Shown: piece after piece, positions 1 through 64,000 of the stretch
Numbering within the stretch: the first letter of the stretch is position 1
How the letters are laid out: each line of letters begins with the position of its first letter
Assembly: GCA_027459705.1 (NCBI GenBank)
Contig: DAIDHM010000118.1
Span: 1 to 64,000 of the forward strand
Reading direction: 5' to 3'
Length of the DNA stretch: 64,000 bases
Origin: Ktedonobacteria bacterium
GTDB lineage: Bacteria > Chloroflexota > Ktedonobacteria > Ktedonobacterales > JACDGC01
The notes under the pieces: generated by a model
Seen by the model: only the letters and a program-made list of their open reading frames with translations
Told to the model about the DNA's origin: nothing
Databases searched by the model: none
Position numbers and translations under genes: made by a program

Positions 1-156
1 CGTATCACCGACAAATTGGAGGGCCGCGACGGAGGATGTGGGGGACCCACTGGCTTTCGCGCTCGACCGACTGGCCAGGAAGAATCCTGAGACAGCGAGG
101 GCGGCGATAGCAACAGTCGTGATCCCGATGGTCAATGCGCGCCAAGATCTTCGCAT
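1..156 (-). CDS. N-terminus of a secreted or membrane-anchored protein (partial)
   Basis: Fifty-two codons read leftward from an ATG at 156 and run off the window edge without a stop. The translation starts MRRSWRALTIGITTVAIAAL and continues AVSGFFLASRSS. Basic residues are followed by a hydrophobic core of about 20 residues and then a Ser/Ala/Gly/Thr-rich stretch, as in a Sec signal peptide or N-terminal anchor. A Shine-Dalgarno-like AAGGAGAAG lies 8-9 bases upstream of the ATG. Family and function cannot be told from the visible part. Confidence 0.6.
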   Translation of the reverse strand, partial: MRRSWRALTIGITTVAIAALAVSGFFLASRSSAKASGSPTSSVAALQFVGDT

Positions 157-521
157 GCGGATCGCTTCTCCTTCCCCCGTTAGGGCTGGGGGGATGTGTG
201 ATGACGAGAGAGTTCAACTTCGACCTCATCTCTTGCTAGGTACAACGATATAAAGGCAGGCGAGTAACGCAGATTGTTAAATACTGCTGAAAATCTGATG
301 AAGTATACATAATACAGTCACAAATATTGTTATTCAAAAAGAACAAATATGCCAATAGCTGATATTTTTTACTTCAGCGGGCAGCCTCCAGGTTTAAGCG
401 GGCCAGCGACGAACGGCTCGGTATCCATGTGCGAGGAGTACAGTACACCTGTAACATGAGTATGATCGAGCTTGCCAACATGGTCAGACAGGAGAGACCG
501 AGGATGGTCAGTGCTCGGTGG
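157..521. other. Intergenic region without a recognised gene
   Basis: About 365 bases that are more A+T-rich than the surroundings between 260 and 370. They contain the ribosome-binding site of the leftward partial gene (about 165-175) and presumably its promoter, though no clear -35/-10 pair was found. A weak 6-bp hairpin (ACCGAG/CTCGGT, 497-519) lies just past the stop codon of the sugar kinase gene that ends at 522. It has no T-run and cannot be called a terminator with confidence. Confidence 0.4.
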
Positions 522-1385
522 TCAGTAGCCGAGGTCCCAGGATTGCAATTGGGCGGTGCTGGGGATGCCAGCGATGCCAGGGGCCCGCACCACCCACGCC
601 GCGACGCGATGCGCTAATCGGGTAGCAAGCAGCGGATCACCCGTCCGGCGTAATGCCAGACAGAAAGTGGTGGCGAAACAGTCACCAGCGCCGGTCGGAT
701 CAACCTCCGCGACCGGTATGGTGGGAACTGGTGGGGCTTCGATTCCGTGCACCCAAAGCCGCGCCGGTTGTGGGCCAGCCGTGAGCACGACATATGGGAC
801 GGTCATCGCCCATTCTCGTACAATCGCTTCACCATCTGCCGCACCTGCGGCAATAGCGAGATCTTCGACACTGAGGATGAGCGCCGTCAGATTGGGAAGC
901 ACGGCGGCAGCATCATCCCAGGCGCGCGGCCAGACTCGCCCCGTCGCATCCCAGCGACGCAGCCAGCCTTGCGGCGTCGCCCCCACCTGCGTTACGCTGG
1001 TCCAACCGGTCGCGAGGTTCGGCGCAATCTCATCCGCAATTGGCCCGAGTAGCGCCAACGGAGTGGCACTCCATGCTGGAGGCAGGGCAGCGGAGGTCAA
1101 GGGCGTGGCGCTGGCTCGCAAATATTGGACGCGTTGACCCGCCGAATAGTGGTTCTCAAAAATTGTGGCGGTGAGAGTGGGAACGGCCACGATGTCGATA
1201 TGGGAATCCAGCGCGGCGAGCGCATCCACATCTGGCTGGGGCGCGCTCGTCAGGACGCCGACCCGCAATCCCATGCGCGCGGCCAGCAACGCGGCGTAGG
1301 TGACGGTACCACCCAACTGGTATGAGCCATCTGGTGCGAGGTCTCGCGCCAGATGGCCAACGACGACCAGATCTGGGACACTCAT
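522..1385 (-). CDS. PfkB/ribokinase-family sugar or nucleoside kinase
   Basis: A 287-residue protein of the ribokinase fold. The second PfkB signature DPTGAGDCF is at residues 229-237, and its GAGD anion hole and catalytic Asp are intact. The N-terminus (VVVGHLARD and QLGGTVTYAA, residues 7-31) matches the substrate-binding start of the family, with the typical NxG/GG element reduced to LGGT. Such enzymes phosphorylate sugars or nucleosides with ATP; the substrate cannot be read from the sequence. The start codon overlaps the jag stop by 4 bases (ATGA), so it is the last gene of the rpmH-to-jag operon and is probably translationally coupled. That position is unusual; mnmE or rsmG is more common there. 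Confidence 0.8.
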   Translation of the reverse strand: MSVPDLVVVGHLARDLAPDGSYQLGGTVTYAALLAARMGLRVGVLTSAPQPDVDALAALDSHIDIVAVPTLTATIFENHYSAGQRVQYLRASATPLTSAALPPAWSATPLALLGPIADEIAPNLATGWTSVTQVGATPQGWLRRWDATGRVWPRAWDDAAAVLPNLTALILSVEDLAIAAGAADGEAIVREWAMTVPYVVLTAGPQPARLWVHGIEAPPVPTIPVAEVDPTGAGDCFATTFCLALRRTGDPLLATRLAHRVAAWVVRAPGIAGIPSTAQLQSWDLGY

Positions 1386-2470
1386 GGCGTCGCCTGGCGG
1401 AGCTTCAAGGAGATCACGACGCGCCGTTGATCGCCTTCACCGGTGCTCTGCGTCTGCACATATGGCGAATCCTGGAGCGTCATATGAATGATGCGCCGCT
1501 CGTAGGGTGTCATTGGTTCCAGGGCCATCGCGTGGCGCGATTGCTGCACCTGACGCGCGATCCGCGCTGCCAGCGTCTTGAGACTTTCATCGCGCCGCTG
1601 GCGATAGTGCTCGACATCCACCAGCACATGGAAGCGTTGTTTCGCGTGATGGTTCAGGATGAGATTTACCAGCAATTGCAGCGACATGAGGGTCTCGCCA
1701 CGTTTCCCGATCAACAAGCCCAAAAGGTCAGGATCGCCTTCGACCCGGATGTTGAGGGTCAGCGGATCGTGGTTGGTGACCGCAATTGTGGCCGGAAATT
1801 GCATCTCATGCAAAATCGTCTGCAAGATCTCTGTAGCCTGCTGGATGACCTCGTCGGGTACCGCATTGGCAACATCACCCATCGCCGACTGATATGGTGC
1901 ATCATCGTCGTAGAGTTCGTCAGTATCCTCATCCAGATGCATTGGCGGAGGTGGGGTGGGATGAAATGTCCCTGCTCGCACGGCGCGCGATATCGGCGTC
2001 GAGTGCGTTATAGGTGGCTGAGTCCGTGGGGTGGGTGGGCGGTTGCTCGTTGGTTGTGGCGGAGCAACAGCGGGCGGTCGTGCGGTAGGGGGTCGCGGTG
2101 GCGCGGCAGGTACAGCCCGGCTGGCTGGTGGCGGTGGCGCGGTCGGCGCCACGTGGGGCTGGGTAGGACGAACGGCAGGTGTTGGTGGCCGCGGTGGCAC
2201 GGCGGGCGGCGGGACGTATTCTTCTTCCATCTGCCCGATCCATTGATCAGCGAGATCGGGGGTCAAGACCGCGCCAGATGAAGGGGAGGTACTCGCCCGT
2301 TGTTTCAGCCATACCCGCACCCGCGCTTCTTTTGCCCCAACGCCACGGACTCCGCGCATTGGCTCCTGAAGCACCTGCACCTCAACCTCGTCGCGGCGCC
2401 GACCTAAGCGCGCCAACGCCTGGAGGATAGCATCATCGATCGATTTCCCCGAAGCTTCTACCGCATCCAT
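1382..2470 (-). CDS. jag: Jag/KhpB RNA-binding protein (Jag-N, KH, R3H)
   Basis: A 362-residue protein. Residues 1-55 fit the Jag_N domain (SGKSIDDAILQALARLG). A long Pro/Ala/Thr-rich linker covers about 75-180. Then comes a KH domain with the GxxG loop (GLLIGKRGETLMSLQ, about 250-265) and a C-terminal R3H domain (RRDESLKTLAARIA and MTPYERRIIHMTLQD). The family binds RNA and influences cell-wall synthesis and division; the gene commonly sits next to yidC, as here. It is much longer than the usual ~210 residues because of the low-complexity linker. It lies 6 bases downstream of yidC and overlaps the kinase gene. Confidence 0.92.
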   Translation of the reverse strand: MDAVEASGKSIDDAILQALARLGRRRDEVEVQVLQEPMRGVRGVGAKEARVRVWLKQRASTSPSSGAVLTPDLADQWIGQMEEEYVPPPAVPPRPPTPAVRPTQPHVAPTAPPPPASRAVPAAPPRPPTARPPAVAPPQPTSNRPPTPRTQPPITHSTPISRAVRAGTFHPTPPPPMHLDEDTDELYDDDAPYQSAMGDVANAVPDEVIQQATEILQTILHEMQFPATIAVTNHDPLTLNIRVEGDPDLLGLLIGKRGETLMSLQLLVNLILNHHAKQRFHVLVDVEHYRQRRDESLKTLAARIARQVQQSRHAMALEPMTPYERRIIHMTLQDSPYVQTQSTGEGDQRRVVISLKLRQATP

Positions 2471-2476
2471 TGCTGC

Positions 2477-3799
2477 TCAGCGACCTCCTTTTTTGGATCG
2501 AGCCGGAGTCTTGGAACTCGGGGTCAGGCGCGCCCCCGATGAGGTTTTCGGAGTGTTCGCCGTAGGTCGCGGCTTAGCGCCCGTAGTAGCGCGCACAGCA
2601 CCCGCCACCGCTGGTTTGGCCACGCGAGGAGCGATCACCGTGCCTGAACCATTCGCGTTCCCACCATTCGCACTCACTAATTTCACCGCACCAGATTTCG
2701 GGAGCGGTCGGGTAATGGGTCGAGCAGGAGCGGCGACCTTGGTCGCTTTCTCGGTCGCGAATGCCCCGCTCTCCGAATCACCGCCCGGAGCATTCTGGAC
2801 GCCCTGCTGCTCCAGCCGGATTTGGTCATAGGCATTGGCTTTGGTGGATTTCGTCGACTGGGCATCGGGAAGGGCCTTCGGGCTGGTGGAGGCGTCGACG
2901 GTGCGGGAACCACGGGCGGAACGGGTAGTGGCAGGCACCAGAGCGGCGGGAACTCCAGCGACCCGCAAATCGGGATCCAGGCCTGGAATGCCACGGAAGA
3001 GGCCACCCCAGCTACGTCCATTGACGAAGTATTGCTGGCCGATGGTAAACGCAGTCGTCACACACCAGTAGAGCGCTAATCCAGCGGGAAATCGTAAGCC
3101 GAAGAAAAGCGTCATTACAGGCATCAGGTACTGCATCATCTGCATCGACGCGGCATTGGGATCAGGCGGTGCGCCCGGCTTGGCGGCTGGTTTCTTCGTC
3201 AGAGTCATGCGCATCTGCGCGAAGGTGAGCACCGCGGCGATCACTGGCAGGATGAAATGGCTATCCGGTTTGGCCAGGTTGATACCCAGAAACGAGGTAT
3301 GAATTGGAACGAGCAGACTCTGAATGCCAGTTGAGCCAAGGATGCTTTTCACGAATGGATACAGATCAGTTCGCAAGAGAGCAGCGCCAGTGATATGGTT
3401 TTTGCTATTGATGAATCCAAGAATGGCATTCAAGGAGCCATAAACACTCCAGAGGAAAGGTAACTGGACCAGGAGGGGCAGACAACCCATATAAGGATTG
3501 ACCCCGCGCTCTTTGTAGAGCTTATTCATTTCCTGTTGCAGGACCATTGGCTCTTGTCGATATTTACGCTGCAACTCTTGAATTTCCGGCCCAATTTCTT
3601 GCATAGCTTTGCTGGAACGCAGCTGGCGTACAAAGATCGGGACGAGTAAAGCGCGCACCATCAGGGTCATCAAGATGATCGAGAAGGCCAACGCCATTGG
3701 AATATTCTGCAAGGGCGCGTAGATACCCATCAAGAGATTAAAGATGGGTTCGTAGAAGACGTAATGATACAGGCCAGTGATGAGGGTGATCGGATTCAC
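2477..3799 (-). CDS. yidC: YidC/Oxa1 membrane protein insertase
   Basis: A 440-residue protein if started at the GTG at 3799 (VNPITLITGLYHYVFYEPIF), which has a GGGGGGAC ribosome-binding site close upstream. An in-frame ATG at 3841 would add 14 unconserved residues. The 60KD_IMP/Oxa1 core spans about residues 20-270: first helix, the cytoplasmic hairpin with RQLRSSKAMQEIGPEIQELQ, then NPYMGCLPLLVQLPFLWSVY and the terminal helices. The large periplasmic domain of Gram-negative YidC is absent, as in Gram-positive and Chloroflexota types. Residues after about 290 are a basic, Ala/Pro/Ser/Thr-rich tail, unusually long and likely to contact ribosomes or RNA (inference). Confidence 0.93.
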   Translation of the reverse strand: MNPITLITGLYHYVFYEPIFNLLMGIYAPLQNIPMALAFSIILMTLMVRALLVPIFVRQLRSSKAMQEIGPEIQELQRKYRQEPMVLQQEMNKLYKERGVNPYMGCLPLLVQLPFLWSVYGSLNAILGFINSKNHITGAALLRTDLYPFVKSILGSTGIQSLLVPIHTSFLGINLAKPDSHFILPVIAAVLTFAQMRMTLTKKPAAKPGAPPDPNAASMQMMQYLMPVMTLFFGLRFPAGLALYWCVTTAFTIGQQYFVNGRSWGGLFRGIPGLDPDLRVAGVPAALVPATTRSARGSRTVDASTSPKALPDAQSTKSTKANAYDQIRLEQQGVQNAPGGDSESGAFATEKATKVAAPARPITRPLPKSGAVKLVSANGGNANGSGTVIAPRVAKPAVAGAVRATTGAKPRPTANTPKTSSGARLTPSSKTPARSKKGGR

Positions 3800-3868
3800 G
3801 GAAAAGTCCCCCCATGATGGCTGCCGGCGACCTCGCCACAAGGTCGCGGGTGGGGTGCCGCGCCGCCG

Positions 3869-4081
3869 TCAGGGCACGGGATCGTACAGATTGCCCTTAT
3901 AGAAAGGATGGCAACGCCCGATGCGCTTGATGGCCATCCAGCCGCCTCGCAGGAGGCCATATTTATCGACCGCTTCGTAGCCATAATGCGAACACGATGG
4001 CGTAAAACGACACGACGATGGGAAGATGTTCGACAGGGTGAGCTGATACAGGCGAATGACGCCTAAACCGACGTATTTCAT
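3869..4081 (-). CDS. yidD: YidD membrane protein insertion efficiency factor
   Basis: A 70-residue protein with the hallmark pattern [22 protein letters not shown], including the conserved cysteines, and a leading hydrophobic/amphipathic helix. The family helps YidC-dependent insertion at the inner face of the membrane. The start codon overlaps the rnpA stop by 4 bases (ATGA) and yidC follows, the standard order rpmH-rnpA-yidD-yidC. The length is normal for the family. Confidence 0.95.
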
Positions 4082-4485
4082 GTGTTATCCTCGCCCTGCA
4101 TTGGGCGACTGGCCCGCACTGCTTGCTGATCCGCGGGTATTAGCCGCAGATGCGACTGTTGAATGAGTCGATCGAGATCGGTTCCGAGTTCATCATAGGC
4201 CGCCGCCGCGGCGCCCGGTTTCGCGGTGATGATGAGATCATAGCCCGCCAGGAGGGTGGTGTGCCGCCCTTGCATCAAGGCGCGCAAGCGTCTTTTGACC
4301 AGATTACGTACCGTTGCCTTACCCACACGCTTACTGACCACGTAGCCGATGCGGGTCACCGTCCGCGCATTTGCTACCCAGGCGATCGAGAGGAGGCTGC
4401 TATGCCGACTACGCCCGCGCTGCCGCACAATAGCGAAATCGCCGCTCGCGCGCACCCGTTCGGTTCGTTTCGTCATCATGCGCAC
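4078..4485 (-). CDS. rnpA: Ribonuclease P protein component
   Basis: A 135-residue basic protein carrying the RNR signature ([18 protein letters not shown]) and the preceding RIGYVVSKR strand. It is the protein subunit of RNase P, which matures tRNA 5' ends. The start is uncertain: GTG at 4485, ATG at 4479 and ATG at 4476 are all in frame, and none has a strong ribosome-binding site. This may mean coupling to rpmH, whose stop is at 4502-4504. The length is slightly above the usual ~115-120 because of a longer C-terminus. Confidence 0.95.
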
Positions 4486-4501
4486 CAGCGGCGAAACGAT
4501 C

Positions 4502-4639
4502 TTACTCGACCGTCAAACGCCAACGTCCCTTGAGTCGGCGCATCTTGAGTACACGGCGCCCATTGCGCGTCGCCATTCGTTTCATGAAACCATGCTCGCG
4601 CAGGCGAGGAATTCGATGTGGCTGATAGGTCCGCTTCAT
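4502..4639 (-). CDS. rpmH: 50S ribosomal protein L34
   Basis: A 45-residue protein beginning [18 protein letters not shown], followed by the basic [17 protein letters not shown] segment and [11 protein letters not shown] at the C-terminus. This matches L34 from end to end. It is the first gene of the minus-strand operon, about 85 bases downstream of the predicted transcription start. The length is normal (44-47 residues). Confidence 0.97.
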
Positions 4640-4697
4640 GGTGTGTCAGCAGCGGATCGTGGCCGCCGCATCCCCTTTCGTGCTGTGTCCCAGGTCT

Positions 4698-4758
4698 GCA
4701 CCACCCTCTGTGGTGCCTTATTCCACATAATTATACGCCCCACAGTCGACGGTGTCAA
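4698..4758 (-). promoter_or_regulatory. Consensus promoter and leader hairpin of the rpmH operon
   Basis: On the minus strand, TTGACA (4758-4753) is followed by a 17-base spacer and TATAAT (4735-4730): both hexamers match the sigma-70-type consensus exactly. Transcription should begin near 4723. Just inside the transcript, 4698-4716 forms a 7-bp hairpin (GCACCAC/GTGGTGC, 5-base loop). A perfect promoter suits a ribosomal protein and RNase P operon. Confidence 0.85.
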
Positions 4759-4792
4759 ACCGTAGGCACCGCCTGGCTACCTCTGCGCTACG

Positions 4793-5668
4793 TCAGCCTT
4801 GGATTGTGCAATCATCGATATACCAGGGTGATTGCGCGGCCAGGGTCGATCCAGCGGGTGTCTCCAGTCGCACACCCATGCCATGCACCAGGGACGCGTT
4901 GAAATGGGGGTCAGCGTTATCTCCCACCGTCAACGAGATCGCAAACCAGCGGTCCACATGCGCGGCATCGATATTGATATAAGTACTGTAGCTGTTGGCG
5001 TACGCGCTGTCCTTGACGAAGATGCGCACGAAGGTCTCGAATGGCCCGATGACCGTCAGCGTGTGTGGAATGTAGACAGAGCACGTCACCTGTGCGCCAC
5101 TCGCCAGATCATAGGTTGCCGCGGGCGGCCGACCCGCCGGGGGGGACGTGTCGAAAAACACAACGGCTTCAGTATGCGTATAGGCATTCGGAATTCCCGG
5201 CAGCGCCGCGAACCCTGGGCTGGCCTCGCCCGCCAGCTGCGCGTCGACTTCCAGCGCGTGCGTGCCGCTGGCCGCATACCGGGTTGTGGTCGTGAGCGCT
5301 GTCGGTTTCTGGCCCGCCTCGGTGACCGTCCATCCGTCTGTCCCATCCTCAAAGTCATAGGCGGCATGCGACACATAGGGCGTCGCCACCGCGCTGGCAC
5401 TGTGGGGAACGCGCGTCGTTTGCCAGACAAAGACGGAACTATCGATCGCCAACGTCATCAGCGAGAGTGTCGCTATGATGATGACCCAGCGCCGGAACCA
5501 CGGGCCGCGTCCGGTAGCCGCTGGCCCAACAACCGCACGAGCCTCAGACCGCTGAGGATTCCCCGAACGATCGAACACATAACTGAAGATCGCTACACCG
5601 TATCCAATCCCCGTCATCAAGAGCGAGACCATGCCGATGATTCGTATACTCGTGTTCAGGATGTTCAT
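4793..5668 (-). CDS. Membrane protein with an extracytoplasmic CBM-like domain
   Basis: A 291-residue protein of unknown function. Two hydrophobic segments are visible, about residues 8-30 and 60-80 (RRWVIIIATLSLMTLAIDSSVFVW). The rest (about 100-291) looks like an extracytoplasmic beta-sandwich. It opens with YDFEDGTDGWTV and ends with WYIDDCTIQG, a start/end pattern common in carbohydrate-binding modules and jelly-roll domains that bind glycans. Nothing catalytic was seen. It sits immediately upstream of the rpmH promoter on the same strand, where dnaA is found in many genomes. The glycan-binding role is inferred from fold-like features only. Confidence 0.6.
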   Translation of the reverse strand: MNILNTSIRIIGMVSLLMTGIGYGVAIFSYVFDRSGNPQRSEARAVVGPAATGRGPWFRRWVIIIATLSLMTLAIDSSVFVWQTTRVPHSASAVATPYVSHAAYDFEDGTDGWTVTEAGQKPTALTTTTRYAASGTHALEVDAQLAGEASPGFAALPGIPNAYTHTEAVVFFDTSPPAGRPPAATYDLASGAQVTCSVYIPHTLTVIGPFETFVRIFVKDSAYANSYSTYINIDAAHVDRWFAISLTVGDNADPHFNASLVHGMGVRLETPAGSTLAAQSPWYIDDCTIQG

Positions 5669-5901
5669 GTGCCCGTACTCCCGGCAGTGCTCGCGACTGA
5701 CGCGCGCGTAGAGTGGGGATCCGGCTGCCGCGCCACGATCTCGCGCCTGATGCTACCAGGGAGCGATGGATCTCGTCAAGTCTTCAGCTACGGGTTCCGG
5801 CATGCTACAATGTCGGTGGGTCATCTGACCCCGGGCCACCCGCACCCCCGGTACGCAGCCGGTAACTACCCGTGACCTTGTGGATGGAGTGACGAGTAAC
5901 C

Positions 5902-8900
5902 ATGCCCTGGTTCTTTCGCCGACCCGCGCGCACTGAACACACCGCTCCTCCTGCGGTGGCCACCTCGTCCTGTCCGCGGTGCCACGCCTCGAACCCTCTG
6001 GATGCCCGCTACTGCAATCAGTGCGGCCTCGCCCTATCGCCTGCGGCGGGGGCTACGGATACGCTCCCTGAGCCGGTGACCTCGCCCCGCCCCACCACGA
6101 GCGATGAGCGTCGCATTGTCACTGTCCTCTTCGCCGACCTCACCAACTCCACCGGGCTGGCCGAGACCCTGGAAGTCGAAGAACTACGCCGCCTCCTCTC
6201 CGACTATTTCAGCCTGATGGCCGAACAGATACATCGCCATGGCGGCATCGTCGAAAAATTTATTGGCGATGCTGTCATGGGCATCTTTGGCCTGCCGCGG
6301 TCCCATGAGGATGATCCCATCCGCGCTGTCCGCGCCGCGCTTGACATGCAGGCCGCGCTGCATCGCTGGAACGAGCAACGCCAGACCAACCAACCTGGCG
6401 CCCCGGCGCTCACCATGCGCATCGGCGTGAATACCGGGAATGTCGTCGCCACCGCCGCGGAAGACCGCCGAGACTTCCTCGTCACCGGCGACCCCGTCAA
6501 CGTCGCCGCGCGGCTCCAGCAGACCGCCGAGCCTGGCACGGTCGTCGTTGGCCCGCGCACCTATCGCGATGTGCGCAGCGCTGTCCTCGCCGTGCCCCTC
6601 CCCGCCACCGAACTCAAAGGCAAAGCCCGCCCCATCCGTGCCTGGGAAGTGCGCGCGATGCGCGACGTGAATCCCGTGCCACTCGCCCGCGCCCGCAACC
6701 TCGAACCGCCCCAGACCAGGCTCGTAGGCCGTGAAGTCGAAATGCGACTCTTGCTGAATGTGTACGACCGCGTCAGGCATGACCGTCGCCCGCATATCGT
6801 CACCATCGTCGGCGCGCCAGGCATAGGTAAGACGCGGCTCGCTCGCGAATTCCTCGCCACCATCGCCGAGACCTACCCCGAACCAGAGATTCTGGTTGGA
6901 CGCACCGCCCTCTACGGCGAAAGTATCACCTACTGGCCTTTAGTCGAGATCCTGCGAGAGTTCTGCGACATCGCCCCTACCACGGGCACCGGACCATCCG
7001 GCGACACCGGACTGACAACGGGCCACCCGGCTTCCGGCGGCATCGGCATCCCCGACCCACTGGATGCCGCGCGCGGCCAGCTCCTGGCCGCTGTTCGCCA
7101 GGCCCTCACCGCCGCTGGTAGCGCGGAGGACCCCGTCAGCATCGCCCACGCTCTGGGCATCGCCATCGGCCTGGATCCTGTGACAGCGGATCATCCGGCC
7201 GCACGCGGCGCCGAACTGACCCAGCCAACCCCGCCCTCCCCGGAGAACATGATCCACCCATGGCGCGTCTTTTTCGCCGCGATCGCCACCGTGGGACCAT
7301 TAGTCCTCATGATTGACGACCTCCAATGGGCAGATCCCTCCCTCTTGACGCTGCTCGAAGCCGTGATGGCCCCCACTACCCCCTTGCCGATCATGCTCCT
7401 CTGCACGACGCGCCCAGAGATGTTCGAACGCGGCCCCGGCGCCGGATGGCCCGGGGCGCACAGTGGCAAAAGCGACCGCCTGCAACTCGCGTTAGAGCCC
7501 TTGAACATGGAGCAGAGCGCGCAACTCATGGCGGATCTGTTGGGCGGCGCAACCTTGCCAGAGGAAATGCGCGCAGCAATCCTACAGCGCGCCGAAGGCA
7601 ACCCCTTTTTCGTCGAAGAGATCGTACGCATGCTCATCGACCGCCACATCCTCGTGCGCGACGATGGCGATGTCGCCGACCTGTCCGCTGGCGACAGTGG
7701 ATCGCCAACGGATTCGCCGACCCCCAATTGGGAAGTGCTGGGACCCTGGGCCGACGCCGAGGGCGGAGGTGAGATCGTCATCCCCGATACCGTCCAGGGC
7801 GTGCTAGCCGCTCGCCTGGATCTGCTGACACCGCCCGAGCGCGAAGTCTTGCGCCATGCCGCCATCATCGGCCGCACCTTCTGGCCCGGCGCAATCCTCG
7901 GGATCGCCCCCGAACTCACGCGCCACGCAGTGCTTGCCACGCTGGAAGATCTGGCGCGCAAGGATCTTATCACGACCTCGGCAGGGCCGGCCCCAGGCGA
8001 TACTCCCAGCGCCCCCGGCGAAGAACGCTACACCTTCAAACACGTTCTGACACGCGACGTCGTCTACGAAACCATGTCGCGCAGCCGTCGCGCCCAGGAA
8101 CACCTGCGTTTCGCTACCTGGCTGGAATCTTTCGCCACCGGTGCCGCAGCGGCACCGGACCATCCGGCGGCATCAGACCTGCCGCCAGCCCGCGACCGCC
8201 TCCATGAATATGCCGAATGGCTCGCTCGCCACTATGAAGAATACTATCGCCAGTCCGGGCTCGCGCGTGGCCGCGAAGAGTTCAGCGAGCAACGCTCCAT
8301 GATCCTCCAGAAAACCATCACCTACCTGGAAATGGCTGGTGACAGCGCCATCGATCGCCATGCCGCGCAGGCCGCAATCCGCGCCTATAGCCGCGCCTTG
8401 CACTTGCTCGAAGAAGACGCCGCCATCCACATCAAGGATCCTGAACGGCGACACCTCTTTATCTTGCTTAACGCGCGCCGCGGCGACGCCCGCGCCCTGC
8501 GCTCAGATGGCGATGGCGCCTGGCGCGACTATAAAGAAGCCTTGCGCTGGTGGTTGCAAGCGGATGTGCCCACGCCGCCGGATGGTCCGGTGCCACTCGA
8601 CGCGTCCGCCATGACAGATACCCTCCGCGCGGAACGTGCCACCGGTATGCGCCTCTATCGTCGCCTCGTCACCCTCCCGACGCGCTATCCCAGTTGGTTT
8701 CGCAACCCACCCATGATTCAGGAACTGCACGGCTATCTGACCGCTGGCCTGCGCCTGGCCGAGGCCGCCGGCGAATCACATGCCCTGGACCGCGCGGCAT
8801 TGCTGACGGCCAAGACTTTCTTCTGGTGGTCCTGGCCACAAGGCCGCGGCCAGGCGCAGCTGCGCGACGCCCTCGCCAGCGCCGAAGAAGCCGTGCGCAT

Positions 8901-9984
8901 CGCGGAACTGCTGGACGCGCCGCGCGAAGCCTCTGTCGCCCTCGACGCGCTGGGCAATATGCAGGCCACCATCACCGACCTCCGCGGACATCTCGCCAGC
9001 CAGGCGCGTCGCCTCTTCTGGGCGCGGCGCATCGAAGATCACAACGAGATCATCGATATCCACAGTGAGGTCAGCGCCGCGCACCAGATGCTTGGCGCGT
9101 ATCCTCGCGCCGTCTACCATGCCAATGTCGCCCTGGCAGAAGCGGCCCGCGATACCAACGAAATCTTGCGCACTCAGGCCATACAGCGGCTCGTCATCGC
9201 CTATTTCGAATGGGATCACTTCAATGAAGCCATCGCGCGCGGTGTGGAACTGCAAGGGTTGACCGCGCGCGTCGCCGTCAGTGGCGCCGGACCTTCCGGC
9301 GGCTCCGGACAACCAGGCCGCACCGGACCCTCCGGCGGCCAGAATCACTATCGCTGGGCGATGCTCGCGCTCGCCCTGGCCTATCTCCGCACTGATCAAC
9401 CGGACCCTGCGGATCAGATCTTGCGCCAGCTCGCCGAGTTGCCTCCGATCTTCGAATCTCAGTACGTCGTCGTCTTGCGCGGTCGTGTGCAGGTCGCGCT
9501 CGGCTCCATCAACGAGGCCATCCGCACCTTTCAAGACGCCTTGAGCATACGCGCTGGCCGCCACAGTCAGCCCATGCTCCTCGCCGAACTCGCAGAACTT
9601 GGCGCCATGCTCGACAATGCCGAGCTCACCGCCACCTATGGCGCGCGCGCCGTCACCCTCGCCGAGCGGTCTGGCGCGCGCAAACCTCTGGCCCAGGCCT
9701 TGCGAGCTCGGTCCGGCGTCGCGTTACGAGCCGAACGAACACAGGAAGCCTGGCGCGACCTGCAGGCCGCCCTCAACATCTTTGACGCGCTGGGAACCCG
9801 CTGGGAATCCGCACGGACGCAGGTCGTGATCGCCGCCTACTGGCAGCGGCGTGGACCGACATATAGCGAATCTTCCCAGGCCGCGTTGCAGCGCGCGATG
9901 GAACTTTTCGAGCAAGTCGGCGCCCCACATGACGCCCAACGTTGCCGTGCCGCGCTGGCGAACAGCCAGGTGCCCTGGCCCTGA
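5902..9984 (+). CDS. Zinc-ribbon / nucleotidyl cyclase / AAA ATPase / TPR regulator
   Basis: A 1360-residue multidomain protein. A zinc ribbon has Cys24, Cys27, Cys38 and Cys41. A class III adenylate/guanylate cyclase domain covers about 70-250, with the metal-binding aspartates at FADLTNS (Asp79) and FIGDAVMG (Asp123) and the VTGDPVNVAARL segment. A STAND/AAA-type ATPase follows, with Walker A GAPGIGKT at about 304-311 and Walker B LVLMIDDLQWAD at about 465-476. The C-terminal half (about 800-1340) is alpha-helical and TPR-like. The family couples a cyclase module to a large ATPase switch and protein-protein repeats; its ligands are unknown. Four blocks of a dispersed DNA repeat lie inside the gene and encode Gly/Pro/Ala-rich linkers (residues about 360-385, 748-762, 890-898 and 1126-1147). 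Confidence 0.88.
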   Translation: MPWFFRRPARTEHTAPPAVATSSCPRCHASNPLDARYCNQCGLALSPAAGATDTLPEPVTSPRPTTSDERRIVTVLFADLTNSTGLAETLEVEELRRLLSDYFSLMAEQIHRHGGIVEKFIGDAVMGIFGLPRSHEDDPIRAVRAALDMQAALHRWNEQRQTNQPGAPALTMRIGVNTGNVVATAAEDRRDFLVTGDPVNVAARLQQTAEPGTVVVGPRTYRDVRSAVLAVPLPATELKGKARPIRAWEVRAMRDVNPVPLARARNLEPPQTRLVGREVEMRLLLNVYDRVRHDRRPHIVTIVGAPGIGKTRLAREFLATIAETYPEPEILVGRTALYGESITYWPLVEILREFCDIAPTTGTGPSGDTGLTTGHPASGGIGIPDPLDAARGQLLAAVRQALTAAGSAEDPVSIAHALGIAIGLDPVTADHPAARGAELTQPTPPSPENMIHPWRVFFAAIATVGPLVLMIDDLQWADPSLLTLLEAVMAPTTPLPIMLLCTTRPEMFERGPGAGWPGAHSGKSDRLQLALEPLNMEQSAQLMADLLGGATLPEEMRAAILQRAEGNPFFVEEIVRMLIDRHILVRDDGDVADLSAGDSGSPTDSPTPNWEVLGPWADAEGGGEIVIPDTVQGVLAARLDLLTPPEREVLRHAAIIGRTFWPGAILGIAPELTRHAVLATLEDLARKDLITTSAGPAPGDTPSAPGEERYTFKHVLTRDVVYETMSRSRRAQEHLRFATWLESFATGAAAAPDHPAASDLPPARDRLHEYAEWLARHYEEYYRQSGLARGREEFSEQRSMILQKTITYLEMAGDSAIDRHAAQAAIRAYSRALHLLEEDAAIHIKDPERRHLFILLNARRGDARALRSDGDGAWRDYKEALRWWLQADVPTPPDGPVPLDASAMTDTLRAERATGMRLYRRLVTLPTRYPSWFRNPPMIQELHGYLTAGLRLAEAAGESHALDRAALLTAKTFFWWSWPQGRGQAQLRDALASAEEAVRIAELLDAPREASVALDALGNMQATITDLRGHLASQARRLFWARRIEDHNEIIDIHSEVSAAHQMLGAYPRAVYHANVALAEAARDTNEILRTQAIQRLVIAYFEWDHFNEAIARGVELQGLTARVAVSGAGPSGGSGQPGRTGPSGGQNHYRWAMLALALAYLRTDQPDPADQILRQLAELPPIFESQYVVVLRGRVQVALGSINEAIRTFQDALSIRAGRHSQPMLLAELAELGAMLDNAELTATYGARAVTLAERSGARKPLAQALRARSGVALRAERTQEAWRDLQAALNIFDALGTRWESARTQVVIAAYWQRRGPTYSESSQAALQRAMELFEQVGAPHDAQRCRAALANSQVPWP
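6985..7040 (+). repeat. Dispersed CCGGA-N3-TCCGG element, copy in cyclase gene (1)
   Basis: GGCACCGGACCATCCGGC (6985-7002) is followed by a degenerate copy ending in CCCGGCTTCCGGCGG. It is read in the frame that gives GTGPSGDTG and GHPASGG, a flexible linker between the Walker A and Walker B parts of the ATPase domain. Confidence 0.75.
8151..8184 (+). repeat. Dispersed element, copy in cyclase gene (2)
   Basis: GGCACCGGACCATCCGGC at 8151-8168 followed by a degenerate half copy. Here the element is read in a different frame from the copy at 6985 and encodes APDHPAASDLPPA. Confidence 0.75.
8574..8594 (-). repeat. Dispersed element, inverted copy in cyclase gene (3)
   Basis: GCCGGATGGTCCGGTGCC at 8577-8594 is the exact reverse complement of the 18-mer found at 6985 and 8151. 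In this orientation it encodes PPDGPVP in the same protein. Confidence 0.75.
9283..9340 (+). repeat. Dispersed element, multiple copy in cyclase gene (4)
   Basis: Two close copies (GGCGCCGGACCTTCCGGC at 9283-9300 and GCACCGGACCCTCCGGCGG from 9320) flank a degenerate one. It encodes GAGPSGGSGQPGRTGPSGG, a linker between two TPR-like blocks. Confidence 0.75.
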
Positions 9985-10032
9985 CCGCCGCGCATACCGG
10001 GGCGACCATCGGCATCGGACTGACATTGGACT

Positions 10033-10050
10033 GGCACCGGACCTTCCGGC
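10033..10050 (+). repeat. Dispersed element, intergenic copy upstream of pfkA
   Basis: A perfect GGCACCGGACCTTCCGGC between the cyclase stop codon and the pfkA promoter, with degenerate half copies on both sides (about 10011-10060). Confidence 0.75.
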
Positions 10051-10106
10051 TTCCGGCTCGATCCGCACACAAACCCGCGCCCAACGCGCCAACAACCCGG
10101 AGCATT

Positions 10107-10135
10107 TTGGCAGCGGGCGGTTTTTAGAGTATAGT
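10107..10135 (+). promoter_or_regulatory. Predicted pfkA promoter
   Basis: TTGGCA (10107-10112), a 17-base spacer, and TATAGT (10130-10135). Expected transcription start near 10142. The promoter lies about 60 bases after the intergenic copy of the dispersed element. Confidence 0.7.
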
Positions 10136-10262
10136 ACAAGCAGATGAACCACAGGTGGAGCGAGCGATGGAGCGCATGGGCGACCAACTCGCCAGCACCG
10201 CGGCGCGGTACCGAGACGTCCCGCGCTCTACAGAATACGCGAGAGAAAGCGCAGGTGTGGTC

Positions 10263-11237
10263 ATGGGACAGCTCGATCGCATCGCCATCCTCACCAGTGG
10301 TGGTGATGCCCCCGGCATGAATGCCGCGATTCGCGCGGTCGTACGAACCGCCTCCGCCTATGGCATCACAGCCTATGGCGTCAGGCGGGGCTTTGCTGGC
10401 CTCGTTGAAGGCACCCTCGAAATCCTCACGGACCGCGATGTCGCCGGTATCTTGCAGCATGGGGGCACCATGCTCAGCAGCGCGCGCCATCCCGCCTTTC
10501 GCGACGAGTCTGTACGTCGCGTTGCGCTCGAACACCTGGCCGCGATTGGCATCGACGCGTTAGTCGTCATCGGCGGCAATGGATCCCAGCAGGGAGCGCT
10601 GGCGCTGGCGCGCATGGGCTTCCGCGTGGTCGGCATCGCCTCGACAATCGACAATGACCTCAATGGCACGGAGACGACAATCGGCGTCGACACCGCCCTC
10701 AACACCGCCACGCACTACATCGATATGCTCAAGGACACGGCCACCTCGCACCAGCGCGCCTTCATCGTCGAAGTGATGGGACGCGACTCCGGTTACCTCG
10801 CGATGATGACGGCGATCGCCACCGGCGCCGAGATCGCCGTCGTGCCAGAGTACGCCATCGAACCAGAGACGATCGCTGAAAATGTCCGCGAAGCCTACGC
10901 CCGACACAAAGCGCATTACATCATCGTCGCCGCCGAAGGCGCGGCCCTCAAAGCGCAGCAGATCACCGAGTATCTCTGCCGCCATCCAGGCGTCTTCGAA
11001 GCGCGGCTCAGCATTCTCGGGCACGTGCAGCGCGGCGGCTCCCCCACCGTAGCGGACCGGGTCCTCGCCAGTAACCTCGGCTCCCATGCCGTCCGCGCGC
11101 TGATCGATGGCCGCGATGGCGTCGTGATGGGCTGGCGAACTGGCGCGGTCGTCGAGATTCCGCTCGCCGACGCGGTGCAATCCTGCGTCAAAGTCACGCC
11201 CGAGATGATGACGATGGCGCAGATTCTGGCGCGCTGA
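10263..11237 (+). CDS. pfkA: 6-phosphofructokinase
   Basis: A 324-residue protein from the ATG at 10263 (MGQLDRIAILTSGGDAPGMN), the point where similarity to the family starts; AGGTG lies 6 bases upstream. An upstream ATG at 10167 with AGGTGGAG would add 32 residues and cannot be excluded, since it is only about 25 bases from the predicted transcription start. The enzyme phosphorylates fructose 6-phosphate in glycolysis. The catalytic TIDND motif and MGRDSGYLA are present. The nucleotide-binding loop reads GGNGS rather than the usual GGDGS: the Asp that helps hold Mg2+ in Escherichia coli PfkA is Asn. The following Gly is kept, which argues for ATP rather than PPi as donor. Confidence 0.88.
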   Translation: MGQLDRIAILTSGGDAPGMNAAIRAVVRTASAYGITAYGVRRGFAGLVEGTLEILTDRDVAGILQHGGTMLSSARHPAFRDESVRRVALEHLAAIGIDALVVIGGNGSQQGALALARMGFRVVGIASTIDNDLNGTETTIGVDTALNTATHYIDMLKDTATSHQRAFIVEVMGRDSGYLAMMTAIATGAEIAVVPEYAIEPETIAENVREAYARHKAHYIIVAAEGAALKAQQITEYLCRHPGVFEARLSILGHVQRGGSPTVADRVLASNLGSHAVRALIDGRDGVVMGWRTGAVVEIPLADAVQSCVKVTPEMMTMAQILAR

Positions 11238-11290
11238 ACGCCTGCTCAATGACCTGTCGCATGCCCACGGATTCGAGTCCTCGTTTGGTG

Positions 11291-11355
11291 TATAGTATGG
11301 GCAGAAGGTCTCCCTGCCTTCAGCTTACCAGTAGAGAATCGTAACTCTACTGGTA
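11291..11355 (+). promoter_or_regulatory. Leader with TATAGT box and perfect 11-bp hairpin upstream of an MFS gene
   Basis: A TATAGT -10-like hexamer at 11291-11296 (no good -35) is followed by a perfect inverted repeat: TACCAGTAGAG (11326-11336), 8-base spacer, CTCTACTGGTA (11345-11355). No T-run follows, so it does not look like an intrinsic terminator. It could be an operator for a dimeric regulator or a 5'-UTR hairpin. Confidence 0.55.
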
Positions 11356-11431
11356 GCATGCTGGGCTGCGCGTGTTCGTTGACTCTCCGCGTATTGCCGC
11401 CGCTCATCGAGATGGAACAGGATGGAACAGG

Positions 11432-12781
11432 ATGGTGAGTTCACCAATTGCCACCAACAGTACGGCGCAACGTATCTCGCAATGGCACCAGATCCGCATC
11501 AACCTGTTCTGGTTCGCCAATAACTTCCACTGGATCGCGCTGATCTCGGTCGTCATCCCCGCGCAAGTCGCGGTCTATTTCGGGCCAACCCATAAAGTGA
11601 CGAACCTGCCGTTGGTCCTTGTCGGCGGCACGCTCGTCGCTGTCCTCGTAAACCCGCTGACCGGCTCGCTCAGCGATTACGTGCGCCTGCGATTGGGGCG
11701 ACGGCGTCCCTTCATGATTGCCGGGACAATCTGCAATGTGCTGGTCTTGATCGCCTTCGCTTTCCTGGGCCAGACCTTCTTGACCACGCCACTCAGTGTG
11801 CCGAGCATCGCGTCGATGGCGTTCTTATTCATCCTGCTGGAAGCGACCAATAACTTCGCTAACGCGCCGTGGAGCGCCATCATCGCCGACCAGGTGCCAT
11901 CACCACAACGCGGCGCGGCCTCCGGGTGGTATGGGGTCATGACGCTGCTTGGGACGATCGGCGGCTTCCTCTTCGCCGGGACAGTGGTCCATTATGGGGA
12001 CAATATCGACACCGCCAGCACCACCTTCCGCGCGGCCTTCGCGCAGGAGATCCTGATCTTCTACCTGGCGCTGGCAGCGGTGCAAGCAGTCTTTGTCATC
12101 CTGACCGTCCTGACCGTCCATGAAACCCTCCCAGCGACCCAACTGCGCTTCACCTGGGGCGATTTCTTGAACCGCTTCCGTCTGGAGACGCGCCGCTTTC
12201 CCGATTTCACCTGGGTGCTACTGACGCGCGTCCTCGTACTGACGGGCATTTGGAGCGTCAATAATTTTCTGCAATACTATTTCGTCGATGTGCTGCACCG
12301 CCACAATGCCACGGGTGATATCGTCATCTTCTCCGGTATCTATCTGGCGACTTCGCTGGTCACGACCTTTATCGGCGGATCGCTCTCAGACCGCGTGGGA
12401 CGCAAGCCGCTGGTCTACCTCTCGGGCGCGATGATGACGATCACCTGTCTGCTCTTCATGCTGTACCAGAACTTCACGGGCGCACTGATCGCCGCCGCAT
12501 TCTTTGGGCTGGGGTTTGGAGCATATACGAGCGTCGATTGGGCGCTGGCGACCGATGTGCTCCCCCCGACCGATCAGTATGGTAAGGACATGGGGATCTG
12601 GTCTGCGGCGGGCATCATCCCCCAGGTGCTGGGCATTGTCCTGGGTGGCATCGTCATCAGCCAGGTCCACGCGTTCTTCGGCGGTAACATTGCCCTGGGT
12701 TATTCGGCGCTCTTCGCCATCGTCGTCGTGCTCTTCGCTTTGGGCACGATCCTGGTCTCGCGCGTCAAGGGCGCGCGCTGA
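11432..12781 (+). CDS. MFS transporter (GPH/SLC45-like)
   Basis: A 449-residue membrane protein with about 12 predicted helices. The start is taken at the ATG at 11432 (MVSSPIATNSTAQRISQWHQ); a GTG at 11372 would add 20 poor residues. The loop between helices 2 and 3 is LSDYVRLRLGRRRPFMIAG, and the equivalent loop in the second half is GGSLSDRVGRKPLVY. These are MFS signature motifs, and the first resembles sugar-cation symporter/SLC45-like proteins. Substrate unknown. Two tandem GATGGAACAG units lie directly before the start codon. Confidence 0.82.
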   Translation: MVSSPIATNSTAQRISQWHQIRINLFWFANNFHWIALISVVIPAQVAVYFGPTHKVTNLPLVLVGGTLVAVLVNPLTGSLSDYVRLRLGRRRPFMIAGTICNVLVLIAFAFLGQTFLTTPLSVPSIASMAFLFILLEATNNFANAPWSAIIADQVPSPQRGAASGWYGVMTLLGTIGGFLFAGTVVHYGDNIDTASTTFRAAFAQEILIFYLALAAVQAVFVILTVLTVHETLPATQLRFTWGDFLNRFRLETRRFPDFTWVLLTRVLVLTGIWSVNNFLQYYFVDVLHRHNATGDIVIFSGIYLATSLVTTFIGGSLSDRVGRKPLVYLSGAMMTITCLLFMLYQNFTGALIAAAFFGLGFGAYTSVDWALATDVLPPTDQYGKDMGIWSAAGIIPQVLGIVLGGIVISQVHAFFGGNIALGYSALFAIVVVLFALGTILVSRVKGAR

Positions 12782-12900
12782 TCGCCCAATCCTGGCACGG
12801 ACCTTGAGACTGGGTTCCATTGCATCCCACGTCGCCTACGCTTCAAAGCAAACGGGTGGAAGACATCGGGACGCAGGGAGGGCATCGCGTGGGATCAGGG

Positions 12901-14448
12901 ATGATCATCAGAAGCAAACGACCGGTATGGATGTCCAGAGTACCCGTCGATCTCGGCGCGCTCCTTTGGTTGAGCGCGTTACCGTTCACGGTCGCTTTTG
13001 GCTCGCTGACAGCGATACATATCCACCAGGTCGCGGCGACCCCAGCCGATGCGCTCGTCTGGTTTGGGGCGCTGGTCCTCGTCTTCGATGCCTGGCGCTC
13101 GCGGGGGCGCCCTACCGTCCCAATCCACCAATCACTCGTGGCAGACAATCAACCATGGGGAGATGGTGATCGGTCCGTTGACAACCGCTTGCCGATCCGC
13201 TCCGCGACCGCACCCAGAGCGCTCCCCGTCGGAATCAAACCGCTCATTGGCGCCTTCCTCGCACTCATCGTCTGGATGCTCTGTTCACTTCTTTGGGCGC
13301 CGGACCGCGTACTGGCGCTCAAAGAAGTGGTGAAATGGAGCGAAGCGCTGCTCGTCTTCTGGATCGCCACGCGCCTGATCACCAGCGCGCGCCACGTGCG
13401 CGTCGCGTTGAGCGCCTGCGCGGTTGTGGCCGCGCTGGAGGCAATGATCGGCGCGGCGCAGGGGACGATCCTCGCGGGCGATATGGCGGTCGCAGCCGAC
13501 CGGGGGGTACGCGTGCTGGGAACTTTCGGCCAACCCAATCCCTATGCGGGTTATCTGAACCTGACATTACCGATCCTGGTGGCGCTACTCGTGATTCCCT
13601 GGCTGGGCTGGCGGGCGCTGGATCCATCAACGGCACAGGACACACCGGCGGCGCAAGCGTGGCAGGGGATCGTTGGCGATCAGGTGCCGCAATCCACCTT
13701 TCGCCTATGGGGAGGGTATCACTGGCAGCTGGTGCTGCCGCTACTCCTGGCGCTGCTCGGCGCGCTCTGGCTGGCGGATTCGCGCGGCGCGATCCTGGGG
13801 TTCCTGGTCGCGCAGATCGCGATGGCCTACTGCGCCTGGCCGCGGGCGCGGCGCTGGTTCGCCATCGCCGCGGGCGCGATCACGCTGCTGGGTGGCGCGG
13901 CGCTGGCACTGGCAGGCCATGCCATCGCGCGGAAATTGGATGCGGCGGGCTGGCGCGGGTTGGATAACGCCGATCTCAGTCGTAACATCACCGACGCCAA
14001 CTACTCCGCCATCGATCGACTGGCGCACTGGACGGCGGCACTGCGCATGTTCGTGGCGCATCCCTGGACGGGCGTGGGTGCTGGCAACTACGCCAGTCGC
14101 TACCTCGCGTATAATGTCCCGCGCTGGACGCACGCTCTCGGCCATGCCCACAATATCTACCTCAATACCGCCGCCGAGCTGGGGATTCCCGGCCTGCTGG
14201 CATATCTCGTCTTTGTCGCACTGACGCTGGTGTGGTGCTGGCGCGCCGCCGCGCTGACGACAGGCATCGGCCGTGCCCTGGCCATTGGCAGCCTGGGAGT
14301 CGCAGTGGCACTCGTCATACACCAGGCATTCGACGATATGACCACCCACGACATGCTGCTGCAATTCGCGCTGATCCTCGGCTGGACGGGGTCGCTGCCC
14401 TTGATCTGGCCCGCGCGGCGGCGTAGCATATGCATAGGCAAGAACTGA
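12901..14448 (+). CDS. O-antigen ligase / Wzy-family membrane protein
   Basis: A 515-residue protein with about ten membrane helices, started at the ATG at 12901 (MIIRSKRPVWMSRV); an upstream ATG at 12820 is possible. The Wzy_C pattern is clear: GTFGQPNPYAGYL, LADSRGAILGF, then HPWTGVGAGNYASRY, HAHNIYLNTAAELGIPGLLAYLVF. Family members polymerise or ligate lipid-linked glycans on the outer membrane face, or glycosylate proteins. There is no local glycan cluster, so the acceptor is unknown. The methyltransferase gene follows after about 145 bases. Confidence 0.82.
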   Translation: MIIRSKRPVWMSRVPVDLGALLWLSALPFTVAFGSLTAIHIHQVAATPADALVWFGALVLVFDAWRSRGRPTVPIHQSLVADNQPWGDGDRSVDNRLPIRSATAPRALPVGIKPLIGAFLALIVWMLCSLLWAPDRVLALKEVVKWSEALLVFWIATRLITSARHVRVALSACAVVAALEAMIGAAQGTILAGDMAVAADRGVRVLGTFGQPNPYAGYLNLTLPILVALLVIPWLGWRALDPSTAQDTPAAQAWQGIVGDQVPQSTFRLWGGYHWQLVLPLLLALLGALWLADSRGAILGFLVAQIAMAYCAWPRARRWFAIAAGAITLLGGAALALAGHAIARKLDAAGWRGLDNADLSRNITDANYSAIDRLAHWTAALRMFVAHPWTGVGAGNYASRYLAYNVPRWTHALGHAHNIYLNTAAELGIPGLLAYLVFVALTLVWCWRAAALTTGIGRALAIGSLGVAVALVIHQAFDDMTTHDMLLQFALILGWTGSLPLIWPARRRSICIGKN

Positions 14449-14593
14449 TCGAAAAGCGCACAACGAGCGCGCGCATCGCTTACGACACCTTACGCCGCGG
14501 TGGGGCAATCCGGCCCCGTGACCAATAGCGCGCAGTTTCGTCCTGAACAGAGGCGTTCTCGTCGTCATCTCGCGCGCGTTACAAACGCTTGAC

Positions 14594-15466
14594 GTGCCCA
14601 TTGATATCGCCAAGAAGGATCCCACAGATATGCGCCCACTCCGCGATCAACTGCACAGTTCCAGGCCGAGCCTATTGCCGCGACGGCGGCGGTTCTCGGC
14701 CGTGCTGGGCGGCGTCTCGTTCATCCTGGCCGCTATCGGTTGGCTCATCATGAACGAACAGCGACGGCGGTTGCGCATTGCCGTGCAACGCGGCGCAACC
14801 CACCTCTCGCCGCGCTGGCGGCGACCCGTTGACGGGGCATGGCGCTGGTGGCGCCAGATCTGGGTTGACCCGTGGGGACCATATCGTGACGAGGTCGCGG
14901 GGATGGCGATGGGTCATGTGCTGGAGATTGGCGTGGGTAGCTGGCGCAATCTGCGCCGCTATCCTCCCGATGCTACGGTGGTTGGAGTCGAGGCCAATCA
15001 GCGCCTGGTCTTTGCGGCACGGCGCCGCGCCCGTCGATTGCGCCCCGGCGCTGAAGTGTGGCGCGCCCGCGCCGAAGAACTCCCGTTTGCCGACGCAGCC
15101 TTTGATACCGTCGTGACGAATCTCGCGCTCTGCAGCGTCGCAGATCAGGCGGCGGCGTTGGCAGAGATCGCGCGCGTCCTGCGACCAGGAGGCACTCTGC
15201 GTTTCCTGGAGCATGTCCACGCGGAACAGCCTCTATTGGCGGCTGCCCAGACCGTCCTCACCCCCCTCTGGCGTCTGAGTGTCGGTGGCTGTCATCTGAA
15301 CCGCGACACACGCCAGGCCATCCTCGACGCCGGTTTCACCATACACGCATTGACTCAGGTGACGGGTGCCTGGGGACCGGCGCGGCCCACCCTCTATGGT
15401 GTCGCGCTCCGCCCCACCATTGGCCCCATGCCCGTATCACAGGCGCACAGCGACGAGGCGCGCTGA
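14594..15466 (+). CDS. Membrane-anchored class I SAM-dependent methyltransferase
   Basis: A 290-residue protein with a GTG start at 14594; an ATG at 14630 is an alternative. A single hydrophobic segment (FSAVLGGVSFILAAIGWLIM, about 34-53) is followed by a Methyltransf_11-type domain: motif I VLEIGVGSW, acidic VGVEAN, motif IV FDTVVTNLALCSV, and LRPGGTLRFLEHV. The order and the FLEHV motif resemble METTL7-like and phospholipid or small-thiol methyltransferases, but the substrate is not readable. Confidence 0.8.
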   Translation: MPIDIAKKDPTDMRPLRDQLHSSRPSLLPRRRRFSAVLGGVSFILAAIGWLIMNEQRRRLRIAVQRGATHLSPRWRRPVDGAWRWWRQIWVDPWGPYRDEVAGMAMGHVLEIGVGSWRNLRRYPPDATVVGVEANQRLVFAARRRARRLRPGAEVWRARAEELPFADAAFDTVVTNLALCSVADQAAALAEIARVLRPGGTLRFLEHVHAEQPLLAAAQTVLTPLWRLSVGGCHLNRDTRQAILDAGFTIHALTQVTGAWGPARPTLYGVALRPTIGPMPVSQAHSDEAR

Positions 15467-15521
15467 AAACAGCCCGACACTCTCCACTGCTGGGGAAATT
15501 TTTGACAAGGCGCTGCAAAGC

Positions 15522-16838
15522 ATGAAGACTGGTACGCTCTCCCGGCGCCGCGGCTGGTTCACCCAGGCGCCGCCCAACGCCCGTTGGAACTTCTTCACCA
15601 TGGGCATCGATATGGTCTGGTATAGCCTGGGGATGGGAATTTCCTCAATCTACGCTATCTTGCCGCTCTTCGTCCATCGCCTGACACCGGCCAATTGGGT
15701 AGTGGCATTGATCCCGGCAATCCGCACTGCCGCGCAACTCATTCCGCCGATCTTTATCGCCAGCACCGCCGAACGGCTCGATCGCACCAAGCCCATCTTG
15801 CTGCGGCTGACGGTTCTGGAGCGCATCCCTTTCTTTTTTCTGGCGCTGGCAGTGGTGCCATTGGCGTTCGGACATGATCTGATCCTGCTCTGGATCTTTT
15901 TCACGATGCTGGCGATGCAAGGGATGGGGTCGGGGTTGTCTTTCCCGCCCTGGTTGGACCTCGTCGCGCGCGCGATACCAGATCGGTTGCGAGGCCGCTT
16001 CCTCGGTGGCTGGACTGGCCTGGGCAATGCCACAGGCATCGCGGGCACAGCGCTGGCGGTGGTGATTCTGGCGCGTTTTGCGTGGCCATGGAATTTCGCG
16101 CTGACCTTCGGGCTGACGTTTCTCGCGATGATCATCTCCTTCATCCTGCTGGCACTGGCGCGTGAGCCACTCCGACCGACGCACCAGGCGCCACGCCTCT
16201 CCGCGTCCGCCGCGCGGCGTTTGCGCGCCTGGGTTGGCGATCTCTGGAGCATCGTGCGCGGTGATCCCGCCTTCCGCGGCTACCTGCTCGCCAACGCGCT
16301 GAGCGGATTGGCGGCGCTGGGGAGCGGCCTGCTGGCGGTGGCAGCGCTCAACCAGGCACACTTAAGCGAGACGGAGGTCGGCATCGAAGGGACGATCTTA
16401 CAGGTCGTGTTGATGATCGGCTTCCTTGGCTGGGGCTGGATTGCCGATCGCGTCGGGCATAAGCTCATCCTCATCTGTGGTTCTTTCCTGGGCATGGTGG
16501 CGATGGGCGCGGCGGCAGAGGCGCACGGCTGGCTGGCGATGACGCTGGCCTTCGCCGCCTTTGGCCTGGGAACGGCGGCAATGCAATTGGCGCAGATGAG
16601 CTACGTCGTGGAGTTTGGCCCCGCCGCGCGTCGTCCAATCTACATTGGTCTGGCTTACATCGGTCTCGCACCCTTCGCTGCCGGCGCGCCGCTCCTCGGC
16701 GGCATCCTGGCGGACCGCGTCGGCTATGCCCCCGTCTTCGCGCTTGGCGCGGCATTCAGTTTTGTCGCCGCACTGGCTTTCTGGTGGTTGATTCGCCCAC
16801 CAGCGGCAACGGACGAGCCTGCGGGCACGGCGGCGTGA
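15522..16838 (+). CDS. MFS transporter
   Basis: A 438-residue, roughly 12-helix protein. The ATG at 15522 (MKTGTLSRRRGWFTQAPPNA) lies 56 bases after the methyltransferase stop. A longer in-frame reading from 15366 overlaps that gene and has no family character. The loop GWGWIADRVGHKLILICG and the paired six-helix halves are MFS-like. It has no obvious substrate signature. The same strand and short spacing suggest co-transcription with the methyltransferase. Confidence 0.78.
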   Translation: MKTGTLSRRRGWFTQAPPNARWNFFTMGIDMVWYSLGMGISSIYAILPLFVHRLTPANWVVALIPAIRTAAQLIPPIFIASTAERLDRTKPILLRLTVLERIPFFFLALAVVPLAFGHDLILLWIFFTMLAMQGMGSGLSFPPWLDLVARAIPDRLRGRFLGGWTGLGNATGIAGTALAVVILARFAWPWNFALTFGLTFLAMIISFILLALAREPLRPTHQAPRLSASAARRLRAWVGDLWSIVRGDPAFRGYLLANALSGLAALGSGLLAVAALNQAHLSETEVGIEGTILQVVLMIGFLGWGWIADRVGHKLILICGSFLGMVAMGAAAEAHGWLAMTLAFAAFGLGTAAMQLAQMSYVVEFGPAARRPIYIGLAYIGLAPFAAGAPLLGGILADRVGYAPVFALGAAFSFVAALAFWWLIRPPAATDEPAGTAA

Positions 16839-16942
16839 CGCTGGCGTTCCATCTACGAAACGTACGACACAAGGGAGGACGCGGCGACCCAGAAGGAGAG
16901 GGGCGCGTATCTCACTGTGATGAGTCTGTGAGCAGGGCATGC

Positions 16943-17056
16943 TATCTTGCCAACATTGGTTGCTGATCCGGCGCAACCAATCGCACCGGATCAGTTGACA
17001 AGGCGATGATCGCGCGTGGCGCGGCAATGATCGATGATGCGCAGGCATCATCGATC
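16943..17056 (+). promoter_or_regulatory. pckG control region: extended -10 and three perfect inverted repeats
   Basis: TGC-TATCTT (-10 at 16943-16948, extended) predicts a start near 16955. From there: repeat A, ATTGGTTGC (16955-16963) with GCAACCAAT (16973-16981); repeat B, CTGATCCGG (16963-16971) with CCGGATCAG (16986-16994); repeat C, GATCGATGATGC (17029-17040) with GCATCATCGATC (17045-17056). A and B interlock, so the two RNA hairpins exclude each other. A TTGACA at 16995 has no partner -10. The region could be a switching leader or overlapping operators. Confidence 0.55.
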
Positions 17057-17130
17057 GTATCGTACAGAGGTGAGACCCGCGACCACGCGAAGGGGCGTGG
17101 TGCCGTCCCGCCCAGACCGAGAGGAATACG

Positions 17131-18963
17131 ATGCAGATACCCGACTATGTCCACCATACCCGGCTTCGGCAATGGGTCGAAGAGATGGTGGCCCTGTGCA
17201 AACCAGATCAGGTCCATTGGTGCGATGGTTCGCAGAGCGAATACGACGCGCTCTGCCAGTTGCTCGTCGAGAATGGCACATTTACCAGGCTCAATCCAGA
17301 GTTGCGCCCCAATAGCTACCTCGCGCGATCCGATCCCGACGATGTCGCGCGCACCGAAGATCGCACGTTCATCTGCAGTCTCAGCAAGCAGGATGCTGGA
17401 CCGACGAACAATTGGGTCGATCCGCGCAAAATGCACAAGATTCTCAATGGTCTTTTTGACGGATGTATGCGCGGCCGTACGATGTACGTCATGCCATTCA
17501 GCATGGGACCGGTTGGTTCACCCCTCTCATACCTGGGCGTCGAGCTCTCTGACTCTGCGTATGTCGCAGTCCATATGCGTATCATGACGCGTATGGGACG
17601 CGCGGTCTGCGACGTGTTGGGCGCGGATGCACCCTTTGTTCCGGCGGTGCATTCGGTCGGGCAGCCCCTGGAGCCAGGCCAGGCTGATGTGCCCTGGCCC
17701 TGCAACAACGCGAATAAATATATTGTGCATTTTCCCGAAGAACGCGCTATCTGGTCCTTTGGCAGTGGCTATGGCGGCAACGCCCTGCTGGGCAAGAAAT
17801 GTTTTGCCTTACGCATCGCGTCAAATATCGCGCGCGATGAGGGCTGGCTGGCCGAACATATGGCTATTATTGGCGTCCAGGCGCCTGACGGCGAGAAGAC
17901 CTATGTCACCGCCGCGTTTCCCAGTGCCTGCGGCAAAACGAATTTCGCGATGCTCATCCCGCCCCCCGCTCTGGGCGACTGGAAGGTGACAACGGTTGGC
18001 GATGATATCGCCTGGATGAAAGTCGGTGATGACGGCCAGGTGTATGCGATCAACCCCGAGGCCGGGATCTTTGGCGTGGCACCGGGAACCAATGTAGAGT
18101 CAAATCCCAATGCCATGGCAACGATAGCACGGAACGCGCTCTTCACCAATGTCGCGCTGACGCCGGATGGCGATGTCTGGTGGGAAGATATGACGCCCAC
18201 GCCACCACCCGCATTGATCGACTGGCATGGCAATCCGTGGACACCCGCGAGCAAAGAAAAAGCGGCGCACCCCAACGCGCGCTTCACGGCTCCCGCCAGC
18301 CAGTGCCCCTCGATTGATCCTGACTGGGAGAATCCGCGTGGTGTGCCGATACGCGCCTTCATCTTCGGTGGCCGACGCCGCAATGTGATGCCACTGGTGC
18401 TGCATACGTTCAATTGGCCGTATGGCGTCTATTTCGCGGCGACGATGGCCAGCGAGACGACGGCGGCGGCCACCGGCAAGGTTGGCGAAGTACGCCGCGA
18501 TCCGATGGCAATGCTGCCGTTCTGTGGCTATCACATGGCGAGCTACTTCAACCATTGGTTACAATTTGGCCGCGCGCTCTCGAATCCACCCCGCATCTTC
18601 CTTGTCAACTGGTTCCGCAAAGATAAGGATGAGCACTTCCTCTGGAAGGGTTATGGCGAGAACATGCGCATCCTGCAATGGATCGTCGGACGGGCACGGA
18701 CGCGCAGTAGCGGCGTCGAGATGGGGCTGGGTCGCGTGCCGACCTATGCCGATATTGACTGGCGGGGCATGGAAGATTTTACGCCAGAACAATTCGAGCA
18801 GGTGATGTCGATCGACACGGAACTCTGGAAGCAAGAGATTCTGTCGCACGACGAGCTCTTTATGAAGCTGTATGATCGCCTGCCCAAAGAACTGCTCTCC
18901 GTGCGCGATTTGCTGCTCTCCAGCCTCTGGAGCGAACCAGAGTGGAAAGATCGTCAGGAGTGA
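17131..18963 (+). CDS. pckG: Phosphoenolpyruvate carboxykinase (GTP)
   Basis: A 610-residue protein, normal for the GTP-dependent family. The P-loop/kinase-1a motif [12 protein letters not shown] is at about residues 263-274 with the reactive Cys at about 267. [13 protein letters not shown] gives the metal/substrate Asp residues, and [14 protein letters not shown] is the conserved GGRR block. It converts oxaloacetate to PEP with GTP (gluconeogenesis) or runs in reverse for anaplerosis. The start ATG at 17131 has GAGAGGAA 5 bases upstream. It stands alone after a ~290-base leader rich in inverted repeats, suggesting individual control of this carbon-flux step. Confidence 0.96.
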
Positions 18964-18985
18964 ACAACGGCCTCGCCGACTGCAT

Positions 18986-19003
18986 GCCGGAAGGTCCGGT
19001 GCC
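18986..19003 (-). repeat. Dispersed element between pckG and the HAD gene
   Basis: GCCGGAAGGTCCGGTGCC is the exact reverse complement of GGCACCGGACCTTCCGGC. A degenerate second copy (CCCGGATGGCCCAGTGCC) lies at about 19068-19085. Both sit in the short convergent gap after the pckG stop. Confidence 0.75.
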
Positions 19004-19092
19004 AGGTGACGTTGCTAACGCCGCCTGGCAGCCGACCTGCCGTTTTGGACACTGCCCGTGATCGCTGCCCGGATGGCCCAGTGCCACTCCGT

Positions 19093-19887
19093 TCAGGCCA
19101 TCTGGTCGGGGTCGATGGCGACGACACCTGGCAGGACCAGGGAAGGGCGATAAGGGAAGCGCTCCACTTTGTCTGGTGCGGTCACCCCCGTGAGCACCAG
19201 GATGGTGCGCATGCCTGCTTCGGTACCTGCGACAATATCAGTGTCCATGCGATCGCCGATCATGACGGAGGTCTCGGAATGGCCGCCGAGTTGACGGAGG
19301 GCCGCGCGCATCATCAGGGGATTTGGCTTGCCAATGAAATATGGCTTCACCCCGGTAGCTTCAGCGATCAGGGCAGCGACGGCGCCCGTCGCAGGGACGA
19401 GGCCCGCTTCGCTTGGCCCGCTGACGTCAGGATTGGTGGCGATGAAACGCGCTCCGCCATGGATCAGGCGGATGGCGAGCGAGAGCCGCTGGAAACTATA
19501 CGTTGTGGTCTCACCAAGCACGACATAATCAGGATTGACATCCGTCAAAATATACCCGGCATCGTGCATCGCCGTGGTCAAACCCGCTTCACCGATGACA
19601 TAGGCCGAGCCATTGGGTTTCTGCTGTTTCAAGAATTGCGCAGTCGCCAACGCCGAGGTGAAGATCTCTTCCGGGCGGACGGGCAATCCAATATGCTCTA
19701 AGCGCGCTTGCAGGTCGCGCGCGGTGTAGAGCGAGTTATTCGTCAGAATCAAAAACGGTTTGCCCGCGGCACGCAGTCGCTCTATGAAGGTATCAGCGCC
19801 TGAGATGATTTGACTGCCCCGGACCAACACACCATCCATATCCATCAAGACAGTCGTGACGCCATGTAACACGAGTTGATCGCTCAT
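19093..19887 (-). CDS. HAD-superfamily IIA (NagD-like) phosphatase
   Basis: A 264-residue protein started at the ATG at 19887 ([20 protein letters not shown]), with AGGGGC upstream. HAD motif I is [11 protein letters not shown], motif II LTNNS, the Lys region is [12 protein letters not shown] and motif [14 protein letters not shown]. The C2-type cap insert is in the middle, as in NagD/phosphoglycolate phosphatase-like enzymes. It is expected to hydrolyse small phosphate esters; the specific substrate is unknown. Confidence 0.88.
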
Positions 19888-20063
19888 GATAATGCCCCTA
19901 TCGCGCAAGTGCTCGCGAACATCTCACCAGGTATTCTGTGGTGGCGCGAACACTGTGCCACAAACTCATCGCCCCATTGTCCACCAGCATCCTACCATCT
20001 CAGGTGTCATACCGACAACCCATCAAGATCTCTCAACCGACACCCTGGCGAGTCTTGCCGCTT

Positions 20064-20576
20064 TCAGCGATAAATGAAGTAGCCCGCAACCCCCGCGACG
20101 ACGAGGATGAGCAAGACATTGATCCGTCGACTCAGGGCCAGCATACAGGCAACCCCCGCGATGCACCAGCCGATCAGGTTGACCCCTGGCTGATGGAGGA
20201 TCGTCCAGACGACCGTGATGAGCAAGCCGACCACCGCGTGGGCGATGCCACGCATCGCGCCTTGCACCCAGGGCAGCCGCTCGATGCGCGTATAGCGACC
20301 GGCAATGAAGAGGACCAGCAATGGTGGCAGCGTAATGGCCACCAGCGCCAGCAATGCCCCCAGGTAACCATCAGTGAAATACCCTAAGCTGACCACCCAT
20401 AACCCATTTGGACCCGGGCTGATCTGCCCGATGGCGATCGCTTCACCAAAGTTGGCTGGGGCAGCCCAGGAGCGGGCGATGAGATCTTGCCGCAAACTGG
20501 GCAGATTGGTGAAGCCGCCCGTGGAAAAAAGCGAGGCTTTGAAAAACAGGAAAAAGTAGACAAACGGATTGATCAT
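20064..20576 (-). CDS. Chromate transporter family protein, C-terminal-type half
   Basis: A 170-residue membrane protein started at the ATG at 20576 (MINPFVYFFLFFKASLFSTG). The Chromate_transp pattern is visible as FKASLFSTGGFTNLPSLRQDL and AIGQISPGPNGLWVVSLGY. Single-domain (short) ChrA proteins normally work as a pair encoded side by side. This gene overlaps its partner by 4 bases (ATGA), so they are translationally coupled. The family exports chromate or related anions, but distant pairs may carry other substrates. Confidence 0.83.
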   Translation of the reverse strand: MINPFVYFFLFFKASLFSTGGFTNLPSLRQDLIARSWAAPANFGEAIAIGQISPGPNGLWVVSLGYFTDGYLGALLALVAITLPPLLVLFIAGRYTRIERLPWVQGAMRGIAHAVVGLLITVVWTILHQPGVNLIGWCIAGVACMLALSRRINVLLILVVAGVAGYFIYR

Positions 20577-21202
20577 AGCACGGTTTCCTGGGGAGCTGGG
20601 TCGGCTGATGGCGCCGACGGTGCCAACCACAGGGCGCCGATGACCGCTGAGCCAAACACGACGAGAATCGCCGAGAGATTCAAGGCGATGACGCCGAATA
20701 CCGCCAGGGCTATGAGAAGGACCGTCGTCAGGATCCGTGGGAACGCGATACCACGCTTGTTGATGGTTCCTGCGAACAACGGTCTGAGAAAATTAATACA
20801 GACGACCAACATCAGCCCACCAGTCGCTGGGACCACACCGCGCACGACCGCTTGCACTGCCGCGAACCGCGCGATACTCGCGTATAGGGCCGCGAGTAAG
20901 CAGGTGATGGATCCACTGGGGAGGAGGAAACCAGCAAGGGCAATTCCAATACCCCATCTTCCACCAAACCGTTTGCCCAGCAGGATGCAGATGGCGACCA
21001 GATTGATGCCGGGGGCAAGTTGGCAGAGGCTCCAGAGTTGCGCGAACTCTTCACGAGTGAGGAGTCGTAGATCGTCGATAAAGATGCGCTGGATGAGGAG
21101 GGTGGTTGCGGACCCTCCGCCAAAGGATTCCAGCCCGATGCGTGCCCAGAGCCGAAATATGCGCCAGGGGGAGAGTGTGGCGCCCGCGGAAATCGTTTGC
21201 AT
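20573..21202 (-). CDS. Chromate transporter family protein, N-terminal-type half
   Basis: A 209-residue membrane protein started at the ATG at 21202 (MQTISAGATLSPWRIFRLWA); an ATG at 21220 is also possible. The family start FRLWARIGLESFGGGSATTLLIQR and the LAPGINLVAICILLG segment identify the first of two short ChrA-type subunits. The C-terminal segment ends LAPSAPSADPAPQETVL. The partner follows with a 4-base overlap. Confidence 0.83.
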   Translation of the reverse strand: MQTISAGATLSPWRIFRLWARIGLESFGGGSATTLLIQRIFIDDLRLLTREEFAQLWSLCQLAPGINLVAICILLGKRFGGRWGIGIALAGFLLPSGSITCLLAALYASIARFAAVQAVVRGVVPATGGLMLVVCINFLRPLFAGTINKRGIAFPRILTTVLLIALAVFGVIALNLSAILVVFGSAVIGALWLAPSAPSADPAPQETVL

Positions 21203-21415
21203 GGAGTCATGCTTTCTCATCCGCCGCAGAGCTGATTGGATAGGTTGGTCCCGGCGCCCGCGGCGATTGCCAGAGAGTTTCTTGAGGTTGCGGGGTCGAA
21301 GCGATCGCATCGCCTGGGCGTCGAGATCGCCATCAGAATGCCTGTAGTCGCTATGATAACATGCGCAGCAAGAGGCTGAGGGTCTGCCACCGGGGTTTCT
21401 CGCAACAACGACGAC

Positions 21416-21438
21416 AGCCAGAGCGTGGTGCTCTGGCT
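21416..21438 (-). terminator. Probable terminator of ECF/anti-sigma operon 1
   Basis: A perfect 9-bp stem (AGCCAGAGC/GCTCTGGCT) with a 5-base loop lies 35 bases after the anti-sigma stop. On the minus strand it is followed by a G/T-mixed tail (GTCGTCGTTGTTG), so the U-tract is weak. Confidence 0.5.
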
Positions 21439-21472
21439 GCCACAGTACTGCAGGGGTAGGGTCATGGGCAAT

Positions 21473-23200
21473 CTAGGGAGCGTAGACATTCCATTGATTG
21501 TTCTGGTAATGCAACACATATGGAGTGCTGCCCCCGGTTGCCGACGGGGTAGCCGTCGCGACTGGACCACCTATCGGAAGTGTCGTTGTGCTCCCTGGCA
21601 AATCACCCGACCCAACGGCCCAGCCCTCACTCGCCGAAACCATGGCAACGCCAGCGAGCACTGCGGGAAATTGCGTGGCATAGGGACTCCACTGACCATT
21701 AGCATAACCGAGGATGAAACTGTTCGAGATTGCTTGCGATGCGCCGGTTGGTGCGCCTAGCCCGACCGCCCAGCCAGCACTGGATGAGCCGAACGACAGC
21801 CCATAGATCACACCATTGGTCTTCACGGAACTGAGATTCGCGGCGGTCCAGTTTGTCCCGTCATAGTGCATCAACAATGGCCCATTGCCAAATCCGCTGG
21901 CGCGTTTCTGCGCACCATTTGCGAGGCCACCAGCCCAGGCATCAGTCGGCGATAACATCGTCAGGGCCAGGACATTCCCATTGATGTCATTGCGAATCAC
22001 ACTCCACTGGCCGTTCTGGCGTCGCAGCAGTGTGCCATAGCCACCAATCCATACATCGTTGGGGGTGAGCGCGGCGAGGGCGTGCGCGTCGCTGGTAGCG
22101 GTCAGGTTGAGTGTAGACCAGTTGCCATTGAGATAATGGACCACAATCGGCCCATGGGCTTCAGTCTGGCCTAGCATCCACCCTTCATTCGCCGAGATCA
22201 TGCTGATATTTTGCAATGCGGATTGGAATGGCACAACAATCCGCTGCCAGGCTTTGCCATCATAATGCATGACGAGCGCATCTTGCTGCACCGAGCCCAC
22301 CGCCCAGATGTCGTTGGCCGCGACAGCGGCGACACTGCTGAGACTGCCATTCGGTACCCCGATATGCAGCGTCATCCAGCGTGTTCCATCATAATGCGCG
22401 ATGAGCGTCCCCGCCGTATCCGTACCAACTGCGTACCCATCATTCGCCGTTACCATCGCGACTGCGCTCAGTGTTCCTTGCGTGGGGAGGCCCGTCGCGG
22501 GATTGACGGTGACGACCAGCTGTCCGACGGTCTGGACGGTGCCTGGCACATTGTTGATTGCTGGGAGCGTTCCGATTGGGCCAGTTTGTGAAGGGGATGG
22601 AGTTGAGGTCGAAGATATTCCTGGGCCACTGCCAAGGCCAGCAGTAGTGACATGCCAGAGGCCAGTTACCACCAATACACCGATGAGGACGACAAGCAAT
22701 GCCGCCGCTACTGTTGGATAGGTGCGCCGTGCATTGGGGCGCGCAGTTTTTTCCACGGTCGTACTCCTGTTCCGCACATGACCACCTGGGTCAGTTCTCA
22801 CCGGAGACCAGGCGCCAGAGGGACGATCCATGACGTGCCGTCTCTCGCCTGGTATCCATGCTGCAACAGGAACATCTGGCGTGGACAAAAACGGACTGGT
22901 ATCTTCGTCAACAAAGTTGCTTTCGTGCAGCCTTGCCAACACCGCATCCGCTAGCGAAGGCGTTGGCTCATCAGCGGCCCCGGGTGACTCAGCCAACGAC
23001 CGCATCAGCGCGCGGATGCGCAAGATCGTCGCGTACTCCCGCTGGCAAGCTGCACAGGATGCCAGATGGCTCTCCACGGCAACACGCGCCGCCGCCTCCA
23101 TAGGTGCACGCGCATCGCCATACGTATAGTCGGTGAGCAGATCGCGCACCTGTTGGTGATCCAACTCGCTCATATGGTGGGTTTCATCGCGATCACTCAT
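21473..23200 (-). CDS. Anti-sigma factor: zinc finger, one TM helix, seven-repeat outer domain
   Basis: A 575-residue protein. The N-terminal zf-HC2 anti-sigma zinc finger has His45, Cys49 and Cys52 (VESHLASCAACQ). One membrane helix is at about 163-183. A Pro/Ser/Thr linker leads to about 360 residues containing seven units of the type xAND/EGWAVG ... LxHYDGxxW (for example TANDGYAVGTD with AHYDGTRWMTL, and SASEGWAVGSGD with LHYQNNQWNVY). Seven such units fit a seven-bladed propeller outside the cell. Its first codon overlaps the sigma factor gene by 4 bases. Predicted role: hold the ECF sigma factor at the membrane and release it on an external signal. Confidence 0.82.
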   Translation of the reverse strand: MSDRDETHHMSELDHQQVRDLLTDYTYGDARAPMEAAARVAVESHLASCAACQREYATILRIRALMRSLAESPGAADEPTPSLADAVLARLHESNFVDEDTSPFLSTPDVPVAAWIPGERRHVMDRPSGAWSPVRTDPGGHVRNRSTTVEKTARPNARRTYPTVAAALLVVLIGVLVVTGLWHVTTAGLGSGPGISSTSTPSPSQTGPIGTLPAINNVPGTVQTVGQLVVTVNPATGLPTQGTLSAVAMVTANDGYAVGTDTAGTLIAHYDGTRWMTLHIGVPNGSLSSVAAVAANDIWAVGSVQQDALVMHYDGKAWQRIVVPFQSALQNISMISANEGWMLGQTEAHGPIVVHYLNGNWSTLNLTATSDAHALAALTPNDVWIGGYGTLLRRQNGQWSVIRNDINGNVLALTMLSPTDAWAGGLANGAQKRASGFGNGPLLMHYDGTNWTAANLSSVKTNGVIYGLSFGSSSAGWAVGLGAPTGASQAISNSFILGYANGQWSPYATQFPAVLAGVAMVSASEGWAVGSGDLPGSTTTLPIGGPVATATPSATGGSTPYVLHYQNNQWNVYAP

Positions 23201-23790
23201 GACCGCACCTCCGTATCCAGCGCCAGATAGGCAGCACGCAACGCGACAAGTCCACGCGCCACGCGTTTGCGCACCGCCTCGCCCGTCAATCCTAAGCGAG
23301 TGGCTATCTCACCATAGCGTTCGCCCGCCACGAAATGGAGGACGAGGCAAGCCGCGTCGTCATCACTGAGACTCTCCAACGCCTGGCGTAACAAGATGCG
23401 TGCGACTACCTGATCCTCCAGGCCAATGCCGGGGGTGGGGAATGGCACCCTCACCGCGTCCCATGACATTGCCTCGGTATGATGCTGACGGATCAGCGAT
23501 AGGGCGCGATTGGTGGCGATGCGGTACAGCCAGGGGGCCAGCGGTGATGCTGTCGGCGTTTCGGGAGGCTGCCAGCGCGGTAGGGCGCGATAGGCCGCGA
23601 CGAATGTCTCCTGTGTCAGGTCCCGTGCCAACTCATGATCGCCCAGCATCTGGGTCAGATAGGCGATCAATCGCTGCTCATAGAGTTGCACCAACATCCT
23701 GAACGCTGCTTGATCCCCATGGATGGCATGGTGAATAGCGTCCATCTCGCGGCTATACTCATCTTCTTCAGGCGGCCTCTTCCAGGGCAT
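23197..23790 (-). CDS. ECF-type RNA polymerase sigma factor
   Basis: A 197-residue sigma-70-family protein with region 2 (HELARDLTQETFVAAYRALPRW, then LYRIATNRALSLIR) and region 4 (YGEIATRLGLTGEAVRKRVA). No region 1 or 3, so ECF type. It overlaps the downstream anti-sigma gene by 4 bases, the typical ECF/anti-sigma arrangement. The target promoter may include its own upstream region (23791-24000); no motif shared with the second module was identified. Confidence 0.92.
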   Translation of the reverse strand: MPWKRPPEEDEYSREMDAIHHAIHGDQAAFRMLVQLYEQRLIAYLTQMLGDHELARDLTQETFVAAYRALPRWQPPETPTASPLAPWLYRIATNRALSLIRQHHTEAMSWDAVRVPFPTPGIGLEDQVVARILLRQALESLSDDDAACLVLHFVAGERYGEIATRLGLTGEAVRKRVARGLVALRAAYLALDTEVRS

Positions 23791-23959
23791 GCGCGCTTCT
23801 CCTTCACATCGACTTCCGCCTGGCTATCCTGGCGGGTTCGCCTGAGCATAGGGGGGAGTCGCAAGAGTTCCGATACTGCAATGCATCCCGTTCTGTACAA
23901 CGTTGCGCCGCTGCAAAAGCGGACAAGGCAATGAAGGGTAGTGCTGTGACGTCAGATGT

Positions 23960-24070
23960 GTCGGTACTGGGAGTGCCGACGATGTGATACAACATCCAGG
24001 GGGATGCGCCGCCATGCCTGGGCGTGGCACTACATGCCACTGGCAACGGACGCCTGGCGGGGTGGGGCAT
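23960..24070 (+). promoter_or_regulatory. Structured leader upstream of purH
   Basis: Several consecutive stems precede purH: GTCGGTAC (23960-23967) with GTGCCGAC (23973-23980, one G-U pair); GATGT/ACATC just after; and GTGGCA/TGCCAC around 24026-24042, which competes with a GCCATGC/GCGTGGC pairing around CCTGGGC. Purine-biosynthesis genes often carry ZTP (pfl) riboswitches, and CCTGGGC recalls part of their 3' core. The conserved 5' half was not recognised, so the class is undecided. Confidence 0.3.
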
Positions 24071-24106
24071 CGCTCGCAGGACGAATAAACATGAGGTAAC
24101 TTGCAG

Positions 24107-25717
24107 ATGCGCGCACTCATCAGCGTCAACGATAAGTCCGGGATTGTGCCCTTCGCTCGGGGATTAGTCGACCTCGGATGGGAGATTATTTCCACCGGCA
24201 ATACAGCTGCTGTGCTGCGTGCGGCGCAGATCCCTGTCATGGAAGTGTCCGTTGTGACGGGTGCGCCAGAGATGTTGGATGGTCGTGTCAAGACGCTACA
24301 CCCCGCAATTCATGGCGCGATCCTGGCGCGACGCGATGTGCCGTCGCATATGGCGCAACTGGCTGAGCAGGGTATGACGCCGATCGACCTGGTCGCGGTC
24401 AATCTCTACGATTTCGCCGGAACAGTCGCCCGTGCTGATGTGCGCTTCGAGGATGCGATCGAGCAGATCGATATCGGGGGTGTGGCGCTGTTGCGGGCCG
24501 CTGCCAAGAATAATCAATTCGTCATCACCATCACGCAACCTGAAGCATATCCGGCGATTCTGGAGCAGTTGCGGTCTGGCGCGACGATCGACCTGGCGGG
24601 ACGAAGGCGGCTGGCGGCTGCGGCTTTCGCGCACACCGCAACCTATGATGCGCTGATCGCCCAGTACCTTGGTGGGGATGAATCAGAACGGTGGCCCGAA
24701 GATCTGGCGCTACCGTTACGCCGCCAGGCAGTCCTGCGTTATGGAGAGAATCCTCACCAGCGCGCGGCTTTTTATCGCTTGCGCACGCCGGGCGAAGACC
24801 ACCGCGCGACGATCGCCGCGGCCGAGACGCTGCACGGCAAAGAACTCAGCTATAATAATCTGATGGATCTTGATGCCGCACTTGGGGTCGTCCGTGATTT
24901 CACCACGCCGACCGTCGCGATCATCAAACATGCCGCGCCCTGTGGAGTGGCGACCCATCCCGACCTGGAGACCGCCTTCCGTCGCGCTCTGGCGGGCGAT
25001 CCGATCTCGGCTTTCGGCGGGATCATAGCGTTGAATCGGCCCGTCGATCTGGCGACGGCACAGGCGATTCGCGAGGGCCACTATGACGCGATCATTGCTC
25101 CAGACTATGCCGACGATGCATTGCTATTGCTCGAAAAACGCAAGAACCTGATCCTCGTCGCCACCCACCAGCCCATTGCACCTGACGCGCGCGCCAACTC
25201 CATGGCGATGCTGGATGCGCGCCGACTCAGCGGTGGGATCCTGCTCCAAACGCCCGATCTGATGTCCCCGGCGGTTGGCGCCGGACTGGAGGCGGACTCG
25301 CTCCTGACAGCAGATTCCCCGGCTCCTGAGCTGGGTCGCCGTGTCGTCACGCAACGCGCGCCAGATGAAGGGGAAGTAGCGGATCTGATCTTTGCCTGGC
25401 ACGTCGTCAAACATGTCAAATCCAATGCGATCGTCCTGGCAACGGACAACGCGACGGTCGGCCTGTGTGGTGGACAGCCGAATCGGGTGGATAGCATCCG
25501 TGTGGCGGCAATGCGGGCCGGCGAACGGTCCCGGGGATCCGTACTGGCATCGGATGCCTTCCTGCCATTTGGCGATAATATCGACGTAGCGGTGGCGGCG
25601 GGGGTCCGCGCCATCATTCAACCGGGAGGATCGATCCGCGATGCGGAGGTGATTGCTGCCGCCGATGCCGCGGGCATCGCCATGGTCTTCACGGGTTACC
25701 GTACATTTCGTCACTGA
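24107..25717 (+). CDS. purH: Bifunctional AICAR transformylase / IMP cyclohydrolase
   Basis: A 536-residue protein from the ATG at 24107 (MRALISVNDKSGIVPFARGL), with GAGGTAA upstream. The MGS-like cyclohydrolase domain covers 1-200, with STGNT, VSVVTGAPEMLDGRVKTLHP and the NLYDF block. The AICARFT domain carries LRYGENPHQRAAFY, GKELSYNNLMDLDAAL, KHAAPCGVA, KSNAIVLATDNATVGLCGGQ and QPGGSIRD. These catalyse the last two steps of IMP synthesis. Length and both domains are complete. A 16-base palindrome (25718-25733, AGGCAAAATTTTGCCT) follows the stop and may act in termination. Confidence 0.96.
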   Translation: MRALISVNDKSGIVPFARGLVDLGWEIISTGNTAAVLRAAQIPVMEVSVVTGAPEMLDGRVKTLHPAIHGAILARRDVPSHMAQLAEQGMTPIDLVAVNLYDFAGTVARADVRFEDAIEQIDIGGVALLRAAAKNNQFVITITQPEAYPAILEQLRSGATIDLAGRRRLAAAAFAHTATYDALIAQYLGGDESERWPEDLALPLRRQAVLRYGENPHQRAAFYRLRTPGEDHRATIAAAETLHGKELSYNNLMDLDAALGVVRDFTTPTVAIIKHAAPCGVATHPDLETAFRRALAGDPISAFGGIIALNRPVDLATAQAIREGHYDAIIAPDYADDALLLLEKRKNLILVATHQPIAPDARANSMAMLDARRLSGGILLQTPDLMSPAVGAGLEADSLLTADSPAPELGRRVVTQRAPDEGEVADLIFAWHVVKHVKSNAIVLATDNATVGLCGGQPNRVDSIRVAAMRAGERSRGSVLASDAFLPFGDNIDVAVAAGVRAIIQPGGSIRDAEVIAAADAAGIAMVFTGYRTFRH

Positions 25718-25884
25718 AGGCAAAATTTTGCCTGAACCCTACTTCATGGATGGGCACTTGTGTCGATAAGTGAGAATGACGCGAGGATGCGTAGCGTGGT
25801 CCATCGTGCCTCAACCTTCTCCCAGGGGCAACCGCGCCTTATGATCTTCCGCAACACGACAGATCTATAGATGGAACGAGGTCC

Positions 25885-26931
25885 ATGATGCAGCACACCC
25901 ATTCCTCATCTGCGGCGATCATGCAAGACTGGCAACATTGGCGCGCTATCCAGAAGTACATCGGACTGACGAGCGCGGATATCGATCTCATCTACCGTTC
26001 GCGCCAGGTCATCCTTAGCAAACGCGATCCCATCATCCACCAATATCATGAGGCGATGTTCGCGGAACCGAGCTTGCGGGTGATCGCGACAAGGGAATCG
26101 AATCGCGCCCGCCTCGTACAGGCCGCGAATGGCTATCTGGAGTCTTTGACCCTTCCCAACATTGATGATGCATATATCGCGGGCCGTGTCCACATCGGCC
26201 AGACGCATGTCCGCGTCAAACTCTCCCAGGAGTGGGTCCATTCAGCGGCGATCGTACTCTTCAATGCCATCGCCGCAAATTTGCCGGTTGAGAGTGATAT
26301 GCGTCTGTTCCAGGCGATCTTGAAGCGTATCATGTTTGACAACATTTTCATCGTGGGGGCCTATGTGCAGGGCCTTATGAGCGTCAACGCCGAATATCGA
26401 CAGCGCATGGAGAACTGGGAGAAAGAGATCGGCCAGCATGTCGAGCGTATCACCCAGATCGCCGGACAACAAGACGCTGCTTCGACACATCTCACGGCGT
26501 CCCAGCAGGCGATCGTCGGCGCCATGCGACCATTGCAGACGAGCTTGAGCGGCATCCAGCAGATCTCGTCTTTCATCATGGAAGTCTCGGAGCAGTCGAA
26601 CTTATTGGGGCTGAACGCCGCCATCGAAGCGGCACGCGCGGGCGAAAGCGGCCGCGGATTTTCCGTGGTCGCGGAGGAGATCCGCAAATTGGCCCAACGC
26701 TCGCGTGAATCAACCAAACAGATCACCGATGCGATCGAGACGATTGCTCGTCAATCGCGCAGTGTTGATGGCCACATTCAGGAAGGACTGGCGATTGCAG
26801 AAGAAGTCGCCGCGACCGCCGCCGAATTGCATGAGCTCATGCGCAAATTGGAAGACGCGTTCACGAACAATGATGCCCCTGACACCGGATCGGCAGCAGT
26901 CCACACGCAAACTCGACATCAGGTCGCCTGA
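25885..26931 (+). CDS. Globin-coupled sensor with MCP signalling domain (HemAT-like)
   Basis: A 348-residue soluble protein with no membrane helix. Residues about 15-175 form a protoglobin-type sensor domain. His108 in QTHVRVKL aligns with the proximal haem His in the HVRIGL motif of Bacillus HemAT. A linker (about 175-215) leads to a short MCP signalling hairpin with the highly conserved tip ([35 protein letters not shown]). HemAT is about 430 residues; the shorter length here removes much of the methylation-helix region. O2 sensing is known for the family. No other chemotaxis genes are in the window, so the output partner is unknown. Confidence 0.88.
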
Positions 26932-27025
26932 GAACGGCCGCGCACCTACCTGTAGGGGAAGGTACCGGTCCGCCTTTTCTCTCCTCTCTTTGCCGCCTGG
27001 AATGATACAATGGCAATACGCCCAT

Positions 27026-27061
27026 GGCACCGGACCTTCCGGCGGCACCGGACCTTCCGGC
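27026..27061 (+). repeat. Two perfect tandem copies of the dispersed 18-mer
   Basis: GGCACCGGACCTTCCGGC occurs twice head to tail (27026-27043 and 27044-27061), just before the ribosome-binding site of the M24 peptidase gene. An in-frame ATG upstream would translate it as APDLPAAPDLPA, but the family start is further on. Confidence 0.85.
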
Positions 27062-27089
27062 AGAATCGGCAAAGGAGTGGATACGACAC

Positions 27090-28274
27090 ATGTCCACACA
27101 TCGATCGTCCGCAGTTCAGACGCGACTGGCACAACTGCGCGCCAGCATGCATGCCAATCATCTGGATGCCCTGCTCATCACTGCACCAGAGAATCGCCAA
27201 TATTTCACTGGCTTCGCCACCCTGGACCATGAAGCTGGTAGTGTTCTGATCACCGCTGATCAGGTGGTGTTGCTCACGGATCAACGATACAGCGAACAGG
27301 CTCGCGAAGAGGTTGAGGATATACAGGTCAGTGATCGTCGCGACACGCTGGGTGCCCTTGTCCTCGATTCGCTCAAGCAGTTTGGTTGGGAATCACACAA
27401 GGGCACGGCAAAGCCAACATTGGGCATTGAGTCCGATCATCTGACAGTCGCGCAATATGAGGAACTGCGTAAGAAAGGCACACGCTACTTTCGTTTGCGC
27501 GGCGTGGCCGGGATGGGCTTACAGCAACGCGCAGTCAAAGATAGCCATGAGATTGCACTGACACAGCGCGCTACGGAGATTACCGAGCAGACGTTTATGC
27601 ATTTGCTCGAATATCTCCGCCAGCCAGATCTCACCGAGGCACAGGTCGCCGCGGAGATTATCGCCACATTCCTGCGACTGGGGGCAGACATGCCCGCCTT
27701 CAGCTCAATCGTCGCCGCCGGGCCGAATGGCGCGCGCCCCCATGCAGTTCCGGGTGATCGCAAACTCCTGCCCGGCCAGCCGATCGTCATTGATATGGGG
27801 GCCCGCTATCAGGGCTATTGTGCGGATATGACTCGCACGGTCTTCATCGACGAAGTGCCTCCCATCTGGGCGGAACGCTACAATCAGGTGCTGGCAGCGC
27901 AGGAAGCCTGTGAACGCGGACTCCACGCTGGCATCACGGGCCGCGACGCCGATGCCCTGACGCGCAACGTCTTGCAAGCCGCTGGCATGGCGGAATATTT
28001 CACCCATAGCACAGGCCATGGTACGGGTCTGCAGATCCACGAACTGCCCAATCTCTCCGTACGTGCGACTGAGGCGACCCTCCCTGTCGGTGCAATCGTC
28101 ACGATTGAGCCAGGGGTCTACTTCCCTGGCGAGGGTGGCATTCGCATTGAGGATGCCGCGGTCATCACGCAGACTGGCTGCGACGTGCTGACACACGCCC
28201 CGAAAGATCTCGACAGCATGATCGTGCGGCGTCAGCCGCAACGTCATACACCAGTAGCGGCAAAACAACGGTAG
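27090..28274 (+). CDS. Xaa-Pro aminopeptidase / M24-family metallopeptidase
   Basis: A 394-residue protein from the ATG at 27090 (MSTHRSSAVQTRLAQLRASM), with AAAGGAG about 12 bases upstream. A longer reading from 27024 would only add residues encoded by the dispersed repeat. The creatinase N-terminal domain comes first (ALLITAPENRQYFTGF). The pita-bread domain has all five metal ligands: IDMGARYQGYCADMTRT (two Asp), STGHGTGLQIHE (His), TIEPGVYFPGEGGIRIED (two Glu). It is predicted to remove N-terminal residues next to proline in cytoplasmic peptides. Confidence 0.9.
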   Translation: MSTHRSSAVQTRLAQLRASMHANHLDALLITAPENRQYFTGFATLDHEAGSVLITADQVVLLTDQRYSEQAREEVEDIQVSDRRDTLGALVLDSLKQFGWESHKGTAKPTLGIESDHLTVAQYEELRKKGTRYFRLRGVAGMGLQQRAVKDSHEIALTQRATEITEQTFMHLLEYLRQPDLTEAQVAAEIIATFLRLGADMPAFSSIVAAGPNGARPHAVPGDRKLLPGQPIVIDMGARYQGYCADMTRTVFIDEVPPIWAERYNQVLAAQEACERGLHAGITGRDADALTRNVLQAAGMAEYFTHSTGHGTGLQIHELPNLSVRATEATLPVGAIVTIEPGVYFPGEGGIRIEDAAVITQTGCDVLTHAPKDLDSMIVRRQPQRHTPVAAKQR

Positions 28275-28291
28275 TTTCGCGATCAGATCGT

Positions 28292-28336
28292 CCCTCACCC
28301 CAGGCGGTTGAATAAGTTCTCCGTCCGGGGTGAGGG
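28292..28336. terminator. Bidirectional terminator-like hairpin between the M24 peptidase gene and alaS
   Basis: A perfect 10-bp stem CCCTCACCCC/GGGGTGAGGG with a 25-base loop sits in the 69-base gap between two convergent genes. No long T-run on either side. Confidence 0.55.
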
Positions 28337-28343
28337 ATGTTGG

Positions 28344-28577
28344 TTATTCTGCCACAAGGTCAGCACGGATGCGCTGCACACCCTGACCAATATTCTCGGC
28401 CTTGAGGATGCGGAAAGTTCCCATGCCGCGCGTATGGCTCACATGCGGGCCGCCGCAGACCTCGCGCGAGTAATCGCCAATTCGGTACACTTTGACGGTT
28501 TCGGGATAGCGTTCGCCGAAGAAGGCCAGCGCGCCACCTGCCAGGGCTTCTTGCAATGGCATCATCGCCATATCCAC
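28344..28577 (-). CDS. alaS: alaS 3' segment downstream of an in-frame TAG
   Basis: Seventy-seven codons in exactly the same frame as the upstream alaS reading frame, separated from it only by TAG (28598-28596) and six sense codons. They encode the end of the AlaRS editing domain: MPLQEALAGGALAFFGERYP, VYRIGDYSREVCGGPHV with the Cys and His zinc ligands, and GTFRILKAENIGQGVQRIRA. A GTG (28577) or ATG (28571) could start it, and GGAGGTG lies directly before the ATG, so re-initiation is conceivable. Otherwise it is the tail of a nonsense-interrupted or recoded alaS. It ends RIRADLVAE without the C-Ala domain. Confidence 0.7.
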   Translation of the reverse strand: MDMAMMPLQEALAGGALAFFGERYPETVKVYRIGDYSREVCGGPHVSHTRGMGTFRILKAENIGQGVQRIRADLVAE

Positions 28578-28595
28578 CTCCAGATCGCGGGCGAT

Positions 28596-30128
28596 CTACG
28601 CATTGATGCGATCCTCCACCGCGCGGATCTCCGTGGGCGTCAGCTTCTTTGGATGCGAGAAATCGAAGCGCAAGCGTTCTGGCGTGATGTTGCTGCCCAT
28701 CTGGTGGACATGGTCACCCAACACATCACGTAATGCCTGCTGCAACAGGTGGGTCGCCGTATGGAGTTGGGTTGTCCGCTCGCTATGGTCCGCCAGACCA
28801 CCTTTGAATTTCTCCTGATTGGCAGCGCGCGAGAGTTCGCGGTGGTGACGGAAATGCTCTTCATAGCCCGCCATATCCGCTACCAGGCCACGTTCGCGCG
28901 CCAGTTCCGCCGTAAGAGTCGAGGGAAATCCATAGGTATCGAAGAGGCGGAAGACTATCTCGCCAGACAAGGTCCCGCCGGAGGTCAACACCGGATCACT
29001 CGTGATCCTGTCGAATTCACGGAGTCCACGCGTCAATGTCTGGCCGAAGCGCTCCTCTTCGCGGCCGATCTCCGTGAGGATCATCTCGACCTGGTCGGCG
29101 ATCTCCCGATAAGCCTGGTGGTAGCGCTCGATGATAGTCTGGGCTATCTGGGCGGTGAAAGGAGAGGGCATCCCGAGTTCATGCCCCGCCAGGATCGCGC
29201 GTCGGATAAGGCGACGACAGATATAACCTCGCTCGACATTGCTGGGGATGACCCGATCAGCGATCATAAAGACCGCCGCGCGCAGATGGTCGGCGATGAT
29301 GCGCTCGCGTCGCATGACGCGATCCGGGGCGAGGTCGGCGCGCTGACCGGCGCTGAGTTCACGGATCGCCGCCATCGTCCGATGATAGAGGTCCGTCGCA
29401 TAGACATCGGTGCCCCCCAGCATTGCCAGGATGCGCTCTAAGCCCAGGCCCACATCGATGTTGCGCTGGCGCAAGGGTTCGAATGTGCCCTCGGCGGTCT
29501 TGTTATATGTCATAAAGACGTTATTGCCGATCTCGACAAATGCACCGCAGTCGCACCCAGGGCCACAATCTGGACCACACATCGGTTTGCCAGTCGCGTA
29601 GAACAGCTCAGAGTCAGGACCGCACGGGCCAGTCTGGCCCGCCGGTCCCCACCAGTTGTCATGTTTGGGGAGCGGACGGATGCGTTCAGCGGGAATGCCG
29701 AGAGCGCGCCAGACAGCGATGGCTTCCTCATCGCGCGGTGCATCAGCATCGCCCGCGAAGACGCTCACCCAGATGCGATCGCGCGCCAACCCAAGCACAT
29801 CGGTGAACCATTCGAGCGTCCAGCGCAGTGAATCCTGTTTCCAGTAATCACCCAGCGACCAGAAGCCGAGCATTTCAAAGAATGTTCCGTGCGAGGCGTC
29901 ACCGACCTCCTCGATGTCATCGGTGCGCAGGCACTTCTGTGCGTTCGTCAAACGTTTGCCGAGCGGATGAGGTTCACCCAGCAGGTAGGGGACGAGTGGG
30001 TGCATCCCCGCGGTAGTGAAGAGCACGGTCGGGTCATTCTCTGGCACGAGAGGTGCCGAGGGAATTATGGCGTGGCCGCGTTCTGCAAAAAATGATAAGA
30101 ATGACTGGCGGAGTTGATCACCATTCAT
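28596..30128 (-). CDS. alaS: Alanyl-tRNA synthetase, ending at an in-frame TAG
   Basis: 510 codons from the ATG at 30128 (MNGDQLRQSFLSFFAERGHA), with AAGGAG 8 bases upstream. The class II aminoacylation core is complete (FTTAGMHPLVPYLLGEPHP, KCLRTDDIEEVGD, GLGLERIL). The cysteine cluster CGPDCGPGCDCGAF, the tRNA-recognition helices and the start of the editing domain with LHTATHLLQQAL (two His ligands) follow. The frame stops at TAG (28598-28596) after VEDRINA, then continues without shift into the rest of the editing domain (28577-28344). Including that tail the product would be 594 residues, far below the ~870 of most bacterial AlaRS, because C-Ala is absent. A T-box leader lies upstream. 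Confidence 0.88.
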   Translation of the reverse strand: MNGDQLRQSFLSFFAERGHAIIPSAPLVPENDPTVLFTTAGMHPLVPYLLGEPHPLGKRLTNAQKCLRTDDIEEVGDASHGTFFEMLGFWSLGDYWKQDSLRWTLEWFTDVLGLARDRIWVSVFAGDADAPRDEEAIAVWRALGIPAERIRPLPKHDNWWGPAGQTGPCGPDSELFYATGKPMCGPDCGPGCDCGAFVEIGNNVFMTYNKTAEGTFEPLRQRNIDVGLGLERILAMLGGTDVYATDLYHRTMAAIRELSAGQRADLAPDRVMRRERIIADHLRAAVFMIADRVIPSNVERGYICRRLIRRAILAGHELGMPSPFTAQIAQTIIERYHQAYREIADQVEMILTEIGREEERFGQTLTRGLREFDRITSDPVLTSGGTLSGEIVFRLFDTYGFPSTLTAELARERGLVADMAGYEEHFRHHRELSRAANQEKFKGGLADHSERTTQLHTATHLLQQALRDVLGDHVHQMGSNITPERLRFDFSHPKKLTPTEIRAVEDRINA

Positions 30129-30146
30129 CAACAAAACTCCTTCTCC

Positions 30147-30183
30147 GACCGGAAAGCCCAGTTCCGCCGGAGGGTCCGGTTCC
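30147..30183 (-). repeat. Dispersed element between T-box terminator and alaS start
   Basis: GCCGGAGGGTCCGGTTCC at 30166-30183 is a variant of the dispersed 18-mer in reverse orientation, preceded by a more degenerate copy at 30147-30165. The pair lies inside the alaS transcript, between the T-box terminator and the alaS ribosome-binding site. Confidence 0.7.
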
Positions 30184-30231
30184 GGTCGCAAGTAACCGTG
30201 TCGCTCCACGTCCACTGAAAACGTGAAGCAT

Positions 30232-30531
30232 AAAAAAATCCCTCAGCCACTGTCTGGCTGAGGGCGAGTAGAACTCGCGGTACCACCTCATTTGACGCGG
30301 AAGATTTTCCACGCCATCTCCTTCTCCATCATCCAGTGTCTGGCACATATAGTCTCCATAACCGGATAAGAGAGAGGCTCAGATATCGGTGAGCCGCCGG
30401 GAAGACCTCCAGGGTGGCCCGCGCCGCGCCGTCTACATCGAGCTTCCACCCTCTCTCGATTCGCTATCGTCGACGCCGCGCTTCATCCCCTTCACAGGTT
30501 CTATGTTATCTGGCTGAGTTGAATGACATCT
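30232..30531 (-). promoter_or_regulatory. T-box riboswitch of alaS
   Basis: Read on the minus strand, the leader contains the T-box antiterminator sequence AGGTGGTACCGCG (around 30288-30276) and an intrinsic terminator: a 10-bp stem CCCTCAGCCA/TGGCTGAGGG (30264-30240) followed by seven T (30238-30232). The upstream half forms Stem I-like helices; GCC-A in the CGGGCCACC segment (about 30417) is a plausible alanine specifier but is not proven. A TGC-TATACT extended -10 (30546-30538) would start the RNA near 30531. Uncharged tRNA-Ala should stabilise the antiterminator and switch alaS on. Confidence 0.9.
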
Positions 30532-30763
30532 AACGTTAGTATAGCACATAGCAAATAGTAGACCCGGCAAACAGAGAACACATCCAGCCAGTCCTCTGTC
30601 CCCTGGCCACGATTCGCGAACGAAGGCAACTTCATTACCTCAGTCCGCCTGGCCTTTTGGCCAGGTTCAGCCAGAGTAGGTCATTCGTCACTTCCATTCT
30701 TGATTATTCTTGTTTATACTTGGAGCAGAAATCAATAAACTCAAGAACCTGGGAGATTTGATC

Positions 30764-31219
30764 ATGACAAATTCGCAACCGGTCGATCGAGAGGCGTTGC
30801 GGCGTGAGATTCAAGCGGCGATCGCTGCGGGGCGCGAACTGGATCCGGCGATGGATACCCACCTGGCGGATTCAGCCCTTGATCGCTACGAGCAAGAGCA
30901 CAAGACTCCTGCGCGCGCCCCAATCGTCGACAGATCCGGGAGTTCCAATGGCGAGATCTTCGCGCGCGTTATCACGACGATCGCTGGTGCGGGGATCTTC
31001 ATCACGATCTTGGTCTTGCATCCCGAATATTGGTGGGTGATCTTTTTCCTCGGTCCCATGCTCGGTGGCTGGTGGGGTCGTGGTGGGCGCCGCTGGCACC
31101 ATGCAGACGACGCTGACTATGCCTCGCGTCAACAATTGCGCGAAACGCGCCGTCGGTTGAAGATTCAGGCGCTCGAATCGGAGATCCAGCGCTTGAAGTC
31201 TGGTCAAGAAGAAGTGTAA
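30764..31219 (+). CDS. Small membrane protein, 2TM-like with C-terminal coiled coil
   Basis: A 151-residue protein from the ATG at 30764 (MTNSQPVDREALRREIQAAI), with GGGAG 9 bases upstream. The N-terminal third is acidic and helical. A hydrophobic block (VITTIAGAGIFITILVLHPE then WWVIFFLGPMLGGWWG, about 73-108) forms one helical hairpin. The C-terminus (RQQLRETRRRLKIQALESEI) is a predicted coiled coil. It resembles 2TM-domain proteins, but no function is known. It converges with the next small membrane protein gene. Confidence 0.65.
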   Translation: MTNSQPVDREALRREIQAAIAAGRELDPAMDTHLADSALDRYEQEHKTPARAPIVDRSGSSNGEIFARVITTIAGAGIFITILVLHPEYWWVIFFLGPMLGGWWGRGGRRWHHADDADYASRQQLRETRRRLKIQALESEIQRLKSGQEEV

Positions 31220-31225
31220 AGCCAC

Positions 31226-31249
31226 GGCCAGGAAGCATGCTCCCTGGCC
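31226..31249. terminator. Hairpin between two convergent small genes
   Basis: GGCCAGG (31226-31232) pairs with CCTGGCC (31243-31249), extended by AGC/GCT after one mismatch. It lies 6 bases after the stop of the plus-strand gene. No T-run. Confidence 0.45.
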
Positions 31250-31270
31250 GCGGCAGTGGCGCTGAAGTGG

Positions 31271-31657
31271 CTACGAGTTATTGGTTGGGATAAGATTGCG
31301 GCCTTTGATGCGGCTGTTAATGAAACCCAGGATAGCGATCACGACCACCGCGAAGACCGTGGCAATGATCGCATAGATAAATTTCTTCTCTGTGGTGTTT
31401 TGCACATTGAAGAGACCGTTGGTCGACAGATAGGTTTGAAAGGCGTCATTCCAGGCAAAGGCCGCCACAAAACCTACCGCTGAAGAAATGAGAGCGACGA
31501 CCGTTGTTACGAAATTCCCGGTCGCGACCAGCGCACGCTCAAGTTGCCGCTGGGAGAGCCGCAATGATTCCTGATACATCGCCGATGCCTGATCGCGCGA
31601 AACTCCAAATCTGCGCTGTATTCGTTGGACTTCGTCATTCTGTTGTTGTTCGGACAT
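31271..31657 (-). CDS. DUF5654-like two-helix membrane protein
   Basis: A 128-residue protein: a soluble N-terminal helical segment (RIQRRFGVSRDQASAMYQES, about 12-31), then two membrane helices (about 45-70 with FAWNDAFQ at the end, and about 92-112). The AWNDAFQ element between the helices matches small uncharacterised families such as DUF5654. The function is unknown. It is a single-gene unit; its upstream region is the gap before the multi-gene minus-strand operon terminator. Confidence 0.6.
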   Translation of the reverse strand: MSEQQQNDEVQRIQRRFGVSRDQASAMYQESLRLSQRQLERALVATGNFVTTVVALISSAVGFVAAFAWNDAFQTYLSTNGLFNVQNTTEKKFIYAIIATVFAVVVIAILGFINSRIKGRNLIPTNNS

Positions 31658-31789
31658 CCGTTGCTACCTCCACACAATACTGAGCGGCCTGCCCACAGGC
31701 GAACAGCCGTTGCTCATCTGCCTGTAGTATTCCTGATCGCATGTCTCTCGTCAAGATGTTATTGTGCAAAGTCCTCAAGATGTGAAAAG

Positions 31790-31830
31790 GCTCGCAGTCC
31801 TGCTCACTGTCAGAGAGTCGGACTGCGAGC
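31790..31830 (-). terminator. Terminator of the ABC/MFS/GNAT operon
   Basis: A perfect 11-bp stem (GCTCGCAGTCC/GGACTGCGAGC) with a 19-base loop lies 31 bases after the last gene. On the minus strand CTTTTC follows the stem. Confidence 0.7.
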
Positions 31831-31860
31831 GATCTCGCTAATTTTTTCCCTCAGGTCTCA

Positions 31861-32838
31861 TCATCCTGCTTGGAGATCGAGGGTACGTAGATCGACCCCA
31901 GGCCGTAGCACTTTCGACCAGACCACCCATTGTTGCACGGTGCGCATCCCCGCGCGTTCATAGACGCGATTCGCGCCGGTCAGGCTGGTGCCATCTACGC
32001 CCAGGCTAACACGCCGCACTCCGGCGCGCCAGAACTCACCAAATGAATGTAGCAACAAGGCCCGCGCCAATCCCTGGCGACGGTACGCGCGGCGCACACC
32101 AAGCGTATTGACCCAGCCAGTCAGGGCATCAGTGCTACAGAGCGAGAATCCCGCGATGGTCGCACCATCCATTGCCAGATACCATTGTTCTGGGTGGTAA
32201 TCGGGGGTATTTATGCGCATCTCATACCAGCGATCATAATTGCGCGGCGTATCGCCCCAGTGATCCTGAAATGCATCGCTGACCGCGGCGAAGATGGCCG
32301 GTTCGTCTTGCCCGCGCACGGCCGAACGGACCATCAACCCGGTCGGCCACTCTGCACTGGGTGGCTGCTCCGTCATGTCGATGCGCATGCGATGGAAAGT
32401 CCGCTCCATCTGGTAGCCCGCCGTGGTGAACAGTCCTTGTGCACCCATGTCATTAGCACTCATTCCACTCTGAACGATGACCTGCGCGCCTTCGGGTTGG
32501 TTTGGAATCATGGTTTGCGCCTCCGCCTCGGTCCAGCTGATGAGAGCCTGACCGAGCCCCCTACCACGATACCCTGGGTGCACGTAGCCATCAGTATGAA
32601 TGACGCCCTGGCCGAACGACAAAACCTCACCATAGCCCGCCAGTGCGCCATCATCGGCCATGATGAGTATCGTCGCTGCTTTGCTCGATGACCACCAATG
32701 CGCAAGTTCCGCTGCGTCATAGGCATTGGCTTCACCATAATCCGCGATGTCGCAGCTACGCAGCAGTTCGATAATCGCGGGAATGTCTGCCTCGGTGGCA
32801 GGGCGTGATTGGTAGCCCGTCGGTAACTGGATGAACAT
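31861..32838 (-). CDS. Tandem GNAT acetyltransferase (mycothiol-synthase-like layout)
   Basis: A 325-residue protein with two GNAT folds. Each has its own acetyl-CoA loop: HPGYRGRGLGQALI in the first half and RRAYRRQGLARALL in the second, followed by GVDGTSLTGANRVYERAGM. Two-domain GNATs of this layout include MshD and various antibiotic or peptide N-acetyltransferases. Substrate unknown. It is the last gene of a five-gene operon with export pumps, 31 bases after the other GNAT gene, which points to modification of a toxic or exported compound (inference). Confidence 0.82.
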   Translation of the reverse strand: MFIQLPTGYQSRPATEADIPAIIELLRSCDIADYGEANAYDAAELAHWWSSSKAATILIMADDGALAGYGEVLSFGQGVIHTDGYVHPGYRGRGLGQALISWTEAEAQTMIPNQPEGAQVIVQSGMSANDMGAQGLFTTAGYQMERTFHRMRIDMTEQPPSAEWPTGLMVRSAVRGQDEPAIFAAVSDAFQDHWGDTPRNYDRWYEMRINTPDYHPEQWYLAMDGATIAGFSLCSTDALTGWVNTLGVRRAYRRQGLARALLLHSFGEFWRAGVRRVSLGVDGTSLTGANRVYERAGMRTVQQWVVWSKVLRPGVDLRTLDLQAG

Positions 32839-32869
32839 AAGAAACTGGACCCCTTTTCTTTCTCTGGAT

Positions 32870-34279
32870 TTATCCTTCTGAACTCCACGATTGTAGCGCG
32901 GAAGGTCGCTTGGGGAAGAGAATGTGGATCAATCGGCTCGCTTCCTTACGTGCGTAACAATCTGGGTAGACGTCTCTGAGTTCCTCGACCGTGTGGTGGC
33001 CAAAGAGCACATGCAAGAAAGTCAGATTGGGGAAGAGGACATCCCCATTACCACTGCCATCCCCATCAGATTGTGGTCGGAACGTTTCGATTGCTGTCAT
33101 AATGCCGTCGACAAAGGTCAACGTCAGGCCGGTGCGATAGAAACCCAGCCGCAGATCGCCGGTATACCCGGCCAACTCGGACGCCGCCAAACGCGCCGCG
33201 AGCACAGGCTGGATGTGGCGCAGGAAGGCCGGCAGATCGGCCACCCGCAGATACCAGGCATAGGGAGACATACTTAGCCCATTTCTCGGACTCAAGACCG
33301 ATTGATGAAAGATATCATAGACCGGATGGGTCGCGCCTAACCAGACATTGAGATACCGGCAATGCTGGTTATCGGTCATTGGTTCGGGCGTCACTGGCTC
33401 CGGCGATGCAGCGGCCTCCGCGCGATTACGCGCCGCTATGACCTCACCATAGCTCTGCAGGTAACGGAAAATCGTGGGCGTCACCGCCAGCCAATTCATT
33501 CCGGCCACCAGTTCATAGGTATTAATCGCCAGCTGCGCCATACCGCGAATCCAACCGTTATGCTGGACGAACCCAATGCGCTCTCCTGCAAGGGTCGTGA
33601 CGATCGCCAACTCATCGCGGAATCGCTCACCCTCCCAGCCTGTCAGGACATGCTCCCATTCCGCTTCCGAGTAGACATTGGCGACGAGTGATCGCCGTCG
33701 CGCATTCACCGCGACCAGTTCGGTAATGAAACTCAGGTCCTCACGACTCGCGGGACGGACCAGATAAGGCTCGCTCTCCCCCTGCTTCAGCTGGGGTAAA
33801 AAGTCGCTGATGGCGATACGCGCACCGCCCAACGGGACGGTCATCTCATAGCCAAATTGTCGGTAGTAGTATGGAATGCCAGTGATTGCCTGGAGATGAT
33901 CGCCACGCGCTTCGCTGATGGCGTGCACCGCTGCCATCTGGGCGCGGATCAGGCCTTTGTGGCGATATTCAGACCGCGTCAGGACGAATTCTGGCTGGCC
34001 AACGCGGAGCGGGATGCCATCGTAGGTCCAATGTTGAGATAGCAAACCAACGGAAGAGACAATCCGCTGGGTAGTGGTATCTTCGACTACTAGATAATCA
34101 GCAGGTATACAGAAAGGTGTCTCGCCTGCAGCTATCTTGCGCATCCACACGCCGGCGCGGGGCGCAAATGTTTGCGTTCCAAATGCTTCCAACTCGGGCA
34201 GGTCTGCCGGGGTGACGGGCCGCATCCTCAGCCCATCACCGAGATCACGCGTGCCGGGATGCGTTTCGCTCGTTGTCAT
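32870..34279 (-). CDS. GNAT acetyltransferase with Eis-like organisation
   Basis: A 469-residue protein. The N-terminal GNAT domain (about 15-160) has the LTRSEYRHKGLIRAQM acetyl-CoA loop and QAITGIPYYYRQFGYE. A second GNAT-like part spans about 170-300, and a C-terminal domain (about 350-455) has the SCP-like run AGYTGDLRLGFYRTGLTLTF. The order resembles Eis enhanced-intracellular-survival acetyltransferases, which modify aminoglycosides and other amines, but this assignment is by layout only. It lies between the ABC-2 permease gene and the second GNAT gene. Confidence 0.78.
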   Translation of the reverse strand: MTTSETHPGTRDLGDGLRMRPVTPADLPELEAFGTQTFAPRAGVWMRKIAAGETPFCIPADYLVVEDTTTQRIVSSVGLLSQHWTYDGIPLRVGQPEFVLTRSEYRHKGLIRAQMAAVHAISEARGDHLQAITGIPYYYRQFGYEMTVPLGGARIAISDFLPQLKQGESEPYLVRPASREDLSFITELVAVNARRRSLVANVYSEAEWEHVLTGWEGERFRDELAIVTTLAGERIGFVQHNGWIRGMAQLAINTYELVAGMNWLAVTPTIFRYLQSYGEVIAARNRAEAAASPEPVTPEPMTDNQHCRYLNVWLGATHPVYDIFHQSVLSPRNGLSMSPYAWYLRVADLPAFLRHIQPVLAARLAASELAGYTGDLRLGFYRTGLTLTFVDGIMTAIETFRPQSDGDGSGNGDVLFPNLTFLHVLFGHHTVEELRDVYPDCYARKEASRLIHILFPKRPSALQSWSSEG

Positions 34280-34364
34280 GGTAGAGACTCCTTATGCTCT
34301 CGATACTTTGCATCGCACATGCTGGTCAGTAGGGTGGTTCGCTTCTTCGATCTCTGGCTCGTTC

Positions 34365-35204
34365 TCAGCCATTTCGTTTCAATTTGCCGGTCCGTTTGGC
34401 ATGACGTTCGGCTGCCATGAAGATCCAAAGCCCGACCGGAATAGTGACGATCCCGGCGATCACCAGCTTGAGGCAGTAACCCCACAGGTCCCAAATCGGG
34501 ACACCTTGAATCATCCCCTGACGCAATCCATCCAGGACGTAGGTCGCGGGCGAAAGGTAGGAAAGGGGATGCATCCAACCGGGCAGGACGGAGACCGGAT
34601 AATAAACCCCCGAGACGAGCAGAATCACCGAGCGGATGATGTACGTCATCTGCGCGCCGCGTTCGGTAAAGAGCATCGGCAGCACCGCTGCCATAATGCC
34701 GAAACCGACGAATGAGAAGGTGCCAAGCAGCAGCAGTACAACCGCTGTCAGCCAATTCGCGTTGCTGAGGTCGATATGGAAGAAGGCTGCCATGACGGCA
34801 ATCTGGATGGCGGTGAGCAGCAAGCCGTGCAGCACGGCAAAGGCGCTGGTGCCGAGCATCTGCGTAATGCGCTGGACCGGGGCCATGAAGGTATATTCAA
34901 TCGTCCCCTCCCATTTCTCGATCGTGACGGTTTCGGCGACATTATCGAAACATATCGAGAGGTACGACCAGATCGAGGTGCCGATCAGCAGGCTGAGAAT
35001 GCTGGCGTTGATCTGCGCCTGCGTCGGATGAAAACCGGGGATGATCTGGCCGGCGGCATAGGCGATATACGTCACCGCCAGCCCATTGACGATGTTATAG
35101 GTAATCCAGACCAGTTCCCACGACCAGTAGCGTTTCGTCAGATTCCAATTTCGTTCGAAGAACGCGTAAGCCGCACGAGTCTGGCGCGCCAGTGGTTGTG
35201 CCAT
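34365..35204 (-). CDS. ABC-2 type transporter permease
   Basis: A 279-residue membrane protein with six predicted helices. The conserved ABC-2 start (FERNWNLTKRYWSWELVWI), the interfacial segment EKWEGTIEYTFMAPVQR and the terminal LPGWMHPLSYLSPATYVLDGLRQGMI are typical of drug/polyketide exporters. The ATPase partner is encoded two genes upstream in the same operon, with an MFS gene between. Predicted role: efflux of a hydrophobic or drug-like compound. Confidence 0.88.
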   Translation of the reverse strand: MAQPLARQTRAAYAFFERNWNLTKRYWSWELVWITYNIVNGLAVTYIAYAAGQIIPGFHPTQAQINASILSLLIGTSIWSYLSICFDNVAETVTIEKWEGTIEYTFMAPVQRITQMLGTSAFAVLHGLLLTAIQIAVMAAFFHIDLSNANWLTAVVLLLLGTFSFVGFGIMAAVLPMLFTERGAQMTYIIRSVILLVSGVYYPVSVLPGWMHPLSYLSPATYVLDGLRQGMIQGVPIWDLWGYCLKLVIAGIVTIPVGLWIFMAAERHAKRTGKLKRNG

Positions 35205-35276
35205 GAGAGAACTCCTTTGTCGGTGTGCTAGCGGATGGATCGGTGCTGATAGTTTGGACCTGTTATCTTGTGTTTA

Positions 35277-36656
35277 TCAGGTACTTTCTGCCAATACTTC
35301 GCCATGGGCAACCGCGCCACGTTCGATCCATTCGCGGTCCTCAACGCGCCACAATGTGCGATTGAAGAATTGCGAGATGACGAAAAGCAACCAGAACACG
35401 CCAACCACAACATAAATCGCGGCTGGATTGTAAAAACCACCAAGCAGACCAAAAATCAATGTGCTGAGTGGTCCAGTAAATTGCGCGATCAAGCGACGTA
35501 TGGAGAAGACGCGGCCCTGCTGGGCACGCGGCACCTGGCTCTGCCAGATGGCCTGGGAATGGGCATTCATGAACGGGATCATCGCGACCGAGACGAACTC
35601 AATCACGAGGGTCAGGTAAAAGAATGGCGAGAGGCCAAACGCGATTCCCGCGACACTGGCGAAGATCATCGGGATCAGGACACCGCGAATGCGAGACCGC
35701 TTCAACCCGCCCCACGCACTCACTGCCGCGCCGCCCAGAACGCCGCCCAGACTGCCCACCATTCCGAGCGCCGCCAATGCGGAAGCCAGCGTGAATCCGT
35801 GGGTGAGCCAGTCATGCGCCAGATTGAATTTCAGCATCAAGGTATTCAGAATGCCGACCCCACCAACGAAGTTCGCCACCGTGAAAGTCCCGAGCAACCA
35901 GAGCATGGGGCGGCGTCGCCAGATATAAGTTGCGCCAAAACGCACATCGTCCCAGATACTCGCCTGGATTTTTCCCGTAGCATCGCGATCCGCGCGCTGC
36001 GGCGATGGAATGGTGAGCCAGAGCGGGACCAGCGCCGCGATGAAGAAGGTCAATGCGTCGATGCCGACGGCGATCGGCGTGCCATCGCGGAAAGTATGCA
36101 ACCAGGATCCAACTGGAGCCAGTGCTGGCAAGGAGATCAATAATGCTGCCAGTGCTGGCGAGAGAATGCCCGAGAGCGAGAAGACCATCTGCATCATCCC
36201 ATTGGCACGCGGTAGCTGCTCGTCAGGTACCAACATCGCATACGAAGTGTCGAACGACGCGCCATGGAATGCGACAGCAATAGCCTGGACCCCCAGTAAG
36301 ATCATCAACATCCAAAATTGTAACGAATGCGTCGCCAACAGGAGGATCAACGAAAGGTCGATCAGCCCGTTGGTGAAATCCATCGCAATCATCGTACGCT
36401 TGCGATCATGCCGGTCTGCCCAGGCTCCAGCCAATGGCGCGCCGAAGATGATCGGCACCCCCACCGCCAGTGAGATCGCCGTGAGCGCCAGCGCCAGCTC
36501 TGGGCGCTGGTTGGGTGCTGCATAGAGCGTATTCGCCAGATAGTACGTCACCGCGAAGAAGGTGATACCACTGCCAAAGCTGGAGACCGATTGAGTCAAC
36601 CAGACGATAAAGAACGTCCGGAATCCATGCCTGGGTGCTTGATAAACTTCTGGCAT
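35277..36656 (-). CDS. MFS efflux transporter
   Basis: A 459-residue, ~12-helix protein. The ATG at 36656 (MPEVYQAPRHGFRTFFIVWL) has GAGGAGGTGG directly upstream. The MFS loop PLAGAWADRHDRKRTMIAMD and the helix-1 pattern WLTQSVSSFGSGITFFAV resemble the MFS_3/EntS-like drug and siderophore exporters. It lies between the ABC ATPase and ABC-2 permease genes, so the operon combines two export systems. Confidence 0.87.
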   Translation of the reverse strand: MPEVYQAPRHGFRTFFIVWLTQSVSSFGSGITFFAVTYYLANTLYAAPNQRPELALALTAISLAVGVPIIFGAPLAGAWADRHDRKRTMIAMDFTNGLIDLSLILLLATHSLQFWMLMILLGVQAIAVAFHGASFDTSYAMLVPDEQLPRANGMMQMVFSLSGILSPALAALLISLPALAPVGSWLHTFRDGTPIAVGIDALTFFIAALVPLWLTIPSPQRADRDATGKIQASIWDDVRFGATYIWRRRPMLWLLGTFTVANFVGGVGILNTLMLKFNLAHDWLTHGFTLASALAALGMVGSLGGVLGGAAVSAWGGLKRSRIRGVLIPMIFASVAGIAFGLSPFFYLTLVIEFVSVAMIPFMNAHSQAIWQSQVPRAQQGRVFSIRRLIAQFTGPLSTLIFGLLGGFYNPAAIYVVVGVFWLLFVISQFFNRTLWRVEDREWIERGAVAHGEVLAEST

Positions 36657-36689
36657 GCCCACCTCCTCGTATTTCGGGACATACACGTT

Positions 36690-37682
36690 TCAAGATTCTG
36701 GCGCTGCGTCATCGTTTTCGTCCGCCTCCCAATCGCGTCCGGTGTAGTGCATAAAGACCTCGTGCATCGAGGCGGGAACGCCAAGTCCCACGTCACGCCC
36801 CACACGTGCGCGCAGTCCGGCGGGGGTGTCTTCGGCCACCAACTTGCCGCCATCAATGATGGCGATTCGGTCACAGAGCGCTTCGGCTTCGTCCATGTCA
36901 TGCGTCGTCAGCAGGATGGTCGCATCATGGCGATCTCGCAGATCTGCGACGAAGCGTTGCACGTCGCTTTTGGAGCGCGGGTCCAGTCCGGTCGTCGGTT
37001 CGTCGAGCAAGAGCAGGACGGGCGCGGTCAGGAATGCGCGCGCGATGGCGACCTTCTGTTGCATGCCGCGTGACATATTCTCCAATGGTTGGTTGAACCG
37101 GTCGTGCTTAATGCCAAGTTGCTCCAGGATCGCGCCGACCTGACGACGTGCCTCAGGGATTGTGAGGTCATAAAGGCGGGCGGAGTAGATCAAATTCTCC
37201 ATCGGACTCAACTTGCGGAAGAACGCCGCCTCGACACTGACGCGGTTTATCAGGCGCTGCACGGCCATAGGCTCGCGGACGACATCGTGGCCAAAGACGC
37301 GGACGCTCCCCCCATCGGGCAAGAGCAGGGTCGAAACGACGCGGATCAACGTCGATTTCCCCGAACCATTGGAGCCCAGCACACCGACAATCTCGCGGCG
37401 ACCAATCCGCAAGGAGACATCATCCACCGCGCGAACCGTCTTGCCGCGCGGGGTGACCACCGGCGTCCCATTGGCGCCAGGCCGCTCGCGGCGCAATCGC
37501 TGACGCAAATGGTCCATGAAGCTGGTTTCACGTTTGAAATGCTTGACAAGATGGTCGATCGTCAAGGCGTCGTCGGCATTGGCAGTGAGATCGCGCAGGT
37601 CGTTTCGTGTCCCAGTTCGATAGGCTTTCGTTGGGTCAAGCGCTGGCCCATCAGCGCGGGGATTGATCACAGATGCGGACAT
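36690..37682 (-). CDS. ABC transporter ATP-binding protein (DrrA-like)
   Basis: A 330-residue ATPase from the ATG at 37682; a GTG at 37706 would add 8 residues. Walker A GSNGSGKSTLIRV, the ABC signature NMSRGMQQKVAIARAFL, Walker B LLLLDEPTTGLD and the H-loop TTHDMDEAEAL are all present. An N-terminal extension of about 45 residues precedes the usual VDDVSLRIGRREIVG. It resembles daunorubicin-resistance (DrrA) ATPases that pair with ABC-2 permeases. It is the first large gene of the five-gene operon; a small Arg-rich reading frame overlaps its start. Confidence 0.9.
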   Translation of the reverse strand: MSASVINPRADGPALDPTKAYRTGTRNDLRDLTANADDALTIDHLVKHFKRETSFMDHLRQRLRRERPGANGTPVVTPRGKTVRAVDDVSLRIGRREIVGVLGSNGSGKSTLIRVVSTLLLPDGGSVRVFGHDVVREPMAVQRLINRVSVEAAFFRKLSPMENLIYSARLYDLTIPEARRQVGAILEQLGIKHDRFNQPLENMSRGMQQKVAIARAFLTAPVLLLLDEPTTGLDPRSKSDVQRFVADLRDRHDATILLTTHDMDEAEALCDRIAIIDGGKLVAEDTPAGLRARVGRDVGLGVPASMHEVFMHYTGRDWEADENDDAAPES

Positions 37683-37819
37683 ATCACGTTGCTCTTTCTG
37701 CTCCACAAAGTGGAACGATGGCGGGCGCGCAAACGAATTTGGCGGCGTTGACGCTGGTGATGCGTCAATCGAGCGCTGAGTCGTCGCCAGGATCGCTGTA
37801 TAGGTGTTCGCGTTCGCAT
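37667..37819 (-). CDS. Possible Arg-rich leader peptide upstream of the ABC operon
   Basis: Fifty codons from an ATG at 37819 with a strong ribosome-binding site (GAGGAGGTGG, 7 bases upstream). The product is very basic (begins MRTRTPIQRSWRRLSARL, with QRRQIRLRARHR in the middle), and its stop TGA lies 13-15 bases inside the ABC ATPase gene in another frame. The good ribosome-binding site here and the poor one of the ATPase fit translational coupling or leader-peptide control. No homologue is recognised, so it could be fortuitous. Confidence 0.4.
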   Translation of the reverse strand: MRTRTPIQRSWRRLSARLTHHQRQRRQIRLRARHRSTLWSRKSNVICPHL

Positions 37820-38664
37820 GTGAGTGCCACCTCCTCGCGTAACACTTCCAGTTCAGTCTGGGACCTCCGGCAAAGCTAGGACCTCAAAAGGCGACACATC
37901 CTTCGGTGAAGGGCGGCGCGCGGGCGCGGACTCGTGCAGCATGAAGCTGAGGAGGGTGGTAGGTGAGGATGATGATCGGTAATCTGATCAGCAGGCCACA
38001 ACCCGCCGTGGGCCGCGCGTTGCGCGCATCCCTGGGCTGTTGCCGGTCAGAGCGGAAGACTTAATGTCGAGGTCGCAGGAGACCGGTGGACAGCACAACC
38101 GAGGCGCGCGGGCAAAGCAATGCCCGGGAGATCCCGCCATTGGGTGCGGCGGTGAGGATCTCCATGCCAACACATGGCATCATCGTGTTGTTATCCATCA
38201 AGTCTGGTCTCCCTGAAATAGAGGGGATAACGACGAGCGAATTATCGCTCGGTACAAGATTTTTGATCGGCCCTTGTACTTTACCAAGAACACTATCGCC
38301 TGTCTGGCGTTTACAGTCGCCACCAGCGATTCTACAGGGGGCATCCCCTGCCAGGCGAAATACGATACCCTGGCTATACCGTTCTCATAGCGGCAGTCAA
38401 GGCGTAATTTGGAGTCCTGAAACGCATCCGTATCCCGAAGTCTACGCGACGACCGAACTCACGAGGAAAGTATAACAGACTGGGGTAGCAATGTCAATGA
38501 CAAAACGATCTTATGATCGCGGGGAGCACTTTTCTCCGTGGGATTGTTGAGAGGAGCACCCTCAACAGGCAGAGCGGACCTTCATCCCAAACACCCAATG
38601 GAGGGCACCCCGCACGATTACTTCAGACATTTTCACGGATCCCCAGATAACCGGTAATGACCGC
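37820..38664. other. Long intergenic region without a convincing gene
   Basis: About 845 bases before the next promoter. Short open frames here lack family features or good ribosome-binding sites. Several inverted repeats occur, for example GAGCGA/TCGCTC at about 38237-38252. It holds the promoter of the ABC operon on the minus strand, not located. Signatures of RNase P RNA, tmRNA and SRP RNA were looked for and not seen. Confidence 0.4.
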
Positions 38665-38693
38665 TTGACGGTCCGGGCACCATCAGCTAGAAT
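38665..38693 (+). promoter_or_regulatory. Predicted promoter upstream of the L,D-transpeptidase gene
   Basis: TTGACG (38665-38670), exactly 17 bases, then TAGAAT (38688-38693). Transcription would start near 38700 and leave a 5' leader of about 230 bases with no gene in it. Confidence 0.6.
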
Positions 38694-38930
38694 CGACCTG
38701 CTTGGTACATGCGGCTCCATAGTTCCTCATCTTTCGTGCGGCTGCTGAATATTTTGAGATAAGCTGCTCGTTGTGAACTATGCGTATGGCAAGATCGCTT
38801 GATGACCCTTGCGGGTATGCGGCAGCGATCTGAATCAACAATCAATCATATTCTTTGCTATCGCAATACCTCTCTGAATCCAGCGGCGGGTATTGCGCAG
38901 TCGCGAAACAGTTCGAGGAGGATCTGATAA

Positions 38931-39833
38931 ATGACGCGCTTGCGCCAACCATCGCTCTGGTATGCCTGTCTCATGCTGGCCCTCATGACCCTGGTAGCCT
39001 GTAATGACGCGAGTACTGTGGCCACCACACCACCCACGTCCGCGCCTTCGGCATCATCAAATACCGTGACGCCTACGGTTACGTATCTGCCCCCAACAGT
39101 CCAATCCGGGCCGACGGTCACGCCCGCTCCAAATGTGGCGAATAGTGGACCATTGCCCACACCTCAGCCTGGCCCAAATCCAGTCGGCGGGGTGCCAAAT
39201 GTGGGAGGCGGCAACTTCATCCTGGTCAGCCTCGCCCAGCAATGGCTCTGGGTCTACATCAATCATCAACTGATTTTGGATACGCCTATCACCAGCGGCG
39301 CGCCCGGGCTGCTGACCCCGGATGGTCAGTATGGGGTGCGCTACAAACAATCCAACTTAACCTTCATCTCGCCATGGCCTCAGGGAAATCCCAATTATTA
39401 TGCGCCCGAGCACGTCAATTATGCCTTGTATTTCTTAGACGTTGGATACTACATACACGATGCTCCCTGGCGACATGCCTTTGGCCCTGGCACGAACTAT
39501 CCGCATATAGACGCGGATGGAACGCATGAGACTGGCAGTCATGGCTGTGTGGAGGTACCAACTTCCGTCGGACAGTGGTTGTATTATCATGTCGACAATG
39601 GCACATTGATCGATATCTATGGCACAGCGCCCTCTCCACCACCTGTGCCGACCGCGACCACCGTCCCATCCACGGTGACCACCGTCCCATCGACAGCGAC
39701 CACCGTCCCGCCGACGGCGACCACCGTCCCACCAACCGCGACCGCCGTCCCACCAACCGCGACCGCCGTCCCACCAACCGCGACCACCGTCCCACCAACC
39801 GCGACTACCGTTCCACCAACCGCGACGCCATAG
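38931..39833 (+). CDS. L,D-transpeptidase lipoprotein (YkuD domain)
   Basis: A 300-residue protein. The signal peptide ends in the lipobox LVAC (MLALMTLVACNDAS). A Thr/Pro/Ser-rich spacer runs to about residue 95. The YkuD domain (about 97-230) has the catalytic HETGSHGCVEVP with the nucleophilic Cys. The last 60 residues are a perfect-period Thr/Pro/Val/Ala stalk. Such enzymes cross-link peptidoglycan via 3-3 links or attach proteins to it. The strong ribosome-binding site GAGGAGGA precedes the ATG. The C-terminal stalk may span or anchor in the wall (inference). Confidence 0.88.
   Translation: MTRLRQPSLWYACLMLALMTLVACNDASTVATTPPTSAPSASSNTVTPTVTYLPPTVQSGPTVTPAPNVANSGPLPTPQPGPNPVGGVPNVGGGNFILVSLAQQWLWVYINHQLILDTPITSGAPGLLTPDGQYGVRYKQSNLTFISPWPQGNPNYYAPEHVNYALYFLDVGYYIHDAPWRHAFGPGTNYPHIDADGTHETGSHGCVEVPTSVGQWLYYHVDNGTLIDIYGTAPSPPPVPTATTVPSTVTTVPSTATTVPPTATTVPPTATAVPPTATAVPPTATTVPPTATTVPPTATP
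39651..39830 (+). repeat. 21-bp tandem repeat encoding TATTVPP units
   Basis: Eight units of 21 bases plus a partial one, of the form ACC-GTC-CCA-CCA-ACC-GCG-ACC, encode TATTVPP/TATAVPP at the end of the transpeptidase. The later units are nearly identical in DNA, the earlier ones more diverged (TVPST variants). This is a substrate for slippage, so copy number may vary between strains. Confidence 0.85.
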
Positions 39834-39848
39834 CAGACTACTCACCGA

Positions 39849-39887
39849 CCCCGCGCACCAGTGAGCAGAGGCAACTGGCGCGCGGGG
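39849..39887 (+). terminator. Hairpin after the L,D-transpeptidase gene
   Basis: CCCCGCGCACCAGT (39849-39862) pairs with ACTGGCGCGCGGGG (39874-39887), with one A-C mismatch and an 11-base loop. Only TTC follows, so termination would be by a strong stem without a U-tract. Confidence 0.5.
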
Positions 39888-40032
39888 TTCGCACATGTAA
39901 TCGACCCAGGTCTCGCGCCACCTTTGCCGCTACGTTGCACTCAAAGCCAGTGGCTGAGGGCATGTCCCGTGAGAAGCCTATGGTGGAAGAGATACCATAA
40001 GGATGAGATACCAAAAGAAGGAGTAAGAAACG

Positions 40033-40965
40033 GTGAGTCATGATTTGGTATTGCGCACGCTTCCTAATGTAGCTGTCGCGCATAGTTACATCACCGTCAA
40101 CGGCGTTGAACTGCACTGTGCCACCACAGGGGATCCGACAGCCCCCGCGGTGGTCTTGTTACATGGTTTTCCTGAGCATTGGATGATGTGGCGCCATGTG
40201 ATGCCATTGTTGAGAGATCGCTTTCACCTCGTGGCGGTCGATCTGCGTGGTTATGGCGCGTCGTCGAAACCCGCGGGGGTGGCGTCCTATGCGAAAGGGA
40301 TCATGGCCGCCGATATCGCTGGAGTGATTGCCGCTTTGGGCCTGCGGCGCCCGTTGGTGGTCGGACATGATCGCGGCGCACGCGTCGCGCGCCGCCTGGC
40401 ACTGGACGCGCCGGAGGTTTTGCGTGGCAGCTTGCTGCTCGACATTCTCCCCGCGGAGTGGATCTACGATCACCTCACCGCGGCGCAGATCGGGGCAAAG
40501 CTCTGGCACTGGGTCTTTCATCTCGTCCCAGATCTCCCCGAGCAACTCATCACAGGCCGCGAAGATCAATATCTCGCGCGCCTTTTTCAGCGATCGCCAG
40601 CGTTTGTCGAACAATTGCGAACTGAGGGAGTCTGGGAATCGTATCTCTCCGTGGTGCGTCAGCCAGAAGGCCTCGCCGCGATGTTGGCGGATTATCGCGC
40701 AACTTTTGCCATTGATGTGCCATACTATCGAGGATTGCTGGTATCTGGAACCCAGATCACACTCCCCATACGTGTGCTCTGGGGCGAGCGTGGAAATCTG
40801 GCAGGGCTCCCAGTACTGGAGGTCTGGCGCGAGTGCGCCAGCGAGGTCAGTGGCCAGGCGATACCAGACTGTGGCCATTATCTTCCTGAAGAAGCGCCGA
40901 TGGTAATTGCCCAGGCAATCGCAGATTTCGATCAGGAATTACGTGCAAAGGAGCAGGTATCATGA
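40033..40965 (+). CDS. Alpha/beta hydrolase, haloacetate-dehalogenase/epoxide-hydrolase type
   Basis: A 310-residue protein with a GTG start and AAGGAG upstream. The oxyanion region is LLHGFPEHWMMW, the nucleophile is the Asp of VVGHDRGARVARRLALD, and the catalytic His is in DCGHYLPEEAP. The block VDLRGYGASSKP is also typical. The sequence runs closely parallel to fluoroacetate/haloacetate dehalogenases (HDRG, FPE) as well as epoxide hydrolases. It overlaps the next gene by 4 bases, linking it with a D-malate/tartrate-type dehydrogenase, perhaps in catabolism of a 2-hydroxy or 2-halo acid (inference). Confidence 0.8.
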   Translation: MSHDLVLRTLPNVAVAHSYITVNGVELHCATTGDPTAPAVVLLHGFPEHWMMWRHVMPLLRDRFHLVAVDLRGYGASSKPAGVASYAKGIMAADIAGVIAALGLRRPLVVGHDRGARVARRLALDAPEVLRGSLLLDILPAEWIYDHLTAAQIGAKLWHWVFHLVPDLPEQLITGREDQYLARLFQRSPAFVEQLRTEGVWESYLSVVRQPEGLAAMLADYRATFAIDVPYYRGLLVSGTQITLPIRVLWGERGNLAGLPVLEVWRECASEVSGQAIPDCGHYLPEEAPMVIAQAIADFDQELRAKEQVS

Positions 40966-42035
40966 CGCATTATCATCTGGCCGTTGTCCCTGGCGATGGG
41001 ATCGGTCCCGAAGTCATCACCGAGAGTGTTCGTACACTCCAGGCGTTGGCGGAGATCCGCGGCGATCTGGAGTGTACCGCGCAGATGTTTGATTGGGGGA
41101 CAGAACACTATTTTCGCACCGGGCAGATGATGCCGGACGACGCCCTCAATGCTCTGGAGAGCGGTGGTTTTGATGGCATCTTGATGGGTCCCGTCGGCGA
41201 TCCACGCCTGCCAGATCATATCACGCTCTGGGGCCTCCTGCTCCCTATCCGCCAGCGTTTCCAGCAATATATCAATCTGCGTCCAATCCGTCTTTTACCG
41301 GGCGTCCGCTCACCACTGGCAGGCAAGCAACCCGCAGACATCGATATCATCTGTGTTCGCGAGAACACCGAGGGCGAATATGCCGGAGTCGGCGGACGCG
41401 TGCATCAGGGCGAAGCCCATGAAGTCGCCATTCAATCCGTCATTTTCACGCGCACTGGCACCGAACGAGTCATCCGGTACGCATTTGACTACGCGCGTCG
41501 CCAGGGCCGCAAAAAAGTCTTGAGCGCGACAAAATCGAACAGCCTGCAATATTCGATGGTTTTTTGGGACGAGGTCTTTCAGCACGTCGCGACCGCCTAT
41601 CCCGAGATTGCTCACGAGCAGCAGTTGATTGATTCGCTCGCGGCCCGATTCGTCGCGCGACCCGAGGGGCTGGACGTGGTGGTGGCGTCCAATCTCTTTG
41701 GAGATATCCTGACTGACCTGGGGGCGGCCATTTCCGGCAGCATGGGGCTGGCTCCAAGCGCCAATTTGAATCCAGAACGACGCTTCCCCAGTCTCTTTCA
41801 GGCCATCCATGGATCCGCTCCGGATATTGCGGGTCGGGGGATCTCTAACCCGATCGCCTCGATCTGGTCTGCGCAGATGATGCTCGAATTTTTCGAGGAA
41901 CGTGCCGCCGCCGCTCAACTGATGCGGGCTATCGAGCGCGTATTGGAGGCCAATGAGCACCTGACCCCCGATCTGGGGGGAAGCGCTTCGACCCGCGAAT
42001 TGGGTGACGCGATCCGCGCTGCGCTCAAAGATTGA
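40962..42035 (+). CDS. D-malate/tartrate dehydrogenase-type isocitrate/isopropylmalate dehydrogenase family enzyme
   Basis: A 357-residue NAD-dependent beta-decarboxylating dehydrogenase. It begins YHLAVVPGDGIGPEVITES and carries DIDIICVRENTEGEYAGVGG, the SATKSNSLQYSMVFWDEVF block and the metal-binding VVASNLFGDILTDLGAAI, then HGSAPDIAGRGISNPIASIW. The RENTEGEYAGVGGR form favours TtuC/DmlA (tartrate or D-malate to pyruvate) over LeuB, and no leu genes are near. It is co-translated with the upstream hydrolase; the MBL protein gene follows after 46 bases. Confidence 0.85.
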   Translation: MTHYHLAVVPGDGIGPEVITESVRTLQALAEIRGDLECTAQMFDWGTEHYFRTGQMMPDDALNALESGGFDGILMGPVGDPRLPDHITLWGLLLPIRQRFQQYINLRPIRLLPGVRSPLAGKQPADIDIICVRENTEGEYAGVGGRVHQGEAHEVAIQSVIFTRTGTERVIRYAFDYARRQGRKKVLSATKSNSLQYSMVFWDEVFQHVATAYPEIAHEQQLIDSLAARFVARPEGLDVVVASNLFGDILTDLGAAISGSMGLAPSANLNPERRFPSLFQAIHGSAPDIAGRGISNPIASIWSAQMMLEFFEERAAAAQLMRAIERVLEANEHLTPDLGGSASTRELGDAIRAALKD

Positions 42036-42081
42036 GCAACCGCGAGTGGCAGGTGCGTAGAAGGCATAAAGGTGAGGCGCG

Positions 42082-43095
42082 ATGAGTATTCTGTCGCAAG
42101 TACTGGGCGAGCCAGGGCGCGATAATGCCGTGCTCGCGACCGTACAGACGGGCAAAAGCATCCATCGCGTCCTCTTCGATTGTGGCGATGTCGGCCTCGT
42201 TTCGATACGGCGTGCCGAATTGCAGAAAATCGATCTGCTCTGTTTTTCGCATCTGCATATGGACCATATCGGCGGGTTCGATACGTTCTTTCGCACCAAT
42301 TTTGATGCGGATTCCTCCGCGCCAATCCGCGTCTATGGTCCGCCCCAGACCGCGCGCATCCTCCAGCATCGCTTTCAGGGCTTTCTCTGGAATCTTGCCG
42401 AAGGCCGAACTGGACGATGGATTGTCCACGATGTGACGCCAGGTCAACTCCATGCATGGGAATTTTACGCGGCAGAGGCTTTCGCGGTGGCGCACGACCG
42501 CGGTGCATGGGTCCATGATGGAGCGGTGCTGGCTGACCACGAGTTTCAGATCGAAGCGGTGACTATGGATCACCTGACGCCTTCGCTCGCCTATGTGCTG
42601 CGTGAGGCGCCGCGTCGGCAGATCGACACCGAGCGTATGCAAGCCATGGAATTACCGGCAGGGCCATGGTTGCGCGAGGTCAAGGATCGCGCCAGCAATG
42701 ACGAAGAGCGAATCCTCACGATTGATCAAAAGGCCTACCGCCTGGGGGACCTGCGCCAATGGCTCCTGAAAGAGACGCCGGGCGAGTGCATTGCCTACCT
42801 CACAGATTTTTTGCTGGATGAAACGGCGATGGATCGATTGGTACCTCTGATCCAGGGGTGTCAGGTGGTGATCTGTGAGAGCCAGTATATTCCGGAAGAT
42901 GATGCACTTGCCTTGCGCCATCATCACATGACCGCGACGCGCGCGGCGGAACTAGCGCGTCGGGCAGGGGTGGGCGAGTTGGTACTCTTCCACCTCTCCG
43001 AGCGCTACACACCTGCGCAGTGGATTGCCATGCTCGCGCAAGCGCGGGCCATCTTTCCTGCCACGCGTTTCCCAGACCATTGGGATATCCGTTGA
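42082..43095 (+). CDS. RNase Z-like metallo-beta-lactamase-fold protein
   Basis: A 337-residue protein with the zinc motif SHLHMDHIGG (about 58-67), a downstream DxxxD/E block (YLTDFLLDE) and HHHMTATRAAELARRAGV, LVLFHLSERYTP. The ending HLSxRY is characteristic of the RNase Z/ElaC branch. True RNase Z is about 310 residues and matures tRNA 3' ends; the divergent exosite region here leaves open a nuclease, phosphodiesterase or lactonase role. Neighbours point to either housekeeping or the preceding catabolic pair. Confidence 0.75.
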   Translation: MSILSQVLGEPGRDNAVLATVQTGKSIHRVLFDCGDVGLVSIRRAELQKIDLLCFSHLHMDHIGGFDTFFRTNFDADSSAPIRVYGPPQTARILQHRFQGFLWNLAEGRTGRWIVHDVTPGQLHAWEFYAAEAFAVAHDRGAWVHDGAVLADHEFQIEAVTMDHLTPSLAYVLREAPRRQIDTERMQAMELPAGPWLREVKDRASNDEERILTIDQKAYRLGDLRQWLLKETPGECIAYLTDFLLDETAMDRLVPLIQGCQVVICESQYIPEDDALALRHHHMTATRAAELARRAGVGELVLFHLSERYTPAQWIAMLAQARAIFPATRFPDHWDIR

Positions 43096-43106
43096 ATCGT
43101 ATCCGC

Positions 43107-43997
43107 TCAAAAGATGCGTTTGCCGAAAGCCGAGCAGATGAGATCAGCGGCGAGTTCTCCGGTCTGGTTTGCATGATCGAGGATTGGATTGACCTCGACA
43201 AGATCCAGCGATCGCATGGCCCCTGTCTCCGCAATCAACTCCATGACCAGGTGCGCATCGCGGAACGTCAACCCCCCCGAAACCGGTGTTCCAACACCCG
43301 GAGCATCACGTGGGTCGACCACGTCAATATCAAAACTGGCATGCAGTGGCAAACCACCCTCCATCGTCAGCGCGAGTGCTTCTTCGGCAATGACCGAGAG
43401 GCCACGCCGATCGATATCGTGCATCGTGAAGACGTGCACACCATAGCGATGCAGCAATTCGCGTTCTCCCTGGTCGAGCGAGCGCGCGCCCAGGATCACG
43501 GTGCGCTCTGGCAAAATCTTTGGACTGAAACCACCGATGCTGGTGAGGCGTGGATCGCCCAGCCCACAGAGAGCGGCCAGCACCATGCCATGGATATTGC
43601 CGGAAGGTGTGGTCATTTCCGTATTATAATCGCCATGGGCATCGATCCAGATGACGCCCATGGGACCATTGCGCTGCACCGAAGCGGTGATGGACCCAAG
43701 ACTGACGCTATGATCGCCGCCCAACACCACCGGGATCATCTCTGGCGGTAGAGCGGTAATCCGCTTGGTGACATCCATCGCCGAAGCGCGGATATCATCC
43801 AGATATTTCAAATTATCCGCACCAGGATCCTGGGTTTCTGGCTCCAGAACATCGACATTGCCCAGATCCCGCACGACATGGCCCAGGTCTCTCAGACGTG
43901 CGCCGACATTCGCGCAACGAATGGCGCTCGGGCCCATATCAACGCCACGACGTCCAGCACCCAGATCCATCGGAACCCCGAGAATCGCAATTTCCAT
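43107..43997 (-). CDS. rocF: Arginase
   Basis: A 296-residue ureohydrolase. It opens with [20 protein letters not shown], as in arginases. Mn ligands are in [18 protein letters not shown] and SFDIDVVDP, with the closing [24 protein letters not shown] is the arginase-type substrate loop. It hydrolyses arginine to ornithine and urea. It converges with the MBL gene, with an 11-base gap. A CACCAGGG/CCCTGGTG inverted repeat lies in its upstream region at about 44049-44077, possibly regulatory. Confidence 0.93.
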
Positions 43998-44136
43998 GGC
44001 CTCCCCAATCCCTTCACAGACTATGTGACTGGCTCAACATCGAGCCTCACCAGGGGCATTATAGCCATCCCTGGTGCGCCATGTCTATCACAAGCAATCG
44101 TAATGCGGTAAATAATCACAGCCGTCACGGCGTAGC

Positions 44137-44165
44137 TCGACAGCAGCGGATGCTTTAGGTACACT
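44137..44165 (+). promoter_or_regulatory. Predicted promoter upstream of a small membrane protein gene
   Basis: TCGACA (44137-44142), 17 bases, TACACT (44160-44165). The start would be near 44172, about 65 bases before the next gene. Confidence 0.45.
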
Positions 44166-44236
44166 ACAACCAGAATGCGCGACCTGTGGCGACACCGCGC
44201 GCTATTCCACGATCGATTATGTTAAGGAGAAGCTGT

Positions 44237-44782
44237 ATGGCAACCGGTACCCCCGCCAAAGTGACCATGACGACAGCGGCCCCACGCTCTGGATTTCGCA
44301 GCCCTCAATTCTGGCTGGGCCTGGTCTCCGTCCTGTTGACTTTCGCGTTAGGCTACAATGGCATTGTGCTGCCCAGTAATCTCGGAGACCTCATCAATAA
44401 GGCTTACAATAGTGGTGTCGTCCCCGGCGTGATTGCCGCCGCTATCGTTGCTGGCATTATTGCGATTTCGTTGTACGTCGAAACGCGCATGGTGCGCAAA
44501 AATGGGCCAACCGCAGGAAAACCAGGCAAGCCCTATCCCGTGGGCGGCAAACCGTTTTACCGGACCTCGGAATTTTGGTTAGGCTTCATTACCGTAGGGT
44601 TGAATTACCTGGACACCATCCCGCAACTCGACCAATATGTCCACATTCGTCCCTCCGCCAGCACCACTACACTGGTGATCGCCTTGATCTATGGTTTTGC
44701 GCGCGCCCAACTCAAGCAAGCTTATGCCAATTCGCAGGATGAGGATGATGGGAATGCGGCAAACCAGCTCGCGCATTCTTGA
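44237..44782 (+). CDS. Membrane protein with an internal duplication
   Basis: A 181-residue protein from the ATG at 44237 (MATGTPAKVTMTTAAPRSGF), with AAGGAG 7 bases upstream. Three to four hydrophobic segments. Two halves look related: FRSPQFWLGLVSVLLTFALG (about 19-38) and YRTSEFWLGFITVGLNYLDT (about 112-131), each an aromatic-start helix with a FWLG motif. The C-terminus is acidic (NSQDEDDGNAANQ). No known family or function was recognised. It stands alone between a predicted promoter and a hairpin. Confidence 0.65.
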   Translation: MATGTPAKVTMTTAAPRSGFRSPQFWLGLVSVLLTFALGYNGIVLPSNLGDLINKAYNSGVVPGVIAAAIVAGIIAISLYVETRMVRKNGPTAGKPGKPYPVGGKPFYRTSEFWLGFITVGLNYLDTIPQLDQYVHIRPSASTTTLVIALIYGFARAQLKQAYANSQDEDDGNAANQLAHS

Positions 44783-44832
44783 GAACGAAGACGAACTGGC
44801 TGACTGAGCAACCTGTGATGCGTGCAAGCACT

Positions 44833-44872
44833 GGCACACCTATCATAGATACGTGACCAGCATAGGTGTGCC
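44833..44872 (+). terminator. Perfect 11-bp hairpin after the membrane protein gene
   Basis: GGCACACCTAT (44833-44843) pairs with ATAGGTGTGCC (44862-44872), 18-base loop. It lies 51 bases after the stop and is followed by GTTGCG, without a U-tract. It could also be an operator for the downstream gene. Confidence 0.45.
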
Positions 44873-44967
44873 GTTGCGACACCCTCATCCGTCTTTAGAA
44901 GCAAAGCAGCAGTTCCATGGCTGTTCCTTGATCAAGGATAACAACCGCTGAGAAAGCTGGAGAGTGC

Positions 44968-45360
44968 GTGCAAGAGTCAGAAGAGACCAACGATCGTTGG
45001 GCGCGTTTATTCGCGCTCCAGGATGAGCTCGCCCAAAGGTATCGCTCATTTCGTCCGGAAGGATTTTATAGTTTACCACCCCAGGAGCGCTGTATAACGT
45101 GGACGCGGGCCTTGATCCACGAAGCGTGTGAATTGGATGACGAACTCAATTGGAAGCCGTGGAAAAATCCGCGCGATTTGGTGGAAAATCGTGGGCATCG
45201 ATTGGATGAAACTGCGGATCTGCTCCATTTCTTGCTTCAGTTAGCCTTAGATCAGGGTTTCAGTGCGGATGAGCTTTTTGCCGCCTATGTTGCCAAGCAT
45301 GCCGAGAATCAACGTCGCCAGGAAGCGGATCCCGCCTACCGTCCGATCGATCCACGGTAA
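44968..45360 (+). CDS. dUTPase-like / all-alpha NTP pyrophosphatase
   Basis: A 130-residue protein, GTG start. The ALIHEACELDDELNWKPWK segment and LDETADLLHFLLQLAL give the acidic metal-binding helices of the MazG/dimeric-dUTPase superfamily, with NWKPWK typical of dUTPase_2-type proteins. It is likely to hydrolyse a (d)NTP to the monophosphate, cleaning the nucleotide pool. Substrate specificity is not provable from the sequence. Confidence 0.78.
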   Translation: MQESEETNDRWARLFALQDELAQRYRSFRPEGFYSLPPQERCITWTRALIHEACELDDELNWKPWKNPRDLVENRGHRLDETADLLHFLLQLALDQGFSADELFAAYVAKHAENQRRQEADPAYRPIDPR

Positions 45361-45521
45361 TGACCAACATGACCAACGGGCCATTGAGCGAGGGATAGCA
45401 CTGGTCGAAGTGTATGCTAGGATCAATCTTCACGCACGTCACTGTGGGAACCGCGGCGTGAACGTGGATGTTTGCGTGGGTCGATGGAAAACCTGTTGCT
45501 AGCGGGGAAGCGTAGGGTCAT

Positions 45522-46715
45522 ATGGTAGATGCGCAATTGATCGAGCGGTTGGCGATGATCACAGGCCAACTGGTCCAATTTCCCACGGTCGCCGAGAATA
45601 CCCAAGAGATTGAACACTGTGTCGATTGGGTGCGCACGCATGTATTGACACGCGCCTCGCGGCTACACGTTCGGCCTTATCTTTCACATGGTCGGCCATC
45701 ATTGCTTTTCAGCGCGGGCGACCAGCCGCCGCGAGTGTTGCTGTGCGGCCATCTGGATGTCGTCGAAGCCCAGCGACAGCGCGACTTCGCAGCCTATGAA
45801 CTCGATGAGGTTCACCTGGCTGGACGCGGCACCGCCGATATGAAAGGGCCGATCGCTGCGATGATCGATGTGATGGAGACAGAGGCGCAACCGGGCCTGG
45901 GCTTGTTGCTCACGACGGACGAAGAGAGCGGTGGCGAAGACGGGGTTGGCGCCTTCTTGCGGACCGTAGATTGGCGACCAGACGTAGTCGTCCTGCCAGA
46001 CGGTGGCGCGAATATGCGATTGGTAGTGGAACAAAAAGGGATCCTGCGACTCAAGATCAGTGCCAACGGCGAGGCCGCACATGGGTCACGCCCCTGGCTC
46101 GGGATCAATGCGATTGATCGGCTTTATCAAGGCTATCATGCGCTCTTAACGACTTATCCGATACCCACCGGTGAAGATGATTGGCGCGTCTCGATCACGC
46201 TAAGCCAACTAAATGGCGGCATTACGCTGAATTCTGTCCCGTGGTACGCCGAGGGCATTCTGGACATCCGCTATCCTGGTGGGGAGGATCCCCAGGGAGC
46301 CAAGCTGCTGGCGGATATCACTCGCCGCCTCCAACGCCGGAATATTCACACCGATCTGATCTTCCAGGCGCTACCGTTTCAAATGCATCCGGACGCGCTC
46401 CCGATTGCGCAACTCCAGAAGGTCTTCCGTGATCAGGGTCACCCAGCGCTACCTTTGGCGCGTGAAGCCGGGGCATCTGACGCACGCTATTTCAGCGCCG
46501 CGGGTGTGCCCGTCCTGATGTTTCAACCAGAATGCGCGGATTGGCATGGCGCGCATGAACACATTAATTTAACAAGTCTGGCCTATTTCCGCCGCATCCT
46601 GGGCAACTTTACACGTGCGACGCTCAGCCACAAAGGTTCGGGATCGCGCGGGTCACGTGTTCACGCCCCTCAAAGGTCATCGGGCAATGTACCAGAAAAC
46701 CGCGCGGCGGAGTGA
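45522..46715 (+). CDS. M20-family metallopeptidase (ArgE/DapE type)
   Basis: A 397-residue protein: LLCGHLDVVEA (His ligand and catalytic Asp), GRGTADMKGPIAAM, TTDEESGGEDGVG (catalytic and ligand Glu), the dimerisation domain starting ISANGEAAHGSRPWLG, and a late His ligand in WHGAHEHIN. The family includes acetylornithine and succinyl-diaminopimelate deacylases and carboxypeptidases. The last ~35 residues are Ser/Arg-rich and not family-like. Substrate unknown; it sits near arginase but on the other strand. Confidence 0.85.
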   Translation: MVDAQLIERLAMITGQLVQFPTVAENTQEIEHCVDWVRTHVLTRASRLHVRPYLSHGRPSLLFSAGDQPPRVLLCGHLDVVEAQRQRDFAAYELDEVHLAGRGTADMKGPIAAMIDVMETEAQPGLGLLLTTDEESGGEDGVGAFLRTVDWRPDVVVLPDGGANMRLVVEQKGILRLKISANGEAAHGSRPWLGINAIDRLYQGYHALLTTYPIPTGEDDWRVSITLSQLNGGITLNSVPWYAEGILDIRYPGGEDPQGAKLLADITRRLQRRNIHTDLIFQALPFQMHPDALPIAQLQKVFRDQGHPALPLAREAGASDARYFSAAGVPVLMFQPECADWHGAHEHINLTSLAYFRRILGNFTRATLSHKGSGSRGSRVHAPQRSSGNVPENRAAE

Positions 46716-46820
46716 GCGCGGAATGACGCGACAAACCAGATGGTTTTTGCGGTCTTTCCCACGTGAGTGGTACAGTTAGAATCGAAGTCCTTTGAATTTG
46801 ATGAGGAGCTACAACCATAT

Positions 46821-48281
46821 ATGACCGCTGTACGCGTCAACCTGACGACGCTTTTCGATGCCCTGGCGGCTAACGATGAAGCCACTGTCACCGCCCAGGT
46901 CGCCTACGCCCTCAATGAGCACATCGCCCCCAGCCAGCTGGCTGGGCGCCTCGCCATCCCCGCCGCGCTGGGAGATACGGTGGGCGATGCGCTGACAGGC
47001 TTAGTCGCCGCTGGCCGGATTGGCGACTGGATCCGCGTCATCCCGTCGGGTCCCGAGCCAGGTGCTGAGCGTCGACAGGCACTCCAACCCGCCACGTCGT
47101 TCGTCGCCGCGGCATTACGCGCCGCACCGGCGATTGCAGCTGGCTTGCGCCAGCCAGACGCGCGAGTTCCCGATCCCCTCTTCCCCCATGACATCACCAA
47201 TCCCAATGGACCCTGGGTGGAGCTCCGCGACGCGTTCGTCTCTGGCAACATGCAGCAATTTGGTCGCGTCATCATGGGCTTCTATGCGAGTGGGACCGAT
47301 TATCGCGAGTTATGCGGCGCGATGTACTTTGCCATTCTGGGGCACTTCGCCGCCGATGGCAAAGCCACGCTGGCAACGCTTAAGGCCACGCAGGCGCTGG
47401 ATTATGTCGATTGGGGCGATCGGGTTCCCGCGCTCGTACAATGGCTGCTCCCCCAGCTTGCCCAAAATGGTGCTGAAGCCACGGGGGCGGAAGTCGTACG
47501 GGCTGCCCTGGCCAAGCCAGAGCGCGACCTGGACTTCGTGCGAACACGCCTGACCTTCTCCAAAGTTGAGGCGGCGGGAGAGAGTCTGCGGCGTGTCATC
47601 GCCCAAGGATCGACCGCGGAAGTGATTGACGCGGTCTATCAGGCGCTGAAAGCGGGCGCAACCGGGACCATGGTCGGCGCTCAGGCAGCGATCGTCGCTG
47701 CCGAACTGTTGGCCTCCACCCCATTGGATGCTCCCACTGACCTGGATCGCGCGACGATGGCGCTCCGCGTCGCCAATGCGGCTCGCATCGCGACGTATCA
47801 GGTGCAGGATATTCGCGTCTTGCCAATGGTCTTCCAGGCTGCCAACGTCGTGAACCAGGCCGTCAAAGCCCTGGGAAATCGGGCGATCATGCCCCCAACA
47901 CCGACGGCGGGCTCCGCCATGCAAGGCGGGTTGATCGAATTTGTCGTACTCCGTAATTTGAGCAACCAGATTACGCAGCGCGATGAAGGTGGGGCACGCA
48001 TGACGCTGCGGCGCTATGCGCAAATGTCGTTCTCCGCGCGCAGCATCTGCGGCCAGTTGGGCCTGGCGGCAGCGCGGTCGAATCCAGCAGGGGATGCTGG
48101 GCGAGCGATGCTGGTCGTCCAGGAGGCTGGTGAAACCTTTACCGCACTCCCCTTGAGTCAGCAAGCCAAAGAGGGCGTGGCTCTCCTGGACGCGATGGTG
48201 CACGTGATTATGGCGCAGCAAGGCGATGACGCCCAGGCGTCGCGCATCGAAGCGGCCACTGGCACTACGTTCGGCGAGTGA
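46821..48281 (+). CDS. Large alpha-helical protein of unknown function
   Basis: A 486-residue protein, started at the ATG at 46821 (MTAVRVNLTTLFDALAANDE); an in-frame start at 46767 would add 18 residues. Ala/Leu-rich helices throughout, no signal peptide, no membrane segment, no recognised catalytic motif. A short conserved-looking stretch is MGFYASGTDYRELCGAMYFAILGHFAADGKAT (about residues 150-181), and a second LEFVVLRNLSNQIT-like helix lies late. It could be a scaffold or a repeat protein of HEAT/TPR type. It is not assigned to any family. Confidence 0.6.
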   Translation: MTAVRVNLTTLFDALAANDEATVTAQVAYALNEHIAPSQLAGRLAIPAALGDTVGDALTGLVAAGRIGDWIRVIPSGPEPGAERRQALQPATSFVAAALRAAPAIAAGLRQPDARVPDPLFPHDITNPNGPWVELRDAFVSGNMQQFGRVIMGFYASGTDYRELCGAMYFAILGHFAADGKATLATLKATQALDYVDWGDRVPALVQWLLPQLAQNGAEATGAEVVRAALAKPERDLDFVRTRLTFSKVEAAGESLRRVIAQGSTAEVIDAVYQALKAGATGTMVGAQAAIVAAELLASTPLDAPTDLDRATMALRVANAARIATYQVQDIRVLPMVFQAANVVNQAVKALGNRAIMPPTPTAGSAMQGGLIEFVVLRNLSNQITQRDEGGARMTLRRYAQMSFSARSICGQLGLAAARSNPAGDAGRAMLVVQEAGETFTALPLSQQAKEGVALLDAMVHVIMAQQGDDAQASRIEAATGTTFGE

Positions 48282-48341
48282 TACTCGCCACGACCGCGCA
48301 ACTCTCGAGGTTTGCCGGTGATCGGCAGACAATAAGCCAGC

Positions 48342-48377
48342 GAAGAGCACGAGGAGACTGGTCTCCCCGTGCTCTTC
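48342..48377. terminator. Strong bidirectional terminator
   Basis: GAAGAGCACG-A-GGAGAC pairs with GTCTCC-C-CGTGCTCTTC across a 2-base loop (16 pairs, one A-C mismatch). TTGTT follows on the plus strand. It lies between the convergent helical-protein and glycosyltransferase genes and can serve both. Confidence 0.75.
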
Positions 48378-48432
48378 TTGTTAGACGTTTAAGGCGCGGA
48401 CGGGCAGGGCGATACGCCCCCGTCTCGTGTGC

Positions 48433-49755
48433 TTAACGATTGACCACAGCCAATACTGGTTGTGCGAGTGCGTCGCGATAGACCTCGACTACCTGCGCGG
48501 CGATAACGGGCCAGCTGAAGCGCGTAACGCTCGCGCGGGCATAATGTGCCAGGCGCGCATAGCGCGCTGGATCACTGAGGAGGCTATCCACGCGATCAGC
48601 GAACGCCAGGGGCGAACGCTGACTCACGAGGGCGCCATTGATCCCTTCGCGGACAATCACTGGCAAACCGCCGACCGCTGGAGCGATCACGGGTGTGCCA
48701 CACGCCATGGCTTCTACGGCCACGAGACCAAAGCTCTCATAATGCGACGCGATAGTCAACAGATCTGCGGCACGGTAATAGATTGGTAATTGATCCTGGG
48801 GGACCGCGTCCAGCAGGTGGACCTGACTGGCAACACCGAGCTCATCAGCCAGTTGGCGTAGGCGTGCCCGTTCAGGGTCATGTTCATCACCGCCCAGGAT
48901 GACCAGGTGCGCGTACGTCCGCAGGATCGCCATCATCCGTATGAGCAGGTCTGGTCCCTTGAGTGGGTCGAGTCGACCGACAAATAGCAAGAGCGGCACA
49001 TCATGAGCGATTCCCAGGGTATTTGCCAGAGCATGTCGGGCAGTCTGGCGACCAGCGGGATCAAACCGATCGAGATCGACCCCACAAGGGATCGTATGCA
49101 TTGCCTGGGCAGGCAGGCCGTAGAGTCGACTGATCTGCTGGCGCTCATCCTCGGTGGCAACGATGATGCCATCGACATTGGCAATGATCTGTCGTTCTTG
49201 CTCGATGCGGAGCGGCGGTTCAGTTTCCTCGGGCCGTGCTTGTTGTTTCAGGCGCGCGAGCGTATGAAACATCGTCACATGGGGCGCGCCCCAGCGGCGA
49301 CTCAACGACATGCCCGCCACACCAGAGAGCCAGTAGTGACTATGGAGCAGGTCATAGTCCAGGCGGTTTGAGATGGCAAAGCATTCAATACCCGCAACGA
49401 AGTGAGGCGCCAAAGCAAAGAGGTCGTTTTTGTGGACGGGGGTGAGGGGTCCAGCGGGGATATGAATAATGCGAGCGTTGTCGGCGAGTGGCAGAATCTG
49501 CGGCAGGTCAGGGTCAGTCCAACGCGTGAAACAGTCTACCTGGACATGGGCGGCGGCGAGGTGACGGGCGAGTTCGCGGATGTAGACGTTCATACCTCCA
49601 GCGTCACGGCTGCGCCCGATAGCGGCCAGCGGCGAGGTATGGTAGCTGAGGAGCGCGACTCGCAGTGAGTCGCGCGAAGGTGATTCGCAGATGCGTGGCC
49701 AACGACCCTCACCATTGCTGGCGAGTGGTGTGGGGGTGTGGGATGTGCCTGGCAT
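48433..49755 (-). CDS. Family 4 glycosyltransferase (MshA/sucrose-phosphate-synthase-like)
   Basis: A 440-residue GT-B enzyme started at the ATG at 49755 (MPGTSHTPTPLASNGEGRWP), with GGAGGT about 12 bases upstream. The acceptor domain has DAGGMNVYIRELARHL and HSHYWLSGVAGM. The donor domain has LLFVGRLDPLKGPDLLIRMM and the EX7E block HYESFGLVAVEAMACGTPVI. The GGMNVY and HSHYW elements are shared by MshA and sucrose-phosphate synthases. Acceptor unknown; no partner genes nearby. Confidence 0.87.
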   Translation of the reverse strand: MPGTSHTPTPLASNGEGRWPRICESPSRDSLRVALLSYHTSPLAAIGRSRDAGGMNVYIRELARHLAAAHVQVDCFTRWTDPDLPQILPLADNARIIHIPAGPLTPVHKNDLFALAPHFVAGIECFAISNRLDYDLLHSHYWLSGVAGMSLSRRWGAPHVTMFHTLARLKQQARPEETEPPLRIEQERQIIANVDGIIVATEDERQQISRLYGLPAQAMHTIPCGVDLDRFDPAGRQTARHALANTLGIAHDVPLLLFVGRLDPLKGPDLLIRMMAILRTYAHLVILGGDEHDPERARLRQLADELGVASQVHLLDAVPQDQLPIYYRAADLLTIASHYESFGLVAVEAMACGTPVIAPAVGGLPVIVREGINGALVSQRSPLAFADRVDSLLSDPARYARLAHYARASVTRFSWPVIAAQVVEVYRDALAQPVLAVVNR

Positions 49756-50020
49756 GCGGTAATAACCTCCAGGGTAGTTACAAAAAGTCACGATTACACT
49801 ATAACATTCGAAGTATTGTCGATGCCACCTCGTTCGTGTCAATGGTCTCTCCCATGGCGCGTGATCAAGCGATCATTTGTCAGGAATAGTCTGATAAAAA
49901 TGGTCTGGCTTCTTTCCCTAGCGGAATATCATGCCGACACGTATACTTAGAAAGGACGATGTGACGCGCCTGAAAGAGGCGAAGACCGTGCACACGTACC
50001 GGCTAGATGTAGGAAAGAAC

Positions 50021-50389
50021 ATGAAACGACTGACTGCCATCATCATCTTGGCGGCCTGTGTCGCCTTTGTCGGATGTAGTCGAACGAAGATCGTGCCGCT
50101 GGATGAGGCGCATATGAGTGGCGCCGCGTTCTTGCAATCATCGGTTACTGTGAAAGCCGGACAACCCGTCAAGTTCATCGACAATCCCGATGGTGCACAG
50201 CATATCCTGGTGGTTGGAACGAACGGAGCCTATGCGCCACAACAAGGCGCACCCGATCAACTGACAGGCGCCGGATTGACCATTACGCCAGGGACGACCG
50301 ATCAGATAGTCTTTGCGACGGCTGGAACTTACACGGTGACGTGTACGATCCATCCTTCCATGCTCCTGACCGTCAACGTGACCCCATAA
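50021..50389 (+). CDS. Cupredoxin-like lipoprotein A
   Basis: A 122-residue protein from the ATG at 50021 (MKRLTAIIILAACVAFVGCS), with AGGAAAG upstream and a lipobox FVGC at about residues 16-19. The mature part is a small beta-sandwich with possible type-1 copper ligands: His in AQHILVVG, then Cys, His and Met in TVTCTIHPSM. It resembles plastocyanin-like electron carriers on the outer face of the membrane. A paralogue follows 190 bases downstream, and a strong hairpin ends the pair. Confidence 0.78.
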   Translation: MKRLTAIIILAACVAFVGCSRTKIVPLDEAHMSGAAFLQSSVTVKAGQPVKFIDNPDGAQHILVVGTNGAYAPQQGAPDQLTGAGLTITPGTTDQIVFATAGTYTVTCTIHPSMLLTVNVTP

Positions 50390-50580
50390 CCGCGCATCTC
50401 TTCAGTTGAACACGCTTCCGCTAGCCTACACGAAGTATGCCACACATGGGTGGGGAAATAGGTCGTGCAGGTCATGCTGTTCATGAGCGGCGATAACGGA
50501 GCGTAAAGATGAGATGCTTTCATCCGAGGGGGACGATAGGATGTCGGACTACTCTGAAAAGGTAAGGAGAACAAAAGTCT

Positions 50581-50973
50581 ATGAGAAAGCTGTTTCTGGC
50601 GACCGTGTGTATCCTTGCGTTAGGTCTGGTAGCTTGCGGTGGGAAAAATACCACTGCGGCCACTGGTCCGGTGCAAGCTGCGACGGTCACGATGGAAGCG
50701 AGCACATTCACAGCGAGTAGTGTTACCTTGAAGGTGGGTGGCACGCTGACCCTGACTGATGACAAGACCAACGGCGCGACGCACATTCTCGTGCTCGGCC
50801 AGAACGGTACTTACGTCAGCAGTCCGAACGGGCCAGCGGCTTTGAATGACCCGAATGGTGTGACGTTCACGCAAGGCGATTCCCACACTTACACCTTCGC
50901 GACCGCGGGTACGTATATGATTACCTGCACGATACACCCAACCATGAATCTGACTGTCACCGTCGTCAGTTGA
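50581..50973 (+). CDS. Cupredoxin-like lipoprotein B
   Basis: A 130-residue paralogue of the preceding gene. The signal peptide ends LVACGGKN (lipobox). The beta-sandwich carries ATHILVLGQNGTYVS and YMITCTIHPTMNLTV, giving the same His-Cys-His-Met set and the same end of the domain. The ribosome-binding site AAGGAGAA precedes the ATG. Tandem duplication is evident, but the N-terminal 30 residues and the loops have diverged. Expected: surface-anchored copper protein. Confidence 0.8.
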   Translation: MRKLFLATVCILALGLVACGGKNTTAATGPVQAATVTMEASTFTASSVTLKVGGTLTLTDDKTNGATHILVLGQNGTYVSSPNGPAALNDPNGVTFTQGDSHTYTFATAGTYMITCTIHPTMNLTVTVVS

Positions 50974-50978
50974 ACCAG

Positions 50979-51020
50979 CCAAAGAGGCGGAAGTTTCGGG
51001 GGAAACTTCCGCCTCTTTGG
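50979..51020 (+). terminator. Very stable terminator-like hairpin after the cupredoxin genes
   Basis: A perfect 19-bp stem (CCAAAGAGGCGGAAGTTTC with its complement, loop GGGG) begins 6 bases after the stop. No U-tract follows, but the stem is the longest perfect one in the window. Confidence 0.7.
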
Positions 51021-51088
51021 CGAACTATGCTGAGATATCTCAGAGAGTACAGGTTGATTCACCGCTCCTGCTAGGAGGAAATTCGAGC

Positions 51089-51166
51089 ATGCCGCCGCGC
51101 GAGAGGGGTGAATCCGCGTGTTCGTATGGCATCTGTGACGTTCACCATTGCGAGGACGTAGTATAA
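51089..51166 (+). CDS. Possible 25-residue Cys/His-rich micropeptide
   Basis: An ATG with a strong ribosome-binding site (CTAGGAGGAAA, 8 bases away) opens 25 codons ending in GESACSYGICDVHHCEDVV: three Cys and two His, as in a metal-binding peptide. It lies just after the cupredoxin terminator and overlaps a TATAAT hexamer (51162-51167) at its end. There is no family evidence. It may be chance. Confidence 0.25.
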   Translation: MPPRERGESACSYGICDVHHCEDVV

Positions 51167-51167
51167 T
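51162..51167 (+). promoter_or_regulatory. TATAAT box upstream of the small helical gene
   Basis: A perfect -10 hexamer with no convincing -35 (CGTTCA at the right distance). If functional it would start transcription near 51174, about 180 bases before the next gene. Confidence 0.3.
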
Positions 51168-51351
51168 AGAGACAGAGTGATAACGAGTCAACAACTTCTG
51201 GCACACACTGTGCGGTTGAAGCTTGTAGCGCGCTTCGCGGCTCTGCCGCGTGTCGATAGAGTCAAACACTGGCATGGGACGGGGAGAATCTCCTCTCTGT
51301 CTGAATGGAGCGCTCATCTTGAGCATAATCATTGATGAGGTGGATACCCAA

Positions 51352-51552
51352 ATGACCACGTTGGAACTCGATCCGAAGCTCGCGCGTGCACTTGAACTGA
51401 TCGGTTCGATTGACCCCGACATCGAAGAATCCTGGTCGACGATTGCGGAACGCGTCCTGGCTCAAGCTATGGAAAATGTCGAGTTGGCAGAACGTCGCCT
51501 CCGCGAAATCCAGGACCTGGTCGGAGAGCGCGTATTAGCAGAGTGTTGCTAG
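51352..51552 (+). CDS. Small helical protein of unknown function
   Basis: A 66-residue acidic protein from the ATG at 51352 (MTTLELDPKLARALELIGSI), with GAGGTGG upstream. Two to three amphipathic helices; charge-alternating NVELAERRLREIQDLVGERV at the end suggests a coiled coil. No partner gene or known family. The size would fit an adaptor or antitoxin, but no toxin neighbour is present. Confidence 0.5.
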   Translation: MTTLELDPKLARALELIGSIDPDIEESWSTIAERVLAQAMENVELAERRLREIQDLVGERVLAECC

Positions 51553-51879
51553 GGCAAAGACGCCCTGCTTCACCTTTCCCTGCTTATTTATTTATGGTAA
51601 ATTTTTCCCGCGTCCACGCTGTTGTTTGGACGCTACACAGCCCTATGATATGTTCTCAATATCCTCTAGACCGCCCGCGGTGCTTTGTGGTTTCTTGCCC
51701 GCGGGCAGAGATGGTCAGTTCTAAGATCCGTCCCCAGTGCAAGGAAGAGCACGTATATACCCGTAAACAGCGCACCTGACCACCTCGGTCACCCATTGGC
51801 CCCATAGGTCGTGGGGAGCCTGCGATTCTTCTGCACAGAATCCACACACACCACCTCCGTAGCCCTTGTTCCGCGCAAT
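51553..51879. other. Intergenic region with palindromic segments
   Basis: About 330 bases between a plus-strand small gene and the stop of the minus-strand nuclease gene. It contains a perfect GCCCGCGG/CCGCGGGC inverted repeat (about 51672-51707) and an A+T-rich segment (51580-51605). No gene or clear promoter was recognised. Confidence 0.4.
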
Positions 51880-53190
51880 CTAACTGGTGGAATCGGCAGA
51901 GCGGAGGCGTGACTGTTGGCGGGCGAGAAAGTCGACTATCGCCGCGGGATCATCGCCGTTGAGTGTATGTTGTTTCAACTCTGCCATGACGCGCGCCCAG
52001 TCGTCGGCATTGGTCGCGTAACGGCTATCGCGTAGCAGCAGATCCCGGAACACACGCAACTCCAGCTCCTGCCGCGATGCGCGGTCGCGTCCGTCCAGAT
52101 CGCCCGTCGCCGGATCGAACTCCAGCGACTGCGTGTGGTTGCGGATGAAGACGAGCAATGGTGCGCAGTGGCGTTGGACGAGATCCTCGAGGACACGCTT
52201 ATCCAGCGCGCCAGGATCAAACGCCAGCGTGCCACTGAGCGTGATATCGACGACTGGCAACTCCCCAGCGCTGACATCGCGGAGCTTGCGCGCGCAGAAG
52301 CTATCGAAGTGACTGGCCAGCTCTTCAGGATTGGCATAGCCATCGACGCGGAAACGCTCGCGGACAAAGCGCCGACGCGGCGCGGCCATGAGCTTGGCAC
52401 TGTGTGTTGGCCCATCGGTCTCGACTTCGACCATGAAGTAGCCACGATCTTGCCATTCCCACTCCTCAGCACTCACCGTCTCGAGCGAGCCGGGGTTATA
52501 AATCCAATCATCGAGCATATAAGGCATGTGGACATGACCGAGCGCAATATAATCGACCAGGCCTCGTAGCGGCTCGAAAGCCTGACGCGATGGCAGCCCA
52601 TGCACGCCAGTCACGAGACCATCGACGCCGGTATGCAACATGATCAGGCGATATTTGACTCCCTGTGCCTCTTCCTCCATCCTCAATTTCGCCAGGGCCG
52701 CGGCGGTCCGTTCGATCATGACCCCCGTGCTGGCGCCGTACCAGGGCAGACCATAGACCCGCAAGGCGGAACCGGCGATATCATAGAAACCACCCCCGTG
52801 CCGCTGCCGGTCCCAGGGAGCAAAGTGTACTTCGCCATCACTGACATCAGGCGCCAGCAAGATCATCGCGTCGGTCCACGTCAGGAAAGAGAGCCATGAG
52901 ATCCCGGCGTCTCGATAAAAAGCGCGATCATGGTTGCCTTCGATGATCAATGTGGGGATGCCCGCGTCACGCAAGTGTGCCAATTCTGTTTGCGCGTGGT
53001 AGAGCGTCAGCGCGTCGATCGCCCGTTTGTGGAAGAGGTCTCCGGCAATCGCGACAAAATCGACGTGTTCGGTCAGTGCGACGGCAACCACTGCCTGAAA
53101 GGCGCGCGCGAAATCGTTATACCGATCATCACTCTGATATTGATGATTGCCGAGATGTAAGTCGGCGATATGTAAAAATCGAATCTTCAT
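51880..53190 (-). CDS. sbcD: SbcD/Mre11-like DNA repair nuclease
   Basis: A 436-residue calcineurin-like phosphoesterase. All metal motifs are present: HIADLHLGNHQ, AIAGDLFHKR, IEGNHDRAF, LHTGVDG and LGHVHMPYML. C-terminal capping and helical domains follow. SbcD forms a complex with the SbcC ATPase to cut hairpin and double-strand ends. No sbcC is visible downstream, although the pair is usually adjacent; it may be elsewhere. The start codon is ATG at 53190; GTG at 53196 is also possible. Confidence 0.88.
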   Translation of the reverse strand: MKIRFLHIADLHLGNHQYQSDDRYNDFARAFQAVVAVALTEHVDFVAIAGDLFHKRAIDALTLYHAQTELAHLRDAGIPTLIIEGNHDRAFYRDAGISWLSFLTWTDAMILLAPDVSDGEVHFAPWDRQRHGGGFYDIAGSALRVYGLPWYGASTGVMIERTAAALAKLRMEEEAQGVKYRLIMLHTGVDGLVTGVHGLPSRQAFEPLRGLVDYIALGHVHMPYMLDDWIYNPGSLETVSAEEWEWQDRGYFMVEVETDGPTHSAKLMAAPRRRFVRERFRVDGYANPEELASHFDSFCARKLRDVSAGELPVVDITLSGTLAFDPGALDKRVLEDLVQRHCAPLLVFIRNHTQSLEFDPATGDLDGRDRASRQELELRVFRDLLLRDSRYATNADDWARVMAELKQHTLNGDDPAAIVDFLARQQSRLRSADSTS

Positions 53191-53361
53191 AGACACCAGT
53201 GTATCACAGGGAGTGGTCGGTTGAAGTCCTCATCACATTCCAGGGAAGGTGACGCTGTTTCGCTATGCTGCCTTCCCCTTGTACGTCGCCACTCTCTGGC
53301 TTTGGCCATCCGCAACACAGCCAGGAGCGAAGTATTCTTAGCATATTCTAGGCGTAACTCA

Positions 53362-53390
53362 TTGTTCAAGCCTGGATAATAGCTTACAAT
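53362..53390 (+). promoter_or_regulatory. Predicted promoter of the histidine kinase gene
   Basis: TTGTTC (53362-53367), 17 bases, TACAAT (53385-53390). Start near 53397. Confidence 0.55.
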
Positions 53391-53471
53391 GAGGGTAGGT
53401 TATTGCTCTCAAACGCATTGCTCGTGGCGCGGAGATTCGAGTGGATTTTTGCCTGGAAGGAAGCGGGTTTT

Positions 53472-54716
53472 ATGTCTACATTCCATCTCACGAACCCTCC
53501 CACCCCGCTGTCTGAGCCTCCAGATGATACCGTTCGCGCGGTCGCGGGGACCTCACCATTGACTTTGGCGGATCGTCACCGGCAATCGATGACATTCTTC
53601 AGCAATTGGACACTCCGCGAAGTGGTGCTGGGTCTCGCGACTCTGCTGTTTTTTGGTATGATGGCCTTCCGTCCACAATCAGGGCAGACCCAGCATCCCA
53701 TGCTCTACTTCGTTGGGATCGTCCTGGTCTGTACGCTGGCGGGAAGCAGTCGTTTGGGAATCCTCACCGCGCTCGTCGCGACCGCGAATAGCATCTTCTT
53801 TGTGGCCACCCATCAGGAAGCATTACTTGAAGGCATGATGACGTTTCTGATCGGCGGAGTGACAGTGCTGGCGATTCCCTGGTCGATTACCTTGCTGCGC
53901 CTGCAATTGCGACAAGTCCGTTCGTCGCGCAACCAACTCTTAGATGCCCATCTCGAGTTGCAGGCGGCTGATGAGGAACTGCGCGCCGAGAGCAAAGCGC
54001 TGGCCCAGTTTACCAATCTGGTGAGCCATGAGCTACGGACCCCGCTCACAGGGATTACATTGGGGATACAGCTCGCCCGCCGGCGTCTGGGCGAGATTGA
54101 GCGCATGGCGGCCTCCACCGAGTCGCGTCAACACATGCAACAAGTCCAGCAGGTGCTGGAAATTGCTGAGCGACAATCTGATCTGCTCAAGCGCCTGATC
54201 AATGACCTCCTGGATGTCGCGCGCATCAAAAACGATAAACTGGCGCTTGACGTGAAGCCGGTCGATATGGTGGCTATCGCGGCTATGGTGATTCAAACGC
54301 AACAACTCGCTGCACCCGACCGCGTGCTGACGTTGCACGCGCCGACTGGCGCGGAGGTCTGTTGCGATGCCGAACGCATCGGTCAGGTCATCACCAACTT
54401 TGTGAGCAATGCTATCAAATATACTCCCGCCACTTCGCCAATTGAGGTCTCCATCACGGTGCATCGCCAGCATATCCGCGTTGCTGTGCGCGACTATGGC
54501 CATGGATTGACCCCCGAACAGCGCCAACGCGTCTGGGAACAGCATTATCAGGTGCGCGTTGCTGGGCACCAAAACAGTGCAACGCCGGGGCTAGGTCTGG
54601 GGCTGTTTATCAGCAAAGGCATTATCGATCAACATCACGGGCGTATCGGCGTCGTGAGTCAAATCGACCAGGGGTCCACCTTCTGGTTCAGCCTTCCTCG
54701 CCACGTCGCGCTTTAA
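53472..54716 (+). CDS. Membrane sensor histidine kinase
   Basis: A 414-residue protein from the ATG at 53472 (MSTFHLTNPPTPLSEPPDDT); a start at 53403 would add 23 residues. Four membrane helices (about 50-145) are followed by a short coiled coil, the H-box NLVSHELRTPLTGI (His about 195), the N-box NFVSNAIKYT, the G1 box VRDYGHGL and the G2 box GLGLGLFISKGI. No PAS or receiver domain. Sensing is probably by the membrane segment. No response regulator gene is adjacent (orphan). Confidence 0.88.
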   Translation: MSTFHLTNPPTPLSEPPDDTVRAVAGTSPLTLADRHRQSMTFFSNWTLREVVLGLATLLFFGMMAFRPQSGQTQHPMLYFVGIVLVCTLAGSSRLGILTALVATANSIFFVATHQEALLEGMMTFLIGGVTVLAIPWSITLLRLQLRQVRSSRNQLLDAHLELQAADEELRAESKALAQFTNLVSHELRTPLTGITLGIQLARRRLGEIERMAASTESRQHMQQVQQVLEIAERQSDLLKRLINDLLDVARIKNDKLALDVKPVDMVAIAAMVIQTQQLAAPDRVLTLHAPTGAEVCCDAERIGQVITNFVSNAIKYTPATSPIEVSITVHRQHIRVAVRDYGHGLTPEQRQRVWEQHYQVRVAGHQNSATPGLGLGLFISKGIIDQHHGRIGVVSQIDQGSTFWFSLPRHVAL

Positions 54717-54764
54717 CGCCTGTCCTGTTGGTCTGCCGCCATACGTATCAGCCACTTCCAAAAA

Positions 54765-54802
54765 AAGCCGCCCTAGCGCGTCTCAGCGGGCTAGGGCGGC
54801 TT
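54765..54802 (-). terminator. Terminator of the flavoprotein gene
   Basis: A 13-bp perfect stem AAGCCGCCCTAGC/GCTAGGGCGGCTT with a 12-base loop; on the minus strand it runs into seven T. It lies just past the stop at 54806 and also sits between convergent genes. Confidence 0.85.
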
Positions 54803-54805
54803 CGG

Positions 54806-56317
54806 TCAGGCATGGCTGGGAATCAATGGGACGGCACGATCCTCCGCGAGCTCGTCGATGCCTGCCTGTTCGTGATATTCCGCGTCCGTATTGACCCGCC
54901 ACACATCATAGACTTGCCGACCCGCGATGATGTTGCGAGCATCCAGCAACGCGGTCATCATCGAATGGTCCTGGTTATTGTATTTATGCATGCCATTGCG
55001 GCCCGCCAGGTGCAGATTCTGCGCCGCCTCCGCCAGATAAGCGCGGATCGTTGCCAGGTGGAGCTTGTAGGTATCATCGTAAACGGGATAGGCTTTGGGC
55101 ATCCGCACCACCGTGCCATCGATCACTTCTTGAGGATTACCCAGTCCAATACTCGCCAGCTCGCGCGTTCCCAGCGCGATGAGATCTCGATCGTCGCTGG
55201 TCCAGAGCCCATCGCCCTCGAAACAAAAGTACTCGAGCCCCAAGCAGGTCGTGGCGGGATCAGGCACCATAGCCGGGCTCCAGTTTTTGTAATTCTGAAT
55301 GCGCCCCATCTGGACTGTTGGATCGTGAATATAGATCCAGTTATCCGGGAAGACATCCTGCCGCCGCAAGATCAGCGCGACGGTGAGATAATCGCGATAG
55401 CGCAGGGCCTGAGCCGCGGCAATGACGGATGCGGGTGGCGCTGGATCAAACGCGGCAATGAGTTCACGGATGGGGAGAGAACTGATAAAATCATCCCCCG
55501 TGTATTCCTGCGTGCCGCCACGCTTATTGAGCGTCGTAATCGCGATGACGCGACCGGCGGCATGGCGCACGCGCACGATCCGTTCGCCCATTTTGACCGC
55601 CTGCCCTGTTTCCAGAATGCGGTCGCGCGCGCGCTCCCACATCTGGCCTGGGCCAAACCGGGGATAGCGGAACGTATCGATCAGCGTCTTGATGACGCCC
55701 TGATGGCCGTCAGAGCTCACGCGTTGGGGAATGAGAGCAGACTTGACGGCGCTGGTGAAATTGAGACCCTTGATGCGTTGGGCGGCCCAATCAGCGGAGA
55801 GTTCACGTGTGCTGATGCCCCACACTTTCTCGGTGTATGTCTTAAAAAAGGTGCGATACAGTCGATCGCCAAATTGATTGGTCACCCAATCTTCCAGATT
55901 CGTCGGATTCTTGACCGGGAAAGCCCGGGCTCGCGCGTAACTCAATATACAGCGCATCGTTTCATGTGGTCCCAGGTTCAGGAAGGCGTTCATTGCTTTG
56001 AGCGGATAATCATAAAACTTGTTGCCATAATAAATGCGCGAGAGTCGTTGACAATCAAGCAGTTCATCCCCGAGCAATTCGGTCCACAGTTGTTCGATCT
56101 CCGCACTCTTTGAGAAAAATCGGTGTCCACCGATATCGAATCGATAGCCGCGGTAGGTTTCCGTCCGTGAGATGCCACCGACCTTCTCGGGATCAGCTTC
56201 CAGCACGGTGACCCCGACGCCGGCTTTAGATAATACATACCCCGCCGTCAACCCGGCTGGACCCGCACCCATGATGATCACTTGCCGCGTGTCTGCGGAT
56301 CGCTGCTCTCCATGCAT
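54806..56317 (-). CDS. UDP-galactopyranose-mutase-like FAD-dependent oxidoreductase
   Basis: A 503-residue protein from the ATG at 56317 (MHGEQRSADTRQVIIMGAGP), with GGAGG 8 bases upstream. The Rossmann FAD motif IIMGAGPAGLTAGYVLSKAG is followed by the signature GGISRTETYRGYRFDIGGHRFF and late blocks EVIDGTVVRMPKAYPVYDD and NLHLAGRNGMHKYNNQDHSM. This is the Glf-like/amine-oxidase family found in polysaccharide clusters; the tight DIGGHRFF motif favours sugar-nucleotide or polyprenyl substrates. No sugar-transferase gene is adjacent. Confidence 0.8.
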   Translation of the reverse strand: MHGEQRSADTRQVIIMGAGPAGLTAGYVLSKAGVGVTVLEADPEKVGGISRTETYRGYRFDIGGHRFFSKSAEIEQLWTELLGDELLDCQRLSRIYYGNKFYDYPLKAMNAFLNLGPHETMRCILSYARARAFPVKNPTNLEDWVTNQFGDRLYRTFFKTYTEKVWGISTRELSADWAAQRIKGLNFTSAVKSALIPQRVSSDGHQGVIKTLIDTFRYPRFGPGQMWERARDRILETGQAVKMGERIVRVRHAAGRVIAITTLNKRGGTQEYTGDDFISSLPIRELIAAFDPAPPASVIAAAQALRYRDYLTVALILRRQDVFPDNWIYIHDPTVQMGRIQNYKNWSPAMVPDPATTCLGLEYFCFEGDGLWTSDDRDLIALGTRELASIGLGNPQEVIDGTVVRMPKAYPVYDDTYKLHLATIRAYLAEAAQNLHLAGRNGMHKYNNQDHSMMTALLDARNIIAGRQVYDVWRVNTDAEYHEQAGIDELAEDRAVPLIPSHA

Positions 56318-56503
56318 TGTCTTGGCCTCCTCTGCCTGTGTAGCGCTTCCCACTCATCTTCCAGCGTACCCTACCCAACCAAATCGTATGGCGGGTGCTC
56401 GGTTTGGTCTGCGTGCGGAGTATTCGCGGAAGGGCGGCTCAAACCTGTGCCCAACAGGGTATCGCAAAACCTCGGCCATGTCGGATTATCGCCGCTACGC
56501 AAA

Positions 56504-56543
56504 AACCAGCGCGCGGACAAGATTTCCTGTCCGCGCGCTGGTT
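56504..56543 (-). terminator. Terminator of ECF/anti-sigma operon 2
   Basis: A perfect 16-bp stem (AACCAGCGCGCGGACA and its complement, 8-base loop) runs into five T on the minus strand, 23 bases after the anti-sigma stop at 56567. Confidence 0.85.
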
Positions 56544-56566
56544 TGTTGTGTGCAGTCTCTGCTCGA

Positions 56567-58138
56567 TCAGTTGCCTTCGTTGACGTAGAAGATCGTACTG
56601 GTCAGGAGATTGGCATTGGTCAGCTCTGTCCAGGCAATCACCTGAGCTGAGATACCGATAACATTCGTGCTGGTTGGGATACTTCCGATATCTTGCTCTT
56701 GTTGGGAAGCGACACTGTAGAGATGCATCCCGCTGCTATCCCGCCAAAGAATATATCCAGGCCCACGCCAGACATCGTTGAGCGCGACATCGTCGCCAGA
56801 CAGTTTCTTGACGCTCCCATCCGAATTCAACGTGACAATTGTGCCAATTAATCGCAAGACCGGTGTGCCACTACCGTCAGAAGTAAAGATCTCCGTGCGT
56901 GTCTCAAACCAGGCGAGATGCCCCCCAGCGACGACCGGGCGATAGGCATCAATATCATTCGTCACCGGGCCACTCGTAGCGCTGCTTCCGATATTTTGCT
57001 GGATCAGCACGCTGTGAGGGATGCCGTCAGAGCCAGTCATCACCCGCACCCAGGTCGCCGTCGAGCCATACAGCGCGACATCCGTCAAGGTTTCACCGTT
57101 ACTGGTCTGGGCAATAACCGTACTCACAGGTGCGGCGCCACTGAGATCGATGGTTTCAATGATAGATGACCCATCCGCCAAATTCATGGCTACGAGGACG
57201 GTTTGTTTATAAGCCCAGACGCTATTGACCTGCTGGATGTGACTGCCAAGCAATGTGTCACCCACTTGCATCAAGGTCGTCGCGCCATCGGTTCCTACTG
57301 GGTGTACGGTGCCATCCGTGGCGATAGGAGCGCTCTGCAGCGACCATTCCCCATTCGGCGTACCGACCAGCCAAACGAGTAACTGCGAGGATAGCGCCTG
57401 TAAGGTAATTGGCGCGCTCGAAGGCATATTGAGGATGGGCGTCATCTGCTGACTATTTTGGCGGTCCCGCACGAAAAGCATCTGCTGCCCAGCGGTATTC
57501 TGAGCGACGTAAATGATCTGATTGCTATCCGCCAGGACACTGGTGACGATGGGATAGCGCGAGTCCGCGTCCGCATGGGCGGGCACACCCGAACACGCCA
57601 CGCAGGCCGCGGGAATATTGGGGACGTTCGGTGTGTTGACGTTGAGAATCGCCAGAATATGCGAAGTGAAGACGATAGCCAAGAGTGCCGCGACCGTAGC
57701 GATGGCGGTAAATTTTCCAAAGAGCACGCGCGGCGGCCGAATGCGACGCAGACCAACCTCGCCGACTCTTGCGGCGACAGCCACCGGATGGCTTGGTGCC
57801 ACGATCGTGGGCACAAGCAGCGGAGTGATGTTCGGCGCAACAACCGGGGTTACACGGGGCGCGGGTGGAAGGTCTTCTGGGGCCAACGGTGGCGCGACGC
57901 CACGCTCCAAGGCAACCTGTTCAGCCTGGATCGCGGCAAAGACGCGATCACGGAAGGACGGCGGTGGTGAGATGGTCGGCAACTGGCGCAGAGCTTCGCC
58001 GACCTGGCGTGCCTCCGCTTCCCAGCGACGGCATGCCGCGCAATCCACCAGGTGGTCTTGCACCGCCTGCTGATCTGTTCGCGACCATTCTCCTCGACGA
58101 TAGGCCGCCAGGAGAATTCGTACCTCTTCGCACTTCAT
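56567..58138 (-). CDS. Anti-sigma factor: zinc finger, one TM helix, large outer domain
   Basis: A 523-residue protein. The zf-HC2 zinc finger has His29, Cys33 and Cys36 (VQDHLVDCAACRRW). A long Pro-rich cytoplasmic linker and one membrane helix (about 144-166) lead to about 350 residues of mainly beta-strand outer domain, with VTSVLADSNQIIYVAQN, WEVLLQ-like strands and repeated SxxDVxLNDVWRG / ATWVRVM elements, compatible with a TolB-like or other propeller. The first codon overlaps the ECF sigma gene by 4 bases. It matches the layout of module 1 at 21-24 kb but is not close in sequence. Confidence 0.78.
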   Translation of the reverse strand: MKCEEVRILLAAYRRGEWSRTDQQAVQDHLVDCAACRRWEAEARQVGEALRQLPTISPPPSFRDRVFAAIQAEQVALERGVAPPLAPEDLPPAPRVTPVVAPNITPLLVPTIVAPSHPVAVAARVGEVGLRRIRPPRVLFGKFTAIATVAALLAIVFTSHILAILNVNTPNVPNIPAACVACSGVPAHADADSRYPIVTSVLADSNQIIYVAQNTAGQQMLFVRDRQNSQQMTPILNMPSSAPITLQALSSQLLVWLVGTPNGEWSLQSAPIATDGTVHPVGTDGATTLMQVGDTLLGSHIQQVNSVWAYKQTVLVAMNLADGSSIIETIDLSGAAPVSTVIAQTSNGETLTDVALYGSTATWVRVMTGSDGIPHSVLIQQNIGSSATSGPVTNDIDAYRPVVAGGHLAWFETRTEIFTSDGSGTPVLRLIGTIVTLNSDGSVKKLSGDDVALNDVWRGPGYILWRDSSGMHLYSVASQQEQDIGSIPTSTNVIGISAQVIAWTELTNANLLTSTIFYVNEGN

Positions 58139-58932
58139 GGCCGTTCCGCTTCCTGTCTGTACAGTGTGATGAATTTTTCTCTGGCGCGCATGAGCCGCAT
58201 CTTCACTGCCGAGGCGCTGATATCCAGCATCTCAGCGATCTCCGCACACGAAAACCCTTCATATTCATATAAAAGCAAGCACGTCGCGTATTTGGGGGGC
58301 AATTGTTCCAGCACATGGTGCACGGCTTCGCGCTCCGCCACATGCTGTTCGAAGCGCGCGCCATCATAACCAATGCCCGGGCCAAGCAAGCTCGATCCAC
58401 CAGATGCGAGATCATCGCCATCCGTCACAGGCACACCCGCACCAATACCGCGGTCTTCATTGAAGAGCGAGAGCGGCAACCAGGCGATCAGCTTGCGTCG
58501 ACGCAAGGCATCCGTTGCGGTATTCGACGCGATGCGATAGAGCCAGGAGGAGAGCGCACCGGCCTGGATGGTGGTGCCAGTTGAGAGGGCGCGATAGACT
58601 TTGACGAACACATCTTGCGCGAGGTCATACGCTTGTTCGCGATTGCCGACCAGGCGATAGAGGTAATTGGTCAATGGCGTCTGAAAGCGTTCGAAAATCG
58701 CTTCGAACTGCCCGATATCCACCAAAGGCGCGACTGGAGCCTGGCTATCCTCTTCGAGGTCAGCCATCATATCGGTTGTCTCGCGCGCCACTATGCTGGA
58801 CATGGTGTCGTTCTCTCCTGGCACTGTAAGGTCGTCCGACTTCGCCACTTCCGCCGCTTCGGCTGATTGCCGTTGCGCATCCGCGTCGTCGTTTGATCCA
58901 TTCATTTGATCCAGACGTGAGAACCCCTGCAT
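58135..58932 (-). CDS. ECF-type RNA polymerase sigma factor
   Basis: A 265-residue protein started at the ATG at 58932 (MQGFSRLDQMNGSNDDADAQ), with GGGAGATG 9 bases upstream; other ATGs at 58998 and 58905 are possible. Region 2 (REQAYDLAQDVFVKVYRALS, SSWLYRIASNTATDALRRRK) and region 4 (CAEIAEMLDISASAVKMRLM) are complete. An ~80-residue acidic N-terminal extension distinguishes it from the ECF at 23.2-23.8 kb. The 4-base overlap with the anti-sigma gene shows they are a pair. Confidence 0.9.
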   Translation of the reverse strand: MQGFSRLDQMNGSNDDADAQRQSAEAAEVAKSDDLTVPGENDTMSSIVARETTDMMADLEEDSQAPVAPLVDIGQFEAIFERFQTPLTNYLYRLVGNREQAYDLAQDVFVKVYRALSTGTTIQAGALSSWLYRIASNTATDALRRRKLIAWLPLSLFNEDRGIGAGVPVTDGDDLASGGSSLLGPGIGYDGARFEQHVAEREAVHHVLEQLPPKYATCLLLYEYEGFSCAEIAEMLDISASAVKMRLMRAREKFITLYRQEAERP

Positions 58933-59217
58933 TTGGTCACATCTCCCGGAAAAGAACTGCGCATCCGTCGCTCCACCATTTCGCTGTCCGCTCGCCACTA
59001 TCTGACCGCGAACCAGATTGCGCGATGTTCCTCCCTAAGTGTATGCCAAATGGTCAAGTGAGCCATGCTGCGATATTCCATTGGGTATGTGCGACGCGCG
59101 TTGCGATCTCGCTCCGGTGAATCCACAGGTCGGTATGATCCTGGTTAAACCGGTGTACCCACAAGCGCCAGTGCATCGCGGTGCTGCTTCAGCATTCGCC
59201 CTGGCTTACGGACATGA

Positions 59218-59247
59218 TTGGCAATTTCGCTGTATTTCAGCGATAAT
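59218..59247 (+). promoter_or_regulatory. Predicted promoter of an unknown gene
   Basis: TTGGCA (59218-59223), 18 bases, GATAAT (59242-59247), with CGCTG/CAGCG flanking TATTT between the hexamers. Start near 59254. Confidence 0.5.
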
Positions 59248-59379
59248 GCCAAGCGGGTAAGGTCCCCGATGCGTGGTGATTTGAGGCGATGTGCCGGAGT
59301 GGAGCAAGGGCAGGCTTTTTAGTTCTGGGATGCACGCTATGCGACGAGGTATGAGCGGGAAGGAGGGCAACACAAAACG

Positions 59380-60075
59380 ATGGGTGCGATCACAGACTGG
59401 CGCGACGCGCTGGAAGACCCGCGTTTCTGGGCGTGCTATTATACTGTTGACGATGAGGTACGCGAAGAAGCTTTTGGGACTACCTACCAACAACTTGAGC
59501 CATATTATCTCCGAATGATTGGCTGTGACGATCTCCCCGAAATTGTCAACGTACCCGAAGTGCTCGACGCGGTCGAAGGTAGCATCATTCACATTCCCTT
59601 TCCCGAAGATTTCCATTGGGATATTGAAATACGGGCCAGTGGAGAACACCATACCCTCTACCATCCACACTATTGGCCAACCGGACTGCCTGCTGGTTTG
59701 GTCAGCGAAACGCCATGCCTCCCCTCGTTGCGGTGGCGCGAGCTCTGGCAATGCGCGGTCTGCGCCGAGGTCCGTGACTTTCGCCCAACTGCGCTGGTGC
59801 CCCTTTTCTTCCCTCTCATCGCCCTGACAGAAGACGATGATCTCGCCCAGGTGCGGACTATCGTTGGCGATGCCTGGAGTGAACTGGATGTCGTCGCGGT
59901 CAACCGCCTGGATTACTGGTTGGAGCACCTCATCAGACCGTCAGCTCCCAGCAACACCTGGCTGGATGATCCACTCGTGGGGTGGCGCGCCACGTCGGGT
60001 ACGAGTGTGCGGGCGCAGGGATCGCGAGCCTTTGCTCCTTTTCTGGAGATGCTGGATCGCCAGGTGGGGACGTAG
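59380..60075 (+). CDS. Protein of unknown function
   Basis: A 231-residue soluble protein (MGAITDWRDALEDPRFWACY). Trp/Tyr/Pro-rich, acidic, with HHTLYHPHYWPTGLP and CLPSLRWRELWQCAVC (a CxxC pair and other Cys). No membrane segment, no recognised catalytic motif. The size and the aromatic/acidic composition are compatible with immunity- or SUKH-like proteins, but this is a guess. It is convergent with the bPH-PASTA gene. Confidence 0.6.
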   Translation: MGAITDWRDALEDPRFWACYYTVDDEVREEAFGTTYQQLEPYYLRMIGCDDLPEIVNVPEVLDAVEGSIIHIPFPEDFHWDIEIRASGEHHTLYHPHYWPTGLPAGLVSETPCLPSLRWRELWQCAVCAEVRDFRPTALVPLFFPLIALTEDDDLAQVRTIVGDAWSELDVVAVNRLDYWLEHLIRPSAPSNTWLDDPLVGWRATSGTSVRAQGSRAFAPFLEMLDRQVGT

Positions 60076-60096
60076 CTACCAATGCCTCATCCGCGA

Positions 60097-61539
60097 TCAC
60101 ATTCGATTCAGCATGACGGAAATATCGCCGCCCCGCAGGCAGCGCGCGCCTGGTTGTGGATTCTGCGAGATGACCACACCAGCCGGATAATTCGGAAACG
60201 CCACGGTTTCACCCATCACCAGCACGCGCAAGCCGTGGCTCTGCGCCAGGGCCATCGCTTCCGCTAGTGTGCATCCGCGCAGATCTGGGGTAGTGGCGAC
60301 CATCTCGCCCATCACCTCCTGAAACCAGGTGCGCAGGTCGTCTTTTCGCTGATTGGCCTGCTGAATGTCCCCGCGCTTTTTGAGCGCCGTCTGGCTGCGA
60401 TTGATGGCATCCCGGATCTGCTGGGGGTGAGGCACCATCGCCATGCGAATCCAGTCTTTATCGGGTGTGGCGCTGGATTTGACGATGACAGTACCATAGC
60501 CCACGAGCCGCGCCCAGACAGAGGTAACCTCCAGATCAACGACCTGGATCTTGGAGTACTCAATGGCGATATCTGTCTCGAAGAGCACAAAATATTTACG
60601 TTGCACATCAATGACACGGCGTGTCGTCAGGATGAAGACGTCATCCACGAAATCCAGATATGCCAGCAATCCCCAGATTACCCCCACTACGCTCAGGACT
60701 AACGTGAGCATCCCCAACGGCACGGCGAGCGAAGCGCTCAGCCAGATGCTCAGGATGGCGGCGACCAGGACCAGGAGCGCCCAGCGCTCGCGTACCAGGA
60801 GGGCCCACCAGTGCCGACTGATGACACCGAGTTGCTGTTCGCCTTGCTCCAGCGGAACGCGTGCCGCGCGGCTCAATGGCCACGCAAGGCTGACTTCCGC
60901 CGAGAGCGGCGTTGGCGCGGGCATCGGTTCTGGCGCGCCGAGCGTATCCAGGACGTGCTGAAGGCGCGGATCAGCAATCAGTGGCAATGTGGGGTGGCTG
61001 ACCTGGCGTGCGCGGTCGCGCGCCTCCTGGATCTGAACATCCACCTGACGCGGTGCGTAGATATCCCTGAAGATAATCCGCTGTCCCGCGGAGCCCGCGA
61101 TCTCGACAGACCCGAAGCCGAGCAACCAGTGCATAATCGAGGAGGTGATGACGCGGGTCGCCTGGATTTTGGGCAGGGGGATCTCTACGTCTTGCTGGGT
61201 GACGCCATGAAAACTCTGAATCACGCGCTGATCGGTAATGCTATAGAGCGTATTCCACCAATGATAGGCATCATCGACAACCCATCGCACCAACATCAGC
61301 AAGGTGATCGCCCCAGTCAATACCTCCGCGATACCCCAGAGAGCGCCTGGCACCATCGTATTGGCTTGGCCGATCAGGAGCGCGAACAGCAGCATGAGGC
61401 CGAGGACGATCGGCCAGGTGCCAACGAGCAGACGATAGGGGTGCTGGCGAGCCACCAGCACAACCTGCTCATCAGGTTGAGCACCGTGGAATGTGGCCTG
61501 CCAGGAAAACCATTGCGGTGATTGTGCGGCGCGCATCAT
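60097..61539 (-). CDS. Membrane protein with two bPH domains and a C-terminal PASTA domain
   Basis: A 480-residue protein. Two hydrophobic pairs (about 40-90 and 255-300) are each followed by a bacterial PH-like domain: WNTLYSITDQRVIQSFHGVT with VEIAGSAGQRIIFRDI, and YLDFVDDVFILTTRRVIDVQ with YSKIQVVDLEVTSVWARLVG. The tail (from TPDLRGCTLAEAMALAQSHG) is a PASTA domain ending NYPAGVVISQNPQPGARC. The YdbS/bPH_2 layout is common, but fusion to PASTA, which usually binds peptidoglycan on serine/threonine kinases or PBPs, is unusual, and the predicted topology puts PASTA on the same side as the second PH domain. Confidence 0.82.
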   Translation of the reverse strand: MMRAAQSPQWFSWQATFHGAQPDEQVVLVARQHPYRLLVGTWPIVLGLMLLFALLIGQANTMVPGALWGIAEVLTGAITLLMLVRWVVDDAYHWWNTLYSITDQRVIQSFHGVTQQDVEIPLPKIQATRVITSSIMHWLLGFGSVEIAGSAGQRIIFRDIYAPRQVDVQIQEARDRARQVSHPTLPLIADPRLQHVLDTLGAPEPMPAPTPLSAEVSLAWPLSRAARVPLEQGEQQLGVISRHWWALLVRERWALLVLVAAILSIWLSASLAVPLGMLTLVLSVVGVIWGLLAYLDFVDDVFILTTRRVIDVQRKYFVLFETDIAIEYSKIQVVDLEVTSVWARLVGYGTVIVKSSATPDKDWIRMAMVPHPQQIRDAINRSQTALKKRGDIQQANQRKDDLRTWFQEVMGEMVATTPDLRGCTLAEAMALAQSHGLRVLVMGETVAFPNYPAGVVISQNPQPGARCLRGGDISVMLNRM

Positions 61540-61584
61540 CCTTGCCCCCCTCACCCAAGGAAACGATCGGTTGGTCGCATGCGG

Positions 61585-62145
61585 CTACTTCTTGGGAGCG
61601 CTCGCGGCCTGGCGACGCATGACAATCGCGATGATAGCAATAACCATGCCCACCAGAATCAACGGCACGAGGCTCTGCTTTGTCAGATCCGCAGTCGGAA
61701 ATTGGATATGCAAGTCCGAGAGGTAGCCCTGGCTGAAGACGAAGAGGGCGATGAAGGTGCCATTGAGGGCGCCCAAAATGAACCCTGCTACATGTTCACC
61801 GAAATCTTTCGGCGGGGCTTTGCCGCCAAAATGATTGCCCATGTAATACGAGAGCGCGATCAGCGCCGTCAAGCCCGCCAACAGTAGCAAGTTTGCCCAG
61901 ATTCCGCTCAATACTTGATGGTTGATGTTGTCAGATGCCGATTGATTGCCGATCAGCGACATCGCGCCCGCGCCCAAACGCAAAGGGAGTTGTGAGAAAA
62001 ATTGTTGTCCGGCAAACGTGAAGAGCGCCAGAGTGAGCGAGATTCCCCCCAGGGTCCAGACTTCACGCGAGGGTCCACGCAGACTGCCGATGATGCCAAA
62101 CATACTGAAGAAGACTATAAGGGTCTGTGGCGATGAAATGGTCAT
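61585..62145 (-). CDS. CvpA-like membrane protein
   Basis: A 186-residue protein with four hydrophobic segments. MFGIIGSLRGPSREVWTLGG at the start and the later GFILGALNGTFIALFVFSQG block match the CvpA/colicin V production family, whose function is poorly understood (envelope or purF-linked). The C-terminus is basic. It lies 45 bases upstream of the bPH-PASTA gene on the same strand, so the two may form one transcript. Confidence 0.72.
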   Translation of the reverse strand: MTISSPQTLIVFFSMFGIIGSLRGPSREVWTLGGISLTLALFTFAGQQFFSQLPLRLGAGAMSLIGNQSASDNINHQVLSGIWANLLLLAGLTALIALSYYMGNHFGGKAPPKDFGEHVAGFILGALNGTFIALFVFSQGYLSDLHIQFPTADLTKQSLVPLILVGMVIAIIAIVMRRQAASAPKK

Positions 62146-62387
62146 TCCCCAACCTCCTTGTCACGCGCCGCGCCGCAAAGACGCGACCGGGACATCCTCC
62201 GTTCCCACGATCCGGGTGTGGCTCATCCAGATCTATCGACATCTCTACGCAATAAGTATACCGACCGGTGGTACTCTCGTCGGTTTCCTTGCGGTCCTGG
62301 ATACTTGCCATTACAGCATTTGGGCAATACAATAGCGCTGATGATGTTGAAAGACGCGCCACAAGCGTGTGCCACGGTGGGACGATA

Positions 62388-62873
62388 GTGAACGTGCTGG
62401 GGGATGTTGTCCGTGAACGCGTGCCAGCCCGTCTCATGGCGCTGGATGTTGGAGACGTGCGGATTGGGGTCGCCGTCTGTGATGCTTCACAGATTGCCGT
62501 GACAGCCCATAGCGTCATTGCGCGGCGACCTCAGGCGTCCGCGTTAGCACGAATTGTGCTTCTGGTAGCCACTGAAGAGATCGCTGGAGTCATCGTTGGC
62601 TTACCACTCAGTCTCAATGGTGAGTATTCTGATCAGACCCGCTCTGTCGCAGCATTCGTAGCAGTGCTGACGCCACTGCTCTCTGTGCCCATTCAGACCT
62701 GGGATGAGCGCTATACAACCGTAGAAGCGGAACGCATCCTGCGCGAGCAGAGAGTGCGCCGCGACCGCTGGCGAGCGCGCATCGATGCGATCGCGGCCGC
62801 GGTCATTTTGCAAGATTTTTTAGATGCCCACCGTCCACCGATCTTGATGGGTGAACAGCCAACCACGCTGTAG
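62388..62873 (+). CDS. ruvX: RuvX/YqgF-type Holliday junction resolvase or rRNA-processing nuclease
   Basis: A 161-residue protein from the GTG at 62388 with GGTGGGA just upstream; the family core begins at MALDVGDVRIGVAVCDASQI. GVIVGLPLSLNGEYSDQTRS and VPIQTWDERYTTVEAERILRE, then IDAIAAAVILQDFLDA, are the RNase H-fold motifs of YqgF. Escherichia coli YqgF processes 16S rRNA precursor; a resolvase role is also proposed. It is followed 42 bases later by mltG, the frequent ruvX-mltG order in many bacteria. Confidence 0.9.
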   Translation: MNVLGDVVRERVPARLMALDVGDVRIGVAVCDASQIAVTAHSVIARRPQASALARIVLLVATEEIAGVIVGLPLSLNGEYSDQTRSVAAFVAVLTPLLSVPIQTWDERYTTVEAERILREQRVRRDRWRARIDAIAAAVILQDFLDAHRPPILMGEQPTTL

Positions 62874-62915
62874 GTCTGGGCAGTCTGGCGATAGTTCAAG
62901 GAGCTGAGAAAACCT

Positions 62916-64000
62916 ATGGCAAGACCTCGTCCGGGCGATCCCCGCGCGTTCAGTGGTCGGCAGATGGGTGGTCCCCCCCCTTCAGGGGCGGCGAAGAAAT
63001 CCGCGCCGCGATCCCAATCGACCGTGATTATCCTGGGATGTATTCTCGCGCTGGTAGCGTTTTTGTTCGGCTATTTCGCCTTGACGATTCAGGCTGATAT
63101 CTCAAAGCCGCTCGCCGCACCCAACGCGCCTATGCGATCCTTTACCATTAATCAAGGCGATTCCTTTAAAGCGGTCACGGTGAATCTGGAAAATCAACAC
63201 TTCATTCGTAGTGCTCTGGTCTTTCAATATTATGTGAAACTCAAAAAGCTTACCCCAACCATCGATCCTGGGACCTACCAACTCTCGCCGAGCATGACGC
63301 TCTCGGGTATTCTCAATGTGCTCAATCAGGGTGTCTCACAACCGACAGCTTATATCACGATTGCCCCGGGAATGCGGGTGACCCAGTATCCGGACGCCAT
63401 TGTTGGGACAGCGGTCGATCAATTGGGGCCGAATGGCAAGTCGGTATCTCTGCCAAATTTCAGCGCCGCGGATTTTTTGAAATATGCCCGCGATGGCCAG
63501 ACCTTTACAGGGGAGAGCAATTACTGGTTCCTCCAGCCGTGGGATACGACCAAAGGCGCCTATGCCGCGCTGGAAGGTTACCTTTATCCCGATACCTATC
63601 AGATTTACCAAAACGCCACGGCGGTGGATATCATCAAGACCATGCTGGATGCTTTTGGGCGCGTGCTCTGTCCTGGGCCGAGCACCAATCCCAATGCGTA
63701 TATTTACGATAGTACGCAGTGTCAGCAAAACCAGACCATTATTGATTATAAATCCGCTCAGTTCGCCAACGCGAACGGCTCCGTCTCGGCGGTTCCAGGC
63801 GCGAGCGCGAAGATCGGGGTCTTCGATGCCCTGAAAGCCAGTGGGCTCACCCTGCAGCAGGCGCTCATCCTGGCATCGCTCTCTGAACGCGAGGCACGGA
63901 CTCCGTTGAACTTCGCGCTCGTAGATAGCGTCTACTACAACCGCCTCAAAAAACCGACGCAAGAGACGCAAGGGTTCCTGAACGCGGATCCCGCCTACCA
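62916..64000 (+). CDS. mltG: MltG endolytic transglycosylase (partial)
   Basis: 361 codons open to the window edge, with AAGGAGCTGAG upstream of the ATG. A Pro/Gly-rich cytoplasmic start (MARPRPGDPRAFSGRQMGGP) precedes one membrane helix (about 38-60). A LysM-like part (SFTINQGDSFKAVTVNLENQ) leads to the YceG domain with AALEGYLYPDTYQI and the catalytic Glu region ALILASLSEREAR. The family cuts nascent peptidoglycan strands at the membrane and sets glycan length. The end of the catalytic domain is beyond the window. Confidence 0.92.
   Translation, partial: MARPRPGDPRAFSGRQMGGPPPSGAAKKSAPRSQSTVIILGCILALVAFLFGYFALTIQADISKPLAAPNAPMRSFTINQGDSFKAVTVNLENQHFIRSALVFQYYVKLKKLTPTIDPGTYQLSPSMTLSGILNVLNQGVSQPTAYITIAPGMRVTQYPDAIVGTAVDQLGPNGKSVSLPNFSAADFLKYARDGQTFTGESNYWFLQPWDTTKGAYAALEGYLYPDTYQIYQNATAVDIIKTMLDAFGRVLCPGPSTNPNAYIYDSTQCQQNQTIIDYKSAQFANANGSVSAVPGASAKIGVFDALKASGLTLQQALILASLSEREARTPLNFALVDSVYYNRLKKPTQETQGFLNADPAY

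Follow-up and report, generated by a model that had tools for sequence, protein, structure and literature searches.

The window, a stretch of 64,000 nucleotides from contig DAIDHM010000118.1 of a Ktedonobacteria bacterium (assembly GCA_027459705.1), carries pckG, the second PEP carboxykinase (PEPCK) gene of its genome. Between pckG and the MFS transporter gene upstream of it lies a gap of 292 bp that contains three perfect inverted repeats, designated A, B and C. The features of the locus, in window coordinates, are as follows.

15522-16838, + strand: MFS transporter gene, in the same orientation as pckG and ending 292 bp before it
16912-16932, no strand: short dyad CTCAC-N11-GTGAG, plus TGTGA twice 11 bp apart, upstream of the -10 element, as read from the sequence
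16940-16948, + strand: predicted extended -10 element TGCTATCTT, which fits the motif TGCTANNNT; no recognisable -35
16955-16981, no strand: inverted repeat A, 9-N9-9, centred at about +14 if +1 is 16955; single copy in the genome
16963-16994, no strand: inverted repeat B, 9-N14-9, interleaved with A and centred 10.5 bp downstream of it; the dominant RNA stem
17013-17101, + strand: second mutually exclusive set of pairings, 17083-17089 (CCACGCG) with 17013-17019, or 17082-17088 with 17095-17101
17029-17056, + strand: hairpin C, 12 perfect bp with a GCAG loop, to which the sense strand adds a G-U and an A-U pair
17120-17128, + strand: Shine-Dalgarno region GAGAGGAAT of pckG, likewise a reading of the sequence
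17131-18963, + strand: pckG, GTP-type PEP carboxykinase, assigned by Pfam (PEPCK_GTP, PEPCK_N) and by phylogenetic tree

Geometry of the repeats and the predicted transcription start

Repeat A consists of ATTGGTTGC (16955-16963) and GCAACCAAT (16973-16981), paired at 9/9 positions across a loop of 9; repeat B of CTGATCCGG (16963-16971) and CCGGATCAG (16986-16994), paired at 9/9 positions across a loop of 14; and repeat C of GATCGATGATGC (17029-17040) and GCATCATCGATC (17045-17056), paired at 12/12 positions across a loop of 4. All three were found exactly where the original prediction had placed them, and their arm sequences are mutually unrelated. A and B are interleaved, with centres at 16968 and 16978.5, and base C16963 is common to both, so that the two 9-bp stems can never be complete at once, not even in a pseudoknot. 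The mutual exclusion that had been proposed is thereby upheld. Its three connectors, given as 0, 1 and 4 nt, need one correction: the 1-nt (C16972) and 4-nt (CGCA) connectors are right, and the supposed connector of 0 nt is in fact the one-base overlap.

A transcription start at about 16955 is plausible. The predicted +1 is the first base of A and lies 7 nt after TATCTT (16943-16948). In a sample of the same genome, TGCTANNNT occurs in the sense orientation in 30 of 263 leaders; its reverse complement occurs in 13, and shuffling gives 8.0 +/- 2.5. Because TGCTATCTT matches this genome-enriched motif, a start near 16955 is supported, without being proven, and the earlier placement of the promoter at A stands. 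A consensus scan of the pckG upstream region detected neither a -35 box nor a classical two-box promoter. The dyad at 16912-16932 is a possible activator site.

Two further observations concern the leaders of this genome. The motif TTGAC-N17-19-TANNNT is likewise enriched in the sense orientation among the 263 leaders. The pckG leader also has five GATC sites within 89 bp, spaced 19-24 bp apart, in a genome sample where GATC reaches 8.8 per kb, about twice the random-tetranucleotide expectation. This cluster was rejected as a special feature, with 51 such places in the genome sample, mostly coding.

Origin of pckG and searches for related leaders

The other GTP-type PEP carboxykinase of the genome (G000:C139:12554-14266) is 55% identical to the pckG product of the window. 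In the tree, it groups with the genome's own family, and the window pckG groups with Aggregatilineales/Anaerolineae (support 100/99). In G004, a member of the same family, the methyltransferase-MFS block is followed not by pckG but by a different gene, read as a hypoxanthine phosphoribosyltransferase gene. Misbinning of the contig was considered and set aside, as the closest match to the contig's purH comes from the family of this genome (70%); the contig therefore fits and is not obviously misbinned. The position of pckG outside its own family's PEPCK clade, the different gene in G004 and the fit of the contig together suggest that pckG was probably acquired and that its leader is probably young. 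A scan of ten genes in the interval 11.4-26.9 kb found no transcription-factor gene other than an ECF sigma factor (23197-23790). Elsewhere in the window, adjacent frames on the - strand (28344-28577 and 28596-30215) resemble pieces of alanyl-tRNA synthetase, going by their translations only, as if that gene were split or frameshifted.

No other copies of A or B were present in the same genome at up to 2 mismatches. With 3 mismatches allowed, the look-alikes of the dyads fell mostly within genes; A had eight, six of them inside predicted genes and only one close upstream of a predicted gene; enrichment counts from this 3-mismatch search are biased, some background contigs having been picked for holding such matches. 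A search of 400 genomes of the phylum for A at up to 1 mismatch returned five others, including three near-identical ones within one family, a trio that looks like a coding motif. DNA similarity to 17000-17024 in four genomes was dismissed, since it falls in unrelated genes, three of which share a common coding word. The nearest pckG genes (67-76% identity) have leaders that lack A, B and C and are unrelated in sequence, and no homologous pckG leader was found in the related genomes compared. The 11 nearest pckG leaders show no strong structure (folding z-scores of -1.7 to +1.3). Nothing relevant was found in the literature on PEPCK leaders and riboswitches.

Repeat density and folding of the leader

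The genome sample that contains the 263 leaders, 708 kb in all, was searched for perfect repeats with arms of 9 bp or more and loops of 3-20. There are 214 of them, versus 54-77 in Markov simulations, with densities of 0.82 per kb in intergenic DNA and 0.19 per kb in genes. A/B is the sole interleaved perfect pair of at least 9 bp in the 708 kb, and none occurred in five Markov simulations. When the observed repeats were placed at random, 0.2 interleaved pairs fell in the 708-kb sample, or ~1.3 per genome, and the interleaving of A and B by itself is thus only mildly surprising. The 176-nt pckG leader is the only one of the 263 with three such repeats. In folding z-score (-5.4 to -6.2) it takes second place among them; the first-ranked leader belongs to a gene downstream of a 23-bp hairpin located 30 bp past the preceding stop codon. 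Repeats that are striking in the raw sequence can evidently weaken when they are set against the repeat density of the genome and against both strands.

Folding strongly favors B over A. In the 40-nt core, the B and A states have energies of -19.1 and -10.6 kcal/mol, respectively (B ahead by 8.5); in the 176-nt leader, -87.9 and -77.0 kcal/mol (10.9); and in the leader with 60 nt of coding sequence, -105.2 and -97.2 kcal/mol (8.0). The ensemble pair probability is 0.00 for A and ~1 for B and C. During cotranscriptional minimum-energy folding, A is best only at ~24-34 nt of transcript and B is best afterwards. When A was forced, the three bases of the start codon were unpaired with probabilities of 0.52/0.09/0.23 vs 0.13/0.12/0.12 with 30 nt of coding sequence included, and 0.34/0.31/0.34 vs 0.18/0.16/0.17 with 90 nt. 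The Shine-Dalgarno core GAGAGGA is equally exposed in both states. The second exclusive set further downstream gave pair probabilities of 0.15-0.22 vs 0.78-0.85 for its two alternatives when coding sequence was included. A terminator scan of the pckG leader found no terminator and no T-run, and Rfam returned no family match, only a sub-threshold chance match on the opposite strand (21 bits vs a cut-off of 40).

Given the lead of B, the zero probability of A and the lack of a terminator or an Rfam match, a classical two-state leader is not supported by the modelling. The RNA switch put forward in the original prediction thus lacks support at equilibrium, where the effect on the start codon is also modest. 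Folding did reveal strong structure, with B but not A populated at equilibrium, and the Rfam result agrees with the earlier view that the leader belongs to no known class.

The folding signal was also compared between strands. The A/B segment has a z-score of -4.5 on the sense strand and -5.6 on the antisense strand, C has -6.8 and -5.5, respectively, and the leader without A/B and C is unremarkable (-1.3). For A/B, the antisense strand equals or exceeds the sense strand, as symmetric DNA would and an RNA selected on one strand would not. C looks to lean slightly towards RNA and A/B towards symmetric DNA, by a discriminator that is weak because a perfect repeat necessarily scores on either strand.

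Interpretation of the interleaved repeats

We tentatively prefer, at somewhat less than an even chance, to read A and B as overlapping DNA operators accompanied by a structured 5' UTR, the whole being an ordinary lineage-specific control site. A and B would be two overlapping protein-binding dyads. In the pckG transcription unit they would span approximately +1 to +40, and their centres, near +14 and +24.5, lie 10.5 bp, or one helical turn, from each other. Since the arms are unrelated, each dyad would be recognised by a dimeric regulator of its own, or both by alternative forms of a single regulator. The two would bind in a mutually exclusive manner, and RNA polymerase would be blocked or released just past the start. 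Hairpin C, together with the neighbouring pairing, would form an additional stem-loop in the 5' UTR, probably constitutive. The analysis establishes the repeats with their geometry and strand symmetry, the -10 motif typical of this genome and the recent context of pckG; protein binding, repression and the identity and signal of any regulator we infer.

Several findings argue for operators. Two perfect 9/9 dyads adjoin a -10 motif that belongs to a class over-represented in the leaders of this genome, and A/B lies 117 bp past the upstream stop codon, when most terminator-like hairpins of the genome lie 2-46 bp past a stop. As A is unpopulated in RNA at equilibrium, RNA pairing does not account for the perfect match of its arms, which we count in favor of operators. 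The strand symmetry and the 10.5-bp offset fit the overlapping operators that had been suggested earlier, whereas the searches described above turned up no regulator, no second genomic site and no conserved counterpart. Against operators stands the ~1.3 interleaved pairs per genome expected by coincidence. The weakest step is that the unrelated arms of A, B and C call for several regulators.

Known operators offer precedents and resemble the arrangement in part. CIRCE, the operator of HrcA, is TTAGCACTC-N9-GAGTGCTAA, a single dyad of the sort that covers a start site or promoter (PMC7464140). Repeat A shares this 9-N9-9 spacing and would likewise overlap a start site, here a predicted one. Its arms (ATTGGTTGC and GCAACCAAT) are unrelated to TTAGCACTC and GAGTGCTAA, pckG is not a chaperone gene and A, unlike CIRCE, overlaps a second dyad. 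A CIRCE-like site with 2 mismatches does occur elsewhere in the genome (G000:C149). Operators of the QacR type (TetR family) also comprise two overlapping inverted repeats with room for two dimers; according to work cited in PMC6449355, these dyads sit over start sites or promoters, and the dimers occupy opposite sides of the helix on related half-sites. In contrast, the centres of A and B are one full turn apart, on the same side, and the arms are unrelated; the ten-gene scan of 11.4-26.9 kb revealed no TetR gene. In Alphaproteobacteria, LacI-family regulators act on central carbon metabolism; one of them is PckR, which has been reported, like its motif, only in Rhizobiales (PMC4052901). If A and B are operators, pckG would resemble the target of PckR in being a PEPCK gene governed by a palindromic site.

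Apart from operators, it is possible, though unlikely, that the leader is a static structured 5' UTR in which B and C, as RNA stem-loops close to the 5' end, would make the mRNA more stable or adjust its translation, and A would be incidental. The extreme z-score of the leader (rank 2/263), the pair probabilities of ~1 for B and C and the G-U pair that makes C more stable on the sense strand would all follow, but nothing remarkable is left of the leader's fold (z of -1.3) once A/B and C are removed, the A/B segment has no sense bias, the 11 nearest pckG leaders are unstructured (-1.7 to +1.3) and A is left unexplained. We regard as distinctly unlikely a neutral origin, in which inverted copies arose by template switching or chance, without function, in young intergenic DNA beside an acquired gene. 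The confinement of the leader to this genome, the placement of pckG outside its own family's PEPCK clade, the different gene after the methyltransferase-MFS block of G004 and the ~1.3 coincidental pairs per genome are consistent with such an origin; three perfect repeats in one leader (1/263), immediately after a -10 motif typical of the genome, are not what it would lead one to expect.

A true RNA switch, in which A forms first at the 5' end and is displaced by B, with a ligand, a protein or the rate of transcription deciding the outcome (kinetically or through a pseudoknot), is improbable. Its mutually exclusive pairings in the leader of a metabolic gene recall riboswitches and attenuators, cotranscriptional folding passes through A (~24-34 nt) before B, the loop of A is filled by the 5' arm of B, start-codon exposure rises somewhat when A is forced and a further exclusive set lies at 17013-17101. 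Unlike in riboswitches and attenuators, however, one state dominates by at least 8 kcal/mol (8.0-10.9 across the folds, with A at 0.00), an expression platform is lacking (no terminator, GAGAGGA equally exposed), the connectors are too short for a full pseudoknot, and the leader has neither an Rfam match nor conservation among the relatives compared. Very improbable, too, is a kinetic variant in which the first 27 nt would fold as A and be displaced by B through A's loop, so that pairing at the extreme 5' end, and along with it mRNA decay or early elongation, would report a metabolite, a protein or transcription speed without a classical terminator or ribosome-site platform. If A/B were an RNA device, it would represent a new leader class. 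We give almost no weight to A, B and C being terminator hairpins of the upstream MFS gene. Many long perfect hairpins do follow genes in this genome, mostly 2-46 bp past the stop, yet B and C lie 117-191 bp past it, B overlaps the predicted pckG start, and the T-run that accompanies the stem of an intrinsic terminator just past a stop is absent.

If A and B are operators as we prefer, they would show how a second and apparently acquired PEPCK gene came under separate control in a bacterial lineage that has received little study. The repeats are a single unconserved example, and their value is that of a defined, easily tested site.

Apart from the pckG leader, perfect hairpins of 12-23 bp with no T-run lie 2-46 bp past stop codons at 50978-51021 and 56503-56544 of the window and at similar places in the genome sample, which suggests that this organism ends transcription at hairpins without a U-tract.

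Follow-up and report, generated by a model that had tools for sequence, protein, structure and literature searches.

A short AlaRS gene, alaS2, in the draft genome of a soil Ktedonobacteria bacterium is interrupted by an in-frame amber codon in the middle of its editing domain, and we regard this stop as probably a recent nonsense allele, CAG (Gln) to TAG, in a dispensable and inducible accessory enzyme. The gene lies on the minus strand of the window, the 64,000-nucleotide stretch of DNA that was analysed. Read through from 30128 to 28344, its frame gives 594 residues and ends in TAA, with an X at position 511 where the TAG stands, and the continuous frame through the editing domain that is expected of a short AlaRS is thus absent. 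The codon itself was read directly from the letters at 28598-28596, minus strand.

The two parts of the gene divide one enzyme between them. Residues 1-510 (28599..30128, minus strand) comprise the charging and tRNA-recognition domains and the first half of the editing domain, with a tRNA-synt_2c match of 424 bits, and residues 512-594 together with the TAA (28344..28595, minus strand) comprise the second half. By homology, the stop falls between two zinc motifs, HTATH (28749..28763, ligands H456 and H460) on the 5' side and CGGPH (28443..28457, ligands C558 and H562) on the 3' side. That the frame beyond the stop truly codes for protein is shown by 28347-28577, which on its own matches the Pfam domain tRNA_SAD with 55 bits. 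An earlier note on this DNA had reported the TAG, the split between the zinc ligands, and intact family sequence beyond the stop, and each of these descriptions agrees with what we find: the frame on either side of the codon encodes one and the same AlaRS.

The read-through protein, with the TAG entered as X, belongs to the short AlaRS family NF002436/PRK01584 (594 codons, no C-Ala domain), scoring 775.7 bits against a curated cut-off of 529 and covering the profile from about 1 to 592 of 595 positions. The protein retains the catalytic motifs, and its tRNA-recognition part still has the conserved N and D. Near-full coverage of the profile and the lack of C-Ala are shared with the family, whereas the TAG at codon 511 and its presence in addition to a full-length alaS set the window gene apart. 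Among 47 Ktedonobacteria genomes examined, six carry the 594-aa type, one of these copies being only partly sequenced; the ortholog in Ktedonobacteria bacterium brp13 (AP024096) is 62% identical.

The source genome (4.6 Mb in 245 contigs, draft, 95% complete, 3% contaminated) encodes a second, intact alaS of 909 aa on contig C114, with catalytic, editing and DHHA1/C-Ala domains, as well as two AlaX-type editing proteins, one on C129 (405 aa) and one on C13 (278 aa). Because the full-length alaS and the AlaX-type genes are intact, it is very unlikely that alaS2 is the essential copy, and the premise of the earlier note that this alaS is essential is not borne out. That note had held that its reading would fall if a second intact alaS existed and the window copy were unexpressed; the second gene has been found, and the leader of alaS2 suggests that the window copy is normally off. 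The amber codon is an ordinary event, and there is no case here for stop-codon recoding in an essential gene.

Upstream of alaS2, a putative T-box leader extends from Stem I to the antiterminator at 30257..30504 (minus strand; RF00230, 60.9 bits, E 1.2e-12). Its score is below the Rfam gathering score of 93 for RF00230, as are those of all 14 T-box matches in the genome and of the five orthologous leaders. The hallmarks of the class are present: a specifier codon GCC, for alanine, at 30416..30418, followed by ACCCTGGAGG and occupying a matching position in the leaders of the orthologs; the element TGGTACCGCG with its TGGN bulge, here TGGT at 30282..30285, whose expected partner is the tRNA 3' end ACCA; an intrinsic terminator hairpin with a T run at 30232..30263 (fold z-score -5.1 for 30310-30232); and, as the downstream gene, a matching alaS. 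T-box leaders precede all five Ktedonobacteria orthologs of alaS2 and all four fetched Bacillota homologs, the latter scoring above the gathering score; with its position judged by eye, the specifier reads GCC (Ala) in leaders from Ktedonobacteria and GCA in those from Bacillota. At canonical alaS loci a T-box motif was absent (0/25). The genome also encodes a tRNA-Ala(GGC) that has G3:U70 and A73, ends in A-CCA, and fits the leader at both its specifier (GCC) and its bulge (TGGT).

From this leader we infer that alaS2 is an alanine-starvation-inducible spare. Uncharged tRNA-Ala(GGC) would pair with the leader at two sites, the specifier GCC and the bulge TGGT, the antiterminator would then form, and alaS2 would be transcribed under alanine starvation, everyday charging being left to the full-length alaS. 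A tested precedent exists in Clostridium acetobutylicum, in which the alaS leader is a T-box that answers to tRNA-Ala in vitro (PMC4695836). The window gene resembles that system in placing an alaS behind a T-box, with similar leaders at the four Bacillota homologs, and differs from it in that switching is predicted from the leader, the specifier codon reads GCC, and the enzyme under control is an accessory one.

The earlier note had proposed looking for the same TAG in related genomes, and the comparison returned a sense codon instead: in each of the four Ktedonobacteria orthologs whose sequence extends over the site, the codon is one for Gln (CAA/CAG), the fifth, the G002 copy, ending at a contig edge outside the comparison. 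Since the orthologs read CAA or CAG, a single C-to-T transition (CAG to TAG) suffices to explain the stop. Identity of the window protein to its orthologs is 61-71% before the stop and 70-75% after it. On a fixed tree the window branch measures 0.293 substitutions per site before the TAG and 0.176 after, and dN against the closest ortholog is 0.24 before and 0.21 after, figures that are rough because just 83 residues lie downstream. By identity, branch length and dN over these 83 residues, no faster change or decay was seen 3' of the TAG. Because residues after the TAG are conserved like those before it, the stop appears to be recent or not real; a stop bypassed in translation would leave the same pattern.

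If the stop is a recent nonsense allele, RF1 would end translation after codon 510 in the source genome. A 510-residue product would remain, made up of the domains for charging and tRNA recognition plus one half of the editing barrel, in which two of the four zinc ligands are present. Such a product should lack editing and would probably be weak or unstable. With an intact main AlaRS and two intact AlaX-type proteins, the cell would tolerate the break. Counting against a nonsense allele is the good order of the C-terminal sequence, which a functionless copy would lose in time.

A nonsense allele is the most likely explanation and a consensus error the next most likely, and the 83 residues beyond the stop are too few to tell a young real mutation from a sequence error. 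According to the latter, which we hold to be possible but clearly the less probable, the TAG is absent from living cells, arising from a base-call, assembly or strain-consensus error in a genome that is probably metagenome-assembled, and the gene is intact. The draft state of the assembly, with its 245 contigs and its estimates of completeness and contamination, is consistent with such an error, as are the lack of decay beyond the TAG and the sense codon in every relative that covers the site. The assembly is not error-rich, however: no other interrupted gene was seen among the pairs tested in 424 kb, in a count confined to same-frame stops. C-to-T is, moreover, the commonest type of real mutation. 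The earlier note had listed sequencing error, real nonsense mutation and suppression as alternatives, which was a fair listing.

Second AlaRSs of a different kind bear on whether the truncated protein could itself be of use. In 20 other genomes of the 47, a different second AlaRS (loci L051-L070) is present; no genome among the 47 has both this kind and the 594-aa type, an observation that is only suggestive. The motif GGTGGNACC lies 105-312 nt upstream of the AlaRS match at all 20 loci, and the Rfam T-box model matches at 11 of them with E<0.001. In nineteen of the proteins the tRNA-recognition domain is the last one, the fetched DNA showing no editing domain; L061 (896 aa) is the sole one to keep it. 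In a tree with long branches and an arbitrary root they form two lineages, of 13 members and of seven, L061 falling in the smaller. In the 13-member lineage, tRNA-recognition residues are changed at positions that we take to be N303 and D400 of E. coli AlaRS, and this lineage may therefore do without G3:U70; both residues are retained in the window protein. In-frame stops that had appeared in AlaRS paralogs of four other relatives proved to be the natural ends of catalytic-only proteins, the matches having run to or past those ends. Alanine T-box leaders precede second AlaRSs of three lineages in the class, two of which mostly lack the editing domain.

A functional editing-less accessory enzyme is thus conceivable in Ktedonobacteria, and by analogy the 510-aa product might be a working AlaRS for alanine starvation, like the catalytic-only enzymes of these relatives. 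We consider this improbable. The T-box motif before so many editing-less second enzymes in two lineages speaks for it, as do the intact charging domain and tRNA-recognition residues of the window protein, but the relatives end cleanly at a domain boundary (about residue 440) whereas the window stop falls mid-domain at 510, the unused C-terminal part is undecayed, and none of the 19 editing-less proteins derives from the 594-aa type. The catalytic-only proteins resemble alaS2 as second AlaRSs behind a T-box motif and differ in belonging to two other lineages, in their clean ends, and, in the larger lineage, in the changed recognition residues. Broader, and in our view likewise improbable, is the proposal that in Ktedonobacteria second AlaRSs under starvation control repeatedly lose their editing domain; cells short of alanine would then switch on an enzyme of lower accuracy (Ser or Gly in place of Ala), and the amber codon would be a fresh case. 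Should the editing-less enzymes be able to charge tRNA-Ala, they would show in a natural setting whether cells tolerate or exploit the loss of proofreading during starvation. Loss of AlaRS editing costs growth in E. coli (PMC6918089), and this cost should be relieved by an intact main enzyme and AlaX. AcmF, of ascamycin biosynthesis, is a precedent for editing-less AlaRS relatives: it is AlaRS-like with charging and tRNA-recognition domains only, is reported to have lost activation residues (N219Q, D232E), and is not known to be linked to a T-box (PMC12945691). The Ktedonobacteria relatives differ from AcmF, as there described, in keeping the N of EIWNLVF and the D of DTGMGLER.

Least probable is a bypass of the TAG, in which read-through would yield a whole enzyme or re-initiation at ATG 28571 a two-piece one. 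The downstream frame is conserved, UAG can be read at a low level by near-cognate tRNA-Gln, so that low-level read-through is conceivable from sequence alone, and a GGAGG stands 5 nt 5' of the ATG (GGAGGTGGATATG, 28569..28581, minus strand). The re-initiation site claimed by the earlier note does have this motif, but it is missing in the orthologs: it is formed by Leu-Glu-Val codons, and in place of this Glu the orthologs carry Pro or Gln. A GGAGG so placed precedes 22 of the 2373 ATGs in the window. The suppression raised in that note gains no support, as no tRNA with a CTA anticodon was present among the 39 found (a set that misses a few expected tRNAs) and RF1 is intact. In a 424-kb sample of the 4.6-Mb genome (288 called genes, 279 with a stop), gene ends are TAG in 52 cases, TGA in 161 and TAA in 66, so that TAG, at about 19%, is an ordinary stop; together with the intact RF1 this leads us to reject genome-wide TAG recoding. 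Nor were further TAG-interrupted genes seen in that sample. Same-frame neighbours were also considered as split genes, and in the ten most suspicious of 23 pairs (alaS2 apart) no Pfam domain spans the stop.

The tRNA-Ala(GGC) expected as the ligand of the alaS2 leader is itself encoded within a Leu-specifier (CUC) T-box of leuS (L141:1801-1501, minus strand), where the tRNA (1632-1560) sits between Stem III and the antiterminator; its maturation would split the riboswitch RNA in two. By a strict pattern this nested arrangement occurs in 15/47 Ktedonobacteria genomes, with no match in the reversed control, and in 23/47 when antiterminators just 3' of the tRNA, with leuS next, are counted. Besides L141, the loci are L148-L166, L176-L179, L183, L185-L188, L190 and L192. 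T-box scores at nested leuS leaders reach 108.9 bits, and 11 of the first 15 genomes also carry, a few hundred bases upstream, a gene for tRNA-Ala(CGC). In family f4 the tRNA precedes leuS and a plain terminator follows. We found no published report of a tRNA nested in a leuS T-box, a literature search being a weak test.

On contig C13 of the source genome, an Ile-specifier (AUC) T-box (L138:1501-1761) is followed by the AlaX-type gene (1847-2683) and then by ileS, so that the ileS transcript seems to include this gene for trans-editing; on the strength of the specifier and the downstream ileS we reject an alanine switch for AlaX. A GC-rich repeat, ACCGGACCYTCCGGCGG, often in 18-bp steps, has 79 matches in the genome at <=1 mismatch and none in the reversed control. 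In the window it has 10 matches at <=2 mismatches against 0.06 expected, at 27029-27063, 9286-9338, 8154-8170 and other sites, including one copy between the alaS2 terminator and ATG (30164-30180). G+C is about 63.5% in window 4001-16000, against 57-60% in the rest of the window, and genes there include those for a cyclase-ATPase regulator, PFK, MFS and O-antigen ligase-like proteins. Finally, window 25885-26931 (plus strand) encodes a globin-coupled sensor, in which a Protoglobin domain is fused to a methyl-accepting chemotaxis signalling domain.
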